62,600 nucleotides of DNA from Prochloron didemni P4-Papua_New_Guinea (GTDB taxonomy: Bacteria > Cyanobacteriota > Cyanobacteriia > Cyanobacteriales > Prochloraceae): assembly GCA_000252485.1 (NCBI GenBank), contig JH610983.1, positions 1 to 62,600 of the forward strand, written 5' to 3'. The notes below the pieces were generated by a model. The model was not told where the DNA came from and did no database searches. It saw only the letters and a list, made by a program, of their open reading frames with translations. This document shows positions 1 to 62,600 of the stretch, one piece after another (position 1 is the first letter of the stretch; every line of letters starts with the position of its first letter). A program made the position numbers and the translations under genes.

Positions 1-112
1 GAGAAGTACAATTTTCTCTTAATTGTTCATTGTTTATTGTTAATTGTTCATTGGGAATTGCTATAAATATATTCTCCCCCCTTTTGAAGGGGGCCGGGGG
101 GATAAACCCCAA

Positions 113-808
113 TCAGAGATTTTGAATCTTTCTCTTTTCCCTACCTTTCTGCCTTTCCGTTGCATCCCGAGCCTCTTCCATTTTCGCCTTGGCCTTATTA
201 GCACTGCGTCGGAGAGATTGCAAGCGAGTCTCGTATTTCTTCTTAACCCGACGATTGGGAGTTTGCTCGATTAAACTTTTCAAAGCACTTCCCAAACTCT
301 TATAAGCATTGGGAAGGGAGTAACCGAAACGAGTTGCTAGGTCAATGGCCTTTTCATCCGCTTCCATGGCTTCCGTAACAGTGCGATCGCTATTATTTTT
401 CTGCCAAAGTCGATAACCGGAAATACCGCAGAGGGAAAGAGCCAGCAACAGTAACAAACCGTCCTGTACCCACAGTTCCCCCACAGCACCGCCCAAACCA
501 ATAGCCAGAGCAGCCATTTCCCAGCCTTCCCTGGGAATAGTATCATTTTGGATGCGGGCTACTTCATGCCAAAAAAGCAAGTTGCGCTGGTCAATGGCAA
601 AGTTCTCCCATTTAGCCAAGTCAACTTGAATTTCCACCTCATCCCTGCCCAGTTCTTCGCACTGAATCAAGGGGGGACTAATTTCCGTACTTCCTTCCAC
701 CATGACCCAACTCTGCAACTCTGGTGGAAGCAAACCTTTCAATCGCCGCAGTTCGTTCATATCGGCTCTTGCAGAAGAAGTTGCATAACTCGTCATAAAT
801 CTACCCAT
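113..808 (-). CDS. DUF3318 family membrane protein
   Basis: Conserved cyanobacterial protein of unknown function. The N-terminal part (LRRLKGLLPPELQSW, then a stretch through LLFWHEVARIQND) matches what I know of the DUF3318 family. A hydrophobic region at about residues 100-135 (AALAIGLGGAVGELWVQDG followed by LLLLLALSLCGISG) suggests two closely spaced membrane segments. The last 60 residues are very basic and probably helical (RRVKKKYETRLQSLRRSANKAKAKMEEA). The family often starts at MTSYATSSAR, which would place the start at 796; neither start has a clear ribosome-binding site. Family assignment is firm, function unknown. Confidence 0.85.
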   Translation of the reverse strand: MGRFMTSYATSSARADMNELRRLKGLLPPELQSWVMVEGSTEISPPLIQCEELGRDEVEIQVDLAKWENFAIDQRNLLFWHEVARIQNDTIPREGWEMAALAIGLGGAVGELWVQDGLLLLLALSLCGISGYRLWQKNNSDRTVTEAMEADEKAIDLATRFGYSLPNAYKSLGSALKSLIEQTPNRRVKKKYETRLQSLRRSANKAKAKMEEARDATERQKGREKRKIQNL

Positions 809-924
809 CTATATATTACAAGCATTTTCCTATCTTATTGCTGATGGTAGCTTTATTTATCTAGCTTCGTGGTCTTTTTTTGTTTATTCTTAATAGGATG
901 CTAGTGAATTAAAAAATTGCCAAC

Positions 925-1332
925 GTGGAAAGAGGTTTATTGTGGTTGCCTTTACTCATCGCTTTTGGAGTGCTAGCCTGGAGCGGTTGGAACGAATACC
1001 AGAAAGTAGAGGCGTATCGTCGCTGGGTAGAACAGTTTGACCGAGGCAAGTACGATATTTATGCAGTCTTGGGTCAAAAAGGGGATTTGTTGACTTGGGG
1101 CAAACCCACCCGGTCGGAACCAGTGGACTTACAGACTTTTTCCCTCAAGGACGTGAAAGAAATCCGCTTGTTAGTGGGGGATAGCCCTGTGGACCTAGAA
1201 GAACTTCCCAGTAAAGGCTCTGCTGTCCTGGAATTCATTTTAACTGAAAATGGCACTCCTACAATTAAAATCCCTTTCACCGAAATTCCTTTAGCAGCGG
1301 AATGGGGTAAATATTTGCAAGGGAACCTTTAG
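925..1332 (+). CDS. Membrane-anchored hypothetical protein
   Basis: A 135-residue protein starting at GTG. One N-terminal membrane helix (LLWLPLLIAFGVLAWSGW) is followed by a soluble domain of about 110 residues rich in alternating beta-type sequence (LQTFSLKDVKEIRLLVGD, then AVLEFILTENGTPTIKIPF). It resembles conserved cyanobacterial hypotheticals with a single anchor. It is transcribed divergently from the DUF3318 gene with a 116-base gap that should hold both promoters. I do not recognise a function. Confidence 0.75.
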   Translation: MERGLLWLPLLIAFGVLAWSGWNEYQKVEAYRRWVEQFDRGKYDIYAVLGQKGDLLTWGKPTRSEPVDLQTFSLKDVKEIRLLVGDSPVDLEELPSKGSAVLEFILTENGTPTIKIPFTEIPLAAEWGKYLQGNL

Positions 1333-1436
1333 TTAAATAGGGTTTGCTGAATAAAACTAGAAGGTTATACAAATAAGATTTTCAAGGCGAGTTGAGTTTT
1401 CCTATTCCCTATTCCCCATTCCCCATTCCCTATTCC

Positions 1437-1862
1437 CTATTCACTCACGAAAATCTCATCTCCTTCTAATTTAACTTGATACACTTTCAAAGGAGAATTA
1501 GCGCGACCAGAGATAACATCCCCATTGAGTTTAAATTTAGAAGAGTGACAGGGACAGACGAAATTTTCTCCTTTTCGGTTCCATTCCACGAAACAGCCTG
1601 CATGAGTGCAAGTTGGGTCCACAGCAACTAATTGAGAGCTATCTGCCTCACTCATTACCACCAAAACATCCCCCACAGGAGATTCTTCCACTAGAAGATG
1701 GCCTTTTTCCTTTAATTCCCCTATAGTCCCAATGGAGACACATTCCTTACTACTAGCAGTTTGAGTAACTAACAATTTGTCTTTGGTTGCGGCCACCACC
1801 GGTTGAAGATAACTCCCTAGTCCACCTAAACCGAACCAAAATAAGAAATTACGACGTTTCAT
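1437..1862 (-). CDS. Rieske [2Fe-2S] protein with export signal
   Basis: A small electron-transfer protein. The two Rieske cluster-binding boxes are intact: CTHAGC near residue 85 and CPCHSS near residue 103, giving the two Cys and two His ligands. The N-terminus MKRRNFLFWFGLGGLGSYL followed by VVAA looks like a twin-arginine-type signal, so the protein is probably exported and anchored or periplasmic/lumenal. At 141 residues it is shorter than PetC of the cytochrome b6f complex and lacks the usual PetC context, so I treat it as a stand-alone Rieske protein; its partner is unknown. Confidence 0.85.
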   Translation of the reverse strand: MKRRNFLFWFGLGGLGSYLQPVVAATKDKLLVTQTASSKECVSIGTIGELKEKGHLLVEESPVGDVLVVMSEADSSQLVAVDPTCTHAGCFVEWNRKGENFVCPCHSSKFKLNGDVISGRANSPLKVYQVKLEGDEIFVSE

Positions 1863-1892
1863 AGTTTAAATTAATCTGAGATTAAGGAACAT

Positions 1893-1992
1893 AGGACTTA
1901 CGCAAATAGCTCTCTTATTCCGGGTTTCTGACCTGATAAAACGGTCCAAATCCAAATTTTTCCTACAGAAACCCGGTTTCTGTGTAAGTCCT
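1893..1992. mobile_element. MITE-like element, AGGACTTACGC family
   Basis: A 100-bp non-coding element whose ends are inverted repeats: AGGACTTACGCA at the left and TGTGTAAGTCCT at the right. It is flanked by GGAACAT (1886-1892) and GGAACAA (1993-1999), a near-perfect 6-7 bp duplication consistent with insertion. Its interior carries a second inverted pair based on CCGGGTTTCTG / CAGAAACCCGG. A relative with the same ends lies at 23683-23774. Confidence 0.7.
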
Positions 1993-2067
1993 GGAACAAA
2001 AAGCGTACACATTGCGTTCAATCTATTATAATCAAACGGAATTTACTGTTTTTCTTGGAGGATAGCT

Positions 2068-2532
2068 ATGAATAAATTGAGTATAATGTTGCTTTCCAGT
2101 TCCGCGTTGGTGGGTTCCATGTTGCTGATGCTGTTAGGGGACAAACCAGCGAATGCAGGAGAACCAGACAGCCCGCAAACCCTGCAAAAGACAGAGAAAG
2201 CACCTACAGCGAACCTGGATTGTTCTCGTTCTTCCTGCACCGGCAATGCTCATCTTGCCAGTTGGGAAAACATGTTTAACAAAGAAAACGGCCAAGAAAC
2301 CATAGAACATGAGTTTAGAAACCTGGAACAAACTCCAGAAGGCCATTTAATCTTAGAATTTACTGAAGAAGAAAGTAATGCGGCGATTGAAATGTACGGC
2401 TGCGATTGCCCCAAAGCCCTCAACGCTCTACGTCAGTCCAGAGGAGTTGCCATCGGAGTGGAAGGAAATGTAATTATCCCCGGACCACCTATTAAACCTT
2501 GTAATCAACCAATCTCGGAAATTAGTGGCTAG
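2068..2532 (+). CDS. Secreted cysteine-containing hypothetical protein
   Basis: A 154-residue protein with a clear Sec-type signal peptide: hydrophobic core SIMLLSSSALVGSMLLMLL and cleavage predicted after PANA. The start is supported by a strong ribosome-binding site (TTGGAGGATAGCT directly upstream). The mature part holds five cysteines, including CSRSSC near residue 52 and CDC near residue 112, which could form disulfides or bind metal. The ending is proline-rich (VIIPGPPIKPC). I do not recognise the family. Confidence 0.75.
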   Translation: MNKLSIMLLSSSALVGSMLLMLLGDKPANAGEPDSPQTLQKTEKAPTANLDCSRSSCTGNAHLASWENMFNKENGQETIEHEFRNLEQTPEGHLILEFTEEESNAAIEMYGCDCPKALNALRQSRGVAIGVEGNVIIPGPPIKPCNQPISEISG

Positions 2533-2549
2533 GACAATTAATTATTAGT

Positions 2550-2602
2550 TGTAGGGTGCGTTCGTAACGCACCGTGTCTGGTGGGCAGTGCCGCACCCTA
2601 CA
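2550..2602. repeat. Palindromic intergenic repeat (GTAGGGTGCG type)
   Basis: A short inverted repeat bounded by GTAGGGTGCG and CGCACCCTAC with internal palindromes (GTGCGTTCGTAACGCAC). Close relatives occur at 3153-3205, about 9399-9424, 14166-14190, within 23683-23774 and near 24363-24383, always between genes. It could fold as a hairpin in RNA. It is a dispersed repeat and encodes nothing. Confidence 0.7.
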
Positions 2603-2654
2603 AATAACTATTAGATCCCAAGATAGAAATAAATAATCAACCTGTTAATTTGCT

Positions 2655-2765
2655 ATGCCTCGCCGCGATCGCTATCATTAAATTGTAGATTATATTGCTC
2701 AATTGGAGATTAGCCTGTTAGTCTTTAATCCTGAAATTGAGGAAATTGAGCAATGGATTTATTAG
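2655..2765 (+). pseudogene. xisH: xisH remnant with internal deletion
   Basis: Reading from ATG 2655 gives MPRRDRYH, then an in-frame stop, then in the same frame a stretch ending SLLVFNPEIEEIEQWIY and a stop at 2763-2765. The first eight residues match the typical start of XisH (fdxN-element excision controlling factor) and the last part matches its typical C-terminus, while about 100 central residues are missing. The remnant's stop overlaps the xisI start, as in intact xisH-xisI pairs. Recognition is from family memory. Confidence 0.75.
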
Positions 2766-3094
2766 CACAGCAAACAGATATAATAGAACAATATCGAATT
2801 GGAATTCGTTGTGTTTTCTCCCAGTATCTGGAAGAGGAAAAATCAGATCAATATGACGAGACCATCGCTATTTGTGATGAAAAGACCGACAACTATCTCT
2901 TAATGAATGTGGGTTGGAATGGCTATAAGCGCCAGCATGGCGTGTTCGTTCACTTTCGCATAATTGATGATAGAATTCATGTTGAATGGAACGGTACGGA
3001 AGACATCATTGAGAAGTTAATGGAACAAGGAATTCCAGAATCAGCATTTGTTCCTGCTTTTCGCCATCCCGATTTTCGCGAGTCAATAATATAG
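2753..3094 (+). CDS. xisI: XisI family protein
   Basis: A full-length (113 residues) member of the XisI family, originally described as a factor controlling excision of the fdxN element in heterocyst-forming cyanobacteria but widespread in others. The diagnostic parts are visible: YLLMNVGWNGYKRQHGVFVH in the middle and IPESAFVPAFRHPDFR at the C-terminus. It normally follows and overlaps xisH; here xisH is deleted (2655-2765), so this copy is orphaned and translation may depend on the remnant reading through. Molecular function is unknown. Confidence 0.9.
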   Translation: MDLLAQQTDIIEQYRIGIRCVFSQYLEEEKSDQYDETIAICDEKTDNYLLMNVGWNGYKRQHGVFVHFRIIDDRIHVEWNGTEDIIEKLMEQGIPESAFVPAFRHPDFRESII

Positions 3095-3152
3095 AGAAAC
3101 TATTTAATAAAAATCGTCGTTACTTTAACCAATTATAACGGGCGATAGTAGG

Positions 3153-3205
3153 TGTAGGGTGCGTTCGTAACGCACCATCTCTGGTGGGCGATGCCCACCC
3201 TACAA
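3153..3205. repeat. Palindromic intergenic repeat (GTAGGGTGCG type)
   Basis: A second copy of the repeat at 2550-2602, sharing GTAGGGTGCGTTCGTAACGC and ending GCCCACCCTACAAA. It lies 58 bases downstream of xisI and could form a hairpin in its transcript. Confidence 0.7.
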
Positions 3206-3258
3206 AGAACAAAAATAAAACGTATCGGTATTGGGATATATTAATTATCAACTATCAA

Positions 3259-3550
3259 CTCGACCGAATCTGAAAATTGAGAACAAGCTAAAAACCAAGA
3301 GGAATAAGGCGAGTATAGTTTCTGACATTTTTTGCGGAGACATTCGTCACGAATTAAATTTTGAATTTTGAATTTTGAATTTTGAATTCGACCTCAGGAG
3401 CTATCAACTCGACCGAATCTGAAAATTGACAACAAGCTAAAACCTAAGAGGGATAAGGCTTTTGCAAGTTTCTGCCATTTTTTGCGGAGACATTCGCCAA
3501 TTCTTAAATTTTGAATTTTGAATTTTGAATTTTGAATTCGACCTCAGGAG
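3259..3550 (+). mobile_element. Two tandem copies of short repeat element A
   Basis: Two copies of a roughly 142-bp unit (3259-3400 and 3408-3550), each starting CTCGACCGAATCTGAAAATT and ending GAATTCGACCTCAGGAG, with a run of TTTTGAAT tetrads inside. CTATCAA precedes, separates and follows them. Further copies in the opposite orientation lie at 9086-9228 and 47724-47866. In all four, the sequence next to the GGAG end, read from the opposite strand, is ATAG followed by CTCCT. There is no coding potential and no clear target duplication. It behaves like a non-autonomous IS200/IS605-type (PATE-like) element; that is inference. Confidence 0.75.
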
Positions 3551-3553
3551 CTA

Positions 3554-5098
3554 TCAACTATCAACTCCTATATCTTTCAACATCTCTAAATGTTTTTCAA
3601 CTGGAGCAATAGTATTAGCCGCGATCGCCCCACTAGCGGCAACTGCGGGGAGACCGATACCGGGAAAAGTAGAATCTCCACAGCACAACAGACCGGGCAA
3701 GGGGGTCTTAGGACCGGGAAAGAAACTTAGACTTCCCGCTGGGATTGCAGGCCCGTAGGAGCCACGATCACGCCTGAGAAAGCGAGCGTGGGTGAGGGGA
3801 GTACCCACCAAAGTTACTTCACACCGCCGACGGATATCGGGAATAACCTGCTCCAAGGCTTGCCACATCACCTCAGCCCGCTCTTCCTTGAGAGCTAGAT
3901 ATTCCGGGCTGTTTCGCGACCTGCCCTGCCACAGTTCCCAAGGTTCGTTAGCGGGAGTATAGACATGAATATTGTGTTTGTTAGCAGGAGCTAGAGTGGG
4001 ATCCAGAAGAGAAGGAATGGAAATGGCAACTACATTTTGAGGCGCTGTAACGCCCAAACTCCAATCCTTAACTACAATGTGATGGCAAGGTAGATTCTCT
4101 GGTAAACCCTCACCGTCAATACCTAAATGGAGATGCATGAAACTTTTGCAAGGGGGAGTAGCTTGACGCTGACGGCGAAACCCTTCCGGCACCGCCTTAG
4201 GAGGCAACAAAGTGAGAGTATCCCACACTGAGGCATTGGATACCACCGCTTTCTTGGCGCGAATCTCACTCCCGCCCCGAAGCCGCACTCCCACAGCCCG
4301 ATTTTTTTCCACAACCACCTGCACCACATGGGCATTGCACCGCAGTTGTCCCCCCTGTTTTTCCAGCCCTCGCAGCAAAGCATCCACTAAAGCCCCGCTC
4401 CCACCGATGGGATAATCTAACACCACATTGGGGCGATACCATTCTGCGAACATAAAGGCCATTTCCGCCGCAATCGTACCCCTGGCAGGCAATCCCGACA
4501 GCAAAAAACAGAGCAAATCCAACCAGTTGCGAATGAAAGGATCTCGAATATCTTTTATAATCTTAGCAAACGGACCAGATAGGCGAGGCATATTGCCCAA
4601 GTGAGGAAGCATTTGCAGCAGAAATGGACCCACAGTTTGGATTGCTCCCCAATCGGAGCGGAAGGCTACAGGAGGCAAAGCATTGGCTGCTTCAGCTAAA
4701 GGAGCCATTAGGGCTTGCAGCGATCGCCATTCCCTTACAGCTTCCGTTCCTCGTAACCGCTCCAAAACTTCACAAAATTGTTCCGCCCCAACAGTAGTAT
4801 CAAAATGTCCTTCAGGAAGATGGCAGCCCCAGGTATCGTAGGTTACCCAAGGTATATCCACTTCTAAGGCATCTAAAACCTGACGCAGGGGATTGTTAGA
4901 AGGGCTAGTTGATAAACCGGAATAGAGGGAAGGACCGGAGTCAAAGGTGAAACCCTGGCGCTCAAAAGCATGGGCTGCCCCACCGGGAATTGAATGACTT
5001 TCACATACCATTACTTTAAAGCCATAACGTGCCAGCAAAGCAGCGCAGCTCAACCCGCCAATACCACTACCAATTACAATAATATCTACTTCCTGCAT
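3554..5098 (-). CDS. CRTISO/CrtH-like FAD-dependent oxidoreductase
   Basis: A flavoprotein of the phytoene desaturase / carotenoid isomerase superfamily, 514 residues, close to the usual CrtH length. The FAD/NAD dinucleotide-binding motif is at the N-terminus (VIGSGIGGLSCAALLARYGF, then a Glu at the end of the second strand). Near the C-terminus is CCGDSTFPGIGLPAVAASG, the CRTISO-type version of the C-terminal FAD motif. It may isomerise carotenoids, but cyanobacteria carry several CrtH paralogues, so the substrate is uncertain. The last residues (GVDS and stop) are read from the adjacent GTTGATAGTTGA repeat, so the original C-terminus may have been altered. Confidence 0.8.
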   Translation of the reverse strand: MQEVDIIVIGSGIGGLSCAALLARYGFKVMVCESHSIPGGAAHAFERQGFTFDSGPSLYSGLSTSPSNNPLRQVLDALEVDIPWVTYDTWGCHLPEGHFDTTVGAEQFCEVLERLRGTEAVREWRSLQALMAPLAEAANALPPVAFRSDWGAIQTVGPFLLQMLPHLGNMPRLSGPFAKIIKDIRDPFIRNWLDLLCFLLSGLPARGTIAAEMAFMFAEWYRPNVVLDYPIGGSGALVDALLRGLEKQGGQLRCNAHVVQVVVEKNRAVGVRLRGGSEIRAKKAVVSNASVWDTLTLLPPKAVPEGFRRQRQATPPCKSFMHLHLGIDGEGLPENLPCHHIVVKDWSLGVTAPQNVVAISIPSLLDPTLAPANKHNIHVYTPANEPWELWQGRSRNSPEYLALKEERAEVMWQALEQVIPDIRRRCEVTLVGTPLTHARFLRRDRGSYGPAIPAGSLSFFPGPKTPLPGLLCCGDSTFPGIGLPAVAASGAIAANTIAPVEKHLEMLKDIGVDS

Positions 5099-5179
5099 TA
5101 GCCTTTTAACAACGAATGATTAACAACGAAAGATTAAAAACGAACAATTGACAATCCAATTATGAGCTATTATAGCTGT

Positions 5180-5255
5180 ATCAACTGTCAACTATCAACT
5201 ATCAACTGTCAACTATCAACTGTCAACTATCAACTATCAACTATCAACTATCAAC
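5180..5255. repeat. STRR heptanucleotide array (CAACTAT/CAACTGT)
   Basis: About ten tandem heptads alternating CAACTAT and CAACTGT, typical short tandemly repeated repetitive (STRR) DNA of cyanobacteria. It fills the space just before the MFS start codon, so that gene's promoter and ribosome-binding site must lie in or before it. Confidence 0.9.
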
Positions 5256-5261
5256 TACTAT

Positions 5262-6575
5262 ATGCTTTTTTTGTTGCCCCAGCTAAACCGTCAAATTTGG
5301 ATACTGGCTTTCGGTAGATTAATCTTAAATATTGGCACAGGGTTGACTATATTTTACACTCCGATTTTTTTCGTCAACCAAGTAGGTTTATCCTCCACTT
5401 TAGTTGGGACAGCCCTAGCTACCGCTTCTTTATCCGGTGTTTTCGGTCGTTTTCTTGGCGGTTCTCTAGCTGACAGTCGCGGTCGCAAACCTACCTTATT
5501 ACTATCAGCAGCAGTTTCCATTATAGCTAATTTAATCTTCGCATTCACCGTTAATTTTCCCACCCTAATAATTGCCAATTTATTCAAAGGATTGGGAATA
5601 GGTTTATATTGGCCCCCCATAGAAGCAGCAGTAGCGGACTTAACCACCTTGGAACGACGGAATGAAGCTTTTGCCCTCAGTAGATTAGCCGATAGTATTG
5701 GCATAGGTATTGGTAGTATATTAGCAGGAAATTGGATAGCTAAATTCAACGATAGTTATCAAATTTTATTTTTGTTTGAAGCCTTGGCTTTTGGCTTATT
5801 TTTCCTGTTAATATATCTGGCAATTGCAGAAACTTATATCCAAGCAAAAGAGAAAAAACAAGAACAAGTAAAAAAACAAGAACAAGTAAACACTAAAAAA
5901 TTCAAACAATCTAAAAAAAGATGGACCGAGTTCAAATTATTGCCTAAATTTTCTAAAAATTGGTCCATTGCCTTTAGAGATCGCTCCCTAATCATCTTCC
6001 TCCTAGCCAACATTCTCTTCACCACCTATCTTGCTCTCTATAATACCGCCATCCCCTTATATTTTAAAAATAGTCTCGGTGAAAATAGCTTTTCTGAAAC
6101 AACTATTGGCAATTTATTTAGCTTCAGCGTCTTCTTAACTGCTCTCCTCCAGTTACCAATAGCTCGCTGGCTCAATCGTTTTGTTCCCAGTCGTGCCTTA
6201 ATGCTATGCTTTTTCTTCTGGGGCTTAGGATTTTTCTTTATTTCAGTAACAGGAATTGTTACTAGCAATAGTTTAATTGCAGCAATTATAGCATTAACAA
6301 TAATGAGTATAGCAGTAGCTATTTATAATCCCTCTGCTTCCGCTTTAACAATGGATTTATCTCCCGTAAACTTACGAGGAATTTACTTTTCTATTAACGC
6401 TCAATGTTGGGCGATCGGTTTCTTTATCGGACCCATGCTGGGTGGCTGGGCCTTGGATCGCTCAGATGTATTTGTCACAGGTTTTTGGTTAGGTACTGCT
6501 GCTAGTATGGCCGCAGGCATTTTAATTCTACAATACCTCAATAACAACCAACAACCAACAACAAACTATGATTGA
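5262..6575 (+). CDS. MFS transporter
   Basis: Major facilitator superfamily permease, 437 residues with about 12 hydrophobic segments. The loop between helices 2 and 3 carries the family signature (GRFLGGSLADSRGRKPTLLL). A charged cytoplasmic loop at about residues 195-235, rich in Lys, Gln and Glu (QAKEKKQEQVKKQEQV), separates the two six-helix halves. Substrate cannot be predicted. The start is immediately downstream of an STRR array with no evident ribosome-binding site, and the last residues ([11 protein letters not shown]) are translated from an AACAACCA repeat, so the gene has both ends in repeats. Confidence 0.85.
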   Translation: MLFLLPQLNRQIWILAFGRLILNIGTGLTIFYTPIFFVNQVGLSSTLVGTALATASLSGVFGRFLGGSLADSRGRKPTLLLSAAVSIIANLIFAFTVNFPTLIIANLFKGLGIGLYWPPIEAAVADLTTLERRNEAFALSRLADSIGIGIGSILAGNWIAKFNDSYQILFLFEALAFGLFFLLIYLAIAETYIQAKEKKQEQVKKQEQVNTKKFKQSKKRWTEFKLLPKFSKNWSIAFRDRSLIIFLLANILFTTYLALYNTAIPLYFKNSLGENSFSETTIGNLFSFSVFLTALLQLPIARWLNRFVPSRALMLCFFFWGLGFFFISVTGIVTSNSLIAAIIALTIMSIAVAIYNPSASALTMDLSPVNLRGIYFSINAQCWAIGFFIGPMLGGWALDRSDVFVTGFWLGTAASMAAGILILQYLNNNQQPTTNYD

Positions 6576-6713
6576 ATGAATACTATGATTGACATATTGG
6601 TAATTTTAAGAAAGCATCTTTATGATTGAAAACAGCAGCCAAAATTAATAAACAACTAACCAACAACAAACAACAAACAACCAACAACCAACAACCAACA
6701 ACCAACAACAAAC
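6563..6713. repeat. Repeat block: CTATGATTGAA unit plus ACAACCA/ACAACAA array
   Basis: The block opens with GATTGAATGAATACTATGATTG, then a second TATGATTGAAAACAGCAGCC unit, and ends in a long run of CAACAAC and CAACCAA heptads. The same composite (ACTATGATTGAAAA, AGCAGCCAAAATT, then ACAAC heptads) recurs at about 35965-36035 and, reversed, at 53810-54020. It lies between the convergent MFS and hisIE genes and supplies the last codons of the former. Confidence 0.8.
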
Positions 6714-7363
6714 TAACCCCTTCTTTCCTGTAACTTACGATAGACATCCCTCAAAGGAACCTGATGATGAGCCAAAGCCACCAAAGCATGGTAAAACAGA
6801 TCCGCTACCTCCCCAGCAATTTGCTCTGGGTCATCATCCTTACAAGCCATCACCACTTCCGCCGCTTCTTCCCCAATCTTTTTGAGAATCTTATTATCCC
6901 CCCCAGCCAACAACTTGCGAGTATAAGAACCTTCCACCGGATTATCCCGGCGATCGCAAATAACCTCATACAATCCCGACAAAGTATCCGCTGGAGGAGC
7001 CACCACCTCACCGTCCACCAGATGGAAGCAACTCCTCTCCCCCTTATGACAGGCAATATCCCCCACCTGTTCTACAGAAAACAGCAAAGTATCGCTATCG
7101 CAATCGTAGCGAGCAGCTTTTACTTTCTGAATATGTCCGGAAGTAGCTCCCTTATGCCATAATTCCTGACGGGAGCGACTCCAATACCAGGTTTCCCCCG
7201 TAGCCAAAGTTTTGGCTAGGGACTCCCCATTCATCCAAGCCATCATTAAGACAGTACCGTCTAGATAATCTTGGGCGATCGCCGGAACTAAACCGCGATC
7301 GTTGTAGCGAATTTTCTCAATGGGGATAGACTGGGTCAAAGCGGTGGGTTGACTGGATGACAT
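6713..7363 (-). CDS. hisIE: Histidine biosynthesis bifunctional protein HisIE
   Basis: Phosphoribosyl-AMP cyclohydrolase fused to phosphoribosyl-ATP pyrophosphatase, catalysing steps two and three of histidine synthesis in the cytoplasm. The HisI half (about residues 15-115) shows [30 protein letters not shown] and the metal-binding DCDSDTLLF. The HisE half (about residues 125-215) shows [19 protein letters not shown] place the start at MSSSQPTAL (7363): the reading frame stays open upstream to 7444, but that part is only translated GTTGATAGTGGACAG repeat. The length (216 residues) is normal. Confidence 0.93.
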
Positions 7364-7608
7364 TGTACGGCAGTTGATAGTGGATAGTGGACAGTTGACA
7401 GTTGATACAGCAAGCGTCATAGCGATTGCTGTGTTTAATTCCAACTTGGCTATCAGTACATTTTAGCCAAATTCAGTATCGAAAACGATAAAAGCTAAAA
7501 ATATCCAGATTATTCTCATTCTTGCTTAAGTCCGACAATTAATCTAATCTCACATAAGTCCGATCGCGATCGAGGCTCAAATATATTTATTTAACCAAGG
7601 AGAAATCG

Positions 7609-8910
7609 TTGGCCACTGCAAACAGTTTAAAAACAACCAAATCAAAAGAAATCTTTGCCGCCGCCCAAAAACTAATGCCCGGAGGAGTCAGCTCCCCCGT
7701 GCGAGCCTTTAAATCCGTCGGCGGACAGCCCATCGTCTTCGATAAAGTAGAATCCGCCTATATTTGGGACGTAGATGACAATAAATATATTGACTACGTT
7801 GGTACTTGGGGACCAGCAATCTGCGGCCACACCCACCCAGAAGTAATCGCCGCTCTTCAGGAAGTTCTAGGGAAAGGCACTAGTTTTGGCGCTCCCTGTC
7901 TCCAGGAAAATATCCTCGCTGAAATGGTTATCGAGGCAGTTCCCAGCATTGAAATGGTCCGCTTTGTCAACTCCGGCACCGAAGCCTGCATGTCCATCTT
8001 AAGACTAATGCGAGCTTTTACCCAGCGAGATAAAGTAATTAAATTTGAAGGCTGCTATCACGGTCACGCCGACATGTTTTTAGTCAAGGCTGGTTCGGGA
8101 GTAGCCACCTTAGGTTTACCAGACTCTCCTGGAGTACCCAAATCCACTACCGCCAGCACTTTAACTGCTCCCTACAACGACCTAGAAGCAGTAAAAGCTC
8201 TCTTTACGGAACATCCAAACGAGATTGCCGGAGTAATTTTAGAACCGGTAGTAGGAAATTCCGGCTTCATTCCCCCCGACAGTGGCTTCTTAGAAGGCTT
8301 ACGAGTCTTGACCGAAGAAAATGGGGCTTTGCTGGTATTTGATGAGGTAATGACTGGTTTTCGCATTGCCTACGGAGGCGCTCAAGCTAAATTTGGAGTT
8401 ACCCCCGACCTCACTACCTTGGGCAAAGTCATCGGCGGCGGCTTGCCAGTAGGCGCTTACGGCGGACGGAAAGATATCATGTCTCTAGTAGCCCCAGCAG
8501 GAAGCATGTATCAAGCGGGAACCCTTTCCGGCAATCCCCTAGCAATGACCGCCGGAATTAAAACCCTGGAATTGTTGCAAAAGCCCGGAACTTACCAACA
8601 ACTGGAGACTATTACCAAGAAATTAATTGATGGCTTATTGGCAATTGCTAAAGAAGAAGGCCATGAGGTATTCGGTGGTAATATTAGCGCCATGTTTGGC
8701 ATGTTCTTTACTGGGGAACCTGTTCACAATTACGATGATGCCAAGAAATCCGATACAGCCAAATTTGGCCGCTTCCACCGAGGAATGTTAGAAAGAGGCA
8801 TTTATTTAGCTCCCTCTCAGTTTGAAGCAGGATTCACTTCCTTAGCTCATACAGAAGAAGATATTGAGCAAACTTTAGCAGCAGCTAAAGAAGTTTTATC
8901 TGGCTTGTAA
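7609..8910 (+). CDS. hemL: Glutamate-1-semialdehyde 2,1-aminomutase
   Basis: PLP enzyme converting glutamate-1-semialdehyde to 5-aminolevulinate, the first committed tetrapyrrole (chlorophyll, heme, phycobilin) precursor in the C5 pathway. The sequence contains [20 protein letters not shown] near the start, [20 protein letters not shown], the PLP aspartate region [12 protein letters not shown] and the Schiff-base lysine region [18 protein letters not shown]. It starts at TTG, supported by AAGGAG six bases upstream. At 433 residues it is full length. Confidence 0.97.
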
Positions 8911-8918
8911 ATTTTTTT

Positions 8919-8943
8919 GTAGGGGCGCACAGCTGTGCCCCTC
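8919..8943 (+). terminator. Hairpin downstream of hemL
   Basis: An inverted repeat (AGGGGCGCACAG / CTGTGCCCCT) lies nine bases after the hemL stop, preceded by a T-run. It belongs to a dispersed hairpin family also seen near 20738, 31815 and 55995. A terminator role is plausible, but the T-run is on the 5' side, which would fit better for transcription coming from the other strand. Confidence 0.4.
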
Positions 8944-8946
8944 ACC

Positions 8947-9085
8947 CTAAAGTTGGCTTAAATTTTCAACAACTTCCTCAATCTCATCTCGATCGCCCAA
9001 AGTAGTCAAACGCAGAAATCCTTCCCCTTGAGAGCCAAAGAAATTACCCGGTATACCCACAGCACCAATTGTAGATAATAAATAG
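8947..9085 (-). pseudogene. C-terminal remnant of a PLP aminotransferase
   Basis: On the minus strand an open frame ends at 8947 and reads LLSTIGAVGIPGNFFGSQGE, GFLRLTTLGDRDEIEEVVEN, LSQL and stop. The pattern IPGxxFGxxGEGFLRL is the typical C-terminal region of class I/II aminotransferases (aspartate or LL-diaminopimelate type). The remaining roughly 350 residues are absent: the frame runs directly into repeat element A at 9086. This is the residue of a deleted gene. Confidence 0.75.
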
Positions 9086-9228
9086 CTCCTTCGGTCGAAT
9101 TCAAAATTCAAAATTCAAAATTCAAAATTTAAGAATTGGCGAATGTCTCCGCCAAAAATGGCAGAAACTTGCAAAAGCCTTATCCCTCTTAGGTTTTAGC
9201 TTGTTGTCAATTTTCAGATTCGGTCGAG
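9086..9228 (-). mobile_element. Repeat element A, third copy
   Basis: A 143-bp copy in inverted orientation relative to 3259-3550, running from CTCCTTCGGTCGAATTC to AGATTCGGTCGAG. It lies immediately after ATAG, as do the other copies read in this orientation. It abuts and probably marks the truncation point of the aminotransferase remnant. Flanking bases TAAATAG and TTAAATA are similar but not an exact duplication. Confidence 0.75.
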
Positions 9229-9543
9229 TTAAATAACTGTTGCGAGCGCCATTTTTCTGGTGCTTTTAACCAAATATAATATGAAATCTGAAAATGTTTA
9301 ATGTTTGCTACAGATGATGTCAGCTTCAAAATGTAGTTGCATGAATCTAATAATATGAATTATAAAAATGTTTGCTACAAATAAATAGATTTGGAAAATT
9401 GTAGGGTGGGCATTGCCCACCAACAGCGTTATTTATGGAATCTAGAAACAAAAATTGACCTTATTGGAATCCCAATCCTTACCTCCATCGCCGCAAAAGT
9501 ATATTGGTGGGCGAACTTTACGCCGCCGATGCGGAAGATGTAC
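9229..9543. other. Gene-free stretch with short repeats
   Basis: No convincing gene. It contains two copies of AAAATGTTTGCTACA (also near 40490 and, slightly altered, 49083), a copy of the GTAGGGTGGGCATTGCCCACC hairpin at about 9401-9422, and on the plus strand a short open stretch ending GELYAADAEDVLSQICNR at 9564-9566. That stretch looks protein-like but is closed upstream by a stop and cannot be assigned. Confidence 0.4.
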
Positions 9544-9709
9544 TCAGTCAAATTTGTAATCGTTGAAATTTGAATCTTGAAACTCTTGTCTTACCAAGGC
9601 TTCAATTTCCGACCATCTTGCTTGCACAAAATCATGTTCAACCACTTCAACAAAAAAATTTAACACTTTTTTTGCTCTCTTAATATTTATTTTTGAGTTT
9701 GTCAGACTA
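9544..9709 (-). pseudogene. Unidentified gene fragment
   Basis: A minus-strand frame without a good start codon reads TNSKINIKRAKKVLNFFVEV, VEHDFVQARWSEIEALVRQE, FQDSNFNDYKFD and stop. Composition and helical pattern look like real protein, but the frame is truncated at its 5' side by a GAGCGCACAAATAACTATGCGC hairpin repeat. I cannot name the family; a remnant is the most likely reading. Confidence 0.3.
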
Positions 9710-9754
9710 CTGCAGGAGCGCACAAATAACTATGCGCCCTCACAGCCTTGCTAC

Positions 9755-10258
9755 CTAATCGAAATAAAACAGAGTCACCAACTTGTGTTGTTCCTCTGCT
9801 TCCGTACAGGTTTGCAGAAGAGTGTGACTATCGTGGAAGGCAAAACAGATTAGTTGCTGACACCGGGAAATAATCTCTCCATTGCACAAAGCACTGGCTT
9901 CTGCCAAAGATAAATTATCGTTGTCTGGATTTTCTACTAGATGAATCACCTGTTCGAGCTGCTTGCGCGACTCCAGTGGTTGGCGAGACATGCTTTGGGG
10001 CAGAATTACAGTCAAAAGGCTCGAATCGGCACGCATAGCGCCTTTAATAGCAGCGGAATTAGTCCCCGTCCCACCAGAGGTTATGAGACGATTGCCCTCT
10101 AGGACAAGAGCGTAACTCATCATCTCAATTAAATGCTGATGGGTGATGGGAACGTGGCGAGAACCCAATAAAGCAATTCGCTTAGAACTTGTTTGCCGAA
10201 TTGCTGCCAGTTCTTGCGCCAAGGTATCCAGTTTGGGAATCTCTATTGATTGACTCAA
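9755..10258 (-). CDS. SLOG/DprA-like Rossmann-fold protein
   Basis: A 167-residue stand-alone protein resembling the nucleotide-binding core of DprA/LOG (SLOG superfamily) proteins: KRIALLGSRHVPITHQH, then RLITSGGTGTNSAAIKGAMR, where SGGTGTN corresponds to the glycine-rich phosphate-binding loop, then LLTVILPQSMSRQP. It lacks the C-terminal domain of DprA, so a role in DNA uptake is not established; it may bind a nucleotide or nucleotide-derived signal. It is next to tRNA-Val on the opposite strand. Confidence 0.7.
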   Translation of the reverse strand: MSQSIEIPKLDTLAQELAAIRQTSSKRIALLGSRHVPITHQHLIEMMSYALVLEGNRLITSGGTGTNSAAIKGAMRADSSLLTVILPQSMSRQPLESRKQLEQVIHLVENPDNDNLSLAEASALCNGEIISRCQQLICFAFHDSHTLLQTCTEAEEQHKLVTLFYFD

Positions 10259-10366
10259 AGAATCTTACTTGCTTGGGCTGAATGACTCAAATATTCTAGC
10301 AAATATATTGGCAATTTTTTTTTCTTGCATTATTTCCCCTCTATCTGTTAGAATATTTTTGTCTGA

Positions 10367-10440
10367 GGACGCATAGCTCAGTTGGTTAGAGTACCACGTT
10401 GACATCGTGGGGGTCACTGGTTCGAGTCCAGTTGCGTCCA
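10367..10440 (+). tRNA. tRNA-Val(GAC)
   Basis: A 74-nt cloverleaf: acceptor GGACGCA pairs with TGCGTCC, D-loop AGCTCAGTTGGTTAGAG, anticodon stem-loop CCACG-TTGACAT-CGTGG with anticodon GAC, T-loop TTCGAGT and discriminator A. CCA is not encoded. The anticodon reads GUC/GUU valine codons. Confidence 0.95.
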
Positions 10441-10547
10441 TATTTATAGATTGCTACATAGTTATATGATTATAACACAGTCTAGTAGTGAATTCTCATT
10501 TATCAAAATCATTATTAACAGTATTCTTGCTAAAAACAAATAGTGCA

Positions 10548-10576
10548 TTTACATTCTGTTAGTAAACAAATGTAAA
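10548..10576. terminator. Palindrome downstream of Uma2 copy 1
   Basis: TTTACATT and AATGTAAA bracket a CTGTTAGTAAACA centre, giving a short hairpin just after the stop codon on the minus strand. An identical copy follows the second Uma2 gene at 11628-11656, so the hairpin was duplicated together with the gene. Confidence 0.4.
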
Positions 10577-10610
10577 TTAGCACTATCAAATAAGATTTGG
10601 TAGTGCGAAT

Positions 10611-11576
10611 TTACTCTACATCAGGACCAAAATTCTCCGAATCCAGGTTAATTCCCATTTCTAGCAAACGCTGGGCTAACTTTTCAGCTCGTAGGCGTTC
10701 CTTTTCAGCTCGCTGACGTTCAGTTTCAGCTCGCTGGCGTTCGCTTTCAGCTCGTAGGCGTTCGTTTTCAGCTTGCTGGCGTTCTTTTTCAACCTGTTGT
10801 TCTAAAGTTTCAGCTCGCTGGCGTTCAGTTTCAGCTCGCTGGCGTTCGTTTTCAACCTGTTGTTCTAAAGTTTCAGCTCGTTGTTGTTCAGTTTCAGCCT
10901 GTTGTTGGAAGGTTTTGATTGTGGTTTGTTCTTCTTTAATTAATTCCTCCACTATAGGAGGATTCAGCAGTTCTTTCACGGATAAAACTAGTTGTGAAAA
11001 CTGACTGGAAACAATTGTCTTTTCTTCCGTAAAATCTACAAAATCATATCCCTCTTCATTCCTAGTATTAGTAAACACCCTCACGAGTTTCTTTTTTGGG
11101 TCTACTATCCAATAGGAGGGAATTTTTGCTGTTTCGTATTCATCCCGTTTAATCTCGTAATCATCCCGCCGATTACTGCTGACAACTTCTACTACTAGAA
11201 TCGGCTGTTCTTCAAAATCCAAAACTCCAGCTCCTGGACGATGAAGAACTTGTTCCCAAACAGTTTTGCTAAATACTACCACATCTGGGATTCGAGATGT
11301 ATTTTCTTCCGTTCGCACTCCCGTTCCTAAAGCATTGGCCACTAAATCTAAGTTTTCCGCTGCAAAATAGCGCTGTAACTTATAAACCAAAAACTTGCAA
11401 ATATTGGTATGTAAGTGTGTGGATGCTGGCATGGGTATTAATTTTCCTTTCACTAACTCGTATCTAACATCCGATTCTGGAACATATTCAAGATATTCTT
11501 GGAAAGTTAACAGATGTTCAATTTTAGGCGGTTCATCTACCGTTATCTCGGTTGCTTTTTTGACAGCTTGAATCAT
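10611..11576 (-). CDS. Uma2 family (DUF820) endonuclease-like protein, copy 1
   Basis: PD-(D/E)XK-fold protein of the Uma2/DUF820 family, greatly expanded in cyanobacteria. Residues about 20-205 carry the fold: YELVKGKLIPMPAS, SRIPDVVVFSKTVWEQ and VVEVVSSNRRDDYEIKRDEY with the Glu-X-Val and downstream Lys/Tyr pattern. After residue 215 comes a repetitive coiled coil of ERQRAETLEQQVEN-type units, then a conserved tail LAQRLLEMGINLDSENFG. It is the downstream member of a tandem pair with 11689-12696. Cellular role is unknown. Confidence 0.88.
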   Translation of the reverse strand: MIQAVKKATEITVDEPPKIEHLLTFQEYLEYVPESDVRYELVKGKLIPMPASTHLHTNICKFLVYKLQRYFAAENLDLVANALGTGVRTEENTSRIPDVVVFSKTVWEQVLHRPGAGVLDFEEQPILVVEVVSSNRRDDYEIKRDEYETAKIPSYWIVDPKKKLVRVFTNTRNEEGYDFVDFTEEKTIVSSQFSQLVLSVKELLNPPIVEELIKEEQTTIKTFQQQAETEQQRAETLEQQVENERQRAETERQRAETLEQQVEKERQQAENERLRAESERQRAETERQRAEKERLRAEKLAQRLLEMGINLDSENFGPDVE

Positions 11577-11627
11577 TATTTAACCTCTCTCATATTAGCT
11601 GATTTGATTATTTTATCTAATATAGGA

Positions 11628-11656
11628 TTTACATTCTGTTAGTAAACAAATGTAAA
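11628..11656. terminator. Palindrome between the two Uma2 copies
   Basis: Second copy of the TTTACATT...AATGTAAA hairpin at 10548-10576, in the same position relative to its gene. With the following ATCAAATAAGATTTGGTAG it marks the edge of the duplicated unit. Confidence 0.4.
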
Positions 11657-11688
11657 CCCTATATCAAATAAGATTTGGTAGCGCTAAT

Positions 11689-12696
11689 TTACTCTACATC
11701 ACCACCAAAATTTTCCGAATCCAGGTTAATTCCCATTTCTAGCAAACGCTGGGCTAACTTTTCAGCTCGTTGACGTTCAGTTTCAGCTCGTTGACGTTCA
11801 GTTTCAGCTCGCTGGCGTTCAGTTTCAGCTCGCTGGCGTTCGTTTTCAGCTTGCTGGCGTTCGCTTTCAGCTCGTAGGCGTTCGTTTTCAACCTGTTGTT
11901 CTAAAGTTTCAGCTCGCTGGCGTTCGTTTTCAACCTGTTGTTCTAAAGTTTCAGCTCGCTGGCGTTCGTTTTCAACCTGTTGTTCTAAAGTTTCAGCTCG
12001 TTGTTGTTCAGTTTCAGCCTGTTGTTGGAAGGTTTTGGTTGTGGTTTGTTCTTCTTTAATTAATTCCTCCACTATAGGAGGATTCAGCAGTTCTTTCACG
12101 GATAAAACTAGTTGTGAAAACTGACTGGAAACAATTGTCTTTTCTTCCGTAAAATCCACAGAAGTATATCCTTCTTTATTCCTAGATTTAGTAAATACCC
12201 TCACGAGTTTCTTTTTTGGATCTACTATCCAATACTCGGGAATTTTTGCTGTTTCGTATTCATCCCGTTTAATCTCGTAATCATCCCGGCGATTGCTGCT
12301 GACAACTTCTACTACTAGAATCGGCTGTTCTTCAAAATCCAAAACTCCAGCTCCTGGACGATGAATAACTTGTTCCCAAACAGTTTTGCTAAATACTACC
12401 ACATCTGGGATTCGAGATGTATTATCTTCCGTTCGCACTCCCGTTCCCAAAGCATTGGCCACTAAATCTAAGTTTTCCGCTGCAAAATAACGCTGTAACT
12501 TATAAACCAAAAACTTGCAAATATTGGTATGTAAGTGTGTGGCTGCTGGCATGGGTATTAATTTTCCTTTCACTAACTCGTATCTAACATCCGATTCTGG
12601 AACATATTCAAGATATTCTTGAAAAGTTAACAGATGTTCAATTTTAGGCGGTTCATCTACCGTTATCTCGGTTGCTTTTTTGACAGCTTGAATCAT
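11689..12696 (-). CDS. Uma2 family (DUF820) endonuclease-like protein, copy 2
   Basis: Nearly identical to the neighbouring copy over the first 210 residues, with only scattered changes such as AATHLHTN for ASTHLHTN and a variable patch NKEGYTSVDFTEE. The coiled-coil region is longer by 14 residues (335 against 321 residues overall) because of extra QRAETLEQQVENER and QRAETER units. The same nucleotides upstream (ATTTAACCTCTCTCA) and downstream show that the whole gene plus flanks was duplicated in tandem, with later slippage in the repeats. Confidence 0.88.
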   Translation of the reverse strand: MIQAVKKATEITVDEPPKIEHLLTFQEYLEYVPESDVRYELVKGKLIPMPAATHLHTNICKFLVYKLQRYFAAENLDLVANALGTGVRTEDNTSRIPDVVVFSKTVWEQVIHRPGAGVLDFEEQPILVVEVVSSNRRDDYEIKRDEYETAKIPEYWIVDPKKKLVRVFTKSRNKEGYTSVDFTEEKTIVSSQFSQLVLSVKELLNPPIVEELIKEEQTTTKTFQQQAETEQQRAETLEQQVENERQRAETLEQQVENERQRAETLEQQVENERLRAESERQQAENERQRAETERQRAETERQRAETERQRAEKLAQRLLEMGINLDSENFGGDVE

Positions 12697-12699
12697 TAT

Positions 12700-13172
12700 T
12701 TAACCTCTCTCAGGTTCGCTGACTTTACTATTTTATCGACACTACTTATTCTTCTAATGAGAGTTGAGGGGCACAATCGAAACAAAAACCTTGTCTATTG
12801 TACTCTTTCCAGTAGTAGGAAGTGTTTTATTTAAATGAGAAATAATAATTTTATTACTCTGGACAACGGAGTAATAATCTTACGATTCTTTCCCCAATTA
12901 ATTTGTCCACTTTCCCCCAAACCAAGCGGATATTACGGGCTGGACATTGCACCGGCAGTTAACACGGTTTTGTCTGAAACACTTCCTTGAGCTATCATAT
13001 CACAGAATCGTTCAGTGCGACAAGGCGAACAGGGGAAGTTTCTCATTTTTTGCTATGATTTCGTGATTATCATGATGACTATGATTCTGTGGAATTGAAA
13101 AGTCATAGTACTCATTGAATCAAAAAAATCATAGTCTTTTTTATTTGGGGGTGTGGAGCGCGAATCTGGAGC
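12700..13172. other. Gene-free stretch upstream of Uma2 pair
   Basis: No complete gene. On the minus strand a short frame reads ARNIRLVWGKVDKLIGERIV then RLLLRCPE and stop at about 12860, which looks like the last 30 residues of a lost protein but cannot be identified. Around 13060-13140 there are several ATCATGATGACTATGATT / TCATAGT motifs related to the CTATGATTGAA repeats elsewhere in the window. Confidence 0.35.
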
Positions 13173-13174
13173 TA

Positions 13175-13276
13175 TAGCGCTACGCGCAATTCAAAATTCA
13201 AAATTCAAAATTCAAAAAGATGGCTATGACTAGGTTTCAGGTTTTATTAATGTCCTAACCTAAATGCGTAGTGCTA
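13175..13276 (+). mobile_element. TA-target MITE, copy 1
   Basis: A 102-bp element with inverted ends TAGCGCTACGC and GCGTAGTGCTA, flanked on both sides by TA (13173-13174 and 13277-13278). The interior holds three AATTCAAA tetrads and ATGGCTATGACTAGGTTTCA. A relative of the same length lies at 49638-49740 in the opposite orientation, also between TA dinucleotides. TA duplication points to mobilisation by an IS630/Tc1-type transposase, which is not in this window. Confidence 0.8.
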
Positions 13277-13285
13277 TATCAAAAA

Positions 13286-13535
13286 GCTGACTCTCTGACA
13301 ACAATAGCTAAAACCATTATATACAAAGGTTTTCAGCATGACGGAGAGAGTCAAAATTTTACTGTTTTCTCTGTGCTAAATGAGATTTTATACCTATGAG
13401 ATTTCTTGAAAACCCTATAAATCCCTTCACACTCTTATTAGATTATTTTTAAATCTCGTCTCTATTTAAACCAATTTGGATTACCTGTAATCCTTGCTAT
13501 ATAAGCTTTACAGACATAGTTGTCAGAGAGTCAGC
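13286..13535. mobile_element. MITE with 17-bp perfect terminal inverted repeats
   Basis: A 250-bp element bounded by GCTGACTCTCTGACAAC (13286-13302) and its exact reverse complement (13519-13535); the similarity continues imperfectly for several more bases. No open reading frame of note. No target duplication is visible. It lies nine bases from the TA-target MITE and seven bases from the DUF4231 stop codon. Probably a deletion derivative of a full insertion sequence. Confidence 0.8.
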
Positions 13536-13541
13536 ATTTAG

Positions 13542-14153
13542 TTAGTTCTTACCCTTAATGGTATCCTGGTTTTCCATAGACTCAAATGATTGCTCTTCTT
13601 GCTTTTCTTGTTCTTCTGCTACCTGATTCAATACTTCTAAATCTTGCTCGATAATTTTTTCCACTCTACCAGCAAACATTGTATAGGCACTGCGGTGACT
13701 AGTAAACTTTTTATATGGACCGCTAAACTGAAAGAAATGCCAAGCTTCCATCTTCATCAGCTCTGCTGAATTGCGATATTCACAATACAGTTTGCCGTAT
13801 TGCAAAAACTCTTCCAGAGAAGCAGAAATAGCCACAATTTGACTTAAACCCAATGTCAACCAACCAAATAATACCTTGGTATTATCGGAACTAATATTGA
13901 AACTAACTAAGGCTGGAACAATTACTCCCCCTACAATAGTAACGATCCGACTCAAATAGTATCCGAAACGATAACGCTTCCACAACCTTTCCAACTGAAT
14001 GACTTGTTGCAGCCAGCGGTGTGTCATGAACTGTTTTTGCAGCGGTTCTAAGTCTAATTGCTCAATGATGGCAATCACATTTTCCAGAAAATTATAATCG
14101 TTACCGATGTTGAGAGTTAAAGTTTTGTTTTCTGGTGTTGTTGTTGAAGTCAT
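13542..14153 (-). CDS. DUF4231-like membrane protein
   Basis: A 203-residue protein with an N-terminal helical segment, the pattern RWLQQVIQLERLWKRYRFGY before a first membrane helix (IVTIVGGVIVPALVSFNI), a second (VLFGWLTLGLSQIVAISASL), then a helical tail ending in acidic/Gln-rich sequence. This layout matches DUF4231 (SLATT-like) proteins. SLATT proteins are proposed effector channels in nucleotide-signalling defence systems, but nothing here establishes that role. I chose MTSTTTPEN as start; the open frame upstream to 14270 is translated repeat DNA. Confidence 0.7.
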   Translation of the reverse strand: MTSTTTPENKTLTLNIGNDYNFLENVIAIIEQLDLEPLQKQFMTHRWLQQVIQLERLWKRYRFGYYLSRIVTIVGGVIVPALVSFNISSDNTKVLFGWLTLGLSQIVAISASLEEFLQYGKLYCEYRNSAELMKMEAWHFFQFSGPYKKFTSHRSAYTMFAGRVEKIIEQDLEVLNQVAEEQEKQEEQSFESMENQDTIKGKN

Positions 14154-14333
14154 CGTCCTATATATATGTAGGGTGCGGCACTGCCCACCATTTCCCCATA
14201 TATTATTGGCTATTGGCAAGGTTTGGGTGCAAGACTTAGGCCGCCACATCTGTAGAGACGTTCGACCCAAACGTCTCTAGTTATTTGAATTTAGCTGTAA
14301 TTGATCTAGTTTATTAGTGGGTTTTGAGGGTAA

Positions 14334-16004
14334 TTATTGTTTAGGTTGTACCGAATAAGCTCCCGTTTCCAAATCCACAGTAAAAGTATACCACCCACTA
14401 ACTTCTGGTGTAAACTGCAATGTGGGAGGATTTCCGTGATTAGTTAGCTGTCCGTAAAGTTTCAAATCTTCTATCCTGGAATTAGCAACATCAGGGTTAC
14501 GACCAGCAAAGTCTTCTCCGTGACCATCTAATTCGTAATCAGCAAATACCCAAAGCCAATTCCAATTGTTGACAGTATATTTATAGGTATAACTGCGATT
14601 AGCTTCTAATTCTACATCTTTGGTAAAGATACTATTCCCAACTCTTTCCATATTGTTAGCAGGATTATCTGGCTTCCACTCTACCAATGGAGCATCGAAA
14701 CTACCAACTAATTGCAAGGTGTCAATAGTGGGTAAAGCTTGGATAGCAATTTCTTCTGAATTTGAACTACTTTCATTTAACAATTCGATTGAAAAAGCAT
14801 CTTTATCTCCATCATAGGTAAATTGATACTTGCCACTTTTGATAACTTCAAACAAAACATTTTGCTCGTTAGGTTTACCATGCCAACCTAAACCCATCAA
14901 CTTGTGAGTTTTATCCGACTCTATCCAAGCACCTAAAGCCATTGTATCCAGAAAAAGCTCGTTACTAATGGCAAAGTTAGCACCATAAACTCCCGGTTGT
15001 AATTCTAGAGTTTTTTGCCAAATATTATCCTCGCAGTTGGCCATGTTTCGTCCCGGGTTAGTGGGTGCAAATTGGTCTTTTTCATAGAAAGTACCCAGCA
15101 ATTGAAAAGATTTGAGATCGTTCCATATTTTCACTGGTTCTATCCCTTCAGGAGACTTGACTTCAAACTTATATTGTTTCGGATTCATCCGAATAGTATA
15201 ATCAGCATCAGCAAATACTTGAATAGTGATGCCAGAATGCTTGCTTTGTCCTCCACTACTGCCAAATCCCGTACCGCCCACTAGAGTACCTTGACCGTCA
15301 TTATAAGCAGCAAATCCCCAGTCCTCATTGTGATTAACAGAAAAGAGGAACTGATACACTCCATCGGCGCGAAAATCGATACCTCCGTTAATTTTTAGAG
15401 GTACAGTCTTCTCCCACCAATCCCCATTTTTGGTCATTTCATGATTAGCACGAGTTTCATCAAATTTTTGGAACATATCCTCCTCGTCCCAGACAAAACC
15501 GTTAATTTGAATTGATTCAATTTCAGTTAAATAAGTCGGTTGCGGCGAAATATTAAATTTAAATTCTGTGGGATTGAAAGATATGGTATAAACACCGTCT
15601 TTCTCAATTTTAATGATAATATTCTGTGCTTTATTCGCGCCCTCGCCCGTTACTAATTTTGGTTCCCCTTTCTCACCCGTCTTATAGTGATTAGCTTTAA
15701 AAGACTCAAACAAGCTATGATTGGTTGTAAAACGAAAGGCGTAGATACCGTCCCTGTGACGACCACCATTAGCTCTTAATTCTACTTCTTTAGAGTATTG
15801 TGCACCATCTTTGGTCATGTCATTTTCCGGCAAAAACGGATTCCAACGACCCCGATTATTGTTGACCGTTCCCAATAACTGAGCGCTGGCAACAAATTCA
15901 GAAATTTCTGGGTTGGGAAGTACTGGGATTGCTGCGCCGTAAGTTTTCTTATTGATCAGTTCTGAGAAGTTGCTTGAATTATTAGTCATTTTTCTATTGG
16001 TCAC
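14334..16004 (-). CDS. Protein with four starch-binding-like repeats
   Basis: A 556-residue cytoplasmic-looking protein (no signal peptide) built from four related beta-sandwich-like units at about residues 38-150, 160-290, 295-405 and 420-556. Each starts with a pattern such as LQLVGSF, has W.P.NPANNM about 12 residues later, then a beta hairpin around ELEANRSYTYKYTVN, and ends FTVDLETGAYSV or equivalent. This resembles the X25-type or SusE-like starch-binding fold of amylopullulanases. No catalytic domain is seen. It precedes, on the opposite strand's coordinates, an AGE-epimerase-like gene, which suggests a carbohydrate theme; the function is otherwise unknown. Confidence 0.6.
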   Translation of the reverse strand: MTNRKMTNNSSNFSELINKKTYGAAIPVLPNPEISEFVASAQLLGTVNNNRGRWNPFLPENDMTKDGAQYSKEVELRANGGRHRDGIYAFRFTTNHSLFESFKANHYKTGEKGEPKLVTGEGANKAQNIIIKIEKDGVYTISFNPTEFKFNISPQPTYLTEIESIQINGFVWDEEDMFQKFDETRANHEMTKNGDWWEKTVPLKINGGIDFRADGVYQFLFSVNHNEDWGFAAYNDGQGTLVGGTGFGSSGGQSKHSGITIQVFADADYTIRMNPKQYKFEVKSPEGIEPVKIWNDLKSFQLLGTFYEKDQFAPTNPGRNMANCEDNIWQKTLELQPGVYGANFAISNELFLDTMALGAWIESDKTHKLMGLGWHGKPNEQNVLFEVIKSGKYQFTYDGDKDAFSIELLNESSSNSEEIAIQALPTIDTLQLVGSFDAPLVEWKPDNPANNMERVGNSIFTKDVELEANRSYTYKYTVNNWNWLWVFADYELDGHGEDFAGRNPDVANSRIEDLKLYGQLTNHGNPPTLQFTPEVSGWYTFTVDLETGAYSVQPKQ

Positions 16005-16035
16005 CTATTTTTTCGTAAATTAACAGCTTTAACCA

Positions 16036-16122
16036 TTGTAGGTTGGGTTGAGGCAACGAAACCCAACATCCAACGATGTTTATGTTGGCTTTCACTATCG
16101 CTCAACCCAACCTACGATACCA
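16036..16122. repeat. GTAGGTTGGGTTGAGG-type inverted repeat
   Basis: TGTAGGTTGGGTTGAGGCAACGAAACCCAAC, followed by CAACATCCAACGATG... and closing CTCAACCCAACCTACGA, forms a long imperfect inverted repeat of a widespread cyanobacterial type. Relatives occur at 23887-23925, 49133-49165 and 49930-49962. Confidence 0.65.
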
Positions 16123-16219
16123 GAGGTTCTAACAGCCGATAAATTTTTGTTTGAACCGCAGAGACGCCGAGGGCGCAGAGGAAGTCTGCGCTCATCTCTG
16201 TTTTTGGTGCGGTTAACCT

Positions 16220-18382
16220 CTATTCCACAACAATTTGGTCGTTTAATTGACTTTGTTCCAGGGCCTTCTTAACCTCTGCATTAGCACCAACAGCCTTGAC
16301 GGTTATCTCACCCTGACGTTGCTTGCCTTGGATAAAGAAGGCCAAACAACGTAAAGCCTGGGAGGAAATTGATTCCAAGTCATTCATGACGAAGACCAGG
16401 TTTGTTGCTTGCTGAATTTCCATGCGGTCAAATTCATCATCCAGCTCATTTAAGGCACCTTGACCTTCTAGCTTGCCACTGAAATCAATCTTAGCAGTGC
16501 CATTAACAGCTTCCAGCAAGGCAACTTCAAAATCAATGGCAGTGGGATAAATCCGTACTTTCACCTTAGTACCAGCAGGATATTTATCTGGTAGTTTGAC
16601 AGTGAGAGCTTTGGCATCAAAATCCTTATAGTCATGGCCATCAATCCAAACTTGCTTAATGCGAATGCTGTCTGGTGGTAGAATATCCGGTGCTACCCGC
16701 AGGATATTACCAGGGAAGCCCTCTGGTTGGGGCTTGAAGTAGAAGTCCATGGGCTCCTTAATAACCAGCAAGTTAGTGTAAATTGCTGCTAAGTAGCACA
16801 GCTCAAAGGAGTGGTAGCCCGCCATAGAATGGCTGCCTTTATCCCGTTCCGTACCTAGAGCGTAGGGCAGTCCATTGCCTAAAACGTTAAAGTACACCCC
16901 GCCAGCATAGTGGTCGAGGAAATAGGCATTGTAGAAGGAAGTACCTTCCCGAGCATAGCGGAGAAACTCATCTTTCAGTTCGTTCCCATAGACCCCAGCC
17001 ATGATGTAGTAAGCCAGGATACCTTGCTCTTGCTGCCACCAAGCTTTGCGATCATGCCAAGCATATTTGTGGAATTTGCCGAACTTCTTCACCCGTTCCA
17101 CCACATCGTACCAACCGCCGCGCTGGCGATCGCATCCTGCATCTGGGATAACAGTACCGATTTTTTCTGCCAGTTTCTGGTATTCCTGCTTGTCCTTCAG
17201 TCCGAACATGCGGGTCAAGTTCCAGGCGATTTTCAGGTTGTGTCCTACCACTGCCCGGTTTTGCTGCCAACCCCAAGTTTGGTCTTTGGACCAATCATCG
17301 AAAAACTTCTCTTGGACGAAGGGACTTTCATCGTAGTCGGGAAAATGTTTGACGATGGTGTCGAAAGTATATTCCAGGAAATCGGCGTATTCTTCCTTCC
17401 CAGTGGCCAGCCAGAGATTGATTAAATAGGCAGGAGCGTGGTCTCCTACAGAGTTCCAATTTTTTTTCGCCTTATTTTCTCCCAAAGATTCGCTGTGGGG
17501 GCTGAAGGTAATGGGGTCGATATGAGAATAGTAGCCCCCTTTGTCCGTATCGTCGTGGAAGTAGCGATGGAACAGTTCTACCGTTGTTTTGGCATCCTCC
17601 AAAATCCGGGGATCTCCCGTAATGCGGTAAGTTTGTACTGGACCTGCCAGAGCGTAAATCTGCTCGTAGCAAGGGATAGCATTATAGTCATCCCCAAATT
17701 CCGAGGCTAAGATTTTCTCTTCGGTACCATCGTCCTTAATATCGACGGCGTGATACCAGTAGCTAATACCCTCGCTCTTATCTTTAAAGCGCATGTGCTG
17801 GCGCAAGTATTCAGTACCTTTCTCAGCAGCTTCCAGGTAGCTATCTTCTCCCGTGATTAAATAGGCAGAAGCGAAACCATAGACTAGGCGGGAGATAGTA
17901 TCGGTTTCTTGCCGACCGCTTTTATGCTTGTTCCCTTCTATAGTTAGGTTGGTGCGGTATTTGCGGTAGTTAATTTTACCACCGTGATCCACATCGAACT
18001 CGTCGTTGAGGTAGAAATCAGCTAATTCCTTAACCTGTTTTAACCACCAATCTTGCTTTTCAAAGGAGTACTTATCAGAGCTACGTCCGGGGAAGAGGAT
18101 GCTTTTCGCCTCAAAGGGGTTGTCTCCATCTTGGGTGGGGTAGAAAATCCCATATGCCAGCATAAAGCGTCCGGGAGTGAGCATACCTCGTAGTTGGTCG
18201 GTTGCTCCTTGATATCCTTCTCCCAGGTTGCGTACCAGTTCGGCGTTGGTGAGATCCGTTAAATGGATGGTGTATTCGCGATCATCTGATGTTTTGACCT
18301 TGCAGGTATCTTTGTTTTTGTCATAGCTGGTGACATAACCTGCAATGAGGTCTGAGAACGTAAAATCAATTGCGTTTGCCAT
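16220..18382 (-). CDS. AGE-family epimerase-like protein with C-terminal STAS-like domain
   Basis: A 720-residue multidomain protein. Residues 1 to about 110 form a beta-rich N-terminal domain (IAGYVTSYDKNKDTCKVKTS). Residues about 120-540 form an (alpha/alpha)6 barrel of the N-acylglucosamine 2-epimerase type, with AVVGHNLKIAWNLTRM (the conserved Gly-His helix) and KAWWQQEQGILAYYIMAG. About 600-720 look like a STAS domain (AKIDFSGKLEG, then TNLVFVMNDLESISSQALRC), as in anti-sigma antagonists. I chose MANAIDFTF as start because GGAG lies nine bases upstream; a TTG start at 18397 is also open. The substrate is unknown; a sugar is likely. The STAS-like part suggests binding to a regulatory partner. 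Confidence 0.75.
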   Translation of the reverse strand: MANAIDFTFSDLIAGYVTSYDKNKDTCKVKTSDDREYTIHLTDLTNAELVRNLGEGYQGATDQLRGMLTPGRFMLAYGIFYPTQDGDNPFEAKSILFPGRSSDKYSFEKQDWWLKQVKELADFYLNDEFDVDHGGKINYRKYRTNLTIEGNKHKSGRQETDTISRLVYGFASAYLITGEDSYLEAAEKGTEYLRQHMRFKDKSEGISYWYHAVDIKDDGTEEKILASEFGDDYNAIPCYEQIYALAGPVQTYRITGDPRILEDAKTTVELFHRYFHDDTDKGGYYSHIDPITFSPHSESLGENKAKKNWNSVGDHAPAYLINLWLATGKEEYADFLEYTFDTIVKHFPDYDESPFVQEKFFDDWSKDQTWGWQQNRAVVGHNLKIAWNLTRMFGLKDKQEYQKLAEKIGTVIPDAGCDRQRGGWYDVVERVKKFGKFHKYAWHDRKAWWQQEQGILAYYIMAGVYGNELKDEFLRYAREGTSFYNAYFLDHYAGGVYFNVLGNGLPYALGTERDKGSHSMAGYHSFELCYLAAIYTNLLVIKEPMDFYFKPQPEGFPGNILRVAPDILPPDSIRIKQVWIDGHDYKDFDAKALTVKLPDKYPAGTKVKVRIYPTAIDFEVALLEAVNGTAKIDFSGKLEGQGALNELDDEFDRMEIQQATNLVFVMNDLESISSQALRCLAFFIQGKQRQGEITVKAVGANAEVKKALEQSQLNDQIVVE

Positions 18383-18648
18383 GTTAGACATCTCCAAAAA
18401 AAGGATGGTTGTATTTGTGCAGTGTTAATTTGTTGGAATGAACCGCTCCGGCGCAGAGGGCGCAGAGGGTAAGAGAGGAGAGAAGGGATTTAACCTGAAG
18501 CTCCGGTGCGAATTTTCCCTTAATTGAGTACCAAGTGTAACATTTTATCTTCTTTTTGACAACACTTTGCCAAAAAAAATTTATTACTGCCTGTCAATAC
18601 AAGCATCAGCCGTATTAAATACGGTTTCTCCCGCATCCAGACCTTTGG

Positions 18649-18776
18649 CTACTCCAAAAGAGGGGGATTATCCTCATCCACAAATCCCTGACTAATTTCG
18701 ATAATTCGGTCGTCTGGATCTGCAAGCGAGACGGTGCGCCACCCAGGGATATAATTGTCGAAATTAAGTTGATTCC
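18649..18776 (-). pseudogene. C-terminal remnant of a glyoxalase/VOC protein
   Basis: A minus-strand frame ending at 18649 reads QLNFDNYIPGWRTVSLADPD, DRIIEISQGFVDEDNPPLLE and stop. WRTVSLADPDDRIIEISQG is typical of the last strand-and-metal-ligand region (the Glu) of vicinal oxygen chelate enzymes. The rest of the gene is absent. It is immediately preceded by the GMC remnant. Confidence 0.65.
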
Positions 18777-18782
18777 TATTAA

Positions 18783-18925
18783 CTACGACAAACCATGGGT
18801 ATCTTTGAGCATGTCAGAGATTTTCTCCCCAATCATGGCGATCGCCCTATGGCAATTTCCCGATTGAACGAAGGGCATGACGCTGGCATCTGCCACCCTC
18901 ACTCCCCTAACCACCCAATATTGCC
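18783..18925 (-). pseudogene. C-terminal remnant of a GMC oxidoreductase
   Basis: A minus-strand frame reads WVVRGVRVADASVMPFVQSG, NCHRAIAMIGEKISDMLKDT, HGLS and stop at 18783. GVRVADASVMP-x-x-x-SGN followed by AMIGEK is the hallmark C-terminal motif of glucose-methanol-choline flavin oxidoreductases. Everything upstream is missing; the frame merges into the end of the NmrA-like pseudogene, with which it overlaps by a few bases. Confidence 0.75.
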
Positions 18926-19417
18926 AGATGATCTTGAACAAATTGGTCAAAAGATATGGGTTGTTTTTCAGCTATCTTACTGACGGAATCGGTTACTGTG
19001 GCTGCGTAACCCTTTTGATAAACCTGCTGGTAAAGTTCGTTAACCACATCCGCCACCCACTCGGATTGACCCCAGTTTATCAGGGATTCCTTGAATTGCT
19101 CTGGAGAGACATTTACATAAAAACTTGACAACGTATTTGGTATTCGAGCTTTTAGTTGCCTCAATAAAGTTACTTTGCCAATCCACCGCATTGGGATCTA
19201 TGGGGGGCAACATTAAAGCCTTCTCCACTCCTTTTAGAGCTGTTTTGAGCTTATCTGGATCGCTAAAATCCCCTTGGACAATTTCTACTCCCAGTTCAAG
19301 AAGCCACTTAGCTTTCTCTGGGTTTCTTACCAGGGCTCGCACCGCAACAGTTTTAGCTACAAGCTGTTTAACAATTTCACTGCCGCTAGTTCCAGTAGCA
19401 CCTGTTATCAAAATCAT
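18907..19417 (-). pseudogene. NmrA-like NAD(P)-binding protein, deleted and frameshifted
   Basis: The first about 95 residues are a good NmrA/SDR-a start: MILITGATGTSGSEIVKQLV with the GATGxxG nucleotide loop, then VRALVRNPEKAKWLLELGVE and SNFIEATKSSNTKYVVKF. The frame then degenerates and stops. The family's C-terminus (YVNVSPEQFKESLINWGQSE and, at the end, FDQFVQDHLAILGG) follows in a different frame down to 18907. About 100 central residues are missing and the two halves are out of frame. Confidence 0.8.
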
Positions 19418-19638
19418 GGCAATTAGCTCCTGATTTAAGAAGAATTAAATTTTATAATCTAGGGTTTTCACCCAGTAAAATGACGGTAAATTTTGCCATT
19501 TTCTAGATAAAAAGCGTCATGTACAGTCGTCGGTGGTAATTATTTTCTCTAACTGCACTTCCTTGAATTCTCCTAAATTGTCAAGATAATTCTTGAAATG
19601 AGACTTAAGAGCAGATTTTCCTTGTTAATTGTCCATTG

Positions 19639-20433
19639 CTAGAGCTTCGCTGAACCCTCGGCATATTCCATGGAGTCCACAATATAGACTTGAATCACTG
19701 GTTTCTGGGTTTGGGGAGATCTCGTCACTTCCCAAGTTTGATAGGCATCCATCACAATGCGCTCACTCTTAGGGGCTGGGGGATTCCAGGTGCTAGCTTG
19801 CCAGTTAACGACGATTTTTACCTCTACCTTATTCCCAGACACTGAGGTGATTTTGAGCTCCTTAAGAGTGTGAACCTGATCAAAGTAAATGCCAATTACC
19901 CGCTCGTACCAGCTCTTAAAACCCTCCCAACCGGTGAAAGTTCCTTCTGGAAACTCCATCTTCAGTCCTTCTTCTGCTAAGAGGGGACGATAATCTTCTA
20001 GAGACCCATGTACATCTAGAAGATTATACCACTCGGTGGCCAGTTTTTTTACTTCAGCTTCTGTTAAAGGTGCTAAGTTGCTAATGGTTGATTTTTCCTT
20101 ATTGACACCGGATTGAATTAGTTGTTGAACTGTTGCGATGTCGTCGTTATTGACGGCAGCCATCAGCTTTTGGCTTTCGATCTTTTGTTGATCTGACTCC
20201 TGACGAGCGTGAAGCATTTTTTCTGCTTCCAGCAACTTTTCCTTGCCGATGGTATTGACATTCAATTCGTATTCAAAATCCTCCATCAAGGAGAAGCCAT
20301 AATGAGTACTCAGATTCAGACCTGCTCCTTGATCCAGCAAATGATGAAAGCAACTAAGGTTCTCCTTCCAGCAACACATGAGCATTGGTATCGAAGCCAA
20401 TAGCGCGCCAAAATGCAGCCCAGTTAGGTTCAT
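19639..20433 (-). CDS. NTF2/SnoaL-like domain protein
   Basis: The C-terminal about 135 residues look like a cystatin-fold NTF2/SnoaL-type domain (EAEVKKLATEWYNLLDVHGS, then YRPLLAEEGLKMEFPEG and FKSWYERVIGIYFDQVH). Before it is a short ankyrin-like stretch (ESQKLMAAVNNDDIATVQQL). The true start is uncertain: the frame is open to 20433 and overlaps the EthD gene, but MEDFEYELNVN (about 20286) is a better start, just after the EthD stop. Part of the minus-strand cluster with EthD, the ThDP enzyme and DJ-1; probably a small-molecule-binding or accessory protein. Confidence 0.6.
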   Translation of the reverse strand: MNLTGLHFGALLASIPMLMCCWKENLSCFHHLLDQGAGLNLSTHYGFSLMEDFEYELNVNTIGKEKLLEAEKMLHARQESDQQKIESQKLMAAVNNDDIATVQQLIQSGVNKEKSTISNLAPLTEAEVKKLATEWYNLLDVHGSLEDYRPLLAEEGLKMEFPEGTFTGWEGFKSWYERVIGIYFDQVHTLKELKITSVSGNKVEVKIVVNWQASTWNPPAPKSERIVMDAYQTWEVTRSPQTQKPVIQVYIVDSMEYAEGSAKL

Positions 20434-20689
20434 CCCGCCTAGCTCCTTCTAAAAATTCTTTACTTTGAAGGGAAGCAATTTGCTCTTCTTCTTTCAACCA
20501 AATTTCAGCAACACCACTAAAAAGAGGTTCTTCTTCCTCACCGAAAGGAATTCTAGAATCAATCATATAACGCCTAATTTGAGGAATTTTGCTGGCGTAT
20601 TTAATCCCATGAACGTTTTTCCAATAGTCCAGGAAATCTTGTTCGCTCATTCCTGGTTTAGGACTGGCAAATATCAATTGATGAATCAT
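20354..20689 (-). CDS. EthD domain protein
   Basis: A 111-residue ferredoxin-like alpha/beta-barrel protein of the EthD family: MIHQLIFASPKPGMSEQDF then YWKNVHG, the characteristic Y/W-x-x-x-H motif, then IPQIRRYMIDSRIPFG. EthD-type proteins act as dimeric accessory or ligand-handling proteins in degradation pathways. Start placed at MIHQL with AGGAA about nine bases upstream; the frame upstream to 20746 is not needed. It is 76 bases downstream of the ThDP enzyme gene in the same direction, so an operon is likely. Confidence 0.8.
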   Translation of the reverse strand: MIHQLIFASPKPGMSEQDFLDYWKNVHGIKYASKIPQIRRYMIDSRIPFGEEEEPLFSGVAEIWLKEEEQIASLQSKEFLEGARRDEPNWAAFWRAIGFDTNAHVLLEGEP

Positions 20690-20765
20690 TAACAAGTTCC
20701 TATTTATAGCTGTTTTAAATTGGGCGTACTGCTGTGTTGAGCGCACCGCTGTGCGCCCCTACGGG

Positions 20766-22472
20766 CTATTGACCGCACCTAATCCCAATCATTTCTGGAT
20801 TAACATTAGCTTCCAAAACTACATCAATGAGAAATGGTCCGTTGTGAGCTAATGCTTGTTGAATAGCCGGAGCAATTTCTTCCGGTTGTTCAACTCGGAC
20901 GCTTTCCACTCCCAGAGACTTAGCAATTTCATCAAAGCGAATTGATGGCTTGGATAAATCGAAACTGAGGGGATAATCCCGAGCAGGTATGCCTCGTTCT
21001 TGCCAGTAAGCCTGAATATTGATTTGCAGCAGCTTGTAAGAACTGTTATTGCAAATAATAAACTTGGCATCTACGTTGTGACGAGCAGCAGACCAGAGAG
21101 CTTGGATTGTATACATGCTACCCCCGTCTCCCGCAACCCCAATGACAGTTTTATCGGGATTGGCCAATTTAGCGCCAATTGCCCCAGGAAGTCCTACCCC
21201 CAGGGAACCGCCTCGGGTAACGAAATAATGACCTGGTTGGCTTGGCTGTAGGTAGCGAGTCAGGTGGGGAGAACTGGTGAGACCTTCATCGAAGATAACA
21301 GCATCTTCTGGTAATTGAGCCACGAGTTCCTTAGCAAACTGAGAGAAATGGAGAGGAACGGCATTTTTGACCTTCAAATCTGCTGCCAATTCACTTTCGT
21401 GCTGCGCTTGTTTCCCCTTGCCAATTTCCCCAGTGCGAGCCTTTGCAGTTGCCTTCTGCTCCGGTGTCATCATGGCTTCTAAGATGGTAGCCAATTTCCC
21501 CAGAGACAGTTTGGGATCGCTCACCATACCGATATCCACAGGATGATTTTTGGCTATCTCATAGGCATCTAAATCTATATGAATCACCTTTGCACCAGGT
21601 TTAAAGATATCCCCCAGTTCCGGGAATACCTCGGGCAACATATAGGTGCCGCAGACTAAGTTGGCATCTCCTTTGGAAGTGATAGGCAAACTGGAATAGC
21701 CAAACATGTGTCCTGTAGAGCCTTGATAAAGGGGATGGCTGTAGCTCATGTTCAACTCCCCAGAATCTGCTGACCAAACCTCAGCTCCCAACAGTTCCGC
21801 AACCTGAGCTAATTCTTCTTGAGCCCCAGAGAAAGCAATGCCGTCTCCCACAAAAATCATTGGTTTTTCGGCAGCTACCAGCATTTGGGCTGCTTCTTGC
21901 AACAATGCTTCATCTGGCAGCACTTTAGTGGATGGGAAAGAGGTGGGTCTTACGGATTCAACTACGGGAGCATCCAAAATATCCACAGGCACACAAACAT
22001 ATACTGGTCCCATAGGAGGTGTGGTGGCAATTTTGATGGCTCGACGCACAATCCGCAACAGGGAGGATGGCTCCATGACCAAAGTGGACCATTTGGTGAC
22101 TGGTTCCGCCATGGCCACCAAATCTCCGGCCATTTGAGCATCCATGGCCTGATATTTAATGCCCGCATCTCCACCAATGACCACCAAGGGGGAATGACCC
22201 CGCTTTGCTTGGTAAAGTGCGCCGATGGCATTGCCCAAACCTGGAGTACTGTGAATTTGCACTAAGGCTGGCTTTTGAGTTGCCCGAGCGTAACCGTCCG
22301 CTGTCATCACAGCGATGGATTCTTGCAATGTCAAGATATATTTTAGGTTTGGGTAATCCCAGAGGGCATCCAAAAATCCTTCTTCTGATGTACCAGGGTT
22401 ACCGAACATGTGGTCGATTCCATCTGCCAGGAATTGCTCGAGAATGGCAAAGCGCCCAGTATTCTTACTCAT
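20766..22472 (-). CDS. Thiamine diphosphate-dependent decarboxylase-like enzyme
   Basis: A 568-residue member of the acetolactate synthase / benzoylformate decarboxylase superfamily. Visible landmarks are the catalytic-glutamate region YILTLQESIAVMTADGYARA in the N-terminal domain, a central domain starting AAEKPMIFVGDGIAFSG, and the ThDP/Mg motif AGDGGSMYTIQALWSAARHN ending IICNNSSYK. The likely reaction is decarboxylation of a 2-oxo acid; the sequence looks closer to benzoylformate decarboxylase-like proteins than to IlvB. Neighbours EthD and DJ-1, plus GMC, VOC and NmrA remnants, suggest a catabolic or detoxification cluster. Confidence 0.85.
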   Translation of the reverse strand: MSKNTGRFAILEQFLADGIDHMFGNPGTSEEGFLDALWDYPNLKYILTLQESIAVMTADGYARATQKPALVQIHSTPGLGNAIGALYQAKRGHSPLVVIGGDAGIKYQAMDAQMAGDLVAMAEPVTKWSTLVMEPSSLLRIVRRAIKIATTPPMGPVYVCVPVDILDAPVVESVRPTSFPSTKVLPDEALLQEAAQMLVAAEKPMIFVGDGIAFSGAQEELAQVAELLGAEVWSADSGELNMSYSHPLYQGSTGHMFGYSSLPITSKGDANLVCGTYMLPEVFPELGDIFKPGAKVIHIDLDAYEIAKNHPVDIGMVSDPKLSLGKLATILEAMMTPEQKATAKARTGEIGKGKQAQHESELAADLKVKNAVPLHFSQFAKELVAQLPEDAVIFDEGLTSSPHLTRYLQPSQPGHYFVTRGGSLGVGLPGAIGAKLANPDKTVIGVAGDGGSMYTIQALWSAARHNVDAKFIICNNSSYKLLQINIQAYWQERGIPARDYPLSFDLSKPSIRFDEIAKSLGVESVRVEQPEEIAPAIQQALAHNGPFLIDVVLEANVNPEMIGIRCGQ

Positions 22473-22485
22473 TAATTCTCCCTTT

Positions 22486-22610
22486 TATAGCGTTTCTTGG
22501 ACTCAATATGTACATCTATATACCAGCCTGCGAAGGTGTTTAGTATTGAATAAGAGCAACCAACTGGTTGCTGTATAACTATCAACTGTCCACTATCAAC
22601 TATCAACTGC
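22486..22610 (-). repeat. Dispersed repeat C, first copy
   Basis: A 125-bp intergenic repeat from TATAGCGTTTCTTGGACTC to CAACTATCAACTGC, including TTAGTATTGAATAAGAGCAACC and STRR heptads. Copies in the opposite orientation occur at 43654-43785 and, interrupted by two further insertions, at 47704-48088. Here it fills the gap between the DJ-1 and ThDP genes. Confidence 0.7.
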
Positions 22611-22611
22611 A

Positions 22612-23475
22612 TTACCAGTTGTAGCGAGTCAGTCCTTGCTCCAGGACTTCAATTAATTTCTGGCCGCACTCATAAGAAGAAGCAGTGGAACGGCTGGTGA
22701 TAAAGGGATAATCTACCAGAACAGAAGTCACGTGACCTACTCTACCGATATATTCTCCATCCGGTCCTACAGCATCCCGGAGAATGTGTTCTAGAGGATA
22801 GAAGGGAGGACCGAAGTTGATATAACCGTCCCCAAATCCTGTGTTGGAGCCATCCGGAGCGTGGGGGCCTTCAAATCCAGTACCGTCCAGGTAGTCGTAA
22901 TCGGTAGGGTGTCCCGTAACGTGTTTGCCCCAAATAATGCTCCTCTTCTCTCTGAAGTCTCTCGCAAAAGCCAAGCAAGCAACACCATAGCACTCAGCAG
23001 CAATAGGTTTATTAAGCTGGTAAAAGCCCAGAATCAAATCGTGCAACCGCTGGTTATTGGCTAGATCTACCAAAGCACCACTGCCGCCAACAATGGTAAG
23101 AGCGTCGTAATTTACCAGTTCTTCTGATACTAGGCGATCTAGTTCTTTGTAATAGGCTTCCATATCTCTGAGATAGGTCTTAGAACTTGGATAAGCTCGC
23201 AGCGGAAACCAGTCGGCAAGGCTCTTGGGATGATCTAGTCGGCTCTCCTCATCTAACTTGCGGGTCTTTTCAGCATATTCTTTTGAGGTAACGGATCGAC
23301 CCAATGGGGGATCTGTGAAACCAGGCTGCATACTAACTGTCAGCGGTGTGGGTTTTTTACCCGTGGGAGTTACGAAGGTTATTTCATATCCCGCTTCATC
23401 GCATGCTTCCAGGGGACCAACTAGTTCTTCCCCCCAGTAACCCCACTCTGACACCACAAAAAGAATCTTTTTCAC
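22612..23475 (-). CDS. DJ-1/PfpI family protein
   Basis: A class I glutamine-amidotransferase-fold protein, 287 residues. It begins MKKILFVVSEWGYWGEELVG, where the Glu after the first strand is the conserved acid of the family, and has the nucleophile elbow IAAECYGVACLAFA with the catalytic Cys at about residue 162. The length and long insert (residues 55-110) resemble Hsp31-like or uncharacterised DJ-1 proteins with glyoxalase III or deglycase-type activity. It heads the minus-strand cluster with the ThDP enzyme and EthD, consistent with handling reactive aldehydes. Confidence 0.85.
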   Translation of the reverse strand: MKKILFVVSEWGYWGEELVGPLEACDEAGYEITFVTPTGKKPTPLTVSMQPGFTDPPLGRSVTSKEYAEKTRKLDEESRLDHPKSLADWFPLRAYPSSKTYLRDMEAYYKELDRLVSEELVNYDALTIVGGSGALVDLANNQRLHDLILGFYQLNKPIAAECYGVACLAFARDFREKRSIIWGKHVTGHPTDYDYLDGTGFEGPHAPDGSNTGFGDGYINFGPPFYPLEHILRDAVGPDGEYIGRVGHVTSVLVDYPFITSRSTASSYECGQKLIEVLEQGLTRYNW

Positions 23476-24177
23476 TGCATCACCTCATTGTTTGATTTGG
23501 GTTAAAGCCAATCAACTAATCTTCGTTGGCTTCAATATATTTATCTTAGTCTTCCCCAAACAAAAAAAATCTAAAATTTTTCTTAAGAAGCACTTAATAG
23601 CTTTCGTTCGTCTTTGACCTGTCTTTCGCACATAGCGATTAATGCGGATTTTCTTTACCCGACAAAATGACCAATAAACTATCAGGACTTACGCAAAATT
23701 TGGTCTAAGACACTATGGATAGTGTGGTGCGTTACGAACGGCACCCTACTGATAGCGTGGCTGCGTAAGTCCTGACTATATAGGGTTTGCTGAAAAAGTC
23801 TTGCTTGTGTTTCCCAGGGAAGAGGGAAGAGGGAAGAGGGAAGAGGGAGTAAAGACGACCCTTCGGGTCTCAATTGTTTATTCCATCGTAGGTTGGGTTG
23901 AGGTCACGAAACCCAACAGCCAGTAAGTCGCTGCGTAAGATTCCATCGCAGCCTTGTAGGGTGTGTTCTCAACGCACCTAAACTCATGGAAAACACAAGA
24001 TAGTTTAGTGTTCATGCTTTTATATAACGATTTGCAGTTAAATTTTAATAAAGTAAAAGAAAAACCGCGTGCTGCTGGAGCAGATAAGAGCGGACTCTGG
24101 CCTATGAAAGTATTTAGTTAAAATCTAGTTTTTTCAGAATATTGAAACTGCAGTCCGTCAGGAGACTATTGATACTG
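23476..24177. other. Gene-free repeat-rich stretch
   Basis: No gene seen. It holds the promoter region of the DJ-1 gene, the MITE at 23683-23774, an AGAGGGAAGAGGGA run near 23821, a GTAGGTTGGGTTGAGG repeat at 23887-23925, and the left flank of the MITE at 24178. Confidence 0.6.
23683..23774. mobile_element. MITE-like element, AGGACTTACGC family, second copy
   Basis: A 92-bp element with perfect ends CAGGACTTACGCA and TGCGTAAGTCCTG, flanked by ACTAT on both sides (23678-23682 and 23775-23779), i.e. a 5-bp target duplication. The interior differs from the copy at 1893-1992 and contains a GTGCGTTACGAACGGCACCCTAC hairpin of the GTAGGGTGCG family, so one repeat sits inside another. Confidence 0.75.
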
Positions 24178-24329
24178 GGCGTTGCTGAATCAAGATATGA
24201 AATAATAATAAACCGCAGAGGAAGTCACAGGCAAGATGCCTGTAGAGGAAGTCACAGGCAAGATGCCTGTGCCACGAGGAAAAAGAGAGAGCTAGTTTTT
24301 ATTTATTCATGTCTCAATTATGCAACGCC
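24178..24329. mobile_element. MITE with GGCGTTGC ends and 8-bp target duplication
   Basis: A 152-bp element beginning GGCGTTGCTGAATCA and ending AATTATGCAACGCC. It is flanked by the exact 8-bp direct repeat TGATACTG (24170-24177 and 24330-24337), direct evidence of transposition. The interior has two tandem copies of GAGGAAGTCACAGGCAAGATG followed by CCTGT. It shares only its ends with the elements at 24775-24885 and 30771-30882, so different interiors are carried by the same type of ends. Confidence 0.85.
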
Positions 24330-24467
24330 TGATACTGCTTTTGACTACAGCGATAGATGCTGTGGTGGGCAATGCCCACCCTACTAAAAAACTCTATCAA
24401 CTCGACAATCATCTTAAATCGGGAAAAATATGCTCAAACTATTACTAGCTAAGGGATTGAAAAGTTA

Positions 24468-24570
24468 TCGATAGATTAGAGATTGGGTATTGTTACTCAG
24501 GAAACAATTGGATTTTTGGGGAAAATTCTTGATAGCTACTCTGTCGATAGATTAGAGATTGGGTATTGTT
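24468..24570. repeat. Direct repeat of 27 bp
   Basis: TCGATAGATTAGAGATTGGG with TATTGTT appears at 24468-24494 and again at 24544-24570, separated by 49 bp containing a CAATTGGATTTTTGGGG stretch. No coding capacity is seen. The second copy lies just downstream of the pentapeptide gene's stop codon. Confidence 0.7.
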
Positions 24571-24582
24571 GCTATAATCTAA

Positions 24583-25445
24583 TCAATTAGAATCACATTG
24601 AGGATGAATACCACCCTCAGCACAAATTAAACCAATTTGAGTCTGATTTAAATTTCTAACTTGGCTAAAATCAACATCTTGAATCTTGGCGATAGTATCC
24701 TTAATTGGTTCGGGGACAACAAATCCTTCGTCCGTAGTCAATGGTCTGCGAGCGAAAGTTACTCCCTGAAAATTGGCGTTGCACAATTGCGGGATGATAG
24801 TCCAATTTCAATGAGCTGAAACTATTGATAAATAAGGAAAAAATTTTGGGCATATATCCAAATCATCCCACAGAGATGCAACGCCTGAAAATTAGCCCCA
24901 GCAAGATTAGCTCCTTGCAAGTCAGCAAAACTGAGATTTGCTCCTTGCAAGTTCGCATTGACTAATTCGGCGTTACGAAGATTGGCTCCTTGCAATTGAG
25001 CAGAACTAAGCTTCATTTCCACTAGGTTGGCATTGCTGAAATTAGCTTGGGAAAAATCTCCACCATTGGCTGTAGCTTGAGCGAGGTTAGCAAAAGAAAG
25101 ATCAGCACCCACTGCTTTTATTTTACCCAAAATTGCTGTTTTACGTTCTTCTACTGTGGAGTTTAACTGCTTGAGTAAAGTCCAAAATACTTTATCTCTA
25201 TGCTCTTCTAACTGTAGCAGTTCCTTTTTACTTTGAATGTGAATCTGAGTAACAATAAAAGCAGTCAAGATTAAACTCATACCAGTCAATAAACCCACAG
25301 AAAGGGCGATCGCCTTATTGTCCTCGATCCACTGCCAAAGATTTATTCCTTGATTTATTCCTCGATTTATTCCTCTCTCTCCTTTAATATCTTGAGGTTC
25401 TTGCGGTATTATTATTTTCTCTACCGAGGTTTTGCCATTTTCCAT
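24583..25445 (-). pseudogene. Pentapeptide-repeat membrane protein split by a MITE
   Basis: The 5' part (from 25445) encodes a cytoplasmic N-terminus, one or two membrane helices (AIALSVGLLTGMSLILTAFI), a helical spacer and A(N/D)LxF pentapeptides such as ANLQGANLSFADLQGANLAG. The frame then enters the 111-bp MITE at 24775-24885 and stops, adding a short foreign tail. The remaining pentapeptide region and C-terminus (CNANFQGVTFARRPLTTDEG and onward to QIGLICAEGGIHPQ) continue after the element, down to 24583. Removing the element and one TGAAAATT copy rejoins the halves. A truncated protein may still be made. Confidence 0.85.
24775..24885 (-). mobile_element. MITE inserted in pentapeptide gene, 8-bp target duplication
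   Basis: A 111-bp element with ends GGCGTTGCA and TGCAACGCC, and subterminal GGGATGAT / ATCATCCC also inverted. It is flanked by exact 8-bp duplications TGAAAATT (24767-24774 and 24886-24893). A near-identical copy is at 30771-30882. No transposase is encoded. Eight-bp duplications are known for several IS families (for example ISAs1 or ISL3); which one mobilises this element cannot be told from here. Confidence 0.92.
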
Positions 25446-25648
25446 GTCTATTTGTCTATTAATTACCCATTATTATAATTATTGTAGTAGGGGCGAAAAG
25501 TTGTGCGCCCCTAGACCTAGATTCAACCAAGCAAGATTCAAGAAAACAGCTTTTTTTTTGATTGTCTTCCTTCAGACAACAGGGCTAGTTGCTGACCTTT
25601 CTCTAAGCGTTATGTTAGTTTCTTGTTTAAGAGATTCTTATCTATTCC

Positions 25649-25972
25649 TTATTCCCTGATAGAAGAGGAAATAAAGAACTTATACAAAAGGAAAAGAATA
25701 GTTCCCAAGACCCCAATAACGAGAAGAGAAGTAACTAATTTCAAAACAGAGTTTAACACTACAATACCTATTAATACCCCTCCTATGGCAACTGCAACTT
25801 TGCCTGTATTAGGAAGAGTATTAAACCAGCCTCGACCGGAGGTCAATACCTGTTGAATTCTTGCTTTAAAATCCATTGATATTTGAGGAATTGGTTCCCC
25901 ATTAGGCTGATTTATTTCTGCTTCTAAGTCTTCTAGTTTTTGTTTCCAGTTTTTATTTTCTTGTTGCTCCAT
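25649..25972 (-). CDS. Small membrane protein with N-terminal coiled region
   Basis: A 107-residue protein: a charged helical N-terminus (ENKNWKQKLEDLEAEINQP), then two membrane helices (VAVAIGGVLIGIVVLNSVL and SLLVIGVLGTILFLLYKFFI). It follows 25976-26389 after three bases, so the two are almost certainly co-transcribed. It resembles conserved cyanobacterial hypotheticals; function unknown. Confidence 0.75.
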   Translation of the reverse strand: MEQQENKNWKQKLEDLEAEINQPNGEPIPQISMDFKARIQQVLTSGRGWFNTLPNTGKVAVAIGGVLIGIVVLNSVLKLVTSLLVIGVLGTILFLLYKFFISSSIRE

Positions 25973-25975
25973 TTT

Positions 25976-26389
25976 TTATTCCTCTAGCTGCTTAACCGAA
26001 ACTTCTACTGCGTCCACATCGATAGTTCCGGTGCTCGTTAAGCGAGTGAAACGCCCGGATTGTACTTGCAGCGGTTCACCGCAATTGGGACATTTAAATT
26101 GAGTAGCCTTAAAGCCAGTAAATTCGTAGCTGCAAGTAGGACATTGGTCTTGAACTAGTTTTCTTTTCAACCACCAGCGAAACACCAATAAGGCGATCGC
26201 CGGAGTAAGTATCAATAAAACTAGCAGAATCAAGAAACCATTGACCACCCAGCCCAGACCTACGGACCCAAGCAATAAACCTATGAGCAAGAGAGTCAGG
26301 AAACAGCCCAAGCCAGAGTCATTGTATTGAAACAGCTTCGGGAAATTGTCGTTCACAGCTCCTCCTAGGTTAGTTCTCATTTCCATCAT
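25976..26389 (-). CDS. Membrane protein with C-terminal zinc ribbon
   Basis: A 137-residue protein with two membrane helices (GCFLTLLLIGLLLGSVGLGW and FLILLVLLILTPAIALLVF), then a cytoplasmic zinc ribbon with paired CPTC and CPNC knuckles 15 residues apart, and a beta-rich tail (FTRLTSTGTIDVDAVEVSVK). First gene of a two-gene minus-strand operon with 25649-25972. Conserved in cyanobacteria; role unknown. Confidence 0.8.
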   Translation of the reverse strand: MMEMRTNLGGAVNDNFPKLFQYNDSGLGCFLTLLLIGLLLGSVGLGWVVNGFLILLVLLILTPAIALLVFRWWLKRKLVQDQCPTCSYEFTGFKATQFKCPNCGEPLQVQSGRFTRLTSTGTIDVDAVEVSVKQLEE

Positions 26390-26977
26390 AGTCTAGCGAA
26401 AAACTTCCTCGGTGGTGAGGAGACAGAGGGCAGGAGGTAATGCTGTAATTTTTATTAATTTCTCCGAAGTCGCCACATTAACAAAAGAAATTCTTTCTGC
26501 ACCGCCCCGGTATTTTTCGTGAAAAAGCCAAATTGGATCTAAGACCGCATTTCTCAGCGGTTGGCATGGGGGGTGTAGTCAAAATGTGATTTTATCTGAT
26601 CAATAGTCCCGTAAGCTGTGAATCTCCGGGATTCTTTGCTACCTGCAGGGTAAACCGCTCAGAATGACAAAGACATAGTCAGCCCCAGAAACCAAATTCC
26701 GGAAGTGTATATTAGAACCAAACGAGTAACAAGACTTTGCTGGGGATGGAATTAGGAAAATCTTAACCAAAAGATAGTCACTAACTAATATAGAGGATTC
26801 ATCCTTTCTATTCTACTAAGATTATTGTTAGATTCGGGAAGGCGATGGAGATTGAAACTCTTTGAGGAAAAAGGTTGACCGAGATATATAATCGTCGATA
26901 AACCTAACAAACCCATTCCCACAGAGGGATTTCCACTCAGACAAAGTAAGTTTTGAAACTAGAGGAGTACAAAATAA
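26390..26977. other. Divergent intergenic region upstream of the adhesin gene
   Basis: 588 bases without a gene, between the zinc-ribbon membrane protein (minus) and the RTX/cadherin gene (plus). It should contain both promoters and probably a long 5' leader for the adhesin. I see no recognisable riboswitch. A GAGGAG ribosome-binding site at 26962-26967 supports the ATG at 26978. Confidence 0.5.
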
Positions 26978-29900
26978 ATGGCGATCATTGAAGGAACCGA
27001 GTTGAACGACGAACTAATTGTTACAGGCACTGGGGATGAAGTGCTGGGGTTAGCAGGCAATGATACTCTCGACGCTAGTCCGGCTCAAGGAAACAATACT
27101 CTTGATGGCGGTTCCGGCGATGATGAGCTGTTCGCAGGAATAGACGACCTGTTACTAGGGGGTGAAGGAGACGATACCCTAGATGCCAGGTCAGGTAGAG
27201 GTGGGAATAGACTGGAAGCTGGTGAAGGTAATGACCTTCTTTTTGCTGCTACAGACGATACTTTATTAGGGGGTATTGGCAACGACCTTCTTTTTGCAGG
27301 TAGAGAGGATGGAGTTCTCAAAGGGGGTACTGGTAGTGACCAGTTTTGGGTGGTTCAAACAGAAGTGCCAGTTCAACCCAATATTGTCAATCGCTTCATC
27401 CAAGGAGTAGACCAAATTGGTATTGGCGGTTTAGCTGAATATGTAACTGCATTTGAAGACCTAAGCTTTGTGATGCAAGAAGGCAGTACCGTTATCCAAG
27501 CTACCGTGGAAGGAGAAGATGTAGAACTGGCAATTCTGGAAGGATTTACAGGAACCCTCACTGCGGATGATTTTATTTTCAACCAGGGCGCTCCTGCTTT
27601 GGCAGTACCGGGTCCCGTAGCCGAAGATGCTGCTTTCTCAGTGCCGGAAAATAGTGAAGTAGGAACGGTAGTTGGCACTGTAATTGCTACTGACATCGAA
27701 ATTACTGACGACCCAGAAGATAGTGATCAACTAACTTATGAAATAATTGCTGGTAATGCCGACCCCAATGGCAATGGCACTGCAGCATTTACTATTAATC
27801 AAGATACAGGGGAAATCACTGTCTTAGATAGTGGGGATTTAGATTTTGAGTCGGATACCACCAGTTTCGAGCTGACAGTAAAGGTTACTGACCTGGAAGG
27901 GTTGTCGGATGAGGCAACAGTTACAATTAATGTTGAAAATGTCAATGAAGCACCTGTAGCGGCAGATGCAGAGTTTACAATAGACGAAAATAGTGCCGAC
28001 GGAACAGAAGTAGGAACGGTTGTAGCGATAGACCCAGATTCAGGAGATACCCTAACCTACGTTATCTCGGCAGGAAATGATGCAGGGGCGTTTGAAATAA
28101 ATGAAACAACGGGCGAAATAACAGTAGCAAACAGCGCTCCGTTGGATTTTGAAACAACTCCCAGTTTTGATTTAACTGTAACTGTCTCAGACGGAGAGTT
28201 AACCGATGATGCAACAGTAACAATCAATCTCAACAATTTACCAGAGGAGGGGAACGATCGCCCTGAAATACAAGATGCAGAGTTCACAATAGACGAAAAT
28301 AGTGCCGACGGAACGGAAGTAGGAACGGTTGTAGCTACAGATTTAGATGGGGATATTCTCTCTTACTCAATAACTGGAGGCAATGATTCAGGGGCATTTA
28401 CTATCGATCCAGCTACGGGCTTAATCACTGTAGTAAATAGCGCACCGTTGGATTTTGAAACAACTCCGAGTTTTGGATTAACTGTAACTGTCTCGGACGG
28501 AGAGTTAACAGATGAGGCAACAGTAACAATCAATCTTGAGGATGTAAATGAAGCGCCTACTGTAGATGATGAAACTTTTACAATAGATGAAAATAGCGCC
28601 TCGGGAACAGAAGTAGGAACGGTTGTAGCGATAGACCCAGATTCAGGAGATAGCCTAACCTACTCAATAACTGGAGGCAATGATTCAGGGGCATTTACTA
28701 TCGATCCAGCTACGGGCTTAATCACTGTAGTAAATAGCGCTCCGTTGGATTTTGAAACAACTCCGAGTTTTGGATTAACTGTAACTGTCTCGGACGGAGA
28801 GTTAACAGATGATGCAACAGTAACAATCAATCTCAACAATTTACCAGAAGAGGGGAACGATCGCCCTGAAATACAAGATGCAGAGTTCACAATAGACGAA
28901 AATAGTGCCGACGGAACGGAAGTAGGAACGGTTATAGCTACAGATTTAGATGGGAATATTCTCTCTTACTCAATAACGGGAGGAAATGATTCAGGGGCAT
29001 TTACTATCGATCCAGCTACGGGCTTAATCACTGTAGTAAATAGCGCTCCGTTGGATTTTGAAACAACTCCGAGTTTTGGATTAACTGTAACTGTCTCGGA
29101 CGGAGAGTTAACAGATGATGCAACAGTCACGATAAATTTGAATGATATTGATGAAGACGGTGACGGTGTTATAGATAGCATAGAAAGAATAGCAGGCGAT
29201 CGCAACCGAGATGGCATTGAGGATGTGGAGCAATCTAATGTAGCCTCTGTTCGTAATCCTGTTACCGATGAGTTCTTTACTCTAGTGGCACCAGTAGGTA
29301 TAAGCTTTAAGAATGTCGATGTAGTAACAAATCCCGCTCCAGGTATTACAGGAGATCCAGAAGTAGAAGGTTTTGAGTTTGAGGATGGTTTCCTAACTTT
29401 TGAAATCGAAGACGATCCAAATGTAAATGAGCCAGTTTTGCAAGTGGGTGGAGAACTAGACATCAGCATTCTGCTCCCACCAGGAAGCAATGCCAATACC
29501 TATTGGAAGTACGATACGGATTTAGGTTGGTATGAGTTCACTTATGATGGTGAAACTGGAGCGGAATTCTTCGATGTAGAGGGGTTAGTACAAAATCCCG
29601 ATGGTAGTGTAGTAGAATCCGATGATAATGTGGATTTGGTAGTACTCCACTTTATCGACGGGGGACGAGGAGATGATGATGGATTAGCAAATGGGGTGAT
29701 AACAGATCCTGGTGGTGTTGGTTTGCTAGCAACTCCAGATGGAAGTCTCACCGAAAATGGAGGAATTTTTACAGTGGGTGGTACTTCAGGATTGGCGGTT
29801 CCCCTCAAGTTTACTCTCACTGAAAATGATTCTGCTTTTGTGGATCGAATGAAGGTCTTCCGTCTAGATGAAAATAATAATCTTTTAAGTGAAGAAGTCA

Positions 29901-30643
29901 TTTTTAGTGAAGTTCATACCGGTCTGACAGAAGGGTTGACTCGCGAACTGCAATTTACTGCAGGCGATCGCCTAGGATTTTCCATTGAGACAAATGAGAC
30001 ACCAGCAACTACCTTCTCCCTTTTTCGTGATAGCGACCAAGTAAGGATTTCTGAGTTAGAAAATGGTGGATATAATCTTGCTTGGGAAGATGTGAATCTA
30101 GACGAGCTTCTCTTTGGCGGTGACTTCAATGATTTCGTTTTCAATGTCGAGGTGGGTGACACTCTAGGACTGGATCAGTTGGTTGCCATCGATCAAGGAG
30201 AAGAAGAACGAGAATTGTTAGACTTGAGGCAGTTACCAGGTCAAACTGTGGAAGTTGACATAATGGTGAACCGGGAAGCTGCCTTTGATAACTTCGTTGG
30301 TTTCTATGAAATCGATAATGAAGAAGGTGCCATAGGGAATTTGAATCCAGGAGATGCTGGATATACAGAAGCAGCGATCGAGCGTAGTCGCGAACTAGAT
30401 TTAGATTCTAGCAATACAAGTGCAAATCTAGATGTAGGCTCTCTATATGCACCATTTATCATTGCAAATGGCACTCCAGATAATTTTGAAAATGTTTACT
30501 TCCCATTCATAGCAGGAAACGCTGATAACTTCGACCATGTCCGCTTACTGGGAGATAATGTTTTCGGTTTTGAAGATTTGTTTGGTGGTGGAGACCAAGA
30601 CTTTAACGACATTGTTGTCGCTCTTGATTTTACCCTCATATAA
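26978..30643 (+). CDS. RTX/cadherin-repeat surface protein, type I secretion cargo candidate
   Basis: A 1221-residue acidic, very Cys-poor protein without a Sec signal. Residues about 15-110 contain RTX-type calcium-binding nonapeptides (LGLAGNDTLDA, LDGGSGDDELFAG, LGGEGDDTLDA). Residues 205-724 hold five cadherin-like repeats with DxNDN-type ends, three almost identical (FTIDENSADGTEVGTVVA ... LTVTVSDGELTD). Then come an EF-hand-like DEDGDGVIDSIERIAGDRNR, a choice-of-anchor-U-like domain (YWKYDTDLGWYEFTYDGETG, about 760-915) and a DUF4114-type end (FGFEDLFGGGDQDFNDIVVA). Such proteins are calcium-dependent adhesins or matrix proteins exported through type I systems; the ABC/HlyD pair starts 2.2 kb downstream. 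Confidence 0.85.
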   Translation: MAIIEGTELNDELIVTGTGDEVLGLAGNDTLDASPAQGNNTLDGGSGDDELFAGIDDLLLGGEGDDTLDARSGRGGNRLEAGEGNDLLFAATDDTLLGGIGNDLLFAGREDGVLKGGTGSDQFWVVQTEVPVQPNIVNRFIQGVDQIGIGGLAEYVTAFEDLSFVMQEGSTVIQATVEGEDVELAILEGFTGTLTADDFIFNQGAPALAVPGPVAEDAAFSVPENSEVGTVVGTVIATDIEITDDPEDSDQLTYEIIAGNADPNGNGTAAFTINQDTGEITVLDSGDLDFESDTTSFELTVKVTDLEGLSDEATVTINVENVNEAPVAADAEFTIDENSADGTEVGTVVAIDPDSGDTLTYVISAGNDAGAFEINETTGEITVANSAPLDFETTPSFDLTVTVSDGELTDDATVTINLNNLPEEGNDRPEIQDAEFTIDENSADGTEVGTVVATDLDGDILSYSITGGNDSGAFTIDPATGLITVVNSAPLDFETTPSFGLTVTVSDGELTDEATVTINLEDVNEAPTVDDETFTIDENSASGTEVGTVVAIDPDSGDSLTYSITGGNDSGAFTIDPATGLITVVNSAPLDFETTPSFGLTVTVSDGELTDDATVTINLNNLPEEGNDRPEIQDAEFTIDENSADGTEVGTVIATDLDGNILSYSITGGNDSGAFTIDPATGLITVVNSAPLDFETTPSFGLTVTVSDGELTDDATVTINLNDIDEDGDGVIDSIERIAGDRNRDGIEDVEQSNVASVRNPVTDEFFTLVAPVGISFKNVDVVTNPAPGITGDPEVEGFEFEDGFLTFEIEDDPNVNEPVLQVGGELDISILLPPGSNANTYWKYDTDLGWYEFTYDGETGAEFFDVEGLVQNPDGSVVESDDNVDLVVLHFIDGGRGDDDGLANGVITDPGGVGLLATPDGSLTENGGIFTVGGTSGLAVPLKFTLTENDSAFVDRMKVFRLDENNNLLSEEVIFSEVHTGLTEGLTRELQFTAGDRLGFSIETNETPATTFSLFRDSDQVRISELENGGYNLAWEDVNLDELLFGGDFNDFVFNVEVGDTLGLDQLVAIDQGEEERELLDLRQLPGQTVEVDIMVNREAAFDNFVGFYEIDNEEGAIGNLNPGDAGYTEAAIERSRELDLDSSNTSANLDVGSLYAPFIIANGTPDNFENVYFPFIAGNADNFDHVRLLGDNVFGFEDLFGGGDQDFNDIVVALDFTLI

Positions 30644-30654
30644 AATAACCTAGC

Positions 30655-30682
30655 ATTACTCCCTGTTTAAACAGGGAGTAAT
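30655..30682 (+). terminator. Perfect 28-bp palindrome after the adhesin gene
   Basis: ATTACTCCCTGTTT directly followed by its reverse complement AAACAGGGAGTAAT, 11 bases past the stop codon. It would form a strong hairpin, but no T-run follows, so it may be a processing or stability hairpin between cargo and exporter genes rather than a classical intrinsic terminator. Confidence 0.6.
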
Positions 30683-30770
30683 ACTGCTCTCCTGTGAGCT
30701 AAAAAAGAAATGATTAATCTCCGGGAATCTTCTAATATTCACAGCCAATAATCAGGAAAAGAAAAAGTTA

Positions 30771-30882
30771 GGCGTTGCACAATTGCGGGATGATAGTGCA
30801 ATCAACAGATAGCTAAAACTATTGATAAATAAGGAAAAATTTTTGGGTATATATCCAAATCATCCCACAGAGATGCAACGCC
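30771..30882 (-). mobile_element. MITE with GGCGTTGCA ends, intergenic copy
   Basis: A 112-bp near-identical copy of the element at 24775-24885, with the same ends and the same internal sequence (AACTATTGATAAATAAGGAA). No duplicated target site is visible here. It lies between the adhesin gene and the next gene of the locus. Confidence 0.85.
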
Positions 30883-31065
30883 GTTTTTTTTGTAAATTTT
30901 GTGCAAAAGTTAAAGGAGAGAATCTGGCGAAAGATTAAATAAATATTTAAAATCTAACAAAATCCTTTAATAATCAACAATTTTGATTACAATTACACAA
31001 GAAAGTTGTAAGTCAACAAATTTCAATCGAGTTACCATAGGAAGGAAAACAGGAACAAGAATTTA

Positions 31066-31791
31066 ATGACATCTAGCACATTCCCAATATCTAAGAAAAC
31101 CCTAGATATTCAAGACCTAGGCATTGTAATCGCTGCGAAAAACCTCAATCCCCAAGTTGTCAGCCTCGATTTCCTCAAATTAAGCGGCGTTATCCCTAAG
31201 GATTGGGAACTAGCCAGAAAGCCAACGGCCAGCCCCAGAGCGGTGCAATTAAGCTTCCAAAACGGGGTGAAAATTGTGGCTCAACCGGGAAGCATTACCT
31301 TCTCCGAATCTATTAGAACTAATAATAGCGAAGAAGTAAACGCACCGAAAGTGGCCAGAACCTGCTTGGAAAAACTACCTAATGCAGAATACCGAAGCAC
31401 CAGCATTAGCCCCAAAAACGTGATTGCCTTTGGGGATATACCAGATGGACCGAGAAAATATATTGTGGAAAATCTCCTGGCTGACGGTCTCTGGCGACAG
31501 TACGGCACGAAACCAGTGCAAGCCACCATTAATTTAGTCTATCAGTTGGAACAGTGCCAGCTCAATCTCAGTATCAATGAAGTGAGATTGCAGCAACCAG
31601 AAAAACCTGCTTTCCCCGCTTTAATGTTCTTGGGCAACTTTAACTACCGAGTGACTCAGTATAGCGCGGATGAGCGCTTGGAACAACTGCAACGGCGAAT
31701 TGACAATTGGCCTGATGACTTGCAAACTTTCCGCCACCTCATCAATACCCGCTTCTTAGGAGAAGAGGAAACAGTATTGCCTATTGGTTAA
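31066..31791 (+). CDS. Conserved hypothetical protein in the secretion locus
   Basis: A 241-residue soluble protein without signal peptide or membrane segment. Beta-rich patterns dominate (RAVQLSFQNGVKIVAQPGSI, then PVQATINLVYQLEQCQLNLS). A short LMFLGNFNYRV stretch precedes a helical C-terminus. I do not recognise the family. It lies between the RTX/cadherin gene and the parvulin gene, all on the plus strand, so it may act as a chaperone or accessory factor for the cargo; that is inference from position only. Confidence 0.7.
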   Translation: MTSSTFPISKKTLDIQDLGIVIAAKNLNPQVVSLDFLKLSGVIPKDWELARKPTASPRAVQLSFQNGVKIVAQPGSITFSESIRTNNSEEVNAPKVARTCLEKLPNAEYRSTSISPKNVIAFGDIPDGPRKYIVENLLADGLWRQYGTKPVQATINLVYQLEQCQLNLSINEVRLQQPEKPAFPALMFLGNFNYRVTQYSADERLEQLQRRIDNWPDDLQTFRHLINTRFLGEEETVLPIG

Positions 31792-31996
31792 ATCCCAATA
31801 GCCAAAATGAAGTGCTTAGGGGCATGGGATTGCTGTGCCCCTAAAATCTGTGTATATTAGAACCCACTTTCCGCACTTCAAAATGTCTTACAATCGTGTA
31901 GTGTAGAAATACTTGGTCCATTGAACCAAGGTTATGTGTTACGTTGCATAGTACAAAACGAAGTGCAAAATGTGGGTTAGATAATAAAGAAGAATT

Positions 31997-32731
31997 ATGG
32001 GATCTATTTTAAAGATAGGCGATCGCCAACTAACAGAAAGAGAATTGTTTCCCCAACTGGTAAAATCTCAAATGATGCTCCAGTTAGCTAGGGAAACCAT
32101 TGTGGATGGGGCGATCGCCGAGATAGAATGTACGCCAGAGGAAAAACAACTCGCTCGCCAACAGTTTTGCGGACAATTAAAAATTACTACGGAAGAACAA
32201 CTGCAAGCTTGGGGAAAGCAGAATTTCATGAGTCCCGAGCAATTAGAAGAGCGGATCCAACGAGCTATAAAGCTGGAAAAATACAAAGAAGCAACCTGGG
32301 GGAATAAAATAGAATCCTATTTCCTACAACGAAAAAGCCAGCTAGATAAAGTAGTATATTCCCTCATTAGCACTCAAGACCCCGGTGTCGCCCAAGAACT
32401 CTACTTTCGCATCAAAGAAAATGAAACCTCTTTCGCCGACCTAGCCAAGGAATATTCCCAAGGTTCAGAAGCCCAAACTGGAGGATTGATAGGTCCGGTG
32501 GAACTTCACGAACTCAACCCTAAAGTAGCGAAAATGCTGACCAATAGCAAATCGGGAGAAGTATTGCCCCCCGCTAGATTGGGAGAACGGCTAGTTATCG
32601 TGCGGATGGAAAAGTTTATTTCCGCTCAACTGGACAAACGAACCAGACAAAGATTGCTAGAGGAACTATTCCGCATTTGGCTGAAACAACAACTGGAGGA
32701 AACTGTCTCTTTCGAGGATGTAGCAGAATAG
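31997..32731 (+). CDS. Parvulin-type peptidylprolyl isomerase
   Basis: A 244-residue PpiC/SurA-like protein. The N-terminal helical part (about 1-115) resembles the SurA chaperone arm; residues about 120-205 form the parvulin domain, with FADLAKEYSQGSEAQTGGLI then GPVELHELNPKVAKML. There is no signal peptide, so it acts in the cytoplasm, unlike SurA. Its gene lies 97 bases before the ABC exporter. Cytoplasmic parvulins beside exporters in cyanobacteria probably keep cargo in an export-competent form. Confidence 0.85.
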   Translation: MGSILKIGDRQLTERELFPQLVKSQMMLQLARETIVDGAIAEIECTPEEKQLARQQFCGQLKITTEEQLQAWGKQNFMSPEQLEERIQRAIKLEKYKEATWGNKIESYFLQRKSQLDKVVYSLISTQDPGVAQELYFRIKENETSFADLAKEYSQGSEAQTGGLIGPVELHELNPKVAKMLTNSKSGEVLPPARLGERLVIVRMEKFISAQLDKRTRQRLLEELFRIWLKQQLEETVSFEDVAE

Positions 32732-32828
32732 AATTATTCCCTATTTTCTATTCCCTACTTCGGCTGCAAGCTAAATTGAATAAATACTTTGATAGTTTTT
32801 AAACGTTAAACTTCCTAGTTTTTGGGTT

Positions 32829-35800
32829 ATGACCTATACTACAGATGGAATTCAAGATTTTCTCTCGGAACTGGAACCATTCGAGCAATTACCGCCAGAG
32901 GGAATAGCAGAAATATCCGCTAAATTACAACCTTTGCGCTATCGCATGGGCCAAGTAATCCTGATGCGGGAGAAAATGCCCCCTCACGTAGCTATTTTAT
33001 ACGAAGGGAAAGCTCGCTTGCTAGGTTACGACCCCCGCAACCAAATGCCCGCAACTCTGCAATTACTGGAACGAGGAAACTTGCTAGGTTGTGTCAGTCA
33101 ATTGCGGGGGGTGGCTTGCGAAACGGCGATCGCCTCTACAGAAGTAATTTGTCTCACTCTGAGCAATCGAGAATTCCATCAACTCCTAGAAAAATACCCC
33201 CAGTGGGCAACCTCCTTTAAGGAAAAATGCTACTTAGTGGAAGCTTTCGACGTGATTGGCTATCATTTAGGACAGCAGGCTCGGGGAGATGGCAATCTCA
33301 AAGAACTAGCTCTGGATGCTATTTCTTTCGCCGAAGTGTACTCTCTCCCTGTAGGCAAAACCAAAGTAAAAGAAGACTCACCTCTCTTAGAAAAAAACAA
33401 AGTTTGGTTGTTTAGTGGGGGTAAAGTAGCTAATTTGGAGAAGGGCAGTCGTCTCAATTTAACTGCAGGTAGCTCAATTGAAGTAACAGGAACCGGACCC
33501 GCTCGTTTTTTAGGATTTCCTCTCAGTCTTCTGGAACCAGTAGAAGATAATTATATCGTAGCAGAAACGGAGGACCATTGGCAAGATACCCCACCAGTAG
33601 AAGTGGAAGTGGAAGTAGTAGAAGGGGAACAACAAAGAGAAGAAATTCCCTATGCCCAGGTAGAACTGCTGGAAGAAGAAATCCCGGAAGAGCGAGAAAG
33701 AAAAGATTCTAAAGCCTGGAAAAACTATCCTTATGTTCGGGGAAAGACCCCTTTAGACGCAGGTGTGGCTTGTTTCCAAATGCTGAGTAAATACTTCGGC
33801 ATGCCTTTTCGCAAAGACACCATTGCCAAGATTATTGCAGAGCAAATGCGGCGCACTGGAACTATTTCTCTCAATCTTTGCGGTGCGGTGGCCGAATTAA
33901 TGGGACTGAATGCCCAACTTATCAAAATCTCCCCCAAAGTATTCTCTAGGCTGAAAACTCCAGGATTGGTGCGTTGGCAAGATAGTTTAGCTATACTCTA
34001 CGAAATCAGCGATCGCTTTGTAGTCATTGGCGTACCGGAAAGGGGCATTCTTCGCCGCAAACCGGAAGAATTTCTGGAAACTTGGGAAGATGACGGACAA
34101 GTATTAATCCTGGAACCCACTAAAGAAACTCCCCAGGAAAGATTTGGTTTAAGCTGGTTTATCCCTGTAGTTTCCAAATACCGTGGGGTATTGTTGCAAG
34201 TCTTTATCGCTTCCTTCTTCGTCCAGCTTTTCGGTTTGGCTCATCCCTTAATGATCCGGGTGGTTATAGATAAAGTAATAGGTCAAAACAGCGCCGATAC
34301 CATGCAGGTTCTGGGGATCTTCATGATTGTCATCTCAGTCTTTGAAGCATTGCTGACTACTTTGCGCACTTATTTATTTGTGGATACCACCAACCGAATA
34401 GACATGACTTTGGGTTCGGAAATTATCGACCACCTTCTACGTCTCCCCCTGCGTTACTTTGAGAAAAGACCGGTGGGAGAAATATCTACCCGAGTCAACG
34501 AATTGGAAAATATCCGGCAGTTCCTCACGGGAACTGCTTTAACTGTGGTTCTGGACTCTGTCTTTTCCGTAATCTATATTGTCGTCATGGTGATAATCAG
34601 TCCCCTGATGACAGTAGTGTCATTATCGGTTATCCCAGTATTCGTTGTCCTCACTCTCATCTTTTCTCCTGTCATTCGCCGTCAGTTAAGAGTTAAAGCA
34701 GAACGCAACGCTGAAACCCAGTCCCATTTAGTAGAGGTGATGTCAGGCATTCAGACGGTCAAAGCCCAGAATATTGAATTGCGCTCCCGCTGGGAATGGC
34801 AGCAGCGCTATGCTCGCTACGTTTCTGCAGGTTTCAAAACTGTTGTCACTTCTACCATAGCTAGTTCCGCCAGCAATTTCCTGAATAAATTATCCATGTT
34901 ATTGGTTATCTGGGTGGGTGTTTATCTGGCATTAGCAGGGCAGATAAGCTTGGGAACTCTGATCGCCTTCCGAATTATTTCTGGCTACGTTACTTCTCCT
35001 ATCTTGCGCCTGACCCAATTGTGGCAAAACTTCCAGGAAACTGCCTTATCGTTGGAGCGGTTGGGCGATATTGTAGACCATCCCCAAGAAGCAGAAAAAG
35101 ACAAGGGCAATATTCCCATGCCTTCTATTGTGGGAGCTTTGAAGTACGAAAACGTTTCTTTTCGTTTCAAACATGGGGGACCGTTGCAGCTCAATAATGT
35201 CAATCTGGAATTCGCCCCCGGCACCTTTGTGGGCATTGTAGGTCAAAGTGGAGCAGGAAAGAGTACCCTCACCAAGCTTATTTCCCGCCTCTACGAACCA
35301 GAAGCAGGAAGAATTCTGATTGACAGTTACGATATTAACAAGGTGGAACTCTACTCTCTTCGCCGTCAGGTTGGGGTCGTACCGCAAGATACTCTCTTGT
35401 TTGACGGTACGGTACAAGAGAATATTGCCTTGACCAATCCCGATGCAACTACAGAGGAAATTGTTGAAGCCGCTCGAGTTGCTGCTGCCCACGAATTCAT
35501 CATGAACCTAGCCAACGGTTACAATACTAGGGTAGGAGAAAGGGGCGCATCACTATCGGGAGGACAAAGACAAAGAATTGCTCTTGCTCGTTCGGTTCTG
35601 CAAAATCCCAATATCTTGGTTTTAGATGAAGCTACTAGCGCTTTGGACTATTCTACCGAACAACAAGTTTGTTTGAATCTGGCAGAAGCATTTAAGGACA
35701 CAACAGTGTTATTCATTACTCACCGTCTCGGTACAATTAAAAATGCCGATGTCATTGTCATGATGGATTCCGGTTCGGTAGTAGAACAGGGTAAACATGA

Positions 35801-35903
35801 AGAATTAATGGCATTGAAAGGCCGCTATTACTATCTCTATAATCAACAAGAAAAAATATATAAGTTGGTTATTGGTTATTGGTTATTGGTTGTTAATTAT
35901 TAG
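32829..35903 (+). CDS. Type I secretion ABC exporter with cNMP-like and degenerate C39 domains
   Basis: A 1024-residue inner-membrane ABC exporter in the HlyB/HetC class. Residues 1 to about 150 resemble a cyclic-nucleotide-binding fold (RYRMGQVILMREKMPPHVAI, then YEGKARLLGYD). A low-complexity acidic linker follows (VEVEVEVVEGEQQREE). Residues about 300-430 are C39-peptidase-like, but the catalytic Cys is Ala (LDAGVACFQM) and the catalytic His is replaced (SDRFVVIGVP). Six membrane helices at about 440-740 are followed by the ATPase with GQSGAGKST, LSGGQRQR and LVLDEATSALD. The last 13 residues (KLVIGYWLLVVNY) are translated from a TTGGTTATTGG repeat. Confidence 0.9.
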   Translation: MTYTTDGIQDFLSELEPFEQLPPEGIAEISAKLQPLRYRMGQVILMREKMPPHVAILYEGKARLLGYDPRNQMPATLQLLERGNLLGCVSQLRGVACETAIASTEVICLTLSNREFHQLLEKYPQWATSFKEKCYLVEAFDVIGYHLGQQARGDGNLKELALDAISFAEVYSLPVGKTKVKEDSPLLEKNKVWLFSGGKVANLEKGSRLNLTAGSSIEVTGTGPARFLGFPLSLLEPVEDNYIVAETEDHWQDTPPVEVEVEVVEGEQQREEIPYAQVELLEEEIPEERERKDSKAWKNYPYVRGKTPLDAGVACFQMLSKYFGMPFRKDTIAKIIAEQMRRTGTISLNLCGAVAELMGLNAQLIKISPKVFSRLKTPGLVRWQDSLAILYEISDRFVVIGVPERGILRRKPEEFLETWEDDGQVLILEPTKETPQERFGLSWFIPVVSKYRGVLLQVFIASFFVQLFGLAHPLMIRVVIDKVIGQNSADTMQVLGIFMIVISVFEALLTTLRTYLFVDTTNRIDMTLGSEIIDHLLRLPLRYFEKRPVGEISTRVNELENIRQFLTGTALTVVLDSVFSVIYIVVMVIISPLMTVVSLSVIPVFVVLTLIFSPVIRRQLRVKAERNAETQSHLVEVMSGIQTVKAQNIELRSRWEWQQRYARYVSAGFKTVVTSTIASSASNFLNKLSMLLVIWVGVYLALAGQISLGTLIAFRIISGYVTSPILRLTQLWQNFQETALSLERLGDIVDHPQEAEKDKGNIPMPSIVGALKYENVSFRFKHGGPLQLNNVNLEFAPGTFVGIVGQSGAGKSTLTKLISRLYEPEAGRILIDSYDINKVELYSLRRQVGVVPQDTLLFDGTVQENIALTNPDATTEEIVEAARVAAAHEFIMNLANGYNTRVGERGASLSGGQRQRIALARSVLQNPNILVLDEATSALDYSTEQQVCLNLAEAFKDTTVLFITHRLGTIKNADVIVMMDSGSVVEQGKHEELMALKGRYYYLYNQQEKIYKLVIGYWLLVVNY

Positions 35904-35959
35904 CCATCTATTAAAAAATAGGTAAAAAAATAGATTAACAAACAACAAAGCCTAGATAT

Positions 35960-36035
35960 CATGAATACTATGATTGAAAATAGCAGCCAAAATTCATAAA
36001 CAACAAACAACAAACAACAAACAACAAACAACAAA
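35960..36035. repeat. CTATGATTGAA unit plus ACAACAA array
   Basis: ATGAATACTATGATTGAAAATAGCAGCC, AAAATTCATAAA and then five or more ACAACAA heptads, the same composite as at 6563-6713 and, reversed, at 53810-54020. It directly precedes the HlyD start codon, leaving no ordinary ribosome-binding site. Confidence 0.75.
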
Positions 36036-36037
36036 TT

Positions 36038-37756
36038 ATGAATGGTAATTACAACAACGGGAATAATGATAATGAACTCAGAAATAACAATGGTTCTGCA
36101 ACTGGAAACAATGTAGTTTTAACCAAACCATCGTCCCTGAGAGATGAATTTTACGATTTCGATCAGCCAGTAGTTTTGCGTCAATCTCCAGTGTGGGCGC
36201 GAGCAGCGATGTTGACCATTGTTGGCTTCACTGCCTTTGGTATTGGTTGGGCATGTATTGCCGAACTTGAAGAAGTAGTATCTGCTCAAGGTCAGCTAAA
36301 ACCAGAAGGAGCGGTGAAAGAAGTACAAGTTCCCCTCAATGGAGTGGTGGAAGAGGTATATGTAGAAGATGGCGATAGCGTCGAAGAAAATGATGTGCTT
36401 TTCATTTTGGATAATACTGCAGCAGTAGCAGAACTGCAATCCCTCAAGACCATTCGTCAGTCTTTATCCCAAGAGAATCAATTTTACCGGGCTTTAATGG
36501 CAGAATCCCTGGCCACTAGAGAGGTTGAAATAAAAATTATCGCCCTGAAACTGCCCCTAGAAATTGCCAGTCTAGCCAAAAACCGAATTTCACTGATAGA
36601 AGAAAATCAACTGTTTAGGGCTCAATTGGGCCTGGACGGTGCTGAGGCTGGTTTAAACGGACAACAGTTCAGCAGATTTCTTGCTACCAGGGCTGAGTAC
36701 AATTCTCGCGTTGCTGCTGCAAGGTTGGAAGTAGAGCAACTGGAAAAACAACTGAGTCAAAATCAAGTGCAATTAAGAGATGCTAAAGAACGCCTCTGGA
36801 CTGATGGCCTGGTTCTGAGACAAATTGAAAATCGCAACCTTCAGTCTCTAAATCAAGCAAAACAAAGTCTGCAACTGGAAGAAAGGATTTTAGCAGATAT
36901 CAGTCCCTTAGTCGCTGAGGGAGCGCTGGCTGACATTCAGATGAAAAGGCAGCAACAGGAAGTGAACGATCGCCGCGCTGCATTAGTAGATCTGGAGTCC
37001 AACGGCAAGATTGAGTACGATCAGCAGAAACAACAAGTAGAAACCCGCTTGGCGGAAATCGAGCAATTAAAGGAAGAAGAGCAAAGACTGCAGTTGAATA
37101 TCTCTCAAGCAAGGGAAGAGTTAACCAATACTATGGCTTTCTCAGAGAAAGACCTACAGGATCTCATTGCTAACAACGACAGACAAATTGCTAATCTTGA
37201 CAGTCAGTTAACGAAAACTGTCGTGGAAAATGAGAAAAGAATTGCCGAGATCGACAGTCAAATCAGCCGCACAGAGGTAACGTTAAAATACCAGGAAGTT
37301 CTCGCTCCTGTTGCCGGAACTGTGTTCGATTTGCAGGTGGGTCGAGGAAGCGTTCCCAATCCCAATTCCGCAGACGCTGCCCTCAAAATTGTGCCTGATG
37401 ATATCTTGATTGCGGAAGTTTTTATTAGCAATGAAGATATTGGTTTTGTTAAGCAGGGAACGACTGTTGATGTGAGGATTACTTCTTTTCCTTTTAATGA
37501 ATTTGGGGATATTAAAGGGGAAGTAATTTGGATTGGTTCCGATGCTTTAGAGCCAGACGCAATCCATAATTTCTACAGATTCCCTGCTAAAGTTAGTCTA
37601 AATAAACAATATTTGGAAGTTGCAGACCGAAAAATTTATTTGCAATCGGGAATGTCAATTAGTACGAATATTAAGATTCGGGAACATCGCAAGGTAATTA
37701 GTATTTTCTTAGATATGTTTACCAAACAAATCGAAAGTCTGAAGGAGATGCGCTAA
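36038..37756 (+). CDS. HlyD family membrane fusion protein
   Basis: Periplasmic adaptor of a type I secretion system, 572 residues. An Asn/Gly-rich cytoplasmic N-terminus is followed by one membrane helix (AAMLTIVGFTAFGIGWACIA, about residues 62-81), the first half of the lipoyl-like domain (VKEVQVPLNGVVEEVYVEDG), long coiled coils (about 130-430, EVEQLEKQLSQNQVQLRDAK), the second lipoyl half (VLAPVAGTVFDLQVGRGSVP) and a beta-barrel domain. It follows the ABC exporter by 134 bases and should bridge it to a TolC-type outer-membrane channel, which is not in this window. Confidence 0.92.
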   Translation: MNGNYNNGNNDNELRNNNGSATGNNVVLTKPSSLRDEFYDFDQPVVLRQSPVWARAAMLTIVGFTAFGIGWACIAELEEVVSAQGQLKPEGAVKEVQVPLNGVVEEVYVEDGDSVEENDVLFILDNTAAVAELQSLKTIRQSLSQENQFYRALMAESLATREVEIKIIALKLPLEIASLAKNRISLIEENQLFRAQLGLDGAEAGLNGQQFSRFLATRAEYNSRVAAARLEVEQLEKQLSQNQVQLRDAKERLWTDGLVLRQIENRNLQSLNQAKQSLQLEERILADISPLVAEGALADIQMKRQQQEVNDRRAALVDLESNGKIEYDQQKQQVETRLAEIEQLKEEEQRLQLNISQAREELTNTMAFSEKDLQDLIANNDRQIANLDSQLTKTVVENEKRIAEIDSQISRTEVTLKYQEVLAPVAGTVFDLQVGRGSVPNPNSADAALKIVPDDILIAEVFISNEDIGFVKQGTTVDVRITSFPFNEFGDIKGEVIWIGSDALEPDAIHNFYRFPAKVSLNKQYLEVADRKIYLQSGMSISTNIKIREHRKVISIFLDMFTKQIESLKEMR

Positions 37757-37819
37757 TCAATGAAGAATTCGCAACGATAAAGAAATCCCCATTCTTAATA
37801 TAAAAAAGGGTATTTTTGT

Positions 37820-37858
37820 CAAACAACAAACAACAAACAACAAACAACAAACAACAAA
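37820..37858. repeat. ACAACAA heptad array
   Basis: About five AAACAAC heptads between the convergent HlyD and STAND genes. STRR-type repeat with no coding content. Confidence 0.8.
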
Positions 37859-37868
37859 GTGCAAGCAA

Positions 37869-39745
37869 CTAAACAATAAATTCCTCAATACGGGTAACTT
37901 CATTTAAAGTTATCTCAATGCGGAATTTTTCTTTTAACTTCGCTTTAAAGAGAGGGAATTGAATAAATTCCATTGGTTGAGAAGATGTTTTCTGCCAGAT
38001 AGTTTCTCCGGTGTCATTAAATAAACTCAGAGCCAGCTGACCAGGTAACTTACTGTCTTCTTCTAGAGACTGAACCTGAACACGAATGAGAATTTCTTGG
38101 GTTCCTTCCTTCGCGATCGCCACCAACATTGCCATTGCTGTATCGTCTGTCGAACCCAATTCAATTTCTTTGAACCGCTTTACATAGTGAGAACCTCGGA
38201 GATTGAATGTACTGCGCAGGCGGTTCCCTAACATGTTGGGTTTAGCCCTGAAGAAAACTTCTATAGGCTGCCAATTACCATCGAATTTATATTGAAACCA
38301 TTGGCTTAAATTTAAAGGCTTTTTCTGGGAAGGAGTTAACTCAATAGACTCTTCTTGTCGCAGTAATTGGGAGAGCGGTAATTCACCTTTGGCGGGAGAA
38401 TTGCCAATTTTGCCCAGGAGATCGGTGATAACGTACTCTTTTAACAGAGATTGGAGAGTAAAGAGAGATTTTCCTCCTGCAGTAGTGGTTTCAATTAGCG
38501 ATCGCGCCTCCAAAGACTTGAGGGCTTCCAATAATTCTCCTTGAGATATAGCCAGGGGAATGGCACTGCCAATGGCCGAAAAGGATACTGGTTCCTGTTC
38601 TGTTGCCAACCAGTAGAGCAGTTCTTTTTCTAAATCAGAGATCCTGTTGAAAGAAGGGGCGATCAGACGGCTGATATCTTCAAACATCAAGGTTTCTTGT
38701 TGTTTGAATTCAGTAACATTGCCGTTAAATAATTCAGCCACAATTTGAGCGACAATTTTTAATGCTGCTGGGTTGCCCAAATAAAGGTCGATTAGATCCT
38801 GCCAGTCATTGTTGGCGTCCTGTTCTTCTAATTGGTCTTTGAGAATTTTAGTGGCTTCTGAATCATTCAAACCCTTCAACTTAAATAAACGCACTGGGGA
38901 AGTTGCTCCTGACTGCTGGGTAACTTCTCGAGGCGCTTCCAGAGCGGTTATCAGAACGCAGCTTTGATGAGAACTTTCTCCTAACTGACGCAAAAATTCT
39001 GCGTAATCTTGATAGTCTGGACCATAGCATCCCACCAACTGACCTGATTGAAGAATAGCTTCCAGCCCATCTAGCACTAGAAGACAGCGGTAACGGCGAA
39101 GATACTCAATAACTTGGCTGATCTTCGGTTGCGACCTGTATCCGGAAGCGAAAAATGAAATAATACTGCCCAGGAGATCGGCAAGAGATTTGCCAGGACG
39201 CAAAGAGCGCCAAATTACGAATTCAAATTCATCTTCTAATTCTCGCGCCAGTTTAACCCCTAGAGCTGATTTGCCCATACCGCCAATTCCCAACACCGTT
39301 AATACACGGCATTTATCATCAATTGCCCATTGGCTAAGTTTTTTAGTTCCTCGGTACGACCATAAAAAACAAAGTCATCAGGAGCATCGGCAAAATCTTG
39401 GCGCGGTTCTGTAGGCTGAACATTAGCAGCGTCTTCATAGAATTTAGGGTTGGCAAAAACCGATTCCTCAAAACCTGCATCTTCTCCTTGCCTTTCTAGA
39501 ACCACTTTGCGCCAGTTGGTTTTTTTGATCGGCTCCCCCATGGCAATGGAAAGTCGCTCCCATAACTGGGGACCTACGTGACGCTTGAGATAATTTAGAC
39601 TAAATTTAGATTTTTCTGCTATATCTTCATAGGTCATCCCTTTCCATACACCTTCCAGGATAGTCTTTTCAGGCTCGCTGAGACCTCGTCCTGTTTTCGC
39701 TACTACCGCTTCATCAGTATTGTCAAGTACTTGTTGTAAATTCAT
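37869..39745 (-). pseudogene. STAND (NB-ARC-like) ATPase, single-base frameshift
   Basis: The N-terminal part (start ATG 39745, AAAGGAG five bases upstream) has a helix-turn-helix-like region typical of cyanobacterial STAND proteins (LSEPEKTILEGVWKGMTYED, then FSLNYLKRHVGPQLWERLS) and the linker FVFYGRTEELKNLAN. There the frame shifts and stops at about 39299. In the next frame the protein continues with the Walker A loop LGIGGMGKSALGVKLARELE, Walker B CLLVLDGLEAIL and a winged-helix region, then an unfamiliar C-terminal domain of about 140 residues. Adding one A after 39329 restores LANWAIDDKCRVLTVLGIGG. No WD40 or TPR repeats follow. It may be a pseudogene or a sequencing error. Confidence 0.85.
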
Positions 39746-39775
39746 TTTGCTCCTTTGGGGTAAAATCTTAGTCAA

Positions 39776-40199
39776 TTACAACTTTATCCTAAAAGTATCT
39801 TACTATTAGTTGCTGTTTGTAAATGAGTATACAACTTTCAGAAAAATTGGAGTAACTTGTCTAAATATCTAATTATATTTATAGTTCAATGAACGAACTA
39901 AAGTCAATTCATTTTTTAAATTGATAGATATGATATGTGATTGACATTGCCTAAACTAGATATAGCTATATTAGAGTTAGCGATCATCGCCACCTACATA
40001 TAGGTCAGTGGTTAAATGGTAAATTATATACTTCAGATGGAATACTGTTCATGAGTTGTTTTATACTACATGGCTATAATTGAGTTGAATAGTGCTTTCT
40101 TAATGACCGGTATCGCAGTAATAACTCAAAAGAAAAAAAAATCTTAAACTCTGATTGACAATTTAGTAATTACGCAGAAACGAGGTTACAAAGTTAGAA
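39776..40199. other. Gene-free stretch
   Basis: 424 bases without a credible gene. It includes the promoter region of the STAND gene and AT-rich sequence with one GCGATCATCGCC partial HIP1 site. No structured RNA is recognised. Confidence 0.5.
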
Positions 40200-40421
40200 G
40201 TGAATAATGAAGAGGCGATCGCCACATTACGTAGATTAACTACCGAGGACAAAGAGGAAATCTTAGAAGAGGCGAAAACTGGCTCGATGGTGAAAGCCGG
40301 AGGAGATCTTAGTTTACTAGAAGCAGAACGGCAAAAGTTTATCGAGTCCGGTGGCGATCCCTCTCAATTTCAGCCCAGTAATGGATTAATTACTGTGGTG
40401 GGCGATCACGTGATTAAGTAG
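40200..40421 (+). CDS. Small hypothetical protein
   Basis: A 73-residue acidic protein from a GTG start: helical N-terminus EEAIATLRRLTTEDKEEILE, then AKTGSMVKAGGDLSLLEAER and IESGGDPSQF. Codon pattern looks normal, and the frame contains a HIP1 site, but there is no clear ribosome-binding site. Family not recognised. An identical GTCGTGCAAAATTATTTGTA follows this gene (40421) and the last gene's end at 62346, a shared short repeat. Confidence 0.5.
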   Translation: MNNEEAIATLRRLTTEDKEEILEEAKTGSMVKAGGDLSLLEAERQKFIESGGDPSQFQPSNGLITVVGDHVIK

Positions 40422-40563
40422 TCGTGCAAAATTATTTGTAATTTTGCCTAGGTACTTAAAGCTTGTATATTATTGTATCTGTAGCAAACATTTTCAGATT
40501 TGATATATATAACGCTATAATAAAACTCACCACTTGTTTATTGTTTATTGCTCATTGTTCAAG

Positions 40564-41674
40564 ATGGAAATCACAGAATTGAAACGAGAAGTAGCCTTAA
40601 TGTCGGATCGCCTGGGTTTTACCCAGGAATATCTTTGACCTTCCCGCTCTGTCCGCTAAAATTCAAGACTTAGAGCAATCTGCCGCTCAACCGGATTTTT
40701 GGGAGAGTCAGCAGCAAGCTCATCACACTCTAGAACAGCTTAACTTTCTACGGTCTAATTTTCAGCAGTATAGTAATTGGCAAAAAAGCTTGGAAGATAC
40801 GGAGGCGATCGCCGAATTATTGGAGTTGGAACCGGATCCTGGTTTGCTCCAGGAAGCGGAAACTAATTTAAGTCAGTTGGGGCAGGAATTAGACCGCTGG
40901 GAACTGCAACAGCTTTTATCCGGTCCCTACGACGCAAACGGAGCTATTTTGACCATTAATGCTGGGGCTGGGGGGACTGATGCTCAAGATTGGGCAGAAA
41001 TGCTCTTGCGCATGTACCAGCGTTGGGGCCAACAACAGGGTTATAACGTTCGTTTAGCAGAACTTTCGGAGGGGGAAGAAGCTGGTATAAAATCATGTAC
41101 TCTAGAGATAACAGGAAGATATGCTTACGGTTATTTGAAGGCGGAAAAGGGAACTCACCGACTGGTGCGCATTTCTCCTTTTAATGCCAATGGCAAGCGT
41201 CAAACCAGTTTCGCTGGGGTGGAAATCATGCCCGTTCTGGAGAATGAGGGGGCGGAGTTGGACATTCCCGAGCAAGATTTAGAAATTTCTACTTCCCGTT
41301 CCGGGGGGAAAGGGGGACAAAATGTCAATAAGGTGGAAACTGCGGTGCGGATAGTTCACGTTCCTACAGGTATTGCGGTGCGCTGTACTCAGGAACGTTC
41401 TCAATTGCAAAATAAGGAGAAAGCTCTAGCTATTCTCAAGGCCAAGTTATTGATTATTGCTCTCCAGCAACAGGCTCAGGCTATTGCGGAAATTAGAGGC
41501 GATATGGTAGAAGCAGCTTGGGGGAATCAAATTCGTAATTACGTCTTTCATCCTTATCAAATGGTTAAGGACCTGCGCACCAACATGGAGACTACTGCTG
41601 TCAATGATGTGATGGACGGTAATCTTAATGGCTTTATTGAAGCTTATTTACGGCAAGAAAATCAATTGGTTTAA
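40564..41674 (+). CDS. prfB: Peptide chain release factor 2 (programmed +1 frameshift)
   Basis: RF2, which terminates translation at UGA and UAA. The gene is join(40564..40635, 40637..41674): 24 codons from ATG 40564 end at an in-frame TGA (40636-40638), and a +1 shift at CTT-TGA-C continues with [14 protein letters not shown]. The resulting 369-residue protein is full length. RF2 landmarks are the tripeptide SPF ([15 protein letters not shown]) for stop-codon recognition and GGQ ([17 protein letters not shown]) for peptidyl-tRNA hydrolysis. It leads the conserved cyanobacterial order prfB, DUF3285, ybeY. Confidence 0.97.
40621..40639 (+). promoter_or_regulatory. prfB programmed frameshift site
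   Basis: The slippery CTTTGAC is preceded by an internal Shine-Dalgarno-like AGGA (40625-40628) with a UAU codon directly before CUU. This is the autoregulatory arrangement of RF2: when RF2 is scarce the ribosome pauses at UGA and shifts +1 into the full frame. Confidence 0.93.
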
Positions 41675-41810
41675 TTGGTTATTTGTTGTTTGTTGTTTGT
41701 TTTTTGTTTTTTGGTGTTAAAATCTAGCAATCGTTAGTACTATTGCTAGACCAAAAAGCAACTACCTGGAGCGCTTTATTAACTATCAACTGTCAACTAT
41801 CAATTGTTAT

Positions 41811-42002
41811 ATGAGTGAGTCATCAAAACTTGAAAATGCTGTATCGTCAGAGGAAGAAAAAGTTAGCGAACCTCGGCCCAGTTACGTTAAACTGGCCATG
41901 CGCAATATGGTGAGGAAAAAAGGTCAATCTTTGAAGCATTTTTTCCTCACTACTATCGGTTTGCTGGGATTCTTAATCGGTCTTTCTTATTTAACTCGGT
42001 AG
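41811..42002 (+). CDS. DUF3285 small membrane protein
   Basis: A 63-residue protein with an acidic N-terminus, the conserved PSYVKLAMRNMVRKKGQSLK segment and one C-terminal membrane helix (HFFLTTIGLLGFLIGLSYLT). This is the DUF3285 family, found between prfB and ybeY in many cyanobacteria. Function unknown. An STRR stretch separates it from prfB. Confidence 0.9.
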   Translation: MSESSKLENAVSSEEEKVSEPRPSYVKLAMRNMVRKKGQSLKHFFLTTIGLLGFLIGLSYLTR

Positions 42003-42028
42003 ATTATATTAACCGCAGATAAACACAG

Positions 42029-42949
42029 ATGAACGCAGATGTAGTAGTTAATCTTCAAAACCTTGTTGATGGTAAAGATGAGGTAAAAGAGAGTTTGGTC
42101 GGCCCTGAAACTTGGCAGCAATGGTTTCAGACCTGGCTGAAAATTCTTTCTTTTTATTTACCGGCAGCCAATGGCTATGAAGTGAGCCTGCGTTTGACTG
42201 ACGATTTGGAAATTAAAGCTCTTAACAATCAATACCGCCAGCAAGATAAACCTACCGATGTATTGGCTTTTGCTGCCCTGGAGGTAGATGTTCCTCAAGG
42301 GTCTGTTTTCTTAGAGGAACCTTTATATTTAGGGGATATTGTAATTTCGGTAGATACTGCCAGTCGTCAGGCTGAGGAACATCATAATTCTTTAACAATT
42401 GAATTAGCTTGGTTAGCAGCTCATGGGTTGCTTCATCTATTAGGGTGGGACCACCCTGATGATGAGAGTCTTATTTCTATGTTATCACAGCAACAAGACT
42501 TATTGCACGGTATCGGTTTGGTAAAGCCTAATCTAGAGGATTCGGAATTCGCTAATCTCAAAAGTCGGCGTTTAGCTTGGCATGTGGCTCCTAATTTGCT
42601 GATGAGTTTCAAATATGCTTGGCAGGGGGTTAGCTATGCTTTTGAAACTCAACGGAATTTTCGCATTCATTTGGTGATTGGTTCCGTGGCGATTCTCCTG
42701 GGGTTGCTGTTGCAGGTGACTGTGGTGGAAATGGCTTTGGTGGGATTGACTATTGCTTTGGTTTTGGTGTTGGAGTTGTTGAATACGGCTCTTGAATCTT
42801 TGGTAGATTTGATTGCTCAACAAACTTATCATCCATTGGCGAAAATTGCTAAAGATTGTGCTGCTGGAGCGGTGTTGATTTCGGCTATAACTGCTTTGTT
42901 TGTGGCTGGTTTGGTTTTTGGTTCTCGTCTTATTTCTATGTTTGATTAG
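42029..42949 (+). CDS. ybeY: YbeY rRNA endonuclease fused to diacylglycerol kinase
   Basis: A 306-residue fusion. Residues 1 to about 175 are YbeY, a zinc endoribonuclease for 16S rRNA 3' maturation: DKPTDVLAFAALE and the metal site AAHGLLHLLGWDH (H-x3-H-x5-H). Residues about 185-306 are a prokaryotic DgkA-type lipid kinase: QRNFRIHLVIGSVAILLGLL, the active-site helix LLNTALESLVDL and HPLAKIAKDCAAGAVLI. In many bacteria the two are adjacent separate genes; here there is no stop between them, so the RNase would be tethered to the membrane. The ATG at 42029 lacks a clear ribosome-binding site. Confidence 0.92.
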   Translation: MNADVVVNLQNLVDGKDEVKESLVGPETWQQWFQTWLKILSFYLPAANGYEVSLRLTDDLEIKALNNQYRQQDKPTDVLAFAALEVDVPQGSVFLEEPLYLGDIVISVDTASRQAEEHHNSLTIELAWLAAHGLLHLLGWDHPDDESLISMLSQQQDLLHGIGLVKPNLEDSEFANLKSRRLAWHVAPNLLMSFKYAWQGVSYAFETQRNFRIHLVIGSVAILLGLLLQVTVVEMALVGLTIALVLVLELLNTALESLVDLIAQQTYHPLAKIAKDCAAGAVLISAITALFVAGLVFGSRLISMFD

Positions 42950-42985
42950 AGGAGCAATTTTCTTGTAGTGCGATCGCTAATTTGT

Positions 42986-43627
42986 CTAACTTAGTTGTTT
43001 GTTATTGAATTCTAAAATCCCTTTGTCTATGCTCCAACAGCGATCGGCAATCCCGGACAATTCATCAGGGTCATGAGTCACTACCAATAGGGTCCAATGG
43101 GTCTTCAATTTTGCTAACAGCTTGCTTAACTGACGGCGCATGGACCAATCCAGTCCTGCGGTGGGTTCGTCTAATAATAACAGATTGGGTTGACGAATGA
43201 GCTGTACTGCTAGGGCTAGGCGACGTTGCTGACCGCCGCTAAGTTGGTAAGGATCGGTATCGAAAGGAATCTGCTCCAATCCTACTTCTTCGAGAGCTTG
43301 TTTCATTGTAGCTACTTTTAACTCTGGATGACCCAAACGCAGTTCTTCTAAGACCGTGTTTCCGCAAAAATGTCGTTCGGGAAACTGGAAGACCAGTCCT
43401 CCTAGTTGTTGTAAATCAAGCGAAGTTAGTTCTTGCTCCCCCCAACAGATAGTTCCTTTTGTTTGTACTGCTAGTCCTGCCAAAATTTCCAACAGAGTGC
43501 TTTTCCCGGAACCGCTCGGACCGATTATCAGTCCTAACTCTTGGGGTGCTAATTCTAGGTTAATTCCTTTTAATATAGGAGTAGGAGTAGCAGGGGGATG
43601 ATAGACTAAATTTGTGAGATATAGCAT
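42986..43627 (-). CDS. ABC transporter ATPase, ECF type
   Basis: A 213-residue stand-alone ATPase with Walker A GPSGSGKST, the Q-loop FQFPERHF typical of energy-coupling factor ATPases (CbiO/EcfA), signature LSGGQQRRLALA, Walker B LLLLDEPTAGLD and the switch His in VVTHDPDEL. It likely powers uptake of a vitamin or metal, but no transmembrane EcfT or substrate-binding S component lies nearby, so the substrate is open. Confidence 0.88.
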   Translation of the reverse strand: MLYLTNLVYHPPATPTPILKGINLELAPQELGLIIGPSGSGKSTLLEILAGLAVQTKGTICWGEQELTSLDLQQLGGLVFQFPERHFCGNTVLEELRLGHPELKVATMKQALEEVGLEQIPFDTDPYQLSGGQQRRLALAVQLIRQPNLLLLDEPTAGLDWSMRRQLSKLLAKLKTHWTLLVVTHDPDELSGIADRCWSIDKGILEFNNKQLS

Positions 43628-43653
43628 CTTGAATTAGCAACAAACAAACAATC

Positions 43654-43785
43654 TATAGCAGTTGACAGTTGATAGTGGACAGTTGATAGTTATACAATAA
43701 CTGGTTGGTTGCTCTCACTCAATACTAAACACGTTCATAGGCCGATATCATAAATGTACCTCATTAGTCCAAGAAACCCTATATA
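43654..43785 (+). repeat. Dispersed repeat C, second copy
   Basis: An uninterrupted copy, running TATAGCAGTTGACAGTTGAT ... ACTCAATACTAAACACG ... GTCCAAGAAACCCTATA. It serves as the reference showing what was interrupted in the copy at 47704-48088. Confidence 0.75.
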
Positions 43786-43958
43786 ACATACAACGAGCAA
43801 TAAATAAGATGCAATAATTTCAATTTCCGTGCGATTTCAAAATATAACAAGGGTGTTGTCACAAATTATTTTTAATGCTATAAGTATTAAAGATAAAATT
43901 TTATTTAATTAATCCAAACAGTATAAGACAAACAATATTAAGAGAAGTAATAAATCTC

Positions 43959-44210
43959 ATGGCCTTAGAACAAGCAATATTAGCAAAAATCAACAAATTA
44001 CCTGTGGAGCGACAGCAAAAAGTATTTAATTATGCAGAAAGACTACAGGTTGAATTCACTTCTAAACTTTCTATAGCTAAACCTGGAGAGTCAGAAAATA
44101 AGTTAAATAATAATGAGAATAATGAGATTCTATATATAGATGATTGGGAAATAGAAAGGGATGAAGAAGATGGAGAAGAAGATTTTGTTATTTATTTGTC
44201 GGGAGTTTGA
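43959..44210 (+). CDS. DUF2281-like small protein
   Basis: An 83-residue protein. The N-terminus EQAILAKINKLPVERQQKVF then NYAERLQ resembles DUF2281/antitoxin-like proteins (the pattern I-x-K-L-x-x-LP-x-E-x-Q-x-x-V). The C-terminal half is acidic (IDDWEIERDEEDGEEDF). If it is an antitoxin, no partner toxin is adjacent. Confidence 0.55.
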   Translation: MALEQAILAKINKLPVERQQKVFNYAERLQVEFTSKLSIAKPGESENKLNNNENNEILYIDDWEIERDEEDGEEDFVIYLSGV

Positions 44211-44326
44211 TAGCTTGGACTAAGCAAATAACCAACAACCAACAACCAACAACAAAAAACTAACAACGGAACAAAATCTAAGTTACTGTGGTCAAATTTA
44301 TTCAACAGTGAATAGTGGAGATGAGC

Positions 44327-45235
44327 ATGAAACTGTGGTATAATAAACTCAAGAGATTCTCATTTGGCAAATCCTTGCCTTTAGCCATTGCTCTAAGTCT
44401 TTCCAGTACTGCGGCATTTGCTGGCGATCCTTTTCGCAGTACTAATCCCCGCAACATTGACGACAAAACAGAAGAGGCATTCCAGATCTTATTCCGAGAA
44501 GGAAATTACAAAGAAGCGAAAACCTATCTCAGTAGAAACGAATATGGCCAGACAATAGACCCTCTCGCTCATGCTTTGAGGGCTGCTATAGGTTATACTG
44601 AGAAAGATAAGGAAACCTTGAGAATTTACGGTGGGAAAACCTTAGTTGCAGCAGAAAGATTGCAAGGTCGAGACCCTTTCAGAGGAAATCTTTATACAGC
44701 TGTAGGCCATTTTTTAGAAGGGGCTTATATCTTTGAAACAGAAGGAGCTTTTGCTGCCCTACCGAAACTGCAAAAAGTATTCCACTATTTTGGCAAAGCA
44801 GAAAAACAAAATGCTAGCGATCCGGAATTAAATTTGATTCAAGGATATATGGAATTACTTTTAGCAGTAAATCTTCCTTTTGCGGATATAGATAAGGCGA
44901 TCGCCAATTTTCAAGATAATGCTGCTCCAGATTATTTGGTGAATCGGGGTATTGCGGTGGCTTATCGAGATTTAGAACAATATGATAAAGCTTTGCCTTT
45001 TGTTGATCGCGCCATGGAAATTACTCCAAATAACCCAGAACTCTACTATCTTAAAGCTCAAATTCTCCACGAACAAGGCAGAGATAAAAAACAAATGTAC
45101 TTGATAAAATTGGCACTGCAGCACTTCGATCGCGCTTTAGAAGATGCAGACCAGTTACCTCCTGAGATCCTCAAATCTTTGCGCTGGGAACGCAATAGAG
45201 CTAAACAAAGGATAGATGGTCTGAGAGGGTTTTAA
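44327..45235 (+). CDS. Sll0314/Alr1548-type TPR protein, exported
   Basis: A 302-residue protein with a signal peptide (SLPLAIALSLSSTAAFA) and then a helical, TPR-like body: FQILFREGNYKEAKTYLSRN, LVNRGIAVAYRDLEQYDKAL and LYYLKAQILHEQGRDKKQ. It matches the cyanobacterial Sll0314/Alr1548 TPR family. I chose ATG 44327 because GGAG lies six bases upstream and it gives the proper signal peptide; the frame is open to a GTG at 44315. Probably a periplasmic scaffold; partners unknown. Confidence 0.85.
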   Translation: MKLWYNKLKRFSFGKSLPLAIALSLSSTAAFAGDPFRSTNPRNIDDKTEEAFQILFREGNYKEAKTYLSRNEYGQTIDPLAHALRAAIGYTEKDKETLRIYGGKTLVAAERLQGRDPFRGNLYTAVGHFLEGAYIFETEGAFAALPKLQKVFHYFGKAEKQNASDPELNLIQGYMELLLAVNLPFADIDKAIANFQDNAAPDYLVNRGIAVAYRDLEQYDKALPFVDRAMEITPNNPELYYLKAQILHEQGRDKKQMYLIKLALQHFDRALEDADQLPPEILKSLRWERNRAKQRIDGLRGF

Positions 45236-45287
45236 ACGAAGGCGATCGCTAAGAGCGGCGCTGCGCGATCGAGCAAAAAAAGGACAC

Positions 45288-46653
45288 CTATTCATAAAAT
45301 TGTTGTCGCCGCCAATCTTGGCCAATTTGAATAGTCAGATCGGAACCTAGAGAACCAGTACTCTCCACCCGCACTTCCCCAACACCCAAAGCAGAACGGA
45401 GTGCATCTCCAGTAATAGTATCTCCGTGTTGAGCCACAATGCGGGTTTTTGCTAAAGGTTCCTGCCAATCATCAGCCATAAACACCCGAGTATAACCCAC
45501 TTCTCGCAAGTAGCGAGTCATGGCAGCTACTGCTTCCTTATCCCCAGTGCTATCTTGAATCGCCACCCTCACGTAAGCTGGATTAAGAGCTTCTGCTATC
45601 TTATCTCCCATATCGAAATGTTGAGCCATTATAAGATTAATACGACGAGTATTGGGTAGCCAATAGCTCACCTCTTCCTTACCATCGCCGCTAAAATAAC
45701 CAGGCAACATCAACATTTGGATCTTGGACCGTTCAACTTTAGCGCCAAAACCTGCTAAAGCTAGTAGTTCATCCCCTTTCAAATCAGTTTCAACATTAGA
45801 TTTAATGATGGACATTACCTTGGGCAGGCGCACTAAACTGCTGGGTTTAAGCGCCTGTTCCACCAGAGAGCGCATCAACATTTGCTGTCGCTGTACCCTA
45901 CCAATATCTCCCAGGCGATCATAACGAAAGCGCAAAAACTGCATTGCTTTGTTGCCATCTAGGTGCTGCTTCCCTTGTTTTAGATTGATATACAAATGCT
46001 GACTTTCGTCAACATATTTCATATCCTTGGGAACGTAAACCGTCACGCCCCCCAAAGCATCGATAATCTTCTCCACACCCTGCACATTCACCCGCACCAC
46101 CCGATCTATCTGTACCCCACCTAAAAGGTCCGCAATAGTGTTTGCTGCCAGTTCCGAACCGCCGTAATAATTAGCCACGTTGATTTTATCAATGCCATGA
46201 CCTGAGATGCGAGCGCGAGTATCTCGAGGAATAGAAAGCACTGTCAATTTTTCTTTCTCAGTATCAAACCGCAGCAAAAGCATGGTATCGGAAAGACCAT
46301 GGAACGAATCTACCAGGGCGTGGTATCCAAGTTCATCCTCAGTTCTATCGTCCAAATCGGAAGTTAGAACCTTCGTCCCCAAAACCAAAATATTGACGGA
46401 ACGGGTTAGTTCTGGCAGGGCAAAGCCTTTTGTTTCTAGGATAGCTGATTTGGGTTCGTCAGGTATTGTTGTATCATCCCCAGAAGTAATCTCTGAAATA
46501 GATACAGCCAGCATGGCTCCCGCTGTTGCCGAAACTGTAGCTACTGCAGTTAAACTCAACCAAATCCAAAGCCAAGGTCCCTTCTTTCTCTTGGTGGGAT
46601 TTTTTTTTCGGCGTTTCAGTTGATTGTTGCTCGGGAGTGGTATTTTGATCCAT
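45288..46653 (-). CDS. LytR-CpsA-Psr (LCP) family protein, start out of frame at a poly-A tract
   Basis: LCP transferases attach lipid-linked glycans to the cell wall or envelope. Residues of the core are clear: SVNILVLGTKVL, SFHGLSDTMLLLRFDT, LSIPRDTRARISGHGIDKIN, and the lipid-binding arginines in FLRFRYDRLGDIGRVQRQQ; a LytR_C-like domain follows. The natural ATG appears to be 46653 (MDQNTTPEQQSTETP then KKK), but nine A's at 46608-46600 place it out of frame with KRKKGPWLWIWLSLTAV, the anchor helix. Eight A's would restore it. Within the frame, a TTG at 46559 is the only usable start and would cut the anchor. Slippage, phase variation or an assembly error are possible. Confidence 0.85.
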
Positions 46654-46728
46654 TGTTATTAGGTAATAAGGAGTTCCTATTTGTCAGCGAGCAATTAATT
46701 AATAATTGATAATTGGTAACTGGTGGCT

Positions 46729-47103
46729 TCAATGTTTATTGAAAACTCTCTCAGCAATACGGCTAATCCAAGGCAGTCTGGCAGATTTACCTCGCCACAA
46801 CCGAATCATTAAGGCAAAAGATAGCAAAAAATAACCGGAAGTGAACATGCTGTTGAGAAATAATAACCGTAGAGTCAAAAAATGGTCGGTTTGCCATGCT
46901 CCTGTCCAGAGCAAAGCGTAACCAAGCAGCCAAGTTCCCGCAAGAGTGATGGATAAGCGAGAGACCTTTTGCTCCTCGCCACTACCCTTACGCCAATATA
47001 GAGTCCAAAGAGCGGGCAAAAATCCCAGCACTGGGATAAGGTAAATATATAGCTTGAGCTGTATCAGCTTTTGCTCTTGTAAGGGATCGTCGCGATCGCT
47101 CAT
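46729..47103 (-). CDS. Membrane protein of unknown function
   Basis: A 124-residue protein with about three or four membrane helices (LYIYLIPVLGFLPALWTLYW, LAGTWLLGYALLWTGAW, LNSMFTSGYFLLSFALMI) and basic loops. Resembles conserved cyanobacterial hypotheticals next to mobA, with which it is divergent (8-base gap between start codons). Function unknown. Confidence 0.7.
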   Translation of the reverse strand: MSDRDDPLQEQKLIQLKLYIYLIPVLGFLPALWTLYWRKGSGEEQKVSRLSITLAGTWLLGYALLWTGAWQTDHFLTLRLLFLNSMFTSGYFLLSFALMIRLWRGKSARLPWISRIAERVFNKH

Positions 47104-47111
47104 CTATATCT

Positions 47112-47720
47112 ATGGAAAATTTACCAAGTTTAGAAATTACCGTTCTTATTCTAGCAGGAGGAAAAAGTTCGCGCATGGGAAGAGATAAAGCATTAATTCC
47201 TATTAACGGCGTACCCCTGTTGCGGCGAATTTATCTCATAGCCAGGAAATGCAGTAATTTTGTGTATATAGTAGCAGACAAACAAGAAAAATACAAGGAT
47301 ATTTTACCCAAAGACTGCAGTTTTTTATCCGACTTTCCCTTATTGGGGGCAAAAGGAAGTCAAGGACCGTTAATAGGATTTGCCGGAGGGTTAAAAGAGG
47401 TAAAAACCCAGTGGGTTTTATTGTTAGCTTGCGATTTACCGAGATTGGAAGCGGAAGCAATAAATAAATGGATTAGTTATTTGAGTACAGTGAAACAACA
47501 AGATATTGCTCTGTTGCCCAGAAGTGAGAAAGGTTGGGAACCTTTATGTGGTTTTTATCGTCTGGACTGTTTTCCTTTATTAATTGATTTTATTCAACAA
47601 GGTGGCAGGTCATTTCAGCGTTGGCTAGCCTTGCATCCAGTAACAGAATTACCTATTAAAGATACTTCGGTTCTTTTTAATTGTAACACCCCAACAGATT
47701 TGATAGCAGTTGACAGTTGA
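47112..47720 (+). CDS. mobA: Molybdenum cofactor guanylyltransferase
   Basis: MobA transfers GMP to molybdopterin to give the guanine dinucleotide cofactor. The nucleotidyltransferase motif LAGGKSSRMGRDKALIPING is intact at residues 14-33, followed by GPLIGFAGGLKEVKTQWVLL and LACDLPRLE, the metal-binding Asp. The length (202) is normal. The final residues (IAVDS and stop) come from the first bases of repeat C (ATAGCAGTTGACAGTTGA), so the native stop codon has been replaced. Confidence 0.92.
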   Translation: MENLPSLEITVLILAGGKSSRMGRDKALIPINGVPLLRRIYLIARKCSNFVYIVADKQEKYKDILPKDCSFLSDFPLLGAKGSQGPLIGFAGGLKEVKTQWVLLLACDLPRLEAEAINKWISYLSTVKQQDIALLPRSEKGWEPLCGFYRLDCFPLLIDFIQQGGRSFQRWLALHPVTELPIKDTSVLFNCNTPTDLIAVDS

Positions 47721-47723
47721 TAG

Positions 47724-47866
47724 CTCCTGACGGAGAATTCAAAATTCAAAATTCAAAATTCAAAATTTAATTCGTGACGAATGTCTCCGCAAAAAAATGC
47801 CAGAAACTCGAAAAGCCTTATTCCTCTTGGTTTTTAGCTTGTTGTCAATTTTCAGATTCGGTCGAG
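47724..47866 (-). mobile_element. Repeat element A, fourth copy, nested in repeat C
   Basis: A 143-bp copy running CTCCTGACGGAGAATTC to CAGATTCGGTCGAG, directly after ATAG. Compared with the intact repeat C, the sequence GTTGATAG/TGGACAGTTG is split exactly, with no duplicated or lost bases. Confidence 0.85.
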
Positions 47867-47895
47867 TGGACAGTTGATAGTTATACAGCTTGCGG

Positions 47896-48004
47896 TGCAG
47901 TTCGGCTACCCTTCGACTACGCGGTCCCTGCCCTTCGACTTCGCTCAGGGGCCGCGTAGCCGAAGGGCAGGGCGAGCGCTCACTGACCGCGGAGCCGAAC
48001 TGCA
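47896..48004. repeat. GC-rich palindromic element nested in repeat C
   Basis: Bounded by TGCAGTTCGGCT and AGCCGAACTGCA (12-bp perfect inverted ends), with an inner CCCTTCGACTTCGCTCAGGG and GGCCGCGTAGCCGAAGGGCA. Its base composition is much richer in GC than the surroundings. It interrupts repeat C between TTATACAG and TTGCTCTCATTC. Confidence 0.7.
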
Positions 48005-48094
48005 ACTGCTAGGTTGCTCTCATTCAATACTAAGCAAGAAACAGGCCGATATCATAGATGTACCTCATGAGTCCAAGAAAAGCTATAGATTAAT

Positions 48095-48964
48095 ATGGAT
48101 AAAGATAGATTAATTATTCAATCAACCCAAGATGGTTCTTCTACTTTTTTTTCTGATTGGTTCAAGGAAAGTTTTCATTCTCACTTTGGAGCCAAGGAAG
48201 AAGCAGAGAAAAAATTTGTATTGCCTTGTAGATTAGCAGAATTAGCTAAAAATAGTAATTCATTACAAATCTTGGATATTTGCTATGGCTTAGGTTATAA
48301 TAGTTGTGCTGCCCTAGAAACTATTTGGGCAGTAAATCCCGAATGTAAAGTTAAATTAATTGCTTTAGAAATAGAACCCAAAGTATACAATAAAGCTATT
48401 GCAGAAGGATTACTTTCTCTTTGGCAACCACCAGTTCCTCAGTTACTAACTCAGTTAGCAGTGAAACAGGAAATAAAAGAGTCTAATTTAGAAGCGAAAC
48501 TCTTAGTTGGGGATGGGAGAATAACAATTGGAGAAATTAATCAGTTAGACTTTCAAGCAGATGCTATTTTTCTCGACCCTTTTTCCTCACCTAAATGTCC
48601 TCAACTTTGGACAATAGAATTTCTAGAGAAAGTAGCTCAATGTTTGAAACAAACTGGTATATTGGCTACTTATTCCTGTGCTGCAGCAGTAAGAATTGCT
48701 TTACAAAAAGCAGGTTTGAACATAGGATCTAGTGAGAGTGTGGGGAGATCATCTCCCGGTACTGTTGCTAGCTTCACAGATACTTATTTACCACCTCTTT
48801 CTCTGCAAGAACGAGAACATTTACAAACTCGTGCAGCGATTCCCTATCGAGACCCCACTTTGAAAGATTGTCGAGAACTAATCTTGAAACGAAGAGAAAA
48901 AGAACAACAAGCTAGTTTGCTAGAACCAACCACTCATTGGAAAAAACGTTGGTTAAATAAATAA
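48095..48964 (+). CDS. MnmD-like tRNA methyltransferase
   Basis: A 289-residue SAM-dependent methyltransferase of the DUF752/MnmD type, which methylates aminomethyl-uridine at the tRNA wobble position. It shows the typical N-terminus (STQDGSSTFFSDWFKESFHS), the SAM motif ILDICYGLGYNSCAALE (family consensus D-x-x-F/Y-G-x-G-x-N), LIALEIEPK, ADAIFLDPFSSPKCPQLWT and ILATYSCAAAVR. Cyanobacterial members are stand-alone without the MnmC oxidase domain, as here. Confidence 0.85.
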   Translation: MDKDRLIIQSTQDGSSTFFSDWFKESFHSHFGAKEEAEKKFVLPCRLAELAKNSNSLQILDICYGLGYNSCAALETIWAVNPECKVKLIALEIEPKVYNKAIAEGLLSLWQPPVPQLLTQLAVKQEIKESNLEAKLLVGDGRITIGEINQLDFQADAIFLDPFSSPKCPQLWTIEFLEKVAQCLKQTGILATYSCAAAVRIALQKAGLNIGSSESVGRSSPGTVASFTDTYLPPLSLQEREHLQTRAAIPYRDPTLKDCRELILKRREKEQQASLLEPTTHWKKRWLNK

Positions 48965-49132
48965 ACAATTTCAGGATTTATCACAATGATCCTAAGATAA
49001 AAATGGAACAATAAATTTTAATCTTAATTTATCTCCTCAACTCACGATCAATTGAATAATATCTAATTATATCAAATATAAAAATGTTTACTACAGATAC
49101 CTGTTATAAGCAATTGTAGTTATAAGCAATTG

Positions 49133-49165
49133 TAGGTTGGGTTTCGTTCGGAAACCCAACCTACG
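49133..49165. repeat. Hairpin GTAGGTTGGGTTTC / GAAACCCAACCTAC
   Basis: A perfect 14-bp inverted repeat around GTTCG, in the gap between the MnmD-like gene and the antitoxin. A near-identical copy (TTGGGTTTCGTTCGGAAACC) lies at 49930-49962, followed in both places by GATTTATTCCAC and TTTTTAATGTGTGCCAC, so a block of about 90 bp has been duplicated. Confidence 0.75.
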
Positions 49166-49218
49166 ATTTATTCCACGTTTTTAATGTGTGCCACGCTACC
49201 ACTGCAAAATCAATAAAC

Positions 49219-49266
49219 GAACAACAAACAACAAACAACAAACAACAAACAACAAACAACAAACAA
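49219..49266. repeat. ACAACAA heptad array
   Basis: About seven AACAACA heptads ending at the antitoxin's stop codon (49267). STRR-type DNA without coding content. Confidence 0.8.
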
Positions 49267-49557
49267 CTATATATTTAACACCAATCTTTCTCTTAGCGTC
49301 TGACGAAGAGTATTAATAAAGAGTGAAAGGCTATCGCAAGAAAAACCATCTAATTTTCCTCGTATAATATCCGAAATTTCTGACCTATCCAGACCGAGAA
49401 TTTTTGCGGCTTCTTGTTGAGTTAAATGTCCTTCATTAATTAATTCACAAATACTATTAGCAAGTTTAGCTTTTGCAAGAGTTTGTTCTGGTTCTGGAAT
49501 ACCAATATCTGCAAAAACATTGCCGCTGCTTATTTCTACATTAACACGTTCCGTCAT
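49267..49557 (-). CDS. XRE/HigA-type antitoxin
   Basis: A 96-residue helix-turn-helix protein. Residues about 28-80 hold the XRE fold (AKLANSICELINEGHLTQQE, AAKILGLDRSEISDIIRG), as in HigA-type antitoxins of phage Gp49-like toxins. AAGGAG six bases upstream supports MTERVNVEIS as the start. The frame is open further upstream, where it reads through the broken toxin gene. It presumably bound and regulated the HigB-like toxin, which is now disrupted. Confidence 0.82.
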   Translation of the reverse strand: MTERVNVEISSGNVFADIGIPEPEQTLAKAKLANSICELINEGHLTQQEAAKILGLDRSEISDIIRGKLDGFSCDSLSLFINTLRQTLRERLVLNI

Positions 49558-49800
49558 TGTTTTCTCCTTTTTGATTTTTAAAAATCTTGAAAGATCAAAA
49601 CCAACCACTTTACGAACTTCCAAGGGTAAGTCTTGTATAGCACTACGCATTTAGGTATTGTCATTAATAAAGCCTGAAACCTAGTCATAGCCGTCTTTAT
49701 GAATTTTGAATTTTGAATTTTGAAAGCAGTAGTAGCGCTATACTGCTCGTTTCGTTGACCCTATCCAGATTAATGGTTTTATTTTCTCACTACTATTCAT
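49558..49800 (-). pseudogene. HigB/Gp49-like toxin remnant, MITE-interrupted and C-terminally deleted
   Basis: Minus-strand ATG 49800 opens MNSSEKIKPLIWIGSTKRA, then meets the MITE at 49638-49740. Removing the MITE and one TA rejoins it in frame with VQDLPLEVRKVVGFDLSR. That combination (K-P-x-x-W-x-G-S ... D-L-P-x-E-V-R-x-x-V-G-x-D-L) is the N-terminal half of the Gp49-like toxin family. The rest of the toxin is missing: the frame passes within a few codons into the antitoxin's ribosome-binding site and start. Confidence 0.8.
49638..49740 (-). mobile_element. TA-target MITE, copy 2, inside a toxin gene
   Basis: A 103-bp element with ends TAGCACTACGC and GTAGTAGCGCTA, flanked by TA at 49636-49637 and 49741-49742. 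Same internal sequence as the copy at 13175-13276 (AAACCTAGTCATAGCC and the TTTTGAAT run), in the opposite orientation. Its precise excision restores a toxin reading frame. Confidence 0.9.
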
Positions 49801-50051
49801 TTATTCTAAAAATAGATTTCAGCCAAGAAACCGGGTTTCTCTTATTATTTTAGGGATTAATGCTGAAATTCTTGCAAGAAACCCGGTTTCTCAACCCATA
49901 GGTATAGATTTATATCCTGTTTTTGTGTTGTTGGGTTTCGTTCGGAAACCCAACCTACGATTTATTCCACATTTTTAATGTGTGCCACTTTACCACTGCA
50001 AAATCAATAAACAAACAACCAACAACCAACAACCAACAACAAAAAAAATTT

Positions 50052-50963
50052 CTATCCTTCTACGGGAATTTCTTGCAGCAATCGCTCCACAATTCTCTTT
50101 CCTTGGCGACCTCCTGCTGGAATTATGCGGTGGGAAAGAACTGATGTTGCTACAAATTTAACATCATCGGGAATAGCATAGTCTCTCTGTTCTAAGAAAG
50201 CCAATGCTTGGGTTGCTCGCTGCAATGCTACGGTTCCCCTAGGACTCACTCCTAAAGTGATTTCTTCGTCGCTACGAGACGCTCTCACTAAGTTAAGCAT
50301 GTATTGCTGCAATGACTCGTTCACTTTTACTTCAGTAGCAAGACGCTGTAATTCCTCCACGTCAGCAAGGGAAATACAGGGAGATAGTGAGTCCACGCTA
50401 ATTTTATCTTGCTGTCGTTGCAGCATCATCAGTTCTTCTGCTTCAGTGGGATAACCCAAACTAAGAGAGAGGGTAAAGCGATCCATTTGCGCTTCTGGTA
50501 AAGGAAACGTGCCTTGATACTCGATGGGATTTTGGGTAGCAATGACAAAAAAGGGTTTCGGTACTTGTCGGGATTCCCCATCTATGGTTACTTGTTGTTC
50601 TTCCATCACTTCCAGCAAGGCAGATTGGGTTCTAGGAGTTGCTCGATTGATTTCGTCGGCTAGGAGTACGTTAGCAAAAGCTGGACCAGGAATGTATTCA
50701 AACTCTCTGGTGCTGGGATTCCAAATATTGGTTCCGGTAATATCCGTGGGTAAAAGGTCCGGGGTGCATTGAATACGCTGGAACTTCCCATCAATGGAGC
50801 GAGCTAGGGATTTAGCTAGGAGAGTTTTTCCTACCCCTGGTACGTCTTCTAAGAGAGCGTGTCCTCCGCTCAATAGCGCTACCATCACTAAACGAATGGC
50901 ATCGGCTTTCCCAACAATGGTGCGATTGAGGTTTTCTTTTAGGGCGGAGATTCTGTCTTGCAT
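50052..50963 (-). CDS. MoxR family AAA+ ATPase
   Basis: A 303-residue AAA+ ATPase of the MoxR/RavA class, thought to assist maturation of metal- or vWA-containing partner complexes. Walker A is DVPGVGKTLLAKSLA, Walker B VLLADEINRATPRTQSALLE, sensor 1 FFVIATQNPIEYQGTFPLPE, and the C-terminal lid has SPRGTVALQRATQALAFL. I chose ATG 50963; the frame continues three codons to a TTG. No vWA or DUF58 gene is adjacent, unlike in many MoxR operons. Confidence 0.93.
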   Translation of the reverse strand: MQDRISALKENLNRTIVGKADAIRLVMVALLSGGHALLEDVPGVGKTLLAKSLARSIDGKFQRIQCTPDLLPTDITGTNIWNPSTREFEYIPGPAFANVLLADEINRATPRTQSALLEVMEEQQVTIDGESRQVPKPFFVIATQNPIEYQGTFPLPEAQMDRFTLSLSLGYPTEAEELMMLQRQQDKISVDSLSPCISLADVEELQRLATEVKVNESLQQYMLNLVRASRSDEEITLGVSPRGTVALQRATQALAFLEQRDYAIPDDVKFVATSVLSHRIIPAGGRQGKRIVERLLQEIPVEG

Positions 50964-51034
50964 GGAAATCAATTATAGCAGTTGATAGTTAATAGTTGAT
51001 AGTTGATAGTTGATAATCAACTATCATCATTAAT

Positions 51035-52090
51035 TTATTCTATTGCTTTATTTTGAGATTTTATAAGTTCTCTAGCCAGATCGCAATCTTGGGTAATTTG
51101 AGCTTTGAGAGCTTCTAGGGAGGAAAATTTTTGTTCAGAGCGCAGAAATTGTTCTAAGCTAACAGTAATGGTTTGACCGTATAAATTTCCAGACCAATCT
51201 AACAAGTGAACTTCTACAGTTGTAGTTTTGCCATCAACTGTAGGACGACAACCTATATTCATAACTCCCCAAGTAGGTTGACTCAAGGAGACAGTATTGC
51301 TGACGTTATCTTCACTCTGGGTAGCAACCGTAACTCTGACCCAGTAAACTCCTAGTCCAGGCAAAAATTTATCAGCTGGTAATTGAAGATTAGCAGTAGG
51401 AAACCCTATTGTCCTGCCCAACCTAGCTCCTTCTACTACAGTTCCAGTTAAACTATAGGCACGTCCTAGAAGTTGATTTGCTAATTTCACTTCACCTCTT
51501 TCTAAAGCAGTACGAATGGCAGAACTGCTAATGCGCAAATTTTGCTCTGAATTAACACTAGTTTCTAGAGATGTCATAAAAACTTCTACATTAAATTGAG
51601 CGGCGATCGCCTTTAAATCTTCAGCTGTTCCTGATCGCTGATAACCGAAGCGGAAATCTTCTCCCACGCTAATTAAAGATACTTCTAACTGTTCTACTAG
51701 TATTTTTTTTACAAATTCTTCGGGACTTAATTGAGCTAAGAAACGGTCAAAAGGTAAAAGAACTAGTTGCTGGATACCCAATTTTTCTAACTGTTGAATT
51801 TTTTCCCATAAGGTAGTTAGCAGTTGGATTTGTTCTCCTGTAAAAAACTCCCGAGGATGGGGATTGAATGTAACGAGAGTTGCGTGGGTATTGGTTGCTT
51901 TCTTCTTTTCTCCCAAGTCAAGAGATTCGCCAACATTAATGGGAGGATTGCAGTGCTGTAAAATAGGTTTAAGTACTTGTAGATGTCCCCTATGGATGCC
52001 GTCAAAATTGCCTAGGGCAATAGCATTTGGCTTTAATACTTTGGCCATGGATGATGTTACCCATACACGGTTTTCCCAATAACTTGGCAA
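51035..52090 (-). CDS. ribF: Bifunctional riboflavin kinase / FAD synthetase
   Basis: Makes FMN and FAD from riboflavin. The N-terminal adenylyltransferase has ALGNFDGIHRGHLQVL and ISSSAIRTALERGEV; the C-terminal kinase has GRTIGFPTANLQLPADKFLP, GVMNIGCRPTVDGKTTTVEV and HLLDWSGNLYG. It is slightly longer (351 residues) than most members because of an insert at about residues 50-65 (INVGESLDLGEKKKATN). Confidence 0.94.
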   Translation of the reverse strand: MPSYWENRVWVTSSMAKVLKPNAIALGNFDGIHRGHLQVLKPILQHCNPPINVGESLDLGEKKKATNTHATLVTFNPHPREFFTGEQIQLLTTLWEKIQQLEKLGIQQLVLLPFDRFLAQLSPEEFVKKILVEQLEVSLISVGEDFRFGYQRSGTAEDLKAIAAQFNVEVFMTSLETSVNSEQNLRISSSAIRTALERGEVKLANQLLGRAYSLTGTVVEGARLGRTIGFPTANLQLPADKFLPGLGVYWVRVTVATQSEDNVSNTVSLSQPTWGVMNIGCRPTVDGKTTTVEVHLLDWSGNLYGQTITVSLEQFLRSEQKFSSLEALKAQITQDCDLARELIKSQNKAIE

Positions 52091-52175
52091 GAGCTACCTC
52101 CAAAACTATTTTACTAGGTTGCTCTTTGCTAGCAACTGTATCATAGCTAAATTTAGCTTTATTCTTTATATTCTT

Positions 52176-53045
52176 TTATTCTTTTGTTGTCGTGGATGGG
52201 ATTAAATCTATGGATTCCCCTTCGCGAGCTAGAATTGTTCCAGGTAATTCTGCTGCTGCTTGTTCCCCAATGCGATCTAGAAAATCGTCGTCATGTAAAG
52301 GCTCGTGATGGAAAATAACCAGCTTTTTTACTTCTGCTGCTTTCGCTAATTTTACCGCTTCTTGCCAGGTAGAATGTCCCCAACCCACTTTGCTAGATTT
52401 GGCATCGTAGTATTCTTCATCTGTATAAGTACAATCAATAATGGCTATATCTGCTTGATAAGCTAGGCGAAAAACATTTTCATCTAGTCCATCGGGCAAG
52501 TGTTCTGTATCTGTAATATAAGCTGCTGTTTTTCCTCTCCAATTTACTCTGTAACCTACTGCTTCTCCAGGATGATTCAGCTTGGCGTTTTCAATAATTA
52601 TATCTCCTAGAACTAATTTTTCTCCTATTTCCAAATCGTTAAATTGCAGATCTGCCTGCATTATTTGTAAGGGAACGGGAAAATTAGGATGGAGCATTTG
52701 GTCGTTAAGACGCTGTTTAATTGTTGCTCCATTGGGGGTAACAGAACCGTAGATTTTAAAAGTATTTCCTTTGATGAAGGCAGGAACGAAAAAGGGAAAG
52801 CCTTGAATATGATCCCAGTGGGAATGACTGAAAAATATGTGAGCTTTTACTGGCATTTTACCCAGTAGGGACTGACCGAGAACCCGCAAGCCAGTACCGC
52901 CATCAAAAATAAGCCTTTCCCCACCTACTTCCATGTCTACACAGGGGGTATTACCGCCGTAACGGACCGTTGAAGCTCCAGGACAGGGGATACTTCCTCT
53001 AACCCCCCAAAAGTTAATTTTAAATTGATTTTTCATGGTAGACAT
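52176..53045 (-). CDS. MBL-fold metallo-hydrolase
   Basis: A 289-residue metallo-beta-lactamase-fold protein: start FKINFWGVRGSIPCPGAST, the metal motif FFSHSHWDHIQGFPFF (H-x-H-x-D-H), then YITDTEH, IIDCTYTD and FHHEPLHDDDFLD. This subgroup (WGVRGSIP start) covers phosphodiesterase-like enzymes; in proteobacteria some act on cyclic nucleotides or RNA. Substrate here unknown. Confidence 0.88.
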   Translation of the reverse strand: MSTMKNQFKINFWGVRGSIPCPGASTVRYGGNTPCVDMEVGGERLIFDGGTGLRVLGQSLLGKMPVKAHIFFSHSHWDHIQGFPFFVPAFIKGNTFKIYGSVTPNGATIKQRLNDQMLHPNFPVPLQIMQADLQFNDLEIGEKLVLGDIIIENAKLNHPGEAVGYRVNWRGKTAAYITDTEHLPDGLDENVFRLAYQADIAIIDCTYTDEEYYDAKSSKVGWGHSTWQEAVKLAKAAEVKKLVIFHHEPLHDDDFLDRIGEQAAAELPGTILAREGESIDLIPSTTTKE

Positions 53046-53170
53046 AGGTATTTTTAATCAATTATCAATTATTAGTTATCAATGAATACTTGTATTTTAA
53101 CTTAGTAGATTTTGGCAATATTCTTCTTTTGTACAATTTCAAAATATTTTTGACAAATATTTTTAGTTAG

Positions 53171-53809
53171 TCAACGTCCCAGATCGTGCATAGCGGCGAT
53201 CGCTGCCACACATTTTGCGGTTACAGCTTCTAAGTCATGGCGTTTGCTGGAGTCCGGCGGCGCGATCGCATCCCCTATCCTTATTGTTACCGGTACGGAG
53301 CTGGGCAATTTTGACCCGCTCTTAAAAATTTTCTCCGTTCCCCACAAACTCACTGGAACTAAGGGGGCTTTTGCTTTGGCTGCGATCGCTGCTGCTCCCA
53401 ATTTTGGATTGGTAATGCCACCGTCAGGGGTGCGAGTTCCTCCTAAAAATATACCTGTTGCCCAGCCTTCTTTTAAAGCTTTCAGGGCTGCTTTAATGGC
53501 GCTAAGGTCTGCTATTTGCCGCTTTACCGGATAAGCACCATATAATTTCATCCATTGCTTTAATACGGGAATGCGAAATAATTCTTCTTTGGCCATAAAT
53601 GCAACGGGACGACCCACACTGCAGGAAACCAGAGGAGGATCTAAGTTGCTGGCATGATTGCTTGTTACTACTATGGGGCCTTGAGTCGGTACTTTTTCCG
53701 CTCCATAGATCCGACCGCGAAAATATACTCCCAACATGGGCGCTACTACAGACCACTTTAAGTAGTGATACATTACTAAGCTAGAAACAGGTTCTCGATT
53801 TTTTGTCAT
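53171..53809 (-). CDS. plsC: 1-acyl-sn-glycerol-3-phosphate acyltransferase
   Basis: Adds the second acyl chain to lysophosphatidate to form phosphatidate. The catalytic motif is VVTSNHASNLDPPLV (N-H-x4-D); the substrate-binding motifs YPVKR and FLGGTRTPDGG (the FPEGTRS position) follow, then LVPVSLWGTEKIF. I start it at MTKNREPVSS (53809). The frame upstream to 53926 is a translated TTGTTGGTTG array (QPTTNNKQ repeats) and is probably not expressed as part of the enzyme. It follows fabD, fabH and plsX on the same strand. Confidence 0.92.
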   Translation of the reverse strand: MTKNREPVSSLVMYHYLKWSVVAPMLGVYFRGRIYGAEKVPTQGPIVVTSNHASNLDPPLVSCSVGRPVAFMAKEELFRIPVLKQWMKLYGAYPVKRQIADLSAIKAALKALKEGWATGIFLGGTRTPDGGITNPKLGAAAIAAKAKAPLVPVSLWGTEKIFKSGSKLPSSVPVTIRIGDAIAPPDSSKRHDLEAVTAKCVAAIAAMHDLGR

Positions 53810-54020
53810 TTGTTGTTTGTTGTTGGTTGTTTGTTGTTTGTTGTTGGTTGTTGGTTGTTTGTTGTTTGTTGTTGGTTGTTGGTTGTTGGTTGTTGGTTGT
53901 TTATGAATTTTTGCTACTGTTTTCAATCATAGTATTCATTCAATCATAGTTTGTTGTTTGTTGTTTGTTATTTATGAATTTTTGCTGCTGTTTTCAATCA
54001 TAGTATTCATTCAATCATAG
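53810..54020. repeat. TTGTTGGTTG array plus duplicated CTATGATTG unit
   Basis: An STRR array (53810-53901) followed by two copies of TTATGAATTTTTGCT, GCTGTTTTCAATCATAG and TATTCATTCAATCATAG. Reverse complement of the composite at 6563-6713 and 35960-36035. It separates fabD from plsC and could affect their co-transcription. Confidence 0.85.
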
Positions 54021-54044
54021 TTTTTTTGTTGGTTGTTGGTTAGT

Positions 54045-54923
54045 CTATTGGATATCTTCGTATTTGCTTATATTACTTATTGTGATGCTCCGGCAAGTTC
54101 TTTTTAGCAATCCTGCCAAAACTTTGCCTGGTCCTACTTCTACTACTGCTTCAATGTCTTCTTCTGGCAGTTTTAGCATTATTTCTCGCCACCTTACCGT
54201 TCCCGTCATTTGCTGAATCAATCTTTTTTTTAGCTCCTTTCCCTTTGTCTCAGGGTTAGGTTTAACATTAGAGAGTAATGGTATTTTTGCATCATTAAAA
54301 TTAACCGACTCCAATACCGTTTTAAATTTTGCTGCTGCTGTTGCCATTAATGGGGAATGGAATGCACCGGAAACATTCAAAGTGACTTTCTTTTTTGCTT
54401 TTATCTCAGCCAGTACTGCGTCTACCCCATTCGGCGTTCCAGAAATAACGACTTGTGCCTCACTATTGTCATTTGCTAACACTGCATCTGCAGTTTTGTC
54501 AAGACTTACTGCTAATTCTTCTCGGTCAAATTTCATTAAAGCTGCCATTTTTCCCCCTGCAGCTGCGTCCATTAATTCGGCACGACGCTTCACCAGATTC
54601 AGTCCGGTTTCAAAATCGAATACTCCAGCAGCATAAAGTGCGGTGTATTCCCCCAAACTGTGACCTGCCACTAGGTTTGGCATACCTATCTTGTCTATCA
54701 ACAAGTCCGCCAGAATGGATTCAATAGTATAAAGACAAGGCTGGGTATAGAGAGTGCGGGATAATATTTCTTCTTCTCCCTGGCAAATATCCAACACTGA
54801 CCAGCCTAAAATTTTATTTGCTAGTTCTAGTTTACCTCTAGCTGCCGGGATGTCTTGCAAATCCACTCCCATTCCCACCGCTTGCGAACCTTGTCCGGGA
54901 AATACCCATGCTGTTTTGGTCAT
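54045..54923 (-). CDS. fabD: Malonyl-CoA:ACP transacylase
   Basis: Loads malonyl groups on acyl carrier protein for fatty acid synthesis. Landmarks: FPGQGSQAVGMG at the start, the nucleophile elbow VAGHSLGEYTALYAAG, and the catalytic His in VSGAFHSPLMATAA. Its start is ten bases from the fabH stop, so they are co-transcribed. Length (292) is normal. Confidence 0.96.
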   Translation of the reverse strand: MTKTAWVFPGQGSQAVGMGVDLQDIPAARGKLELANKILGWSVLDICQGEEEILSRTLYTQPCLYTIESILADLLIDKIGMPNLVAGHSLGEYTALYAAGVFDFETGLNLVKRRAELMDAAAGGKMAALMKFDREELAVSLDKTADAVLANDNSEAQVVISGTPNGVDAVLAEIKAKKKVTLNVSGAFHSPLMATAAAKFKTVLESVNFNDAKIPLLSNVKPNPETKGKELKKRLIQQMTGTVRWREIMLKLPEEDIEAVVEVGPGKVLAGLLKRTCRSITISNISKYEDIQ

Positions 54924-54933
54924 TAATTTAATC

Positions 54934-55932
54934 TTAACCCCATTGAAAAATTGCTGCTCCCCAAGTTAGTCCAGCTCCAAAGCCGGAACTGGCGATGGTG
55001 TCTCCTGGTTTAATTTTACCCTGTCCCACGGCCTCATCTAGCGCGAGGGGAATGGAAGCTGCGGAAGTATTGCCATAGTTTGCCACATTGCTAATTACTT
55101 TTTCTGGGGGAATACCCAAACGCTGGGCTACAGCATCGATAATGCGTTGATTGGCTTGATGTAAAATAAGCCAGTCTACTTGCTCCACGGAAATATTAGC
55201 TCGAAATAGGGCTTTTTCGAGCACTTCGGGAACTTTTTCTAAGGCAAAGCGGTATACTTCTCTACCGTTCATTTTAATAGGCTGATAAATGCCTTTGGCG
55301 ATCGCTACCTCATTGGTTAGGGTTTCCGACTCGGGGCAATAGATCGCATTGAGACAAGCATTTTGGCTGCCATCGCTGCACATTTCAAATCCTAACAGGC
55401 TATCCTTTGCTTCTGTTCCGGAGACTACTACTGCTCCAGCACCATCTCCAAATAAGACGCAAGTAGTGCGATCCGACCAATCTACCCAACGGGATAAAAT
55501 ATCGGCTCCAACAAGCAAGACATTTTGATAGACTCCCGTGCGAATGAATTGAGAGGCTGTCACCAAACCGAAGACAAAGCCAGAACAAGCTGCTGTGAGG
55601 TCAAAAGCTACTGCTCGAGTTGCTCCCAGTTGGTGTTGAATTTTGCTCCCACTGCCAAAGAGATCGTCTGGAGTTGAAGTGGCTAGAATAATGAGGTCGA
55701 TTTGTTCTGGGGTGATTCCCGCCATGGAAATAGCCTTTTTTCCTGCTTCCGTAGCTAGTTCGCTCAGAGATTGAGATGGCTTGGCAATTTGCCTTTGTTG
55801 GATACCCGTGCGGGAACTAATCCATTCATCTGAAGTCTCTACTATGTGAGTGAGGTCTTGGTTTGTCAGAACCTGTTTTGGTTTGGCCGAACCGCTTCCA
55901 GTAATGGCAATGCCTCTATGCTTACCTTTCAA
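54934..55932 (-). CDS. fabH: 3-oxoacyl-ACP synthase III
   Basis: Initiates fatty acid synthesis by condensing acetyl-CoA with malonyl-ACP. The catalytic triad is visible: Cys in FDLTAACSGFVFGL, His in LILHQANQRIIDAVAQR and Asn in NVANYGNTSAASIPLAL. I choose a TTG start at 55932 (then KGKHRGIAITGSG) because GGGAG precedes it by seven bases; the frame is open to 55983. It sits between plsX and fabD. Confidence 0.95.
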   Translation of the reverse strand: MKGKHRGIAITGSGSAKPKQVLTNQDLTHIVETSDEWISSRTGIQQRQIAKPSQSLSELATEAGKKAISMAGITPEQIDLIILATSTPDDLFGSGSKIQHQLGATRAVAFDLTAACSGFVFGLVTASQFIRTGVYQNVLLVGADILSRWVDWSDRTTCVLFGDGAGAVVVSGTEAKDSLLGFEMCSDGSQNACLNAIYCPESETLTNEVAIAKGIYQPIKMNGREVYRFALEKVPEVLEKALFRANISVEQVDWLILHQANQRIIDAVAQRLGIPPEKVISNVANYGNTSAASIPLALDEAVGQGKIKPGDTIASSGFGAGLTWGAAIFQWG

Positions 55933-55993
55933 GATTTTTCTCCCTTTCTCCGACGAAATCCATCGACAATGAGTAATTATCAATAAATAATAT

Positions 55994-56021
55994 TGTAGGG
56001 GCGCACAGCCGTGCGCCCCAT
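55994..56021. repeat. Hairpin GTAGGGGCGCAC / GTGCGCCCC in plsX-fabH gap
   Basis: A strong inverted repeat of the same family as at 8919 and 20738, in the 114-base gap between plsX and fabH. It could attenuate transcription between the two genes. Confidence 0.55.
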
Positions 56022-56046
56022 GGCAAATATATTATTGATCAATTTA

Positions 56047-57102
56047 CTATTGTGCAATTGCTTCTGCGGAACTGTTATTCTTTGACTCGCCTTTTTCTTG
56101 AGGATTGATTTTAATCCGTTGCAATACTTGATTGTCGATCGCTTCTTTAGCAAGGCGAATGGCACTATAAATTGAAGGCGCTTGAGAACTACCGTGACCG
56201 ATGATGCAAACCCCCGCAACTCCCAATAACAATGCTCCTCCATGTTCCGCGTGGTCTATACGCTCTTTAATCCTCTGTAAATTCGGTTTTAATAAGGCGG
56301 TTCCTAGTTTGCCTTGTATTCCTTTCGGTAATTCTTCCTTCAAAGTTTGCAGCATAACTGAGCCAATGGCTTCGGTAAACTTCAAGACTATATTACCTAT
56401 AAAACCATCGCAAACAATTACATCAAAGTCTCCAGAAAGAATATCTCTCCCTTCTGCATTGCCCAGAAAGGGGATTTCCTCATTTGCCGATAGTAGTTCG
56501 TGGGTTCGCACCGCTAAGTCGTTGCCTTTGGATGGTTCTTCCCCAATATTCAGCAGTCCCACCTTCGGTTCTGCCACACCGAGGGCATATTGGCTGTAAA
56601 TTGTCCCCATGAGAGCAAACTGCTCTAAATATTTGGGACGACAGTCAACATTAGCTCCTACATCTAGGATAATAGCCGATTTTCCTGGTTTCAAGGTGGG
56701 GAAAATTGCTCCAATAGCGGGGCGATCAACACCTTTAAGCCGACCCAGACGGAGGGAAGCTGCTGCCATTGTCGCTCCGGAATGTCCCGCTGAAACTACT
56801 GCATCGGCTCGTTGGGACTTGACTAAATCCATGGCCACGTTAATAGATGCCTTGGGTTTGCGACGAATACCAGTGATTGGCTCTTCGTGCATGGTAATAA
56901 CCCCTTCGGAACCCACTATTTCTAGGGAAGAGCTAGAGGTGGCGTGTTTTTTGAGAGCAGATTCAACTTTAGGGGTATCTCCCACCAGCAGAATCTCTAC
57001 GTTCATTTCTTCGGAGGCTTTGATAGCTCCAGCTACGATTTCATCGGGAGCGTGGTCTCCCCCCATAGCGTCTATGGCAATCCTTGCGCGAGTCGATCCC
57101 AT
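56047..57102 (-). CDS. plsX: Phosphate acyltransferase PlsX
   Basis: Converts acyl-ACP to acyl-phosphate at the entry to phospholipid synthesis. Landmarks: RIAIDAMGGDHAPDEIVAGA near the start, ADAVVSAGHSGATMAAASLR, ILDVGANVDCRP and HGGALLLGVAGVCIIGHGSS. Full length (351 with a short extra C-terminus KINPQEKGESKNNSSAEA). It heads the plsX-fabH-fabD-plsC cluster, so acyl initiation and glycerolipid assembly are linked. Confidence 0.96.
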   Translation of the reverse strand: MGSTRARIAIDAMGGDHAPDEIVAGAIKASEEMNVEILLVGDTPKVESALKKHATSSSSLEIVGSEGVITMHEEPITGIRRKPKASINVAMDLVKSQRADAVVSAGHSGATMAAASLRLGRLKGVDRPAIGAIFPTLKPGKSAIILDVGANVDCRPKYLEQFALMGTIYSQYALGVAEPKVGLLNIGEEPSKGNDLAVRTHELLSANEEIPFLGNAEGRDILSGDFDVIVCDGFIGNIVLKFTEAIGSVMLQTLKEELPKGIQGKLGTALLKPNLQRIKERIDHAEHGGALLLGVAGVCIIGHGSSQAPSIYSAIRLAKEAIDNQVLQRIKINPQEKGESKNNSSAEAIAQ

Positions 57103-57145
57103 TTGTAGAAGTAATATATACCTCTAAGATTCTAGCAGAATGGGG

Positions 57146-57228
57146 GTTTGTTGGTTGTTTTTGGTTATTTGTTTTTGGTTGTTTGTTTTTGGTTGTTTGT
57201 TTTTGGTTGTTTGTTTTTGGTTGTTTGT
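57146..57228. repeat. TTTTTGGTTGTTTG tandem array
   Basis: Five to six tandem copies of a 14-base GGTTGTTTGTTTTT unit upstream of plsX. Related to the other ACAACAA/ACAACCA arrays but with a doubled period. It occupies the plsX promoter region. Confidence 0.85.
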
Positions 57229-57301
57229 AGGACTTGCTGGTTGACAAATCAATCAAAATGTGTATGGAGTCGAAAAAACAGAGGGTGCTGCGATCGCTCT
57301 C

Positions 57302-57634
57302 TTATAGGAATAAACCTAAGACGCAGCAAGTTATTAGAGATTGGAGCGATACGAGCGTCAACAAACGCTCTAATTTTTTATATACTTCATCATCGTTACG
57401 TTTTCCCACTAAAATTACTTCTACTAAATCTTCTTCTGGTTTAAACCAATAAACTATCCTATACTCGCCGCTATCTACCCGATAATAATCGGCATATCCT
57501 TTCAACTGTTTGCTATCAGGAGGTAAAGGGTCAATATTAAGAGATAAGGTTTTTTTGGCAATTTGAGCGGCAATTTTTGGTTGTAAGCCTTTGAGGAAAT
57601 CTAAAACTGTTTCCAGACCATCAAGTTTAGCCAT
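57302..57634 (-). CDS. RelE/ParE-type toxin
   Basis: A 110-residue toxin-like protein: FLKGLQPKIAAQIAKKTLSL, SKQLKGYADYYRVDSGEYRI and VYWFKPEEDLVEVILVGKRN then DDEVYKKL. RelE enzymes cut mRNA on the ribosome. The start overlaps the antitoxin stop by eight bases, the usual coupled arrangement. The family normally ends near VYKKLERL; here a hydrophobic tail of about 18 residues (TLVSLQSLITCCVLGLFL) follows, probably from a changed stop codon. Confidence 0.85.
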   Translation of the reverse strand: MAKLDGLETVLDFLKGLQPKIAAQIAKKTLSLNIDPLPPDSKQLKGYADYYRVDSGEYRIVYWFKPEEDLVEVILVGKRNDDEVYKKLERLLTLVSLQSLITCCVLGLFL

Positions 57635-57890
57635 TGGCTAATTTTTCTAAAGTAGCTGTAAATTCTTTGCTTCCTATCATTGAAGATTGAGTTAGGGCGG
57701 TTTCTGCTGCTTTACCCCAGTTTAAATCTTCTAATTCTTCCAATCTGGTAATCAGTTGTTCGTAAGTAGATGCTGAGAGAATGACATGGCTGGGTCGTTT
57801 TTGCTTGGTTACCAGCACTGGTTCAACTGTTGCTTGCTCGAACACTTCCACCTGCTGGTTGCGAATTTGTGTCAGAGTATAGCTTTTCAT
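57627..57890 (-). CDS. Phd/YefM-type antitoxin
   Basis: An 87-residue antitoxin with the Phd/YefM N-terminal DNA-binding region (YTLTQIRNQQVEVFEQATVE, PVLVTKQKRPSHVILSASTY) and a C-terminal toxin-binding helix (QSSMIGSKEFTATLEKLANG). First gene of a two-gene operon with the RelE toxin; likely autoregulates it from the gap at 57891-58020. Confidence 0.85.
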   Translation of the reverse strand: MKSYTLTQIRNQQVEVFEQATVEPVLVTKQKRPSHVILSASTYEQLITRLEELEDLNWGKAAETALTQSSMIGSKEFTATLEKLANG

Positions 57891-58020
57891 ATTCTTCGGC
57901 TCTTAACTATAATGTACATTATAGCAAAAATGTATATTTTTTGGCTCTTCTGGTCCATCGCGAAGCGGACCTATTCGAGATCCCTCTTCATCATCTAGAA
58001 TAAGCAAAAAATTTAGGAAG

Positions 58021-59313
58021 TTGATGATGCTGGAATTACTTAGCTCCCAGTTTCTCGCTCTTTTGCTTCAAGTGGGAGGAGCAAAACAAGAACAACTCGA
58101 TCCGGTTCGTCCATTATCTTGGCAAGAAGCAGAAATATTTAATTTGCCTTTGTCCCCCGATCGCAAGGTAGAAGCTATTGTCCAAGAATACATTCAAGCT
58201 TTGGCGGCAAAGGGTATTGATGGTAAAGGTCAGAAGGTTTGGATTCAATCCGATTGGACTACCTTAGCTAATTATGAAGGTACTGTGGCCGCTTCTGCTG
58301 CTTCTTTAACTAAAATTGCTACTACTCTGGCGGTGTTATCAAAATGGGGACCAGATTATCGTTTTGTTACTGAAATATATGCGGTAGGTTCAGTTGAAGA
58401 TGGTGTGTTGAAGGGAGATTTGGCCATCGCCGGTACAGGAGACCCTTTGTTTGTTTGGGAAGAGGCGATCGCTCTTGGGAATGCTCTCAATAAGTTGGGT
58501 ATTCGTCAGGTTACGGGCAATTTATTAATTACGGGCAATTTTGCCATGAATTTTAAGTCAGATGGCGCTATTGCTGGAAACCTTTTGAAACAAGGACTTA
58601 ATAACCGTCTTTGGACTTTTGCCCCTGTCAGTCAGCATAGCAAGATGCCAGAAGGTACGCCCAAACCAGAAGTGGTTATTGCAGGAGCTGTGAAAGTTAC
58701 AGCTAAACTGCCGGAAAATGCTAAGTTACTTTTGCGCCACCAGTCCATGACTTTGACCGAAATCCTCAAACAGATGAATATTTATAGCAATAATAAGATG
58801 GCGGAAATGCTGGCGCAAACTGTAGGTGGGGGGAAAGTAGTGGCTAAAATAGCAGCAGAAGCAGCGAAAGTACCTGCATCTGAAATTCAGTTGATTAACG
58901 GTTCTGGATTGGGTTTAGCTAATAAAGTTTCTCCTAGAGCTGCTTCTGCTATGTTAATGGCTATAGAAAGGGAATTGCAGTCTCAGGCCGTGAGGGTGAC
59001 GGATTTATTTCCTGTAGCTGGGAGGGACAGTCACGGAACTATGGAAAATCGCCAGATACCCAAAGGTACCACCGTAAAAACCGGTACTTTGAATCAAGTA
59101 AGTGCTTTAGCTGGGGTGATTCCCACAGAAGAAAGAGGTTTGGTTTGGTTTGCTATTGTTAATAGCGGCTATCAAATTGGTATTTTTCGTCGAGAACAGG
59201 ATCGATTTTTGCAGCGTCTTGCCCAACATTGGCAGTTGACACCTTTAACTTCATCTCCTAGTAGTAGCGATTATCTGGGAAATCCCAATCGCAATCAAAT
59301 AATCCATAATTGA
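58021..59313 (+). CDS. S13-type D-alanyl-D-alanine carboxypeptidase (PBP4-like)
   Basis: Penicillin-binding peptidoglycan hydrolase. Active-site motifs: S-x-x-K in AASAASLTKIATTLAVLSKW, S-x-N in IYSNNKMAEMLAQ and K-T-G in TTVKTGTLNQVSALAGVIP. Between them, GDLAIAGTGDPLFVWEEA is the typical S13 segment. At 430 residues it lacks much of the domain II/III insert of E. coli PBP4. There is only a weak N-terminal hydrophobic stretch (LLSSQFLALLLQVGG), so export is likely but not certain. Confidence 0.88.
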   Translation: MMMLELLSSQFLALLLQVGGAKQEQLDPVRPLSWQEAEIFNLPLSPDRKVEAIVQEYIQALAAKGIDGKGQKVWIQSDWTTLANYEGTVAASAASLTKIATTLAVLSKWGPDYRFVTEIYAVGSVEDGVLKGDLAIAGTGDPLFVWEEAIALGNALNKLGIRQVTGNLLITGNFAMNFKSDGAIAGNLLKQGLNNRLWTFAPVSQHSKMPEGTPKPEVVIAGAVKVTAKLPENAKLLLRHQSMTLTEILKQMNIYSNNKMAEMLAQTVGGGKVVAKIAAEAAKVPASEIQLINGSGLGLANKVSPRAASAMLMAIERELQSQAVRVTDLFPVAGRDSHGTMENRQIPKGTTVKTGTLNQVSALAGVIPTEERGLVWFAIVNSGYQIGIFRREQDRFLQRLAQHWQLTPLTSSPSSSDYLGNPNRNQIIHN

Positions 59314-59397
59314 TAAGCAATCATATTGCTTCTAATTATTTAACTAATTTTATTGATTAATTAGAAGTTAAAGGTTGACAAAAGATTATTTGATAAG

Positions 59398-60831
59398 TTA
59401 ATCTGTATATGTTGGAGAAGGTATTGATTCTTCCCCACCTTCATGAACAGTTTTAACCCATTTTAAGCGTTTCTGTCGCACCGAAACCCGAGCGGTAACA
59501 CAAGGCATTACTACCAACCAATGAAGCATATAAACCATTCCCCGCAGAGTTTGCCAACCAATCCCTATTAAAGTACCGAAGCTCAATTTTTCCTCAGAAC
59601 GAGTTCTTAACAGTCCTGCATAGATGCTCCAAGCCGAAATGGAGAAGACTAAAACACTCATAGGTGCTAGCATTGGGTAGCGGTGACGGGCGATCGCCAT
59701 CAAAAAATCCGGCACGGCAGCAGTAGGCAAGATATACTGAATCGTGAGAAAAGAAAGTAGATCCCAAGTTTTCCGACCGCCTAGGGGTTGGCCCATGAAG
59801 GAACGCCAGTAGTCTAGGTAGCGCTGATATCCTCCTTCAGCCCAGCGGTTCCGTTGATGCCAAAGGGCGATCGCGCTGGTTACTCCTTCTTCTTCTACCG
59901 CTGGCATAGCCAAACAGCCAATTTTCCAACCATCTAAATGCAACCTAATAGTTAAATCTAAATCGTCCGTAATAGTTTGTTCGTTCCAACCACCACATCT
60001 ATTTAAAGCAGAACGGCGCACGAACTGTCCGTTCCCCCGCAGTTCTCCTATACCTCCTAGGGCAATACGTTTCTGTTGTAAATAACTGTCTAAAGCCATT
60101 TCTGCCTTTTGTCCCTTGGTCCAGAAGTTGACCGAAGCATTGGCGATCGCCTTCCTAACCTGCACAGCACCCATTTCTGCCGCCTCGAACAGGGGTACTA
60201 CCCGACGCAACAAGTCGGTGGAGACTATGGCATCCGCATCGAACACCCCGATAATCTCCCCTTTAGTTAAAGGTAATACTTGATTCAAAGCACCGGATTT
60301 ACCACCAACAGCTCCAGCAGAACGATGTAAGACATGAAGTTGGTTGTAGGTTTGGGCTAGCTCATCTAATATTACTCCCGTGCCATCGCTGCTGTTGTCG
60401 TTGATAACCCAAATTTCATATTTATCTGCAGGATAGTCCAAACTGGAGAGCATCGGTATCAATTTGCCAATGACTGCTTCCTCGTTTTTCGCTGCCACCA
60501 CCAGGGATACTGCTGGTGCTGCATCGTCATCGGTAAGTAATGGGGGAGCTGGTGGCAGCGAAACAGCCACCAGCCTGATTGCATGGATAAGAATCAGTCC
60601 CGTGCAGCCTGCTACCGCTAAGTAACCCCAGGAAAAGAAATACAATCCTATGGTTACTCCCCAAATAGTCATCAATACAAAGGCGGCTTTCTTTCTCCGT
60701 CCCGCTCCACCTTCAAAAAAATCTCCTCTAAATTCTTCCTCTTCTTCTTCCTGGTTAGTAAATTCAGATAATAGAGAACCGATGGGGTCGAATTCTTCTG
60801 ACGACCCTTCTGGCCAAGAATTTTTTGGCAC
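59398..60831 (-). CDS. mgdA: Monoglucosyldiacylglycerol synthase (GT2)
   Basis: A membrane glycosyltransferase that makes glucosyldiacylglycerol, precursor of the thylakoid galactolipid MGDG in cyanobacteria. GT2 motifs: SLVVAAKNEEAVIGKLIPML, WVINDNSSDGT, EIIGVFDADAIVSTDLL, ELRGNGQFVRRSALNRCGGW with TITDDLDLTIRLHLDGW, and QRNRWAEGGYQRY (Q-x-x-R-W). Two membrane helices precede the catalytic domain and about three follow. I start at GTG 60831 (PKNSWPEGSSEEF) because GGGAGGAG lies four bases upstream; the frame is open to 60858. Recognition is by similarity to Synechocystis Sll1377. Confidence 0.87.
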   Translation of the reverse strand: MPKNSWPEGSSEEFDPIGSLLSEFTNQEEEEEEFRGDFFEGGAGRRKKAAFVLMTIWGVTIGLYFFSWGYLAVAGCTGLILIHAIRLVAVSLPPAPPLLTDDDAAPAVSLVVAAKNEEAVIGKLIPMLSSLDYPADKYEIWVINDNSSDGTGVILDELAQTYNQLHVLHRSAGAVGGKSGALNQVLPLTKGEIIGVFDADAIVSTDLLRRVVPLFEAAEMGAVQVRKAIANASVNFWTKGQKAEMALDSYLQQKRIALGGIGELRGNGQFVRRSALNRCGGWNEQTITDDLDLTIRLHLDGWKIGCLAMPAVEEEGVTSAIALWHQRNRWAEGGYQRYLDYWRSFMGQPLGGRKTWDLLSFLTIQYILPTAAVPDFLMAIARHRYPMLAPMSVLVFSISAWSIYAGLLRTRSEEKLSFGTLIGIGWQTLRGMVYMLHWLVVMPCVTARVSVRQKRLKWVKTVHEGGEESIPSPTYTD

Positions 60832-61074
60832 GATGCTCCTCCCTGCATTATACAGCAATATTGGTTATTTTTTTTCAATTCTAACGAATTTTATTAATTC
60901 TTAGAGTTTCTAATGAAATTGTAGCACTGCGGGGGGCTGAAGAGTCGGGGGAGATTTTCTCCTTTACAGTTGCTTTGCCAAGCAATTTCCTGTAAGATTC
61001 TCAATGTTAAAAATGTTAAAATTTGTAATAAAATTTTAAATAATTACATTCACAAGCCAACTTAATCTTATTAT

Positions 61075-62298
61075 ATGATAACCTTAGCAACTCTAATGGC
61101 CATGGGCTTCGGTTCTATGGTTTCCGTGGAATTGGTACGAGACTCTTACCACGTTCTTTCCCATACTTTGCCACCCCTGTCTCGTCTTCACGCTTGGCAT
61201 CATCGAGTCTTCCGTCCAGACTATACTCCTACAAGCGATACCATTTATCGTCAGGCTCACTGGTATCATGATGTACCGGAAGCAACAGTGATGGTAACTT
61301 TTAGTTTGTTGCTTTGGTGGACTATGTTTAGCTTCACCATTCCCGGATATTGGGGAGCTGGGTTAGGTTGTTTTTACGCTAGTTTCTATTTGGTAAGTGC
61401 TGTTGCTAGGGCAAGTGGAGTAGAAGGAGCGGATCAATTGACCGATTTGACTCATCTTCCCGGTCCCTTTACTAGGGCACCAGCTCCTTGGTTGGTGAAT
61501 CAATCCTATCACTGGCGGCATCATTTTGACAATCAAAATGCTTATTATTGCGGTGTTATCTCTGTGTTGGATCGGCTTATGGGTACTGCTCTTTCTTTAA
61601 AAGGGAAAAAGGTGGCTGTTACGGGAGCCTCTGGGAGTTTGGGACGGAGTCTCCTTTCCGCTCTGCAAACTCAAGGAGCGAAAGTTATTGCTCTTACTTC
61701 TTCTCCAGAGGAAATTGAAATAAACGGTAGCCCGATTAAAACTATTGTTTGGCAGGTAGGGCAAGAGTCGGAATTGGCGCTAGAATTGGAAAAGATAGAT
61801 ATTTTGATTCTCAATCACGGTATTAACGTTCATGGAGCAAGAACGGAGGAAGCTATTTCCCGTTCCTATGAAGTTAATGCCTTTTCTAGTTGGCGTTTAT
61901 TGGAATTATTTTTGGCTACCGTGAAGACTAATGAACAGATAGCCAAGAAAGAAGTTTGGGTCAATACTTCCGAGGCAGAAGTTAATCCCGCTTTCAGTCC
62001 TTTATATGAATTGAGTAAAAGGACTTTGGGAGATTTAGTTACTTTGCGTCGTTTAGATGCACCCTGTGTCATTCGGAAGTTGATTCTCGGTCCTTTTAAA
62101 AGCAATCTCAATCCTATTGGCATTATGTCAGCAGAATGGGTAGGCAAGCAAATTGTTAATTTGGCTCAAAGGGATGTACGCAATATTGTGGTGACAGTTA
62201 ATCCTTTGACCATGCTCAGTTTTCCGGTAAAGGAGTTTTTTGTCTCTAGTTATTTTAAATTGTTTAGTAAATCGTCTAGTTCAACTCATAGTTTGTAA
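61075..62298 (+). CDS. Bifunctional sterol desaturase-like / short-chain dehydrogenase
   Basis: A 407-residue fusion. The N-terminal half (about 1-170) is hydrophobic with a fatty-acid-hydroxylase-type histidine pattern (YHVLSHTLPPLSRLHAWHHR, RQAHWYHDVPEA, SYHWRHHFDNQNAYYCG). The C-terminal half (about 178-385) is an SDR: KVAVTGASGSLGRSLLSALQ, ILILNHGINVHG and the active-site YELSKRTLG (Y-x-x-x-K). The fusion is a known cyanobacterial type; the substrate, probably a lipid or carotenoid-like molecule, is not established. Confidence 0.85.
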   Translation: MITLATLMAMGFGSMVSVELVRDSYHVLSHTLPPLSRLHAWHHRVFRPDYTPTSDTIYRQAHWYHDVPEATVMVTFSLLLWWTMFSFTIPGYWGAGLGCFYASFYLVSAVARASGVEGADQLTDLTHLPGPFTRAPAPWLVNQSYHWRHHFDNQNAYYCGVISVLDRLMGTALSLKGKKVAVTGASGSLGRSLLSALQTQGAKVIALTSSPEEIEINGSPIKTIVWQVGQESELALELEKIDILILNHGINVHGARTEEAISRSYEVNAFSSWRLLELFLATVKTNEQIAKKEVWVNTSEAEVNPAFSPLYELSKRTLGDLVTLRRLDAPCVIRKLILGPFKSNLNPIGIMSAEWVGKQIVNLAQRDVRNIVVTVNPLTMLSFPVKEFFVSSYFKLFSKSSSSTHSL

Positions 62299-62431
62299 TT
62301 GACTCTCCCCGCTCTTGCATAGACAGGGATTCGCAAGTAGCCCAATAGTCGTGCAAAATTATTTGTATATAATTTTACCTGTAAGCCTTGCAGAACAATT
62401 CGCGAATTTTTGAGCGCGTTTTGAAAAGTTC
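62299..62431. other. Intergenic stretch with shared short repeat
   Basis: Contains GTCGTGCAAAATTATTTGTA (62346-62365), the same 20 bases as at 40421-40440, and AGCCTTGCAGAACAATTCGC. No gene is seen. Confidence 0.4.
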
Positions 62432-62600
62432 TCAATCTTCAGAATCGCGATCGCTGTTTGCAAAGATGTTATAGATATCTCGACTACTGTAAAGCGTGCC
62501 GCGAAGCGGATCCCTTTGGGATCGCCCGCCAAAACGATACTCAAAATCTCTCGTTTCCGATTGCGTATCTAACTTATAAAACCAATCCACAATTTGACTG
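62432..62600 (-). CDS. C-terminal end of an unidentified gene (partial)
   Basis: A minus-strand frame enters from the right edge and reads SQIVDWFYKLDTQSETRDFE, YRFGGRSQRDPLRGTLYSSR, DIYNIFANSDRDSED and stop at 62432. Frame bias and composition look genuine. The segment GGRSQRDPLRGTLYS corresponds to a GATCCCAAAGGGATCCGCTTC-type palindromic repeat, related to one at 57960-57990, so a small repeat may be inserted in frame. Family not recognised; most of the gene is outside the window. Confidence 0.45.
   Translation of the reverse strand, partial: SQIVDWFYKLDTQSETRDFEYRFGGRSQRDPLRGTLYSSRDIYNIFANSDRDSED

Follow-up and report, generated by a model that had tools for sequence, protein, structure and literature searches.

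A fusion of an AGE-type barrel protein with an icfG-type STAS domain beside a four-unit starch-binding-type protein in Prochloron didemni

Results

Two genes at the locus

The window analysed here is a stretch of 62,600 nucleotides from Prochloron didemni P4-Papua_New_Guinea (positions 1 to 62,600 of contig JH610983.1), in which two minus-strand genes, designated P1 and P2, lie side by side. Both open reading frames of the original prediction (14334-16004 and 16220-18397) are real. The likely start of P2 is the in-frame ATG at 18382 (MANAIDF), which was the end given in that prediction, or a position nearby. Rfam and tRNA scans of the P1 and P2 genes returned nothing. The features of the locus are as follows.

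14334..16004, minus strand: P1, four-unit X25/SusF-like starch-binding-type protein (ORF of 556 codons; protein of about 540-556 aa)
16220..18397, minus strand: P2, AGE-barrel/STAS fusion protein (ORF of 725 codons)
18092..18349, minus strand: N-terminal OB-like beta domain of P2 (about residues 16-101; DSSP on the AlphaFold2 model)
16763..18049, minus strand: (alpha/alpha)6 AGE-type barrel of P2 (about residues 116-544; GDH, GHNLK and YHS.EL motifs conserved)
16544..16750, minus strand: Ig-like beta domain of P2 (about residues 549-617; AlphaFold2 model)
16223..16531, minus strand: STAS domain of P2, Slr1859-position type (residues 622-724; SISSQALR at the phospho-acceptor position)
20766..22472, minus strand: TPP-dependent enzyme (benzoylformate decarboxylase/acetolactate synthase-like)
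22612..23475, minus strand: large DJ-1/PfpI-type protein

P1 consists of four homologous units (residues 36-152, 158-288, 292-410 and 425-555). Profile-profile comparison relates five of the six unit pairs at 88.9-97.5% probability, units 2 and 4 having no direct match, and unit 4 exceeds the Pfam X25_BaPul_like cut-off (29.7 bits vs 27). Fold searches with the AlphaFold2 model (pLDDT 72.9) retrieve the X25-2 domain of R. bromii Sca5 (7rpy, E 4.9e-9) and SusF (4fe9, E 1.1e-7), in agreement with the folds originally proposed for the repeats. Domain scans of P1 found no catalytic domain, and inspection by eye of the translation and its aligned relatives revealed no signal peptide, and with it no mark of secretion or surface anchoring; the protein is thus probably cytoplasmic. 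The original description of P1 as repeats only, with neither catalytic domain nor signal peptide, is confirmed.

Domains of P2

The AlphaFold2 model of P2 has a pLDDT of 83.1 and a pTM of 0.86. Its N-terminal OB-like domain, originally taken to be unique, is conserved in the whole P2 family. The prediction of an AGE-type barrel holds: the nearest structures in Foldseek searches are glucose/mannose and cellobiose 2-epimerases (E 5.2e-14 to 8h1l), with TM (target) values of 0.7-0.8 to many AGE/CE structures. Residue H385 aligns with the GH-motif His of P. heparinus AGE and H528 with the YH of S. thermophila CE, while H319 (GDHAPA) is a candidate catalytic His placed by motif position only; the catalytic His residues of RaCE are His184, His243 and His374 (PMC13281645). 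At least 90% of 40 family members carry Lys (Lys388 of GHNLK in P2) where AGE enzymes have the Glu of GHxxE, so that the P2 barrel is possibly no epimerase of the standard kind.

The C-terminal residues 622-724 show the order of STAS elements in the model. In the genomic search the tail scores 22.8 bits against the PF01740 cut-off of 22.6 and in a whole-protein scan 17.4 bits, so that "STAS-like", the term used in the original prediction, is the accurate label. Against TIGR00377 it scores 23.1 bits, the cut-off being 53.45. Ser is kept at its phospho-acceptor position.

Origin of the fusion

Unfused relatives of P2 are about 607 aa long and end just past the Ig-like domain, where the STAS tail of P2 starts. 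Their genes form part of a widespread operon that further contains GlgX, two stand-alone STAS genes, a SpoIIE-type phosphatase and an RsbW-like kinase, and the stand-alone STAS genes that match the P2 tail sit in this very operon. The suggested link to partner switching is upheld. The composition of the operon is that of the published icfG cluster of Synechocystis PCC 6803, which comprises slr1855 (AGE-like), slr1856 (STAS), slr1857 (GlgX1), slr1859 (STAS), slr1860 (IcfG) and slr1861 (kinase) (PMC8670252, PMC12329169); we assign the slr numbering by this published composition and not by the Synechocystis 6803 sequences. The module can therefore not be called undescribed, as it originally was, given that barrel protein, STAS proteins and GlgX all match the known cluster. 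No text joining 2-epimerase and STAS in cyanobacteria was found in the papers searched. The full icfG set (AGE, two STAS, GlgX, PP2C and kinase) is not present in the window; all that the window contains of it is AGE, joined to a single STAS.

The tail descends from the STAS gene that follows GlgX. All 20 tails compared score higher against a profile of post-GlgX STAS proteins than against one of post-AGE STAS proteins. When loci are classified by ORF length, 28 of 34 fused ones have GlgX upstream of AGE and none has it downstream, and in 20 of 26 separate ones it is downstream, as is expected if AGE joined the STAS gene following GlgX. Descent from the AGE-adjacent STAS gene (Slr1856 position) is ruled out by the profile scores together with the gene order. 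Fused forms make up one side of a tree branch (support 100/99), and the fusion has a single origin. P2 is a naturally occurring fusion, in which the barrel protein of the icfG operon (Slr1855 type) has been joined to the second STAS protein of the cluster (Slr1859 position).

Loss of the kinase and drift of the phospho-site

The kinase and phosphatase partners expected with the tail do not accompany it and co-occur instead with the unfused form. An icfG-type kinase is encoded by 17 of the 18 genomes that have the separate form (G123, which has both forms, is counted here) and by 0 of 10 fusion-only genomes. No cognate partner-switch kinase was found beside the fusion in 34 fused loci, and four fusion-only Synechococcus-type genomes (G342, G291, G257 and G324) yielded no kinase match of any kind at E 1e-5. 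Because the fusion arose once, the loss of the kinase and the change in gene order could form one correlated event, and Fisher values for them overstate independence. The window's genome carries another kinase/PP2C/STAS cluster, on contig C452, which makes phosphorylation of the P2 tail in trans possible.

All 50 stand-alone STAS proteins have Ser at the phospho-acceptor position. Among 43 distinct fused tails this position is Ser in 23, Thr in 7, acidic in 8 and another residue in 5, i.e. non-phosphorylatable in 13. Since 30 tails, that of the window included, have Ser or Thr, phospho-control may survive in fused forms.

These observations bear on two alternatives. In the first, the tail is a working domain of the anti-sigma-antagonist type and the barrel a sugar sensor: the tail would be altered when the barrel binds or turns over sugar, and would then titrate RsbW-like kinases encoded elsewhere (PmgA-type or C452) and so alter transcription. 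The SISSQALR motif retained in the window, the frequency of Ser or Thr among the tails, and the RsbW-like kinase, PP2C and STAS genes elsewhere in the window's genome are consistent with it, as is an interaction of PmgA with Slr1859 in a Synechocystis two-hybrid study, as cited in PMC12329169. However, none of the fusion-only genomes examined has the operon-type kinase, and four of them lack any match; the acceptor is acidic or otherwise non-phosphorylatable in 13 of the 43 tails, and the tail of P2 falls well below TIGR00377, and on balance we think this reading unlikely.

Rather less likely still is that the tail is a structural or oligomerisation domain and P2 a metabolic enzyme that lost its regulation at fusion. 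The relaxed phospho-site and the missing kinase and phosphatase would agree with this, as would one relative (L150) of 627 aa, with GlgX upstream and without a neighbouring STAS gene, in which the tail may have disappeared entirely. Yet the STAS domain has been retained since the fusion in Cyanobacteriota, Pseudomonadota and Chloroflexota, with a conserved aGLR.L.F.KQK-type core.

The gene pair and its alpha-glucan neighbourhood

Intact X25 genes are rare, being found in 8 of 391 genomes of the order, and all eight follow a fused AGE-STAS gene within one or two genes on its downstream side, so that co-occurrence of the pair is supported. In four families of the order the X25 gene keeps its place and strand; in marine Synechococcus-type genomes it is near the fusion on the opposite strand. 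That P1 and P2 are adjacent but functionally unconnected would be favoured by the lack of X25 in most fused genomes (about 8 of 30 in the order have it) and by one genome (G370) with X25 and an unfused AGE gene on different contigs. The constancy of place and strand, the proximity in marine Synechococcus-type genomes, and the confinement of the eight X25 genomes to those with AGE (105 of 391; hypergeometric 2e-5, uncorrected for phylogeny) make such independence improbable.

The predicted alpha-glucan context is seen in most relatives, where GlgX or other GH13 genes adjoin. The window's genome and P. terpiosi LD05 have no GlgX1 orthologue, and the GH13 link is thus missing in this very lineage. 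For the window's genome, a complete lack of glycogen metabolism is ruled out, as GlgA and GlgP are present. At three loci (L121-L123) the gene after X25 is not GlgX; it encodes another GH13 enzyme, one that bears CBM48 and Alpha-amylase_C domains, and a search for X25 units inside this enzyme found none. The TPP-dependent enzyme of the window also occurs near AGE genes in Selenomonadaceae, Bacteroidota, Rhodobacterales and Armatimonadia, and the DJ-1/PfpI-type protein travels with it beside AGE genes in several phyla.

Discussion

Proposed model

Our preferred reading, which we regard as quite possible though short of probable, is that the barrel protein is the target of the STAS subunit, which in P2 is attached to it in cis, near alpha-glucan, with the kinase gone and P1 serving as a glycogen adaptor. 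In the unfused operon, kinase and phosphatase would set the phosphorylation of the STAS protein, which in its unphosphorylated form would bind and switch the barrel protein, in the way that diguanylate cyclases are switched by STAS proteins. STAS-type proteins that switch enzymes directly have precedents in HsbA-HsbD, BgrV-BgrR and SiaC-SiaD (PMC8457831). In the fused lineage, with the STAS subunit in cis, the dedicated kinase gone and the phospho-site under relaxed constraint, the barrel would largely be fixed in a single state, or would be tuned by nothing but unrelated RsbW-like kinases in trans. We infer that the barrel would act on, or bind, the reducing end of glucose or maltodextrins from neighbouring GH13 enzymes, and that P1 would be a cytoplasmic alpha-glucan-binding adaptor that docks on glycogen and keeps the activity near it.

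The fusion suggests what the poorly understood icfG switch may act on. This cluster links inorganic carbon and glucose metabolism, and Slr1856 and Slr1859 are putative antagonists in Synechocystis, whose target sigma factors are stated to be unknown (PMC12329169). A natural fusion supplies a concrete candidate partner whose gene shares an operon with that of the STAS protein, and the genomes with the fusion allow the switch to be compared with a state free of the kinase. It is conceivable, if somewhat doubtful, that the icfG switch, at least through Slr1859-type STAS proteins, has as its output the AGE-like carbohydrate protein itself rather than a sigma factor alone; the fusion would then be a kinase-free, locked version kept on glycogen by a dedicated cytoplasmic starch-binding scaffold. 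If true, partner switching would extend to direct control of cyanobacterial alpha-glucan metabolism, and the four-unit X25 protein would be the equivalent, within the cytoplasm, of secreted starch-binding scaffolds.

Comparison with known systems

With the icfG cluster the window shares the AGE-like protein and the Slr1859-position STAS domain, and GlgX adjoins AGE in most relatives; it differs in that AGE and STAS are one protein, in that the locus lacks stand-alone STAS, kinase and phosphatase genes, and in the added X25 protein. AGE superfamily 2-epimerases (the glucose/mannose 2-epimerase Runsl_4512, 8h1l; cellobiose 2-epimerases, 3wkf and 4z4l) have the same (alpha/alpha)6 barrel and, as judged by alignment and motif position, probably the same conserved His motifs, whereas P2, at about 18% identity, adds OB-like, Ig-like and STAS domains and replaces the GHxxE Glu by Lys. 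The tail resembles SpoIIAA/RsbV-type anti-sigma antagonists (STAS, PF01740) in fold and in its Ser at the phospho-acceptor position, but it is covalently attached to a sugar-active-type barrel, scores below the TIGR00377 cut-off and has no cognate kinase or phosphatase adjoining. HsbA-HsbD, BgrV-BgrR and SiaC-SiaD are alike in that a STAS or STAS-like protein acts directly on an enzyme, as is proposed for P2; there, however, the output is a diguanylate cyclase, and the subunits are separate and phospho-controlled. P1 is similar to X25 of R. bromii Sca5 and to SusE/SusF of Bacteroides in its fold, its starch-binding-type repeats and its lack of a catalytic domain, and is set apart from them as a cyanobacterial protein of four units, with no visible signal peptide, that is linked to an AGE-STAS gene.

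Domain composition of P1 and P2

Two minus-strand genes of the window were compared with their relatives in other genomes:

14334-16004, minus strand: P1, four-unit X25-type protein (ORF, profile and fold comparison)
16220-18397, minus strand: P2, AGE-barrel/STAS protein (ORF and AF2 model)

Both genes are present, with the four starch-binding-like units of P1 and the AGE-type barrel and STAS-like tail of P2 that the original prediction had described. The P1 units are mutually homologous (hhalign probabilities of 95.8, 97.5, 95.6, 88.9 and 95.3% for five pairs), the sole non-matching pair being units 2 and 4 (1.9%), and unit 4 is above the Pfam X25 cut-off. The AF2 model of P1 is of moderate quality (pLDDT 72.9, input alignment of 8 sequences only); its sole structure-search matches below E 0.001 are X25-2 of Sca5 and SusF. 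Signal peptides were assessed by eye, and fold models were built from alignments of loci collected in this analysis.

The P2 model (pLDDT 83.1, pTM 0.86) starts with an OB-like N-domain, followed by an (alpha/alpha)6 barrel and then an Ig-like domain, and ends in a STAS fold. Structure searches match the barrel to glucose/mannose and cellobiose 2-epimerases, and its His motifs align partially with the catalytic His residues of AGE enzymes. Lys replaces the Glu of GHxxE, so the reaction of the barrel, if any, may differ. Since some cellobiose 2-epimerases use maltose and maltotriose (PMC13281645), maltodextrin reducing ends are, by analogy, a plausible ligand.

Distribution and linkage

In a phylum-wide sample of 386 cyanobacterial genomes, 37 encode relatives of P2; in the window's order (Cyanobacteriales) 105 of 391 do, a count that includes some distant paralogues. 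Further relatives come from Pseudomonadota, Bacteroidota, Selenomonadaceae, Armatimonadia and Chloroflexota. Many are about 607 aa long, stopping past the Ig-like domain. Candidatus Paraprochloron terpiosi is the closest named relative of the window (92% identity); in strain SP5CPC1 a stop or frameshift divides the AGE-STAS gene into two ORFs (L020, 5023-6676), which may reflect misassembly of this 71% complete MAG. The window's genome also encodes a distant AGE-barrel paralogue (L002, contig C533, 1138-3462; 774 codons, 33% identity), in which no Pfam domain is recognisable.

The phylum-wide sample of 386 genomes contains 4 with an intact X25 gene, and the 391 genomes of the order contain 8. 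In these eight genomes of the order the proposed pairing of P1 and P2 holds: all carry a fused AGE-STAS gene, with X25 the first or second gene downstream on the same strand. X25 is followed by a GH13 enzyme with CBM48 in three genomes (G532, G580 and G397), and in marine Synechococcus-type genomes it lies near the fusion on the opposite strand. The exception is G370, where X25 and an AGE operon without the fusion are on different contigs. P1 and P2 are spaced by about 215 bp; predicted promoters and terminators were no more frequent than expected by chance, so that co-transcription of the two genes is only a possibility. The window's genome has GlgA and GlgP; a search of it for a close relative of the X25-linked GH13 enzyme gave none, and neither it nor the complete P. 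terpiosi LD05 genome has a GlgX1 orthologue.

Other genes of the window, all on the minus strand, include one for a SLATT/DUF4231 two-transmembrane-type protein immediately downstream of P1 (13542-14270); the two P. terpiosi genomes each have a relative of this protein downstream of X25. Two nearly identical tandem genes (10611-12696; 321 and 335 aa) have C-terminal QQAETEQQRAE-type heptad repeats that differ in length. A pair of genes for a TPP enzyme and a large DJ-1/PfpI protein (20766-23475) also occurs in the vicinity of AGE genes in Selenomonadaceae, Bacteroidota, Rhodobacterales and Armatimonadia. Between this region and P2, two overlapping ORFs (18907-19417) are probably a single frameshifted gene: one resembles the N-terminal and the other the C-terminal part of an NmrA-type NAD(P)-binding protein.

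Origin of the fused form

AGE proteins without the tail (the separate form) typically lie in the order DJ-1-like, AGE, STAS-A, GlgX, STAS-B, and often PP2C and kinase. Pfam confirms both STAS proteins, GlgX (also above the NCBIfam equivalog cut-off), a SpoIIE-type phosphatase with HAMP and a HATPase_c_2 kinase. Neighbourhoods are truncated at contig ends in several draft genomes.

Fused forms (17 rows) make up one side of a branch of the AGE-core tree with 100/99 support, spanning cyanobacteria, Competibacteraceae and Rhodobacterales. Most of their tails share an aGLR.L.F.KQK-type core, and the STAS-B profile outscores that of STAS-A for 20 of 20 tails (by more than 10 bits in 19). Among the 34 fused loci, 28 have GlgX upstream of AGE and none has it downstream, the position it takes in 20 of the 26 separate loci. 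Joining of AGE to the STAS gene after GlgX would produce the fused order; gene order is a second line of evidence, beside the profile scores, that the tail descends from STAS-B. At L150 (8049-9932) GlgX lies upstream of the gene for a 627 aa AGE protein, and the neighbourhood contains no gene for a STAS protein, kinase or phosphatase; this is a possible case of secondary tail loss.

Kinase genes and the phospho-acceptor site

The kinase partners sought beside the STAS-like tail did not materialise: an operon-type kinase and STAS-A are each found in 0 of 34 fused loci, versus 22 and 24, respectively, of 26 separate loci. Genome-wide, operon kinase matches over 150 bits occur in 17 of 18 separate-form genomes and 0 of 10 fusion-only genomes; in G123, which has both AGE forms, the kinase adjoins the separate one. 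As all fused forms belong to one clade, neither the locus counts nor the genome counts are independent. The phospho-acceptor is Ser in all 50 stand-alone STAS proteins, versus 23 Ser, 7 Thr, 7 Asp, 1 Glu, 2 Pro, 1 Asn, 1 Ala and 1 Val in 43 distinct fused tails; P2 itself has Ser (SISSQALR). Apart from P2, the window's genome encodes an RsbW-like kinase with PP2C and STAS genes (L129, contig C452, 6119-8263), a possible trans partner for the tail.

Comparison with known partner-switching systems

The Synechocystis icfG cluster (Slr1855 AGE, Slr1856 STAS, GlgX1, Slr1859 STAS, IcfG and Slr1861 kinase; PMC8670252, PMC12329169) has the same parts as the separate-form operon, the slr numbering being assigned here by composition and order. 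The joining of AGE and STAS-B in one protein suggests that the Slr1859-type STAS protein has the AGE-like protein as its partner; in the fusion, the STAS subunit sits in cis and the dedicated kinase is gone. Partner-switch STAS or STAS-like proteins acting directly on an enzyme are known from HsbA-HsbD, BgrV-BgrR and SiaC-SiaD (PMC8457831).
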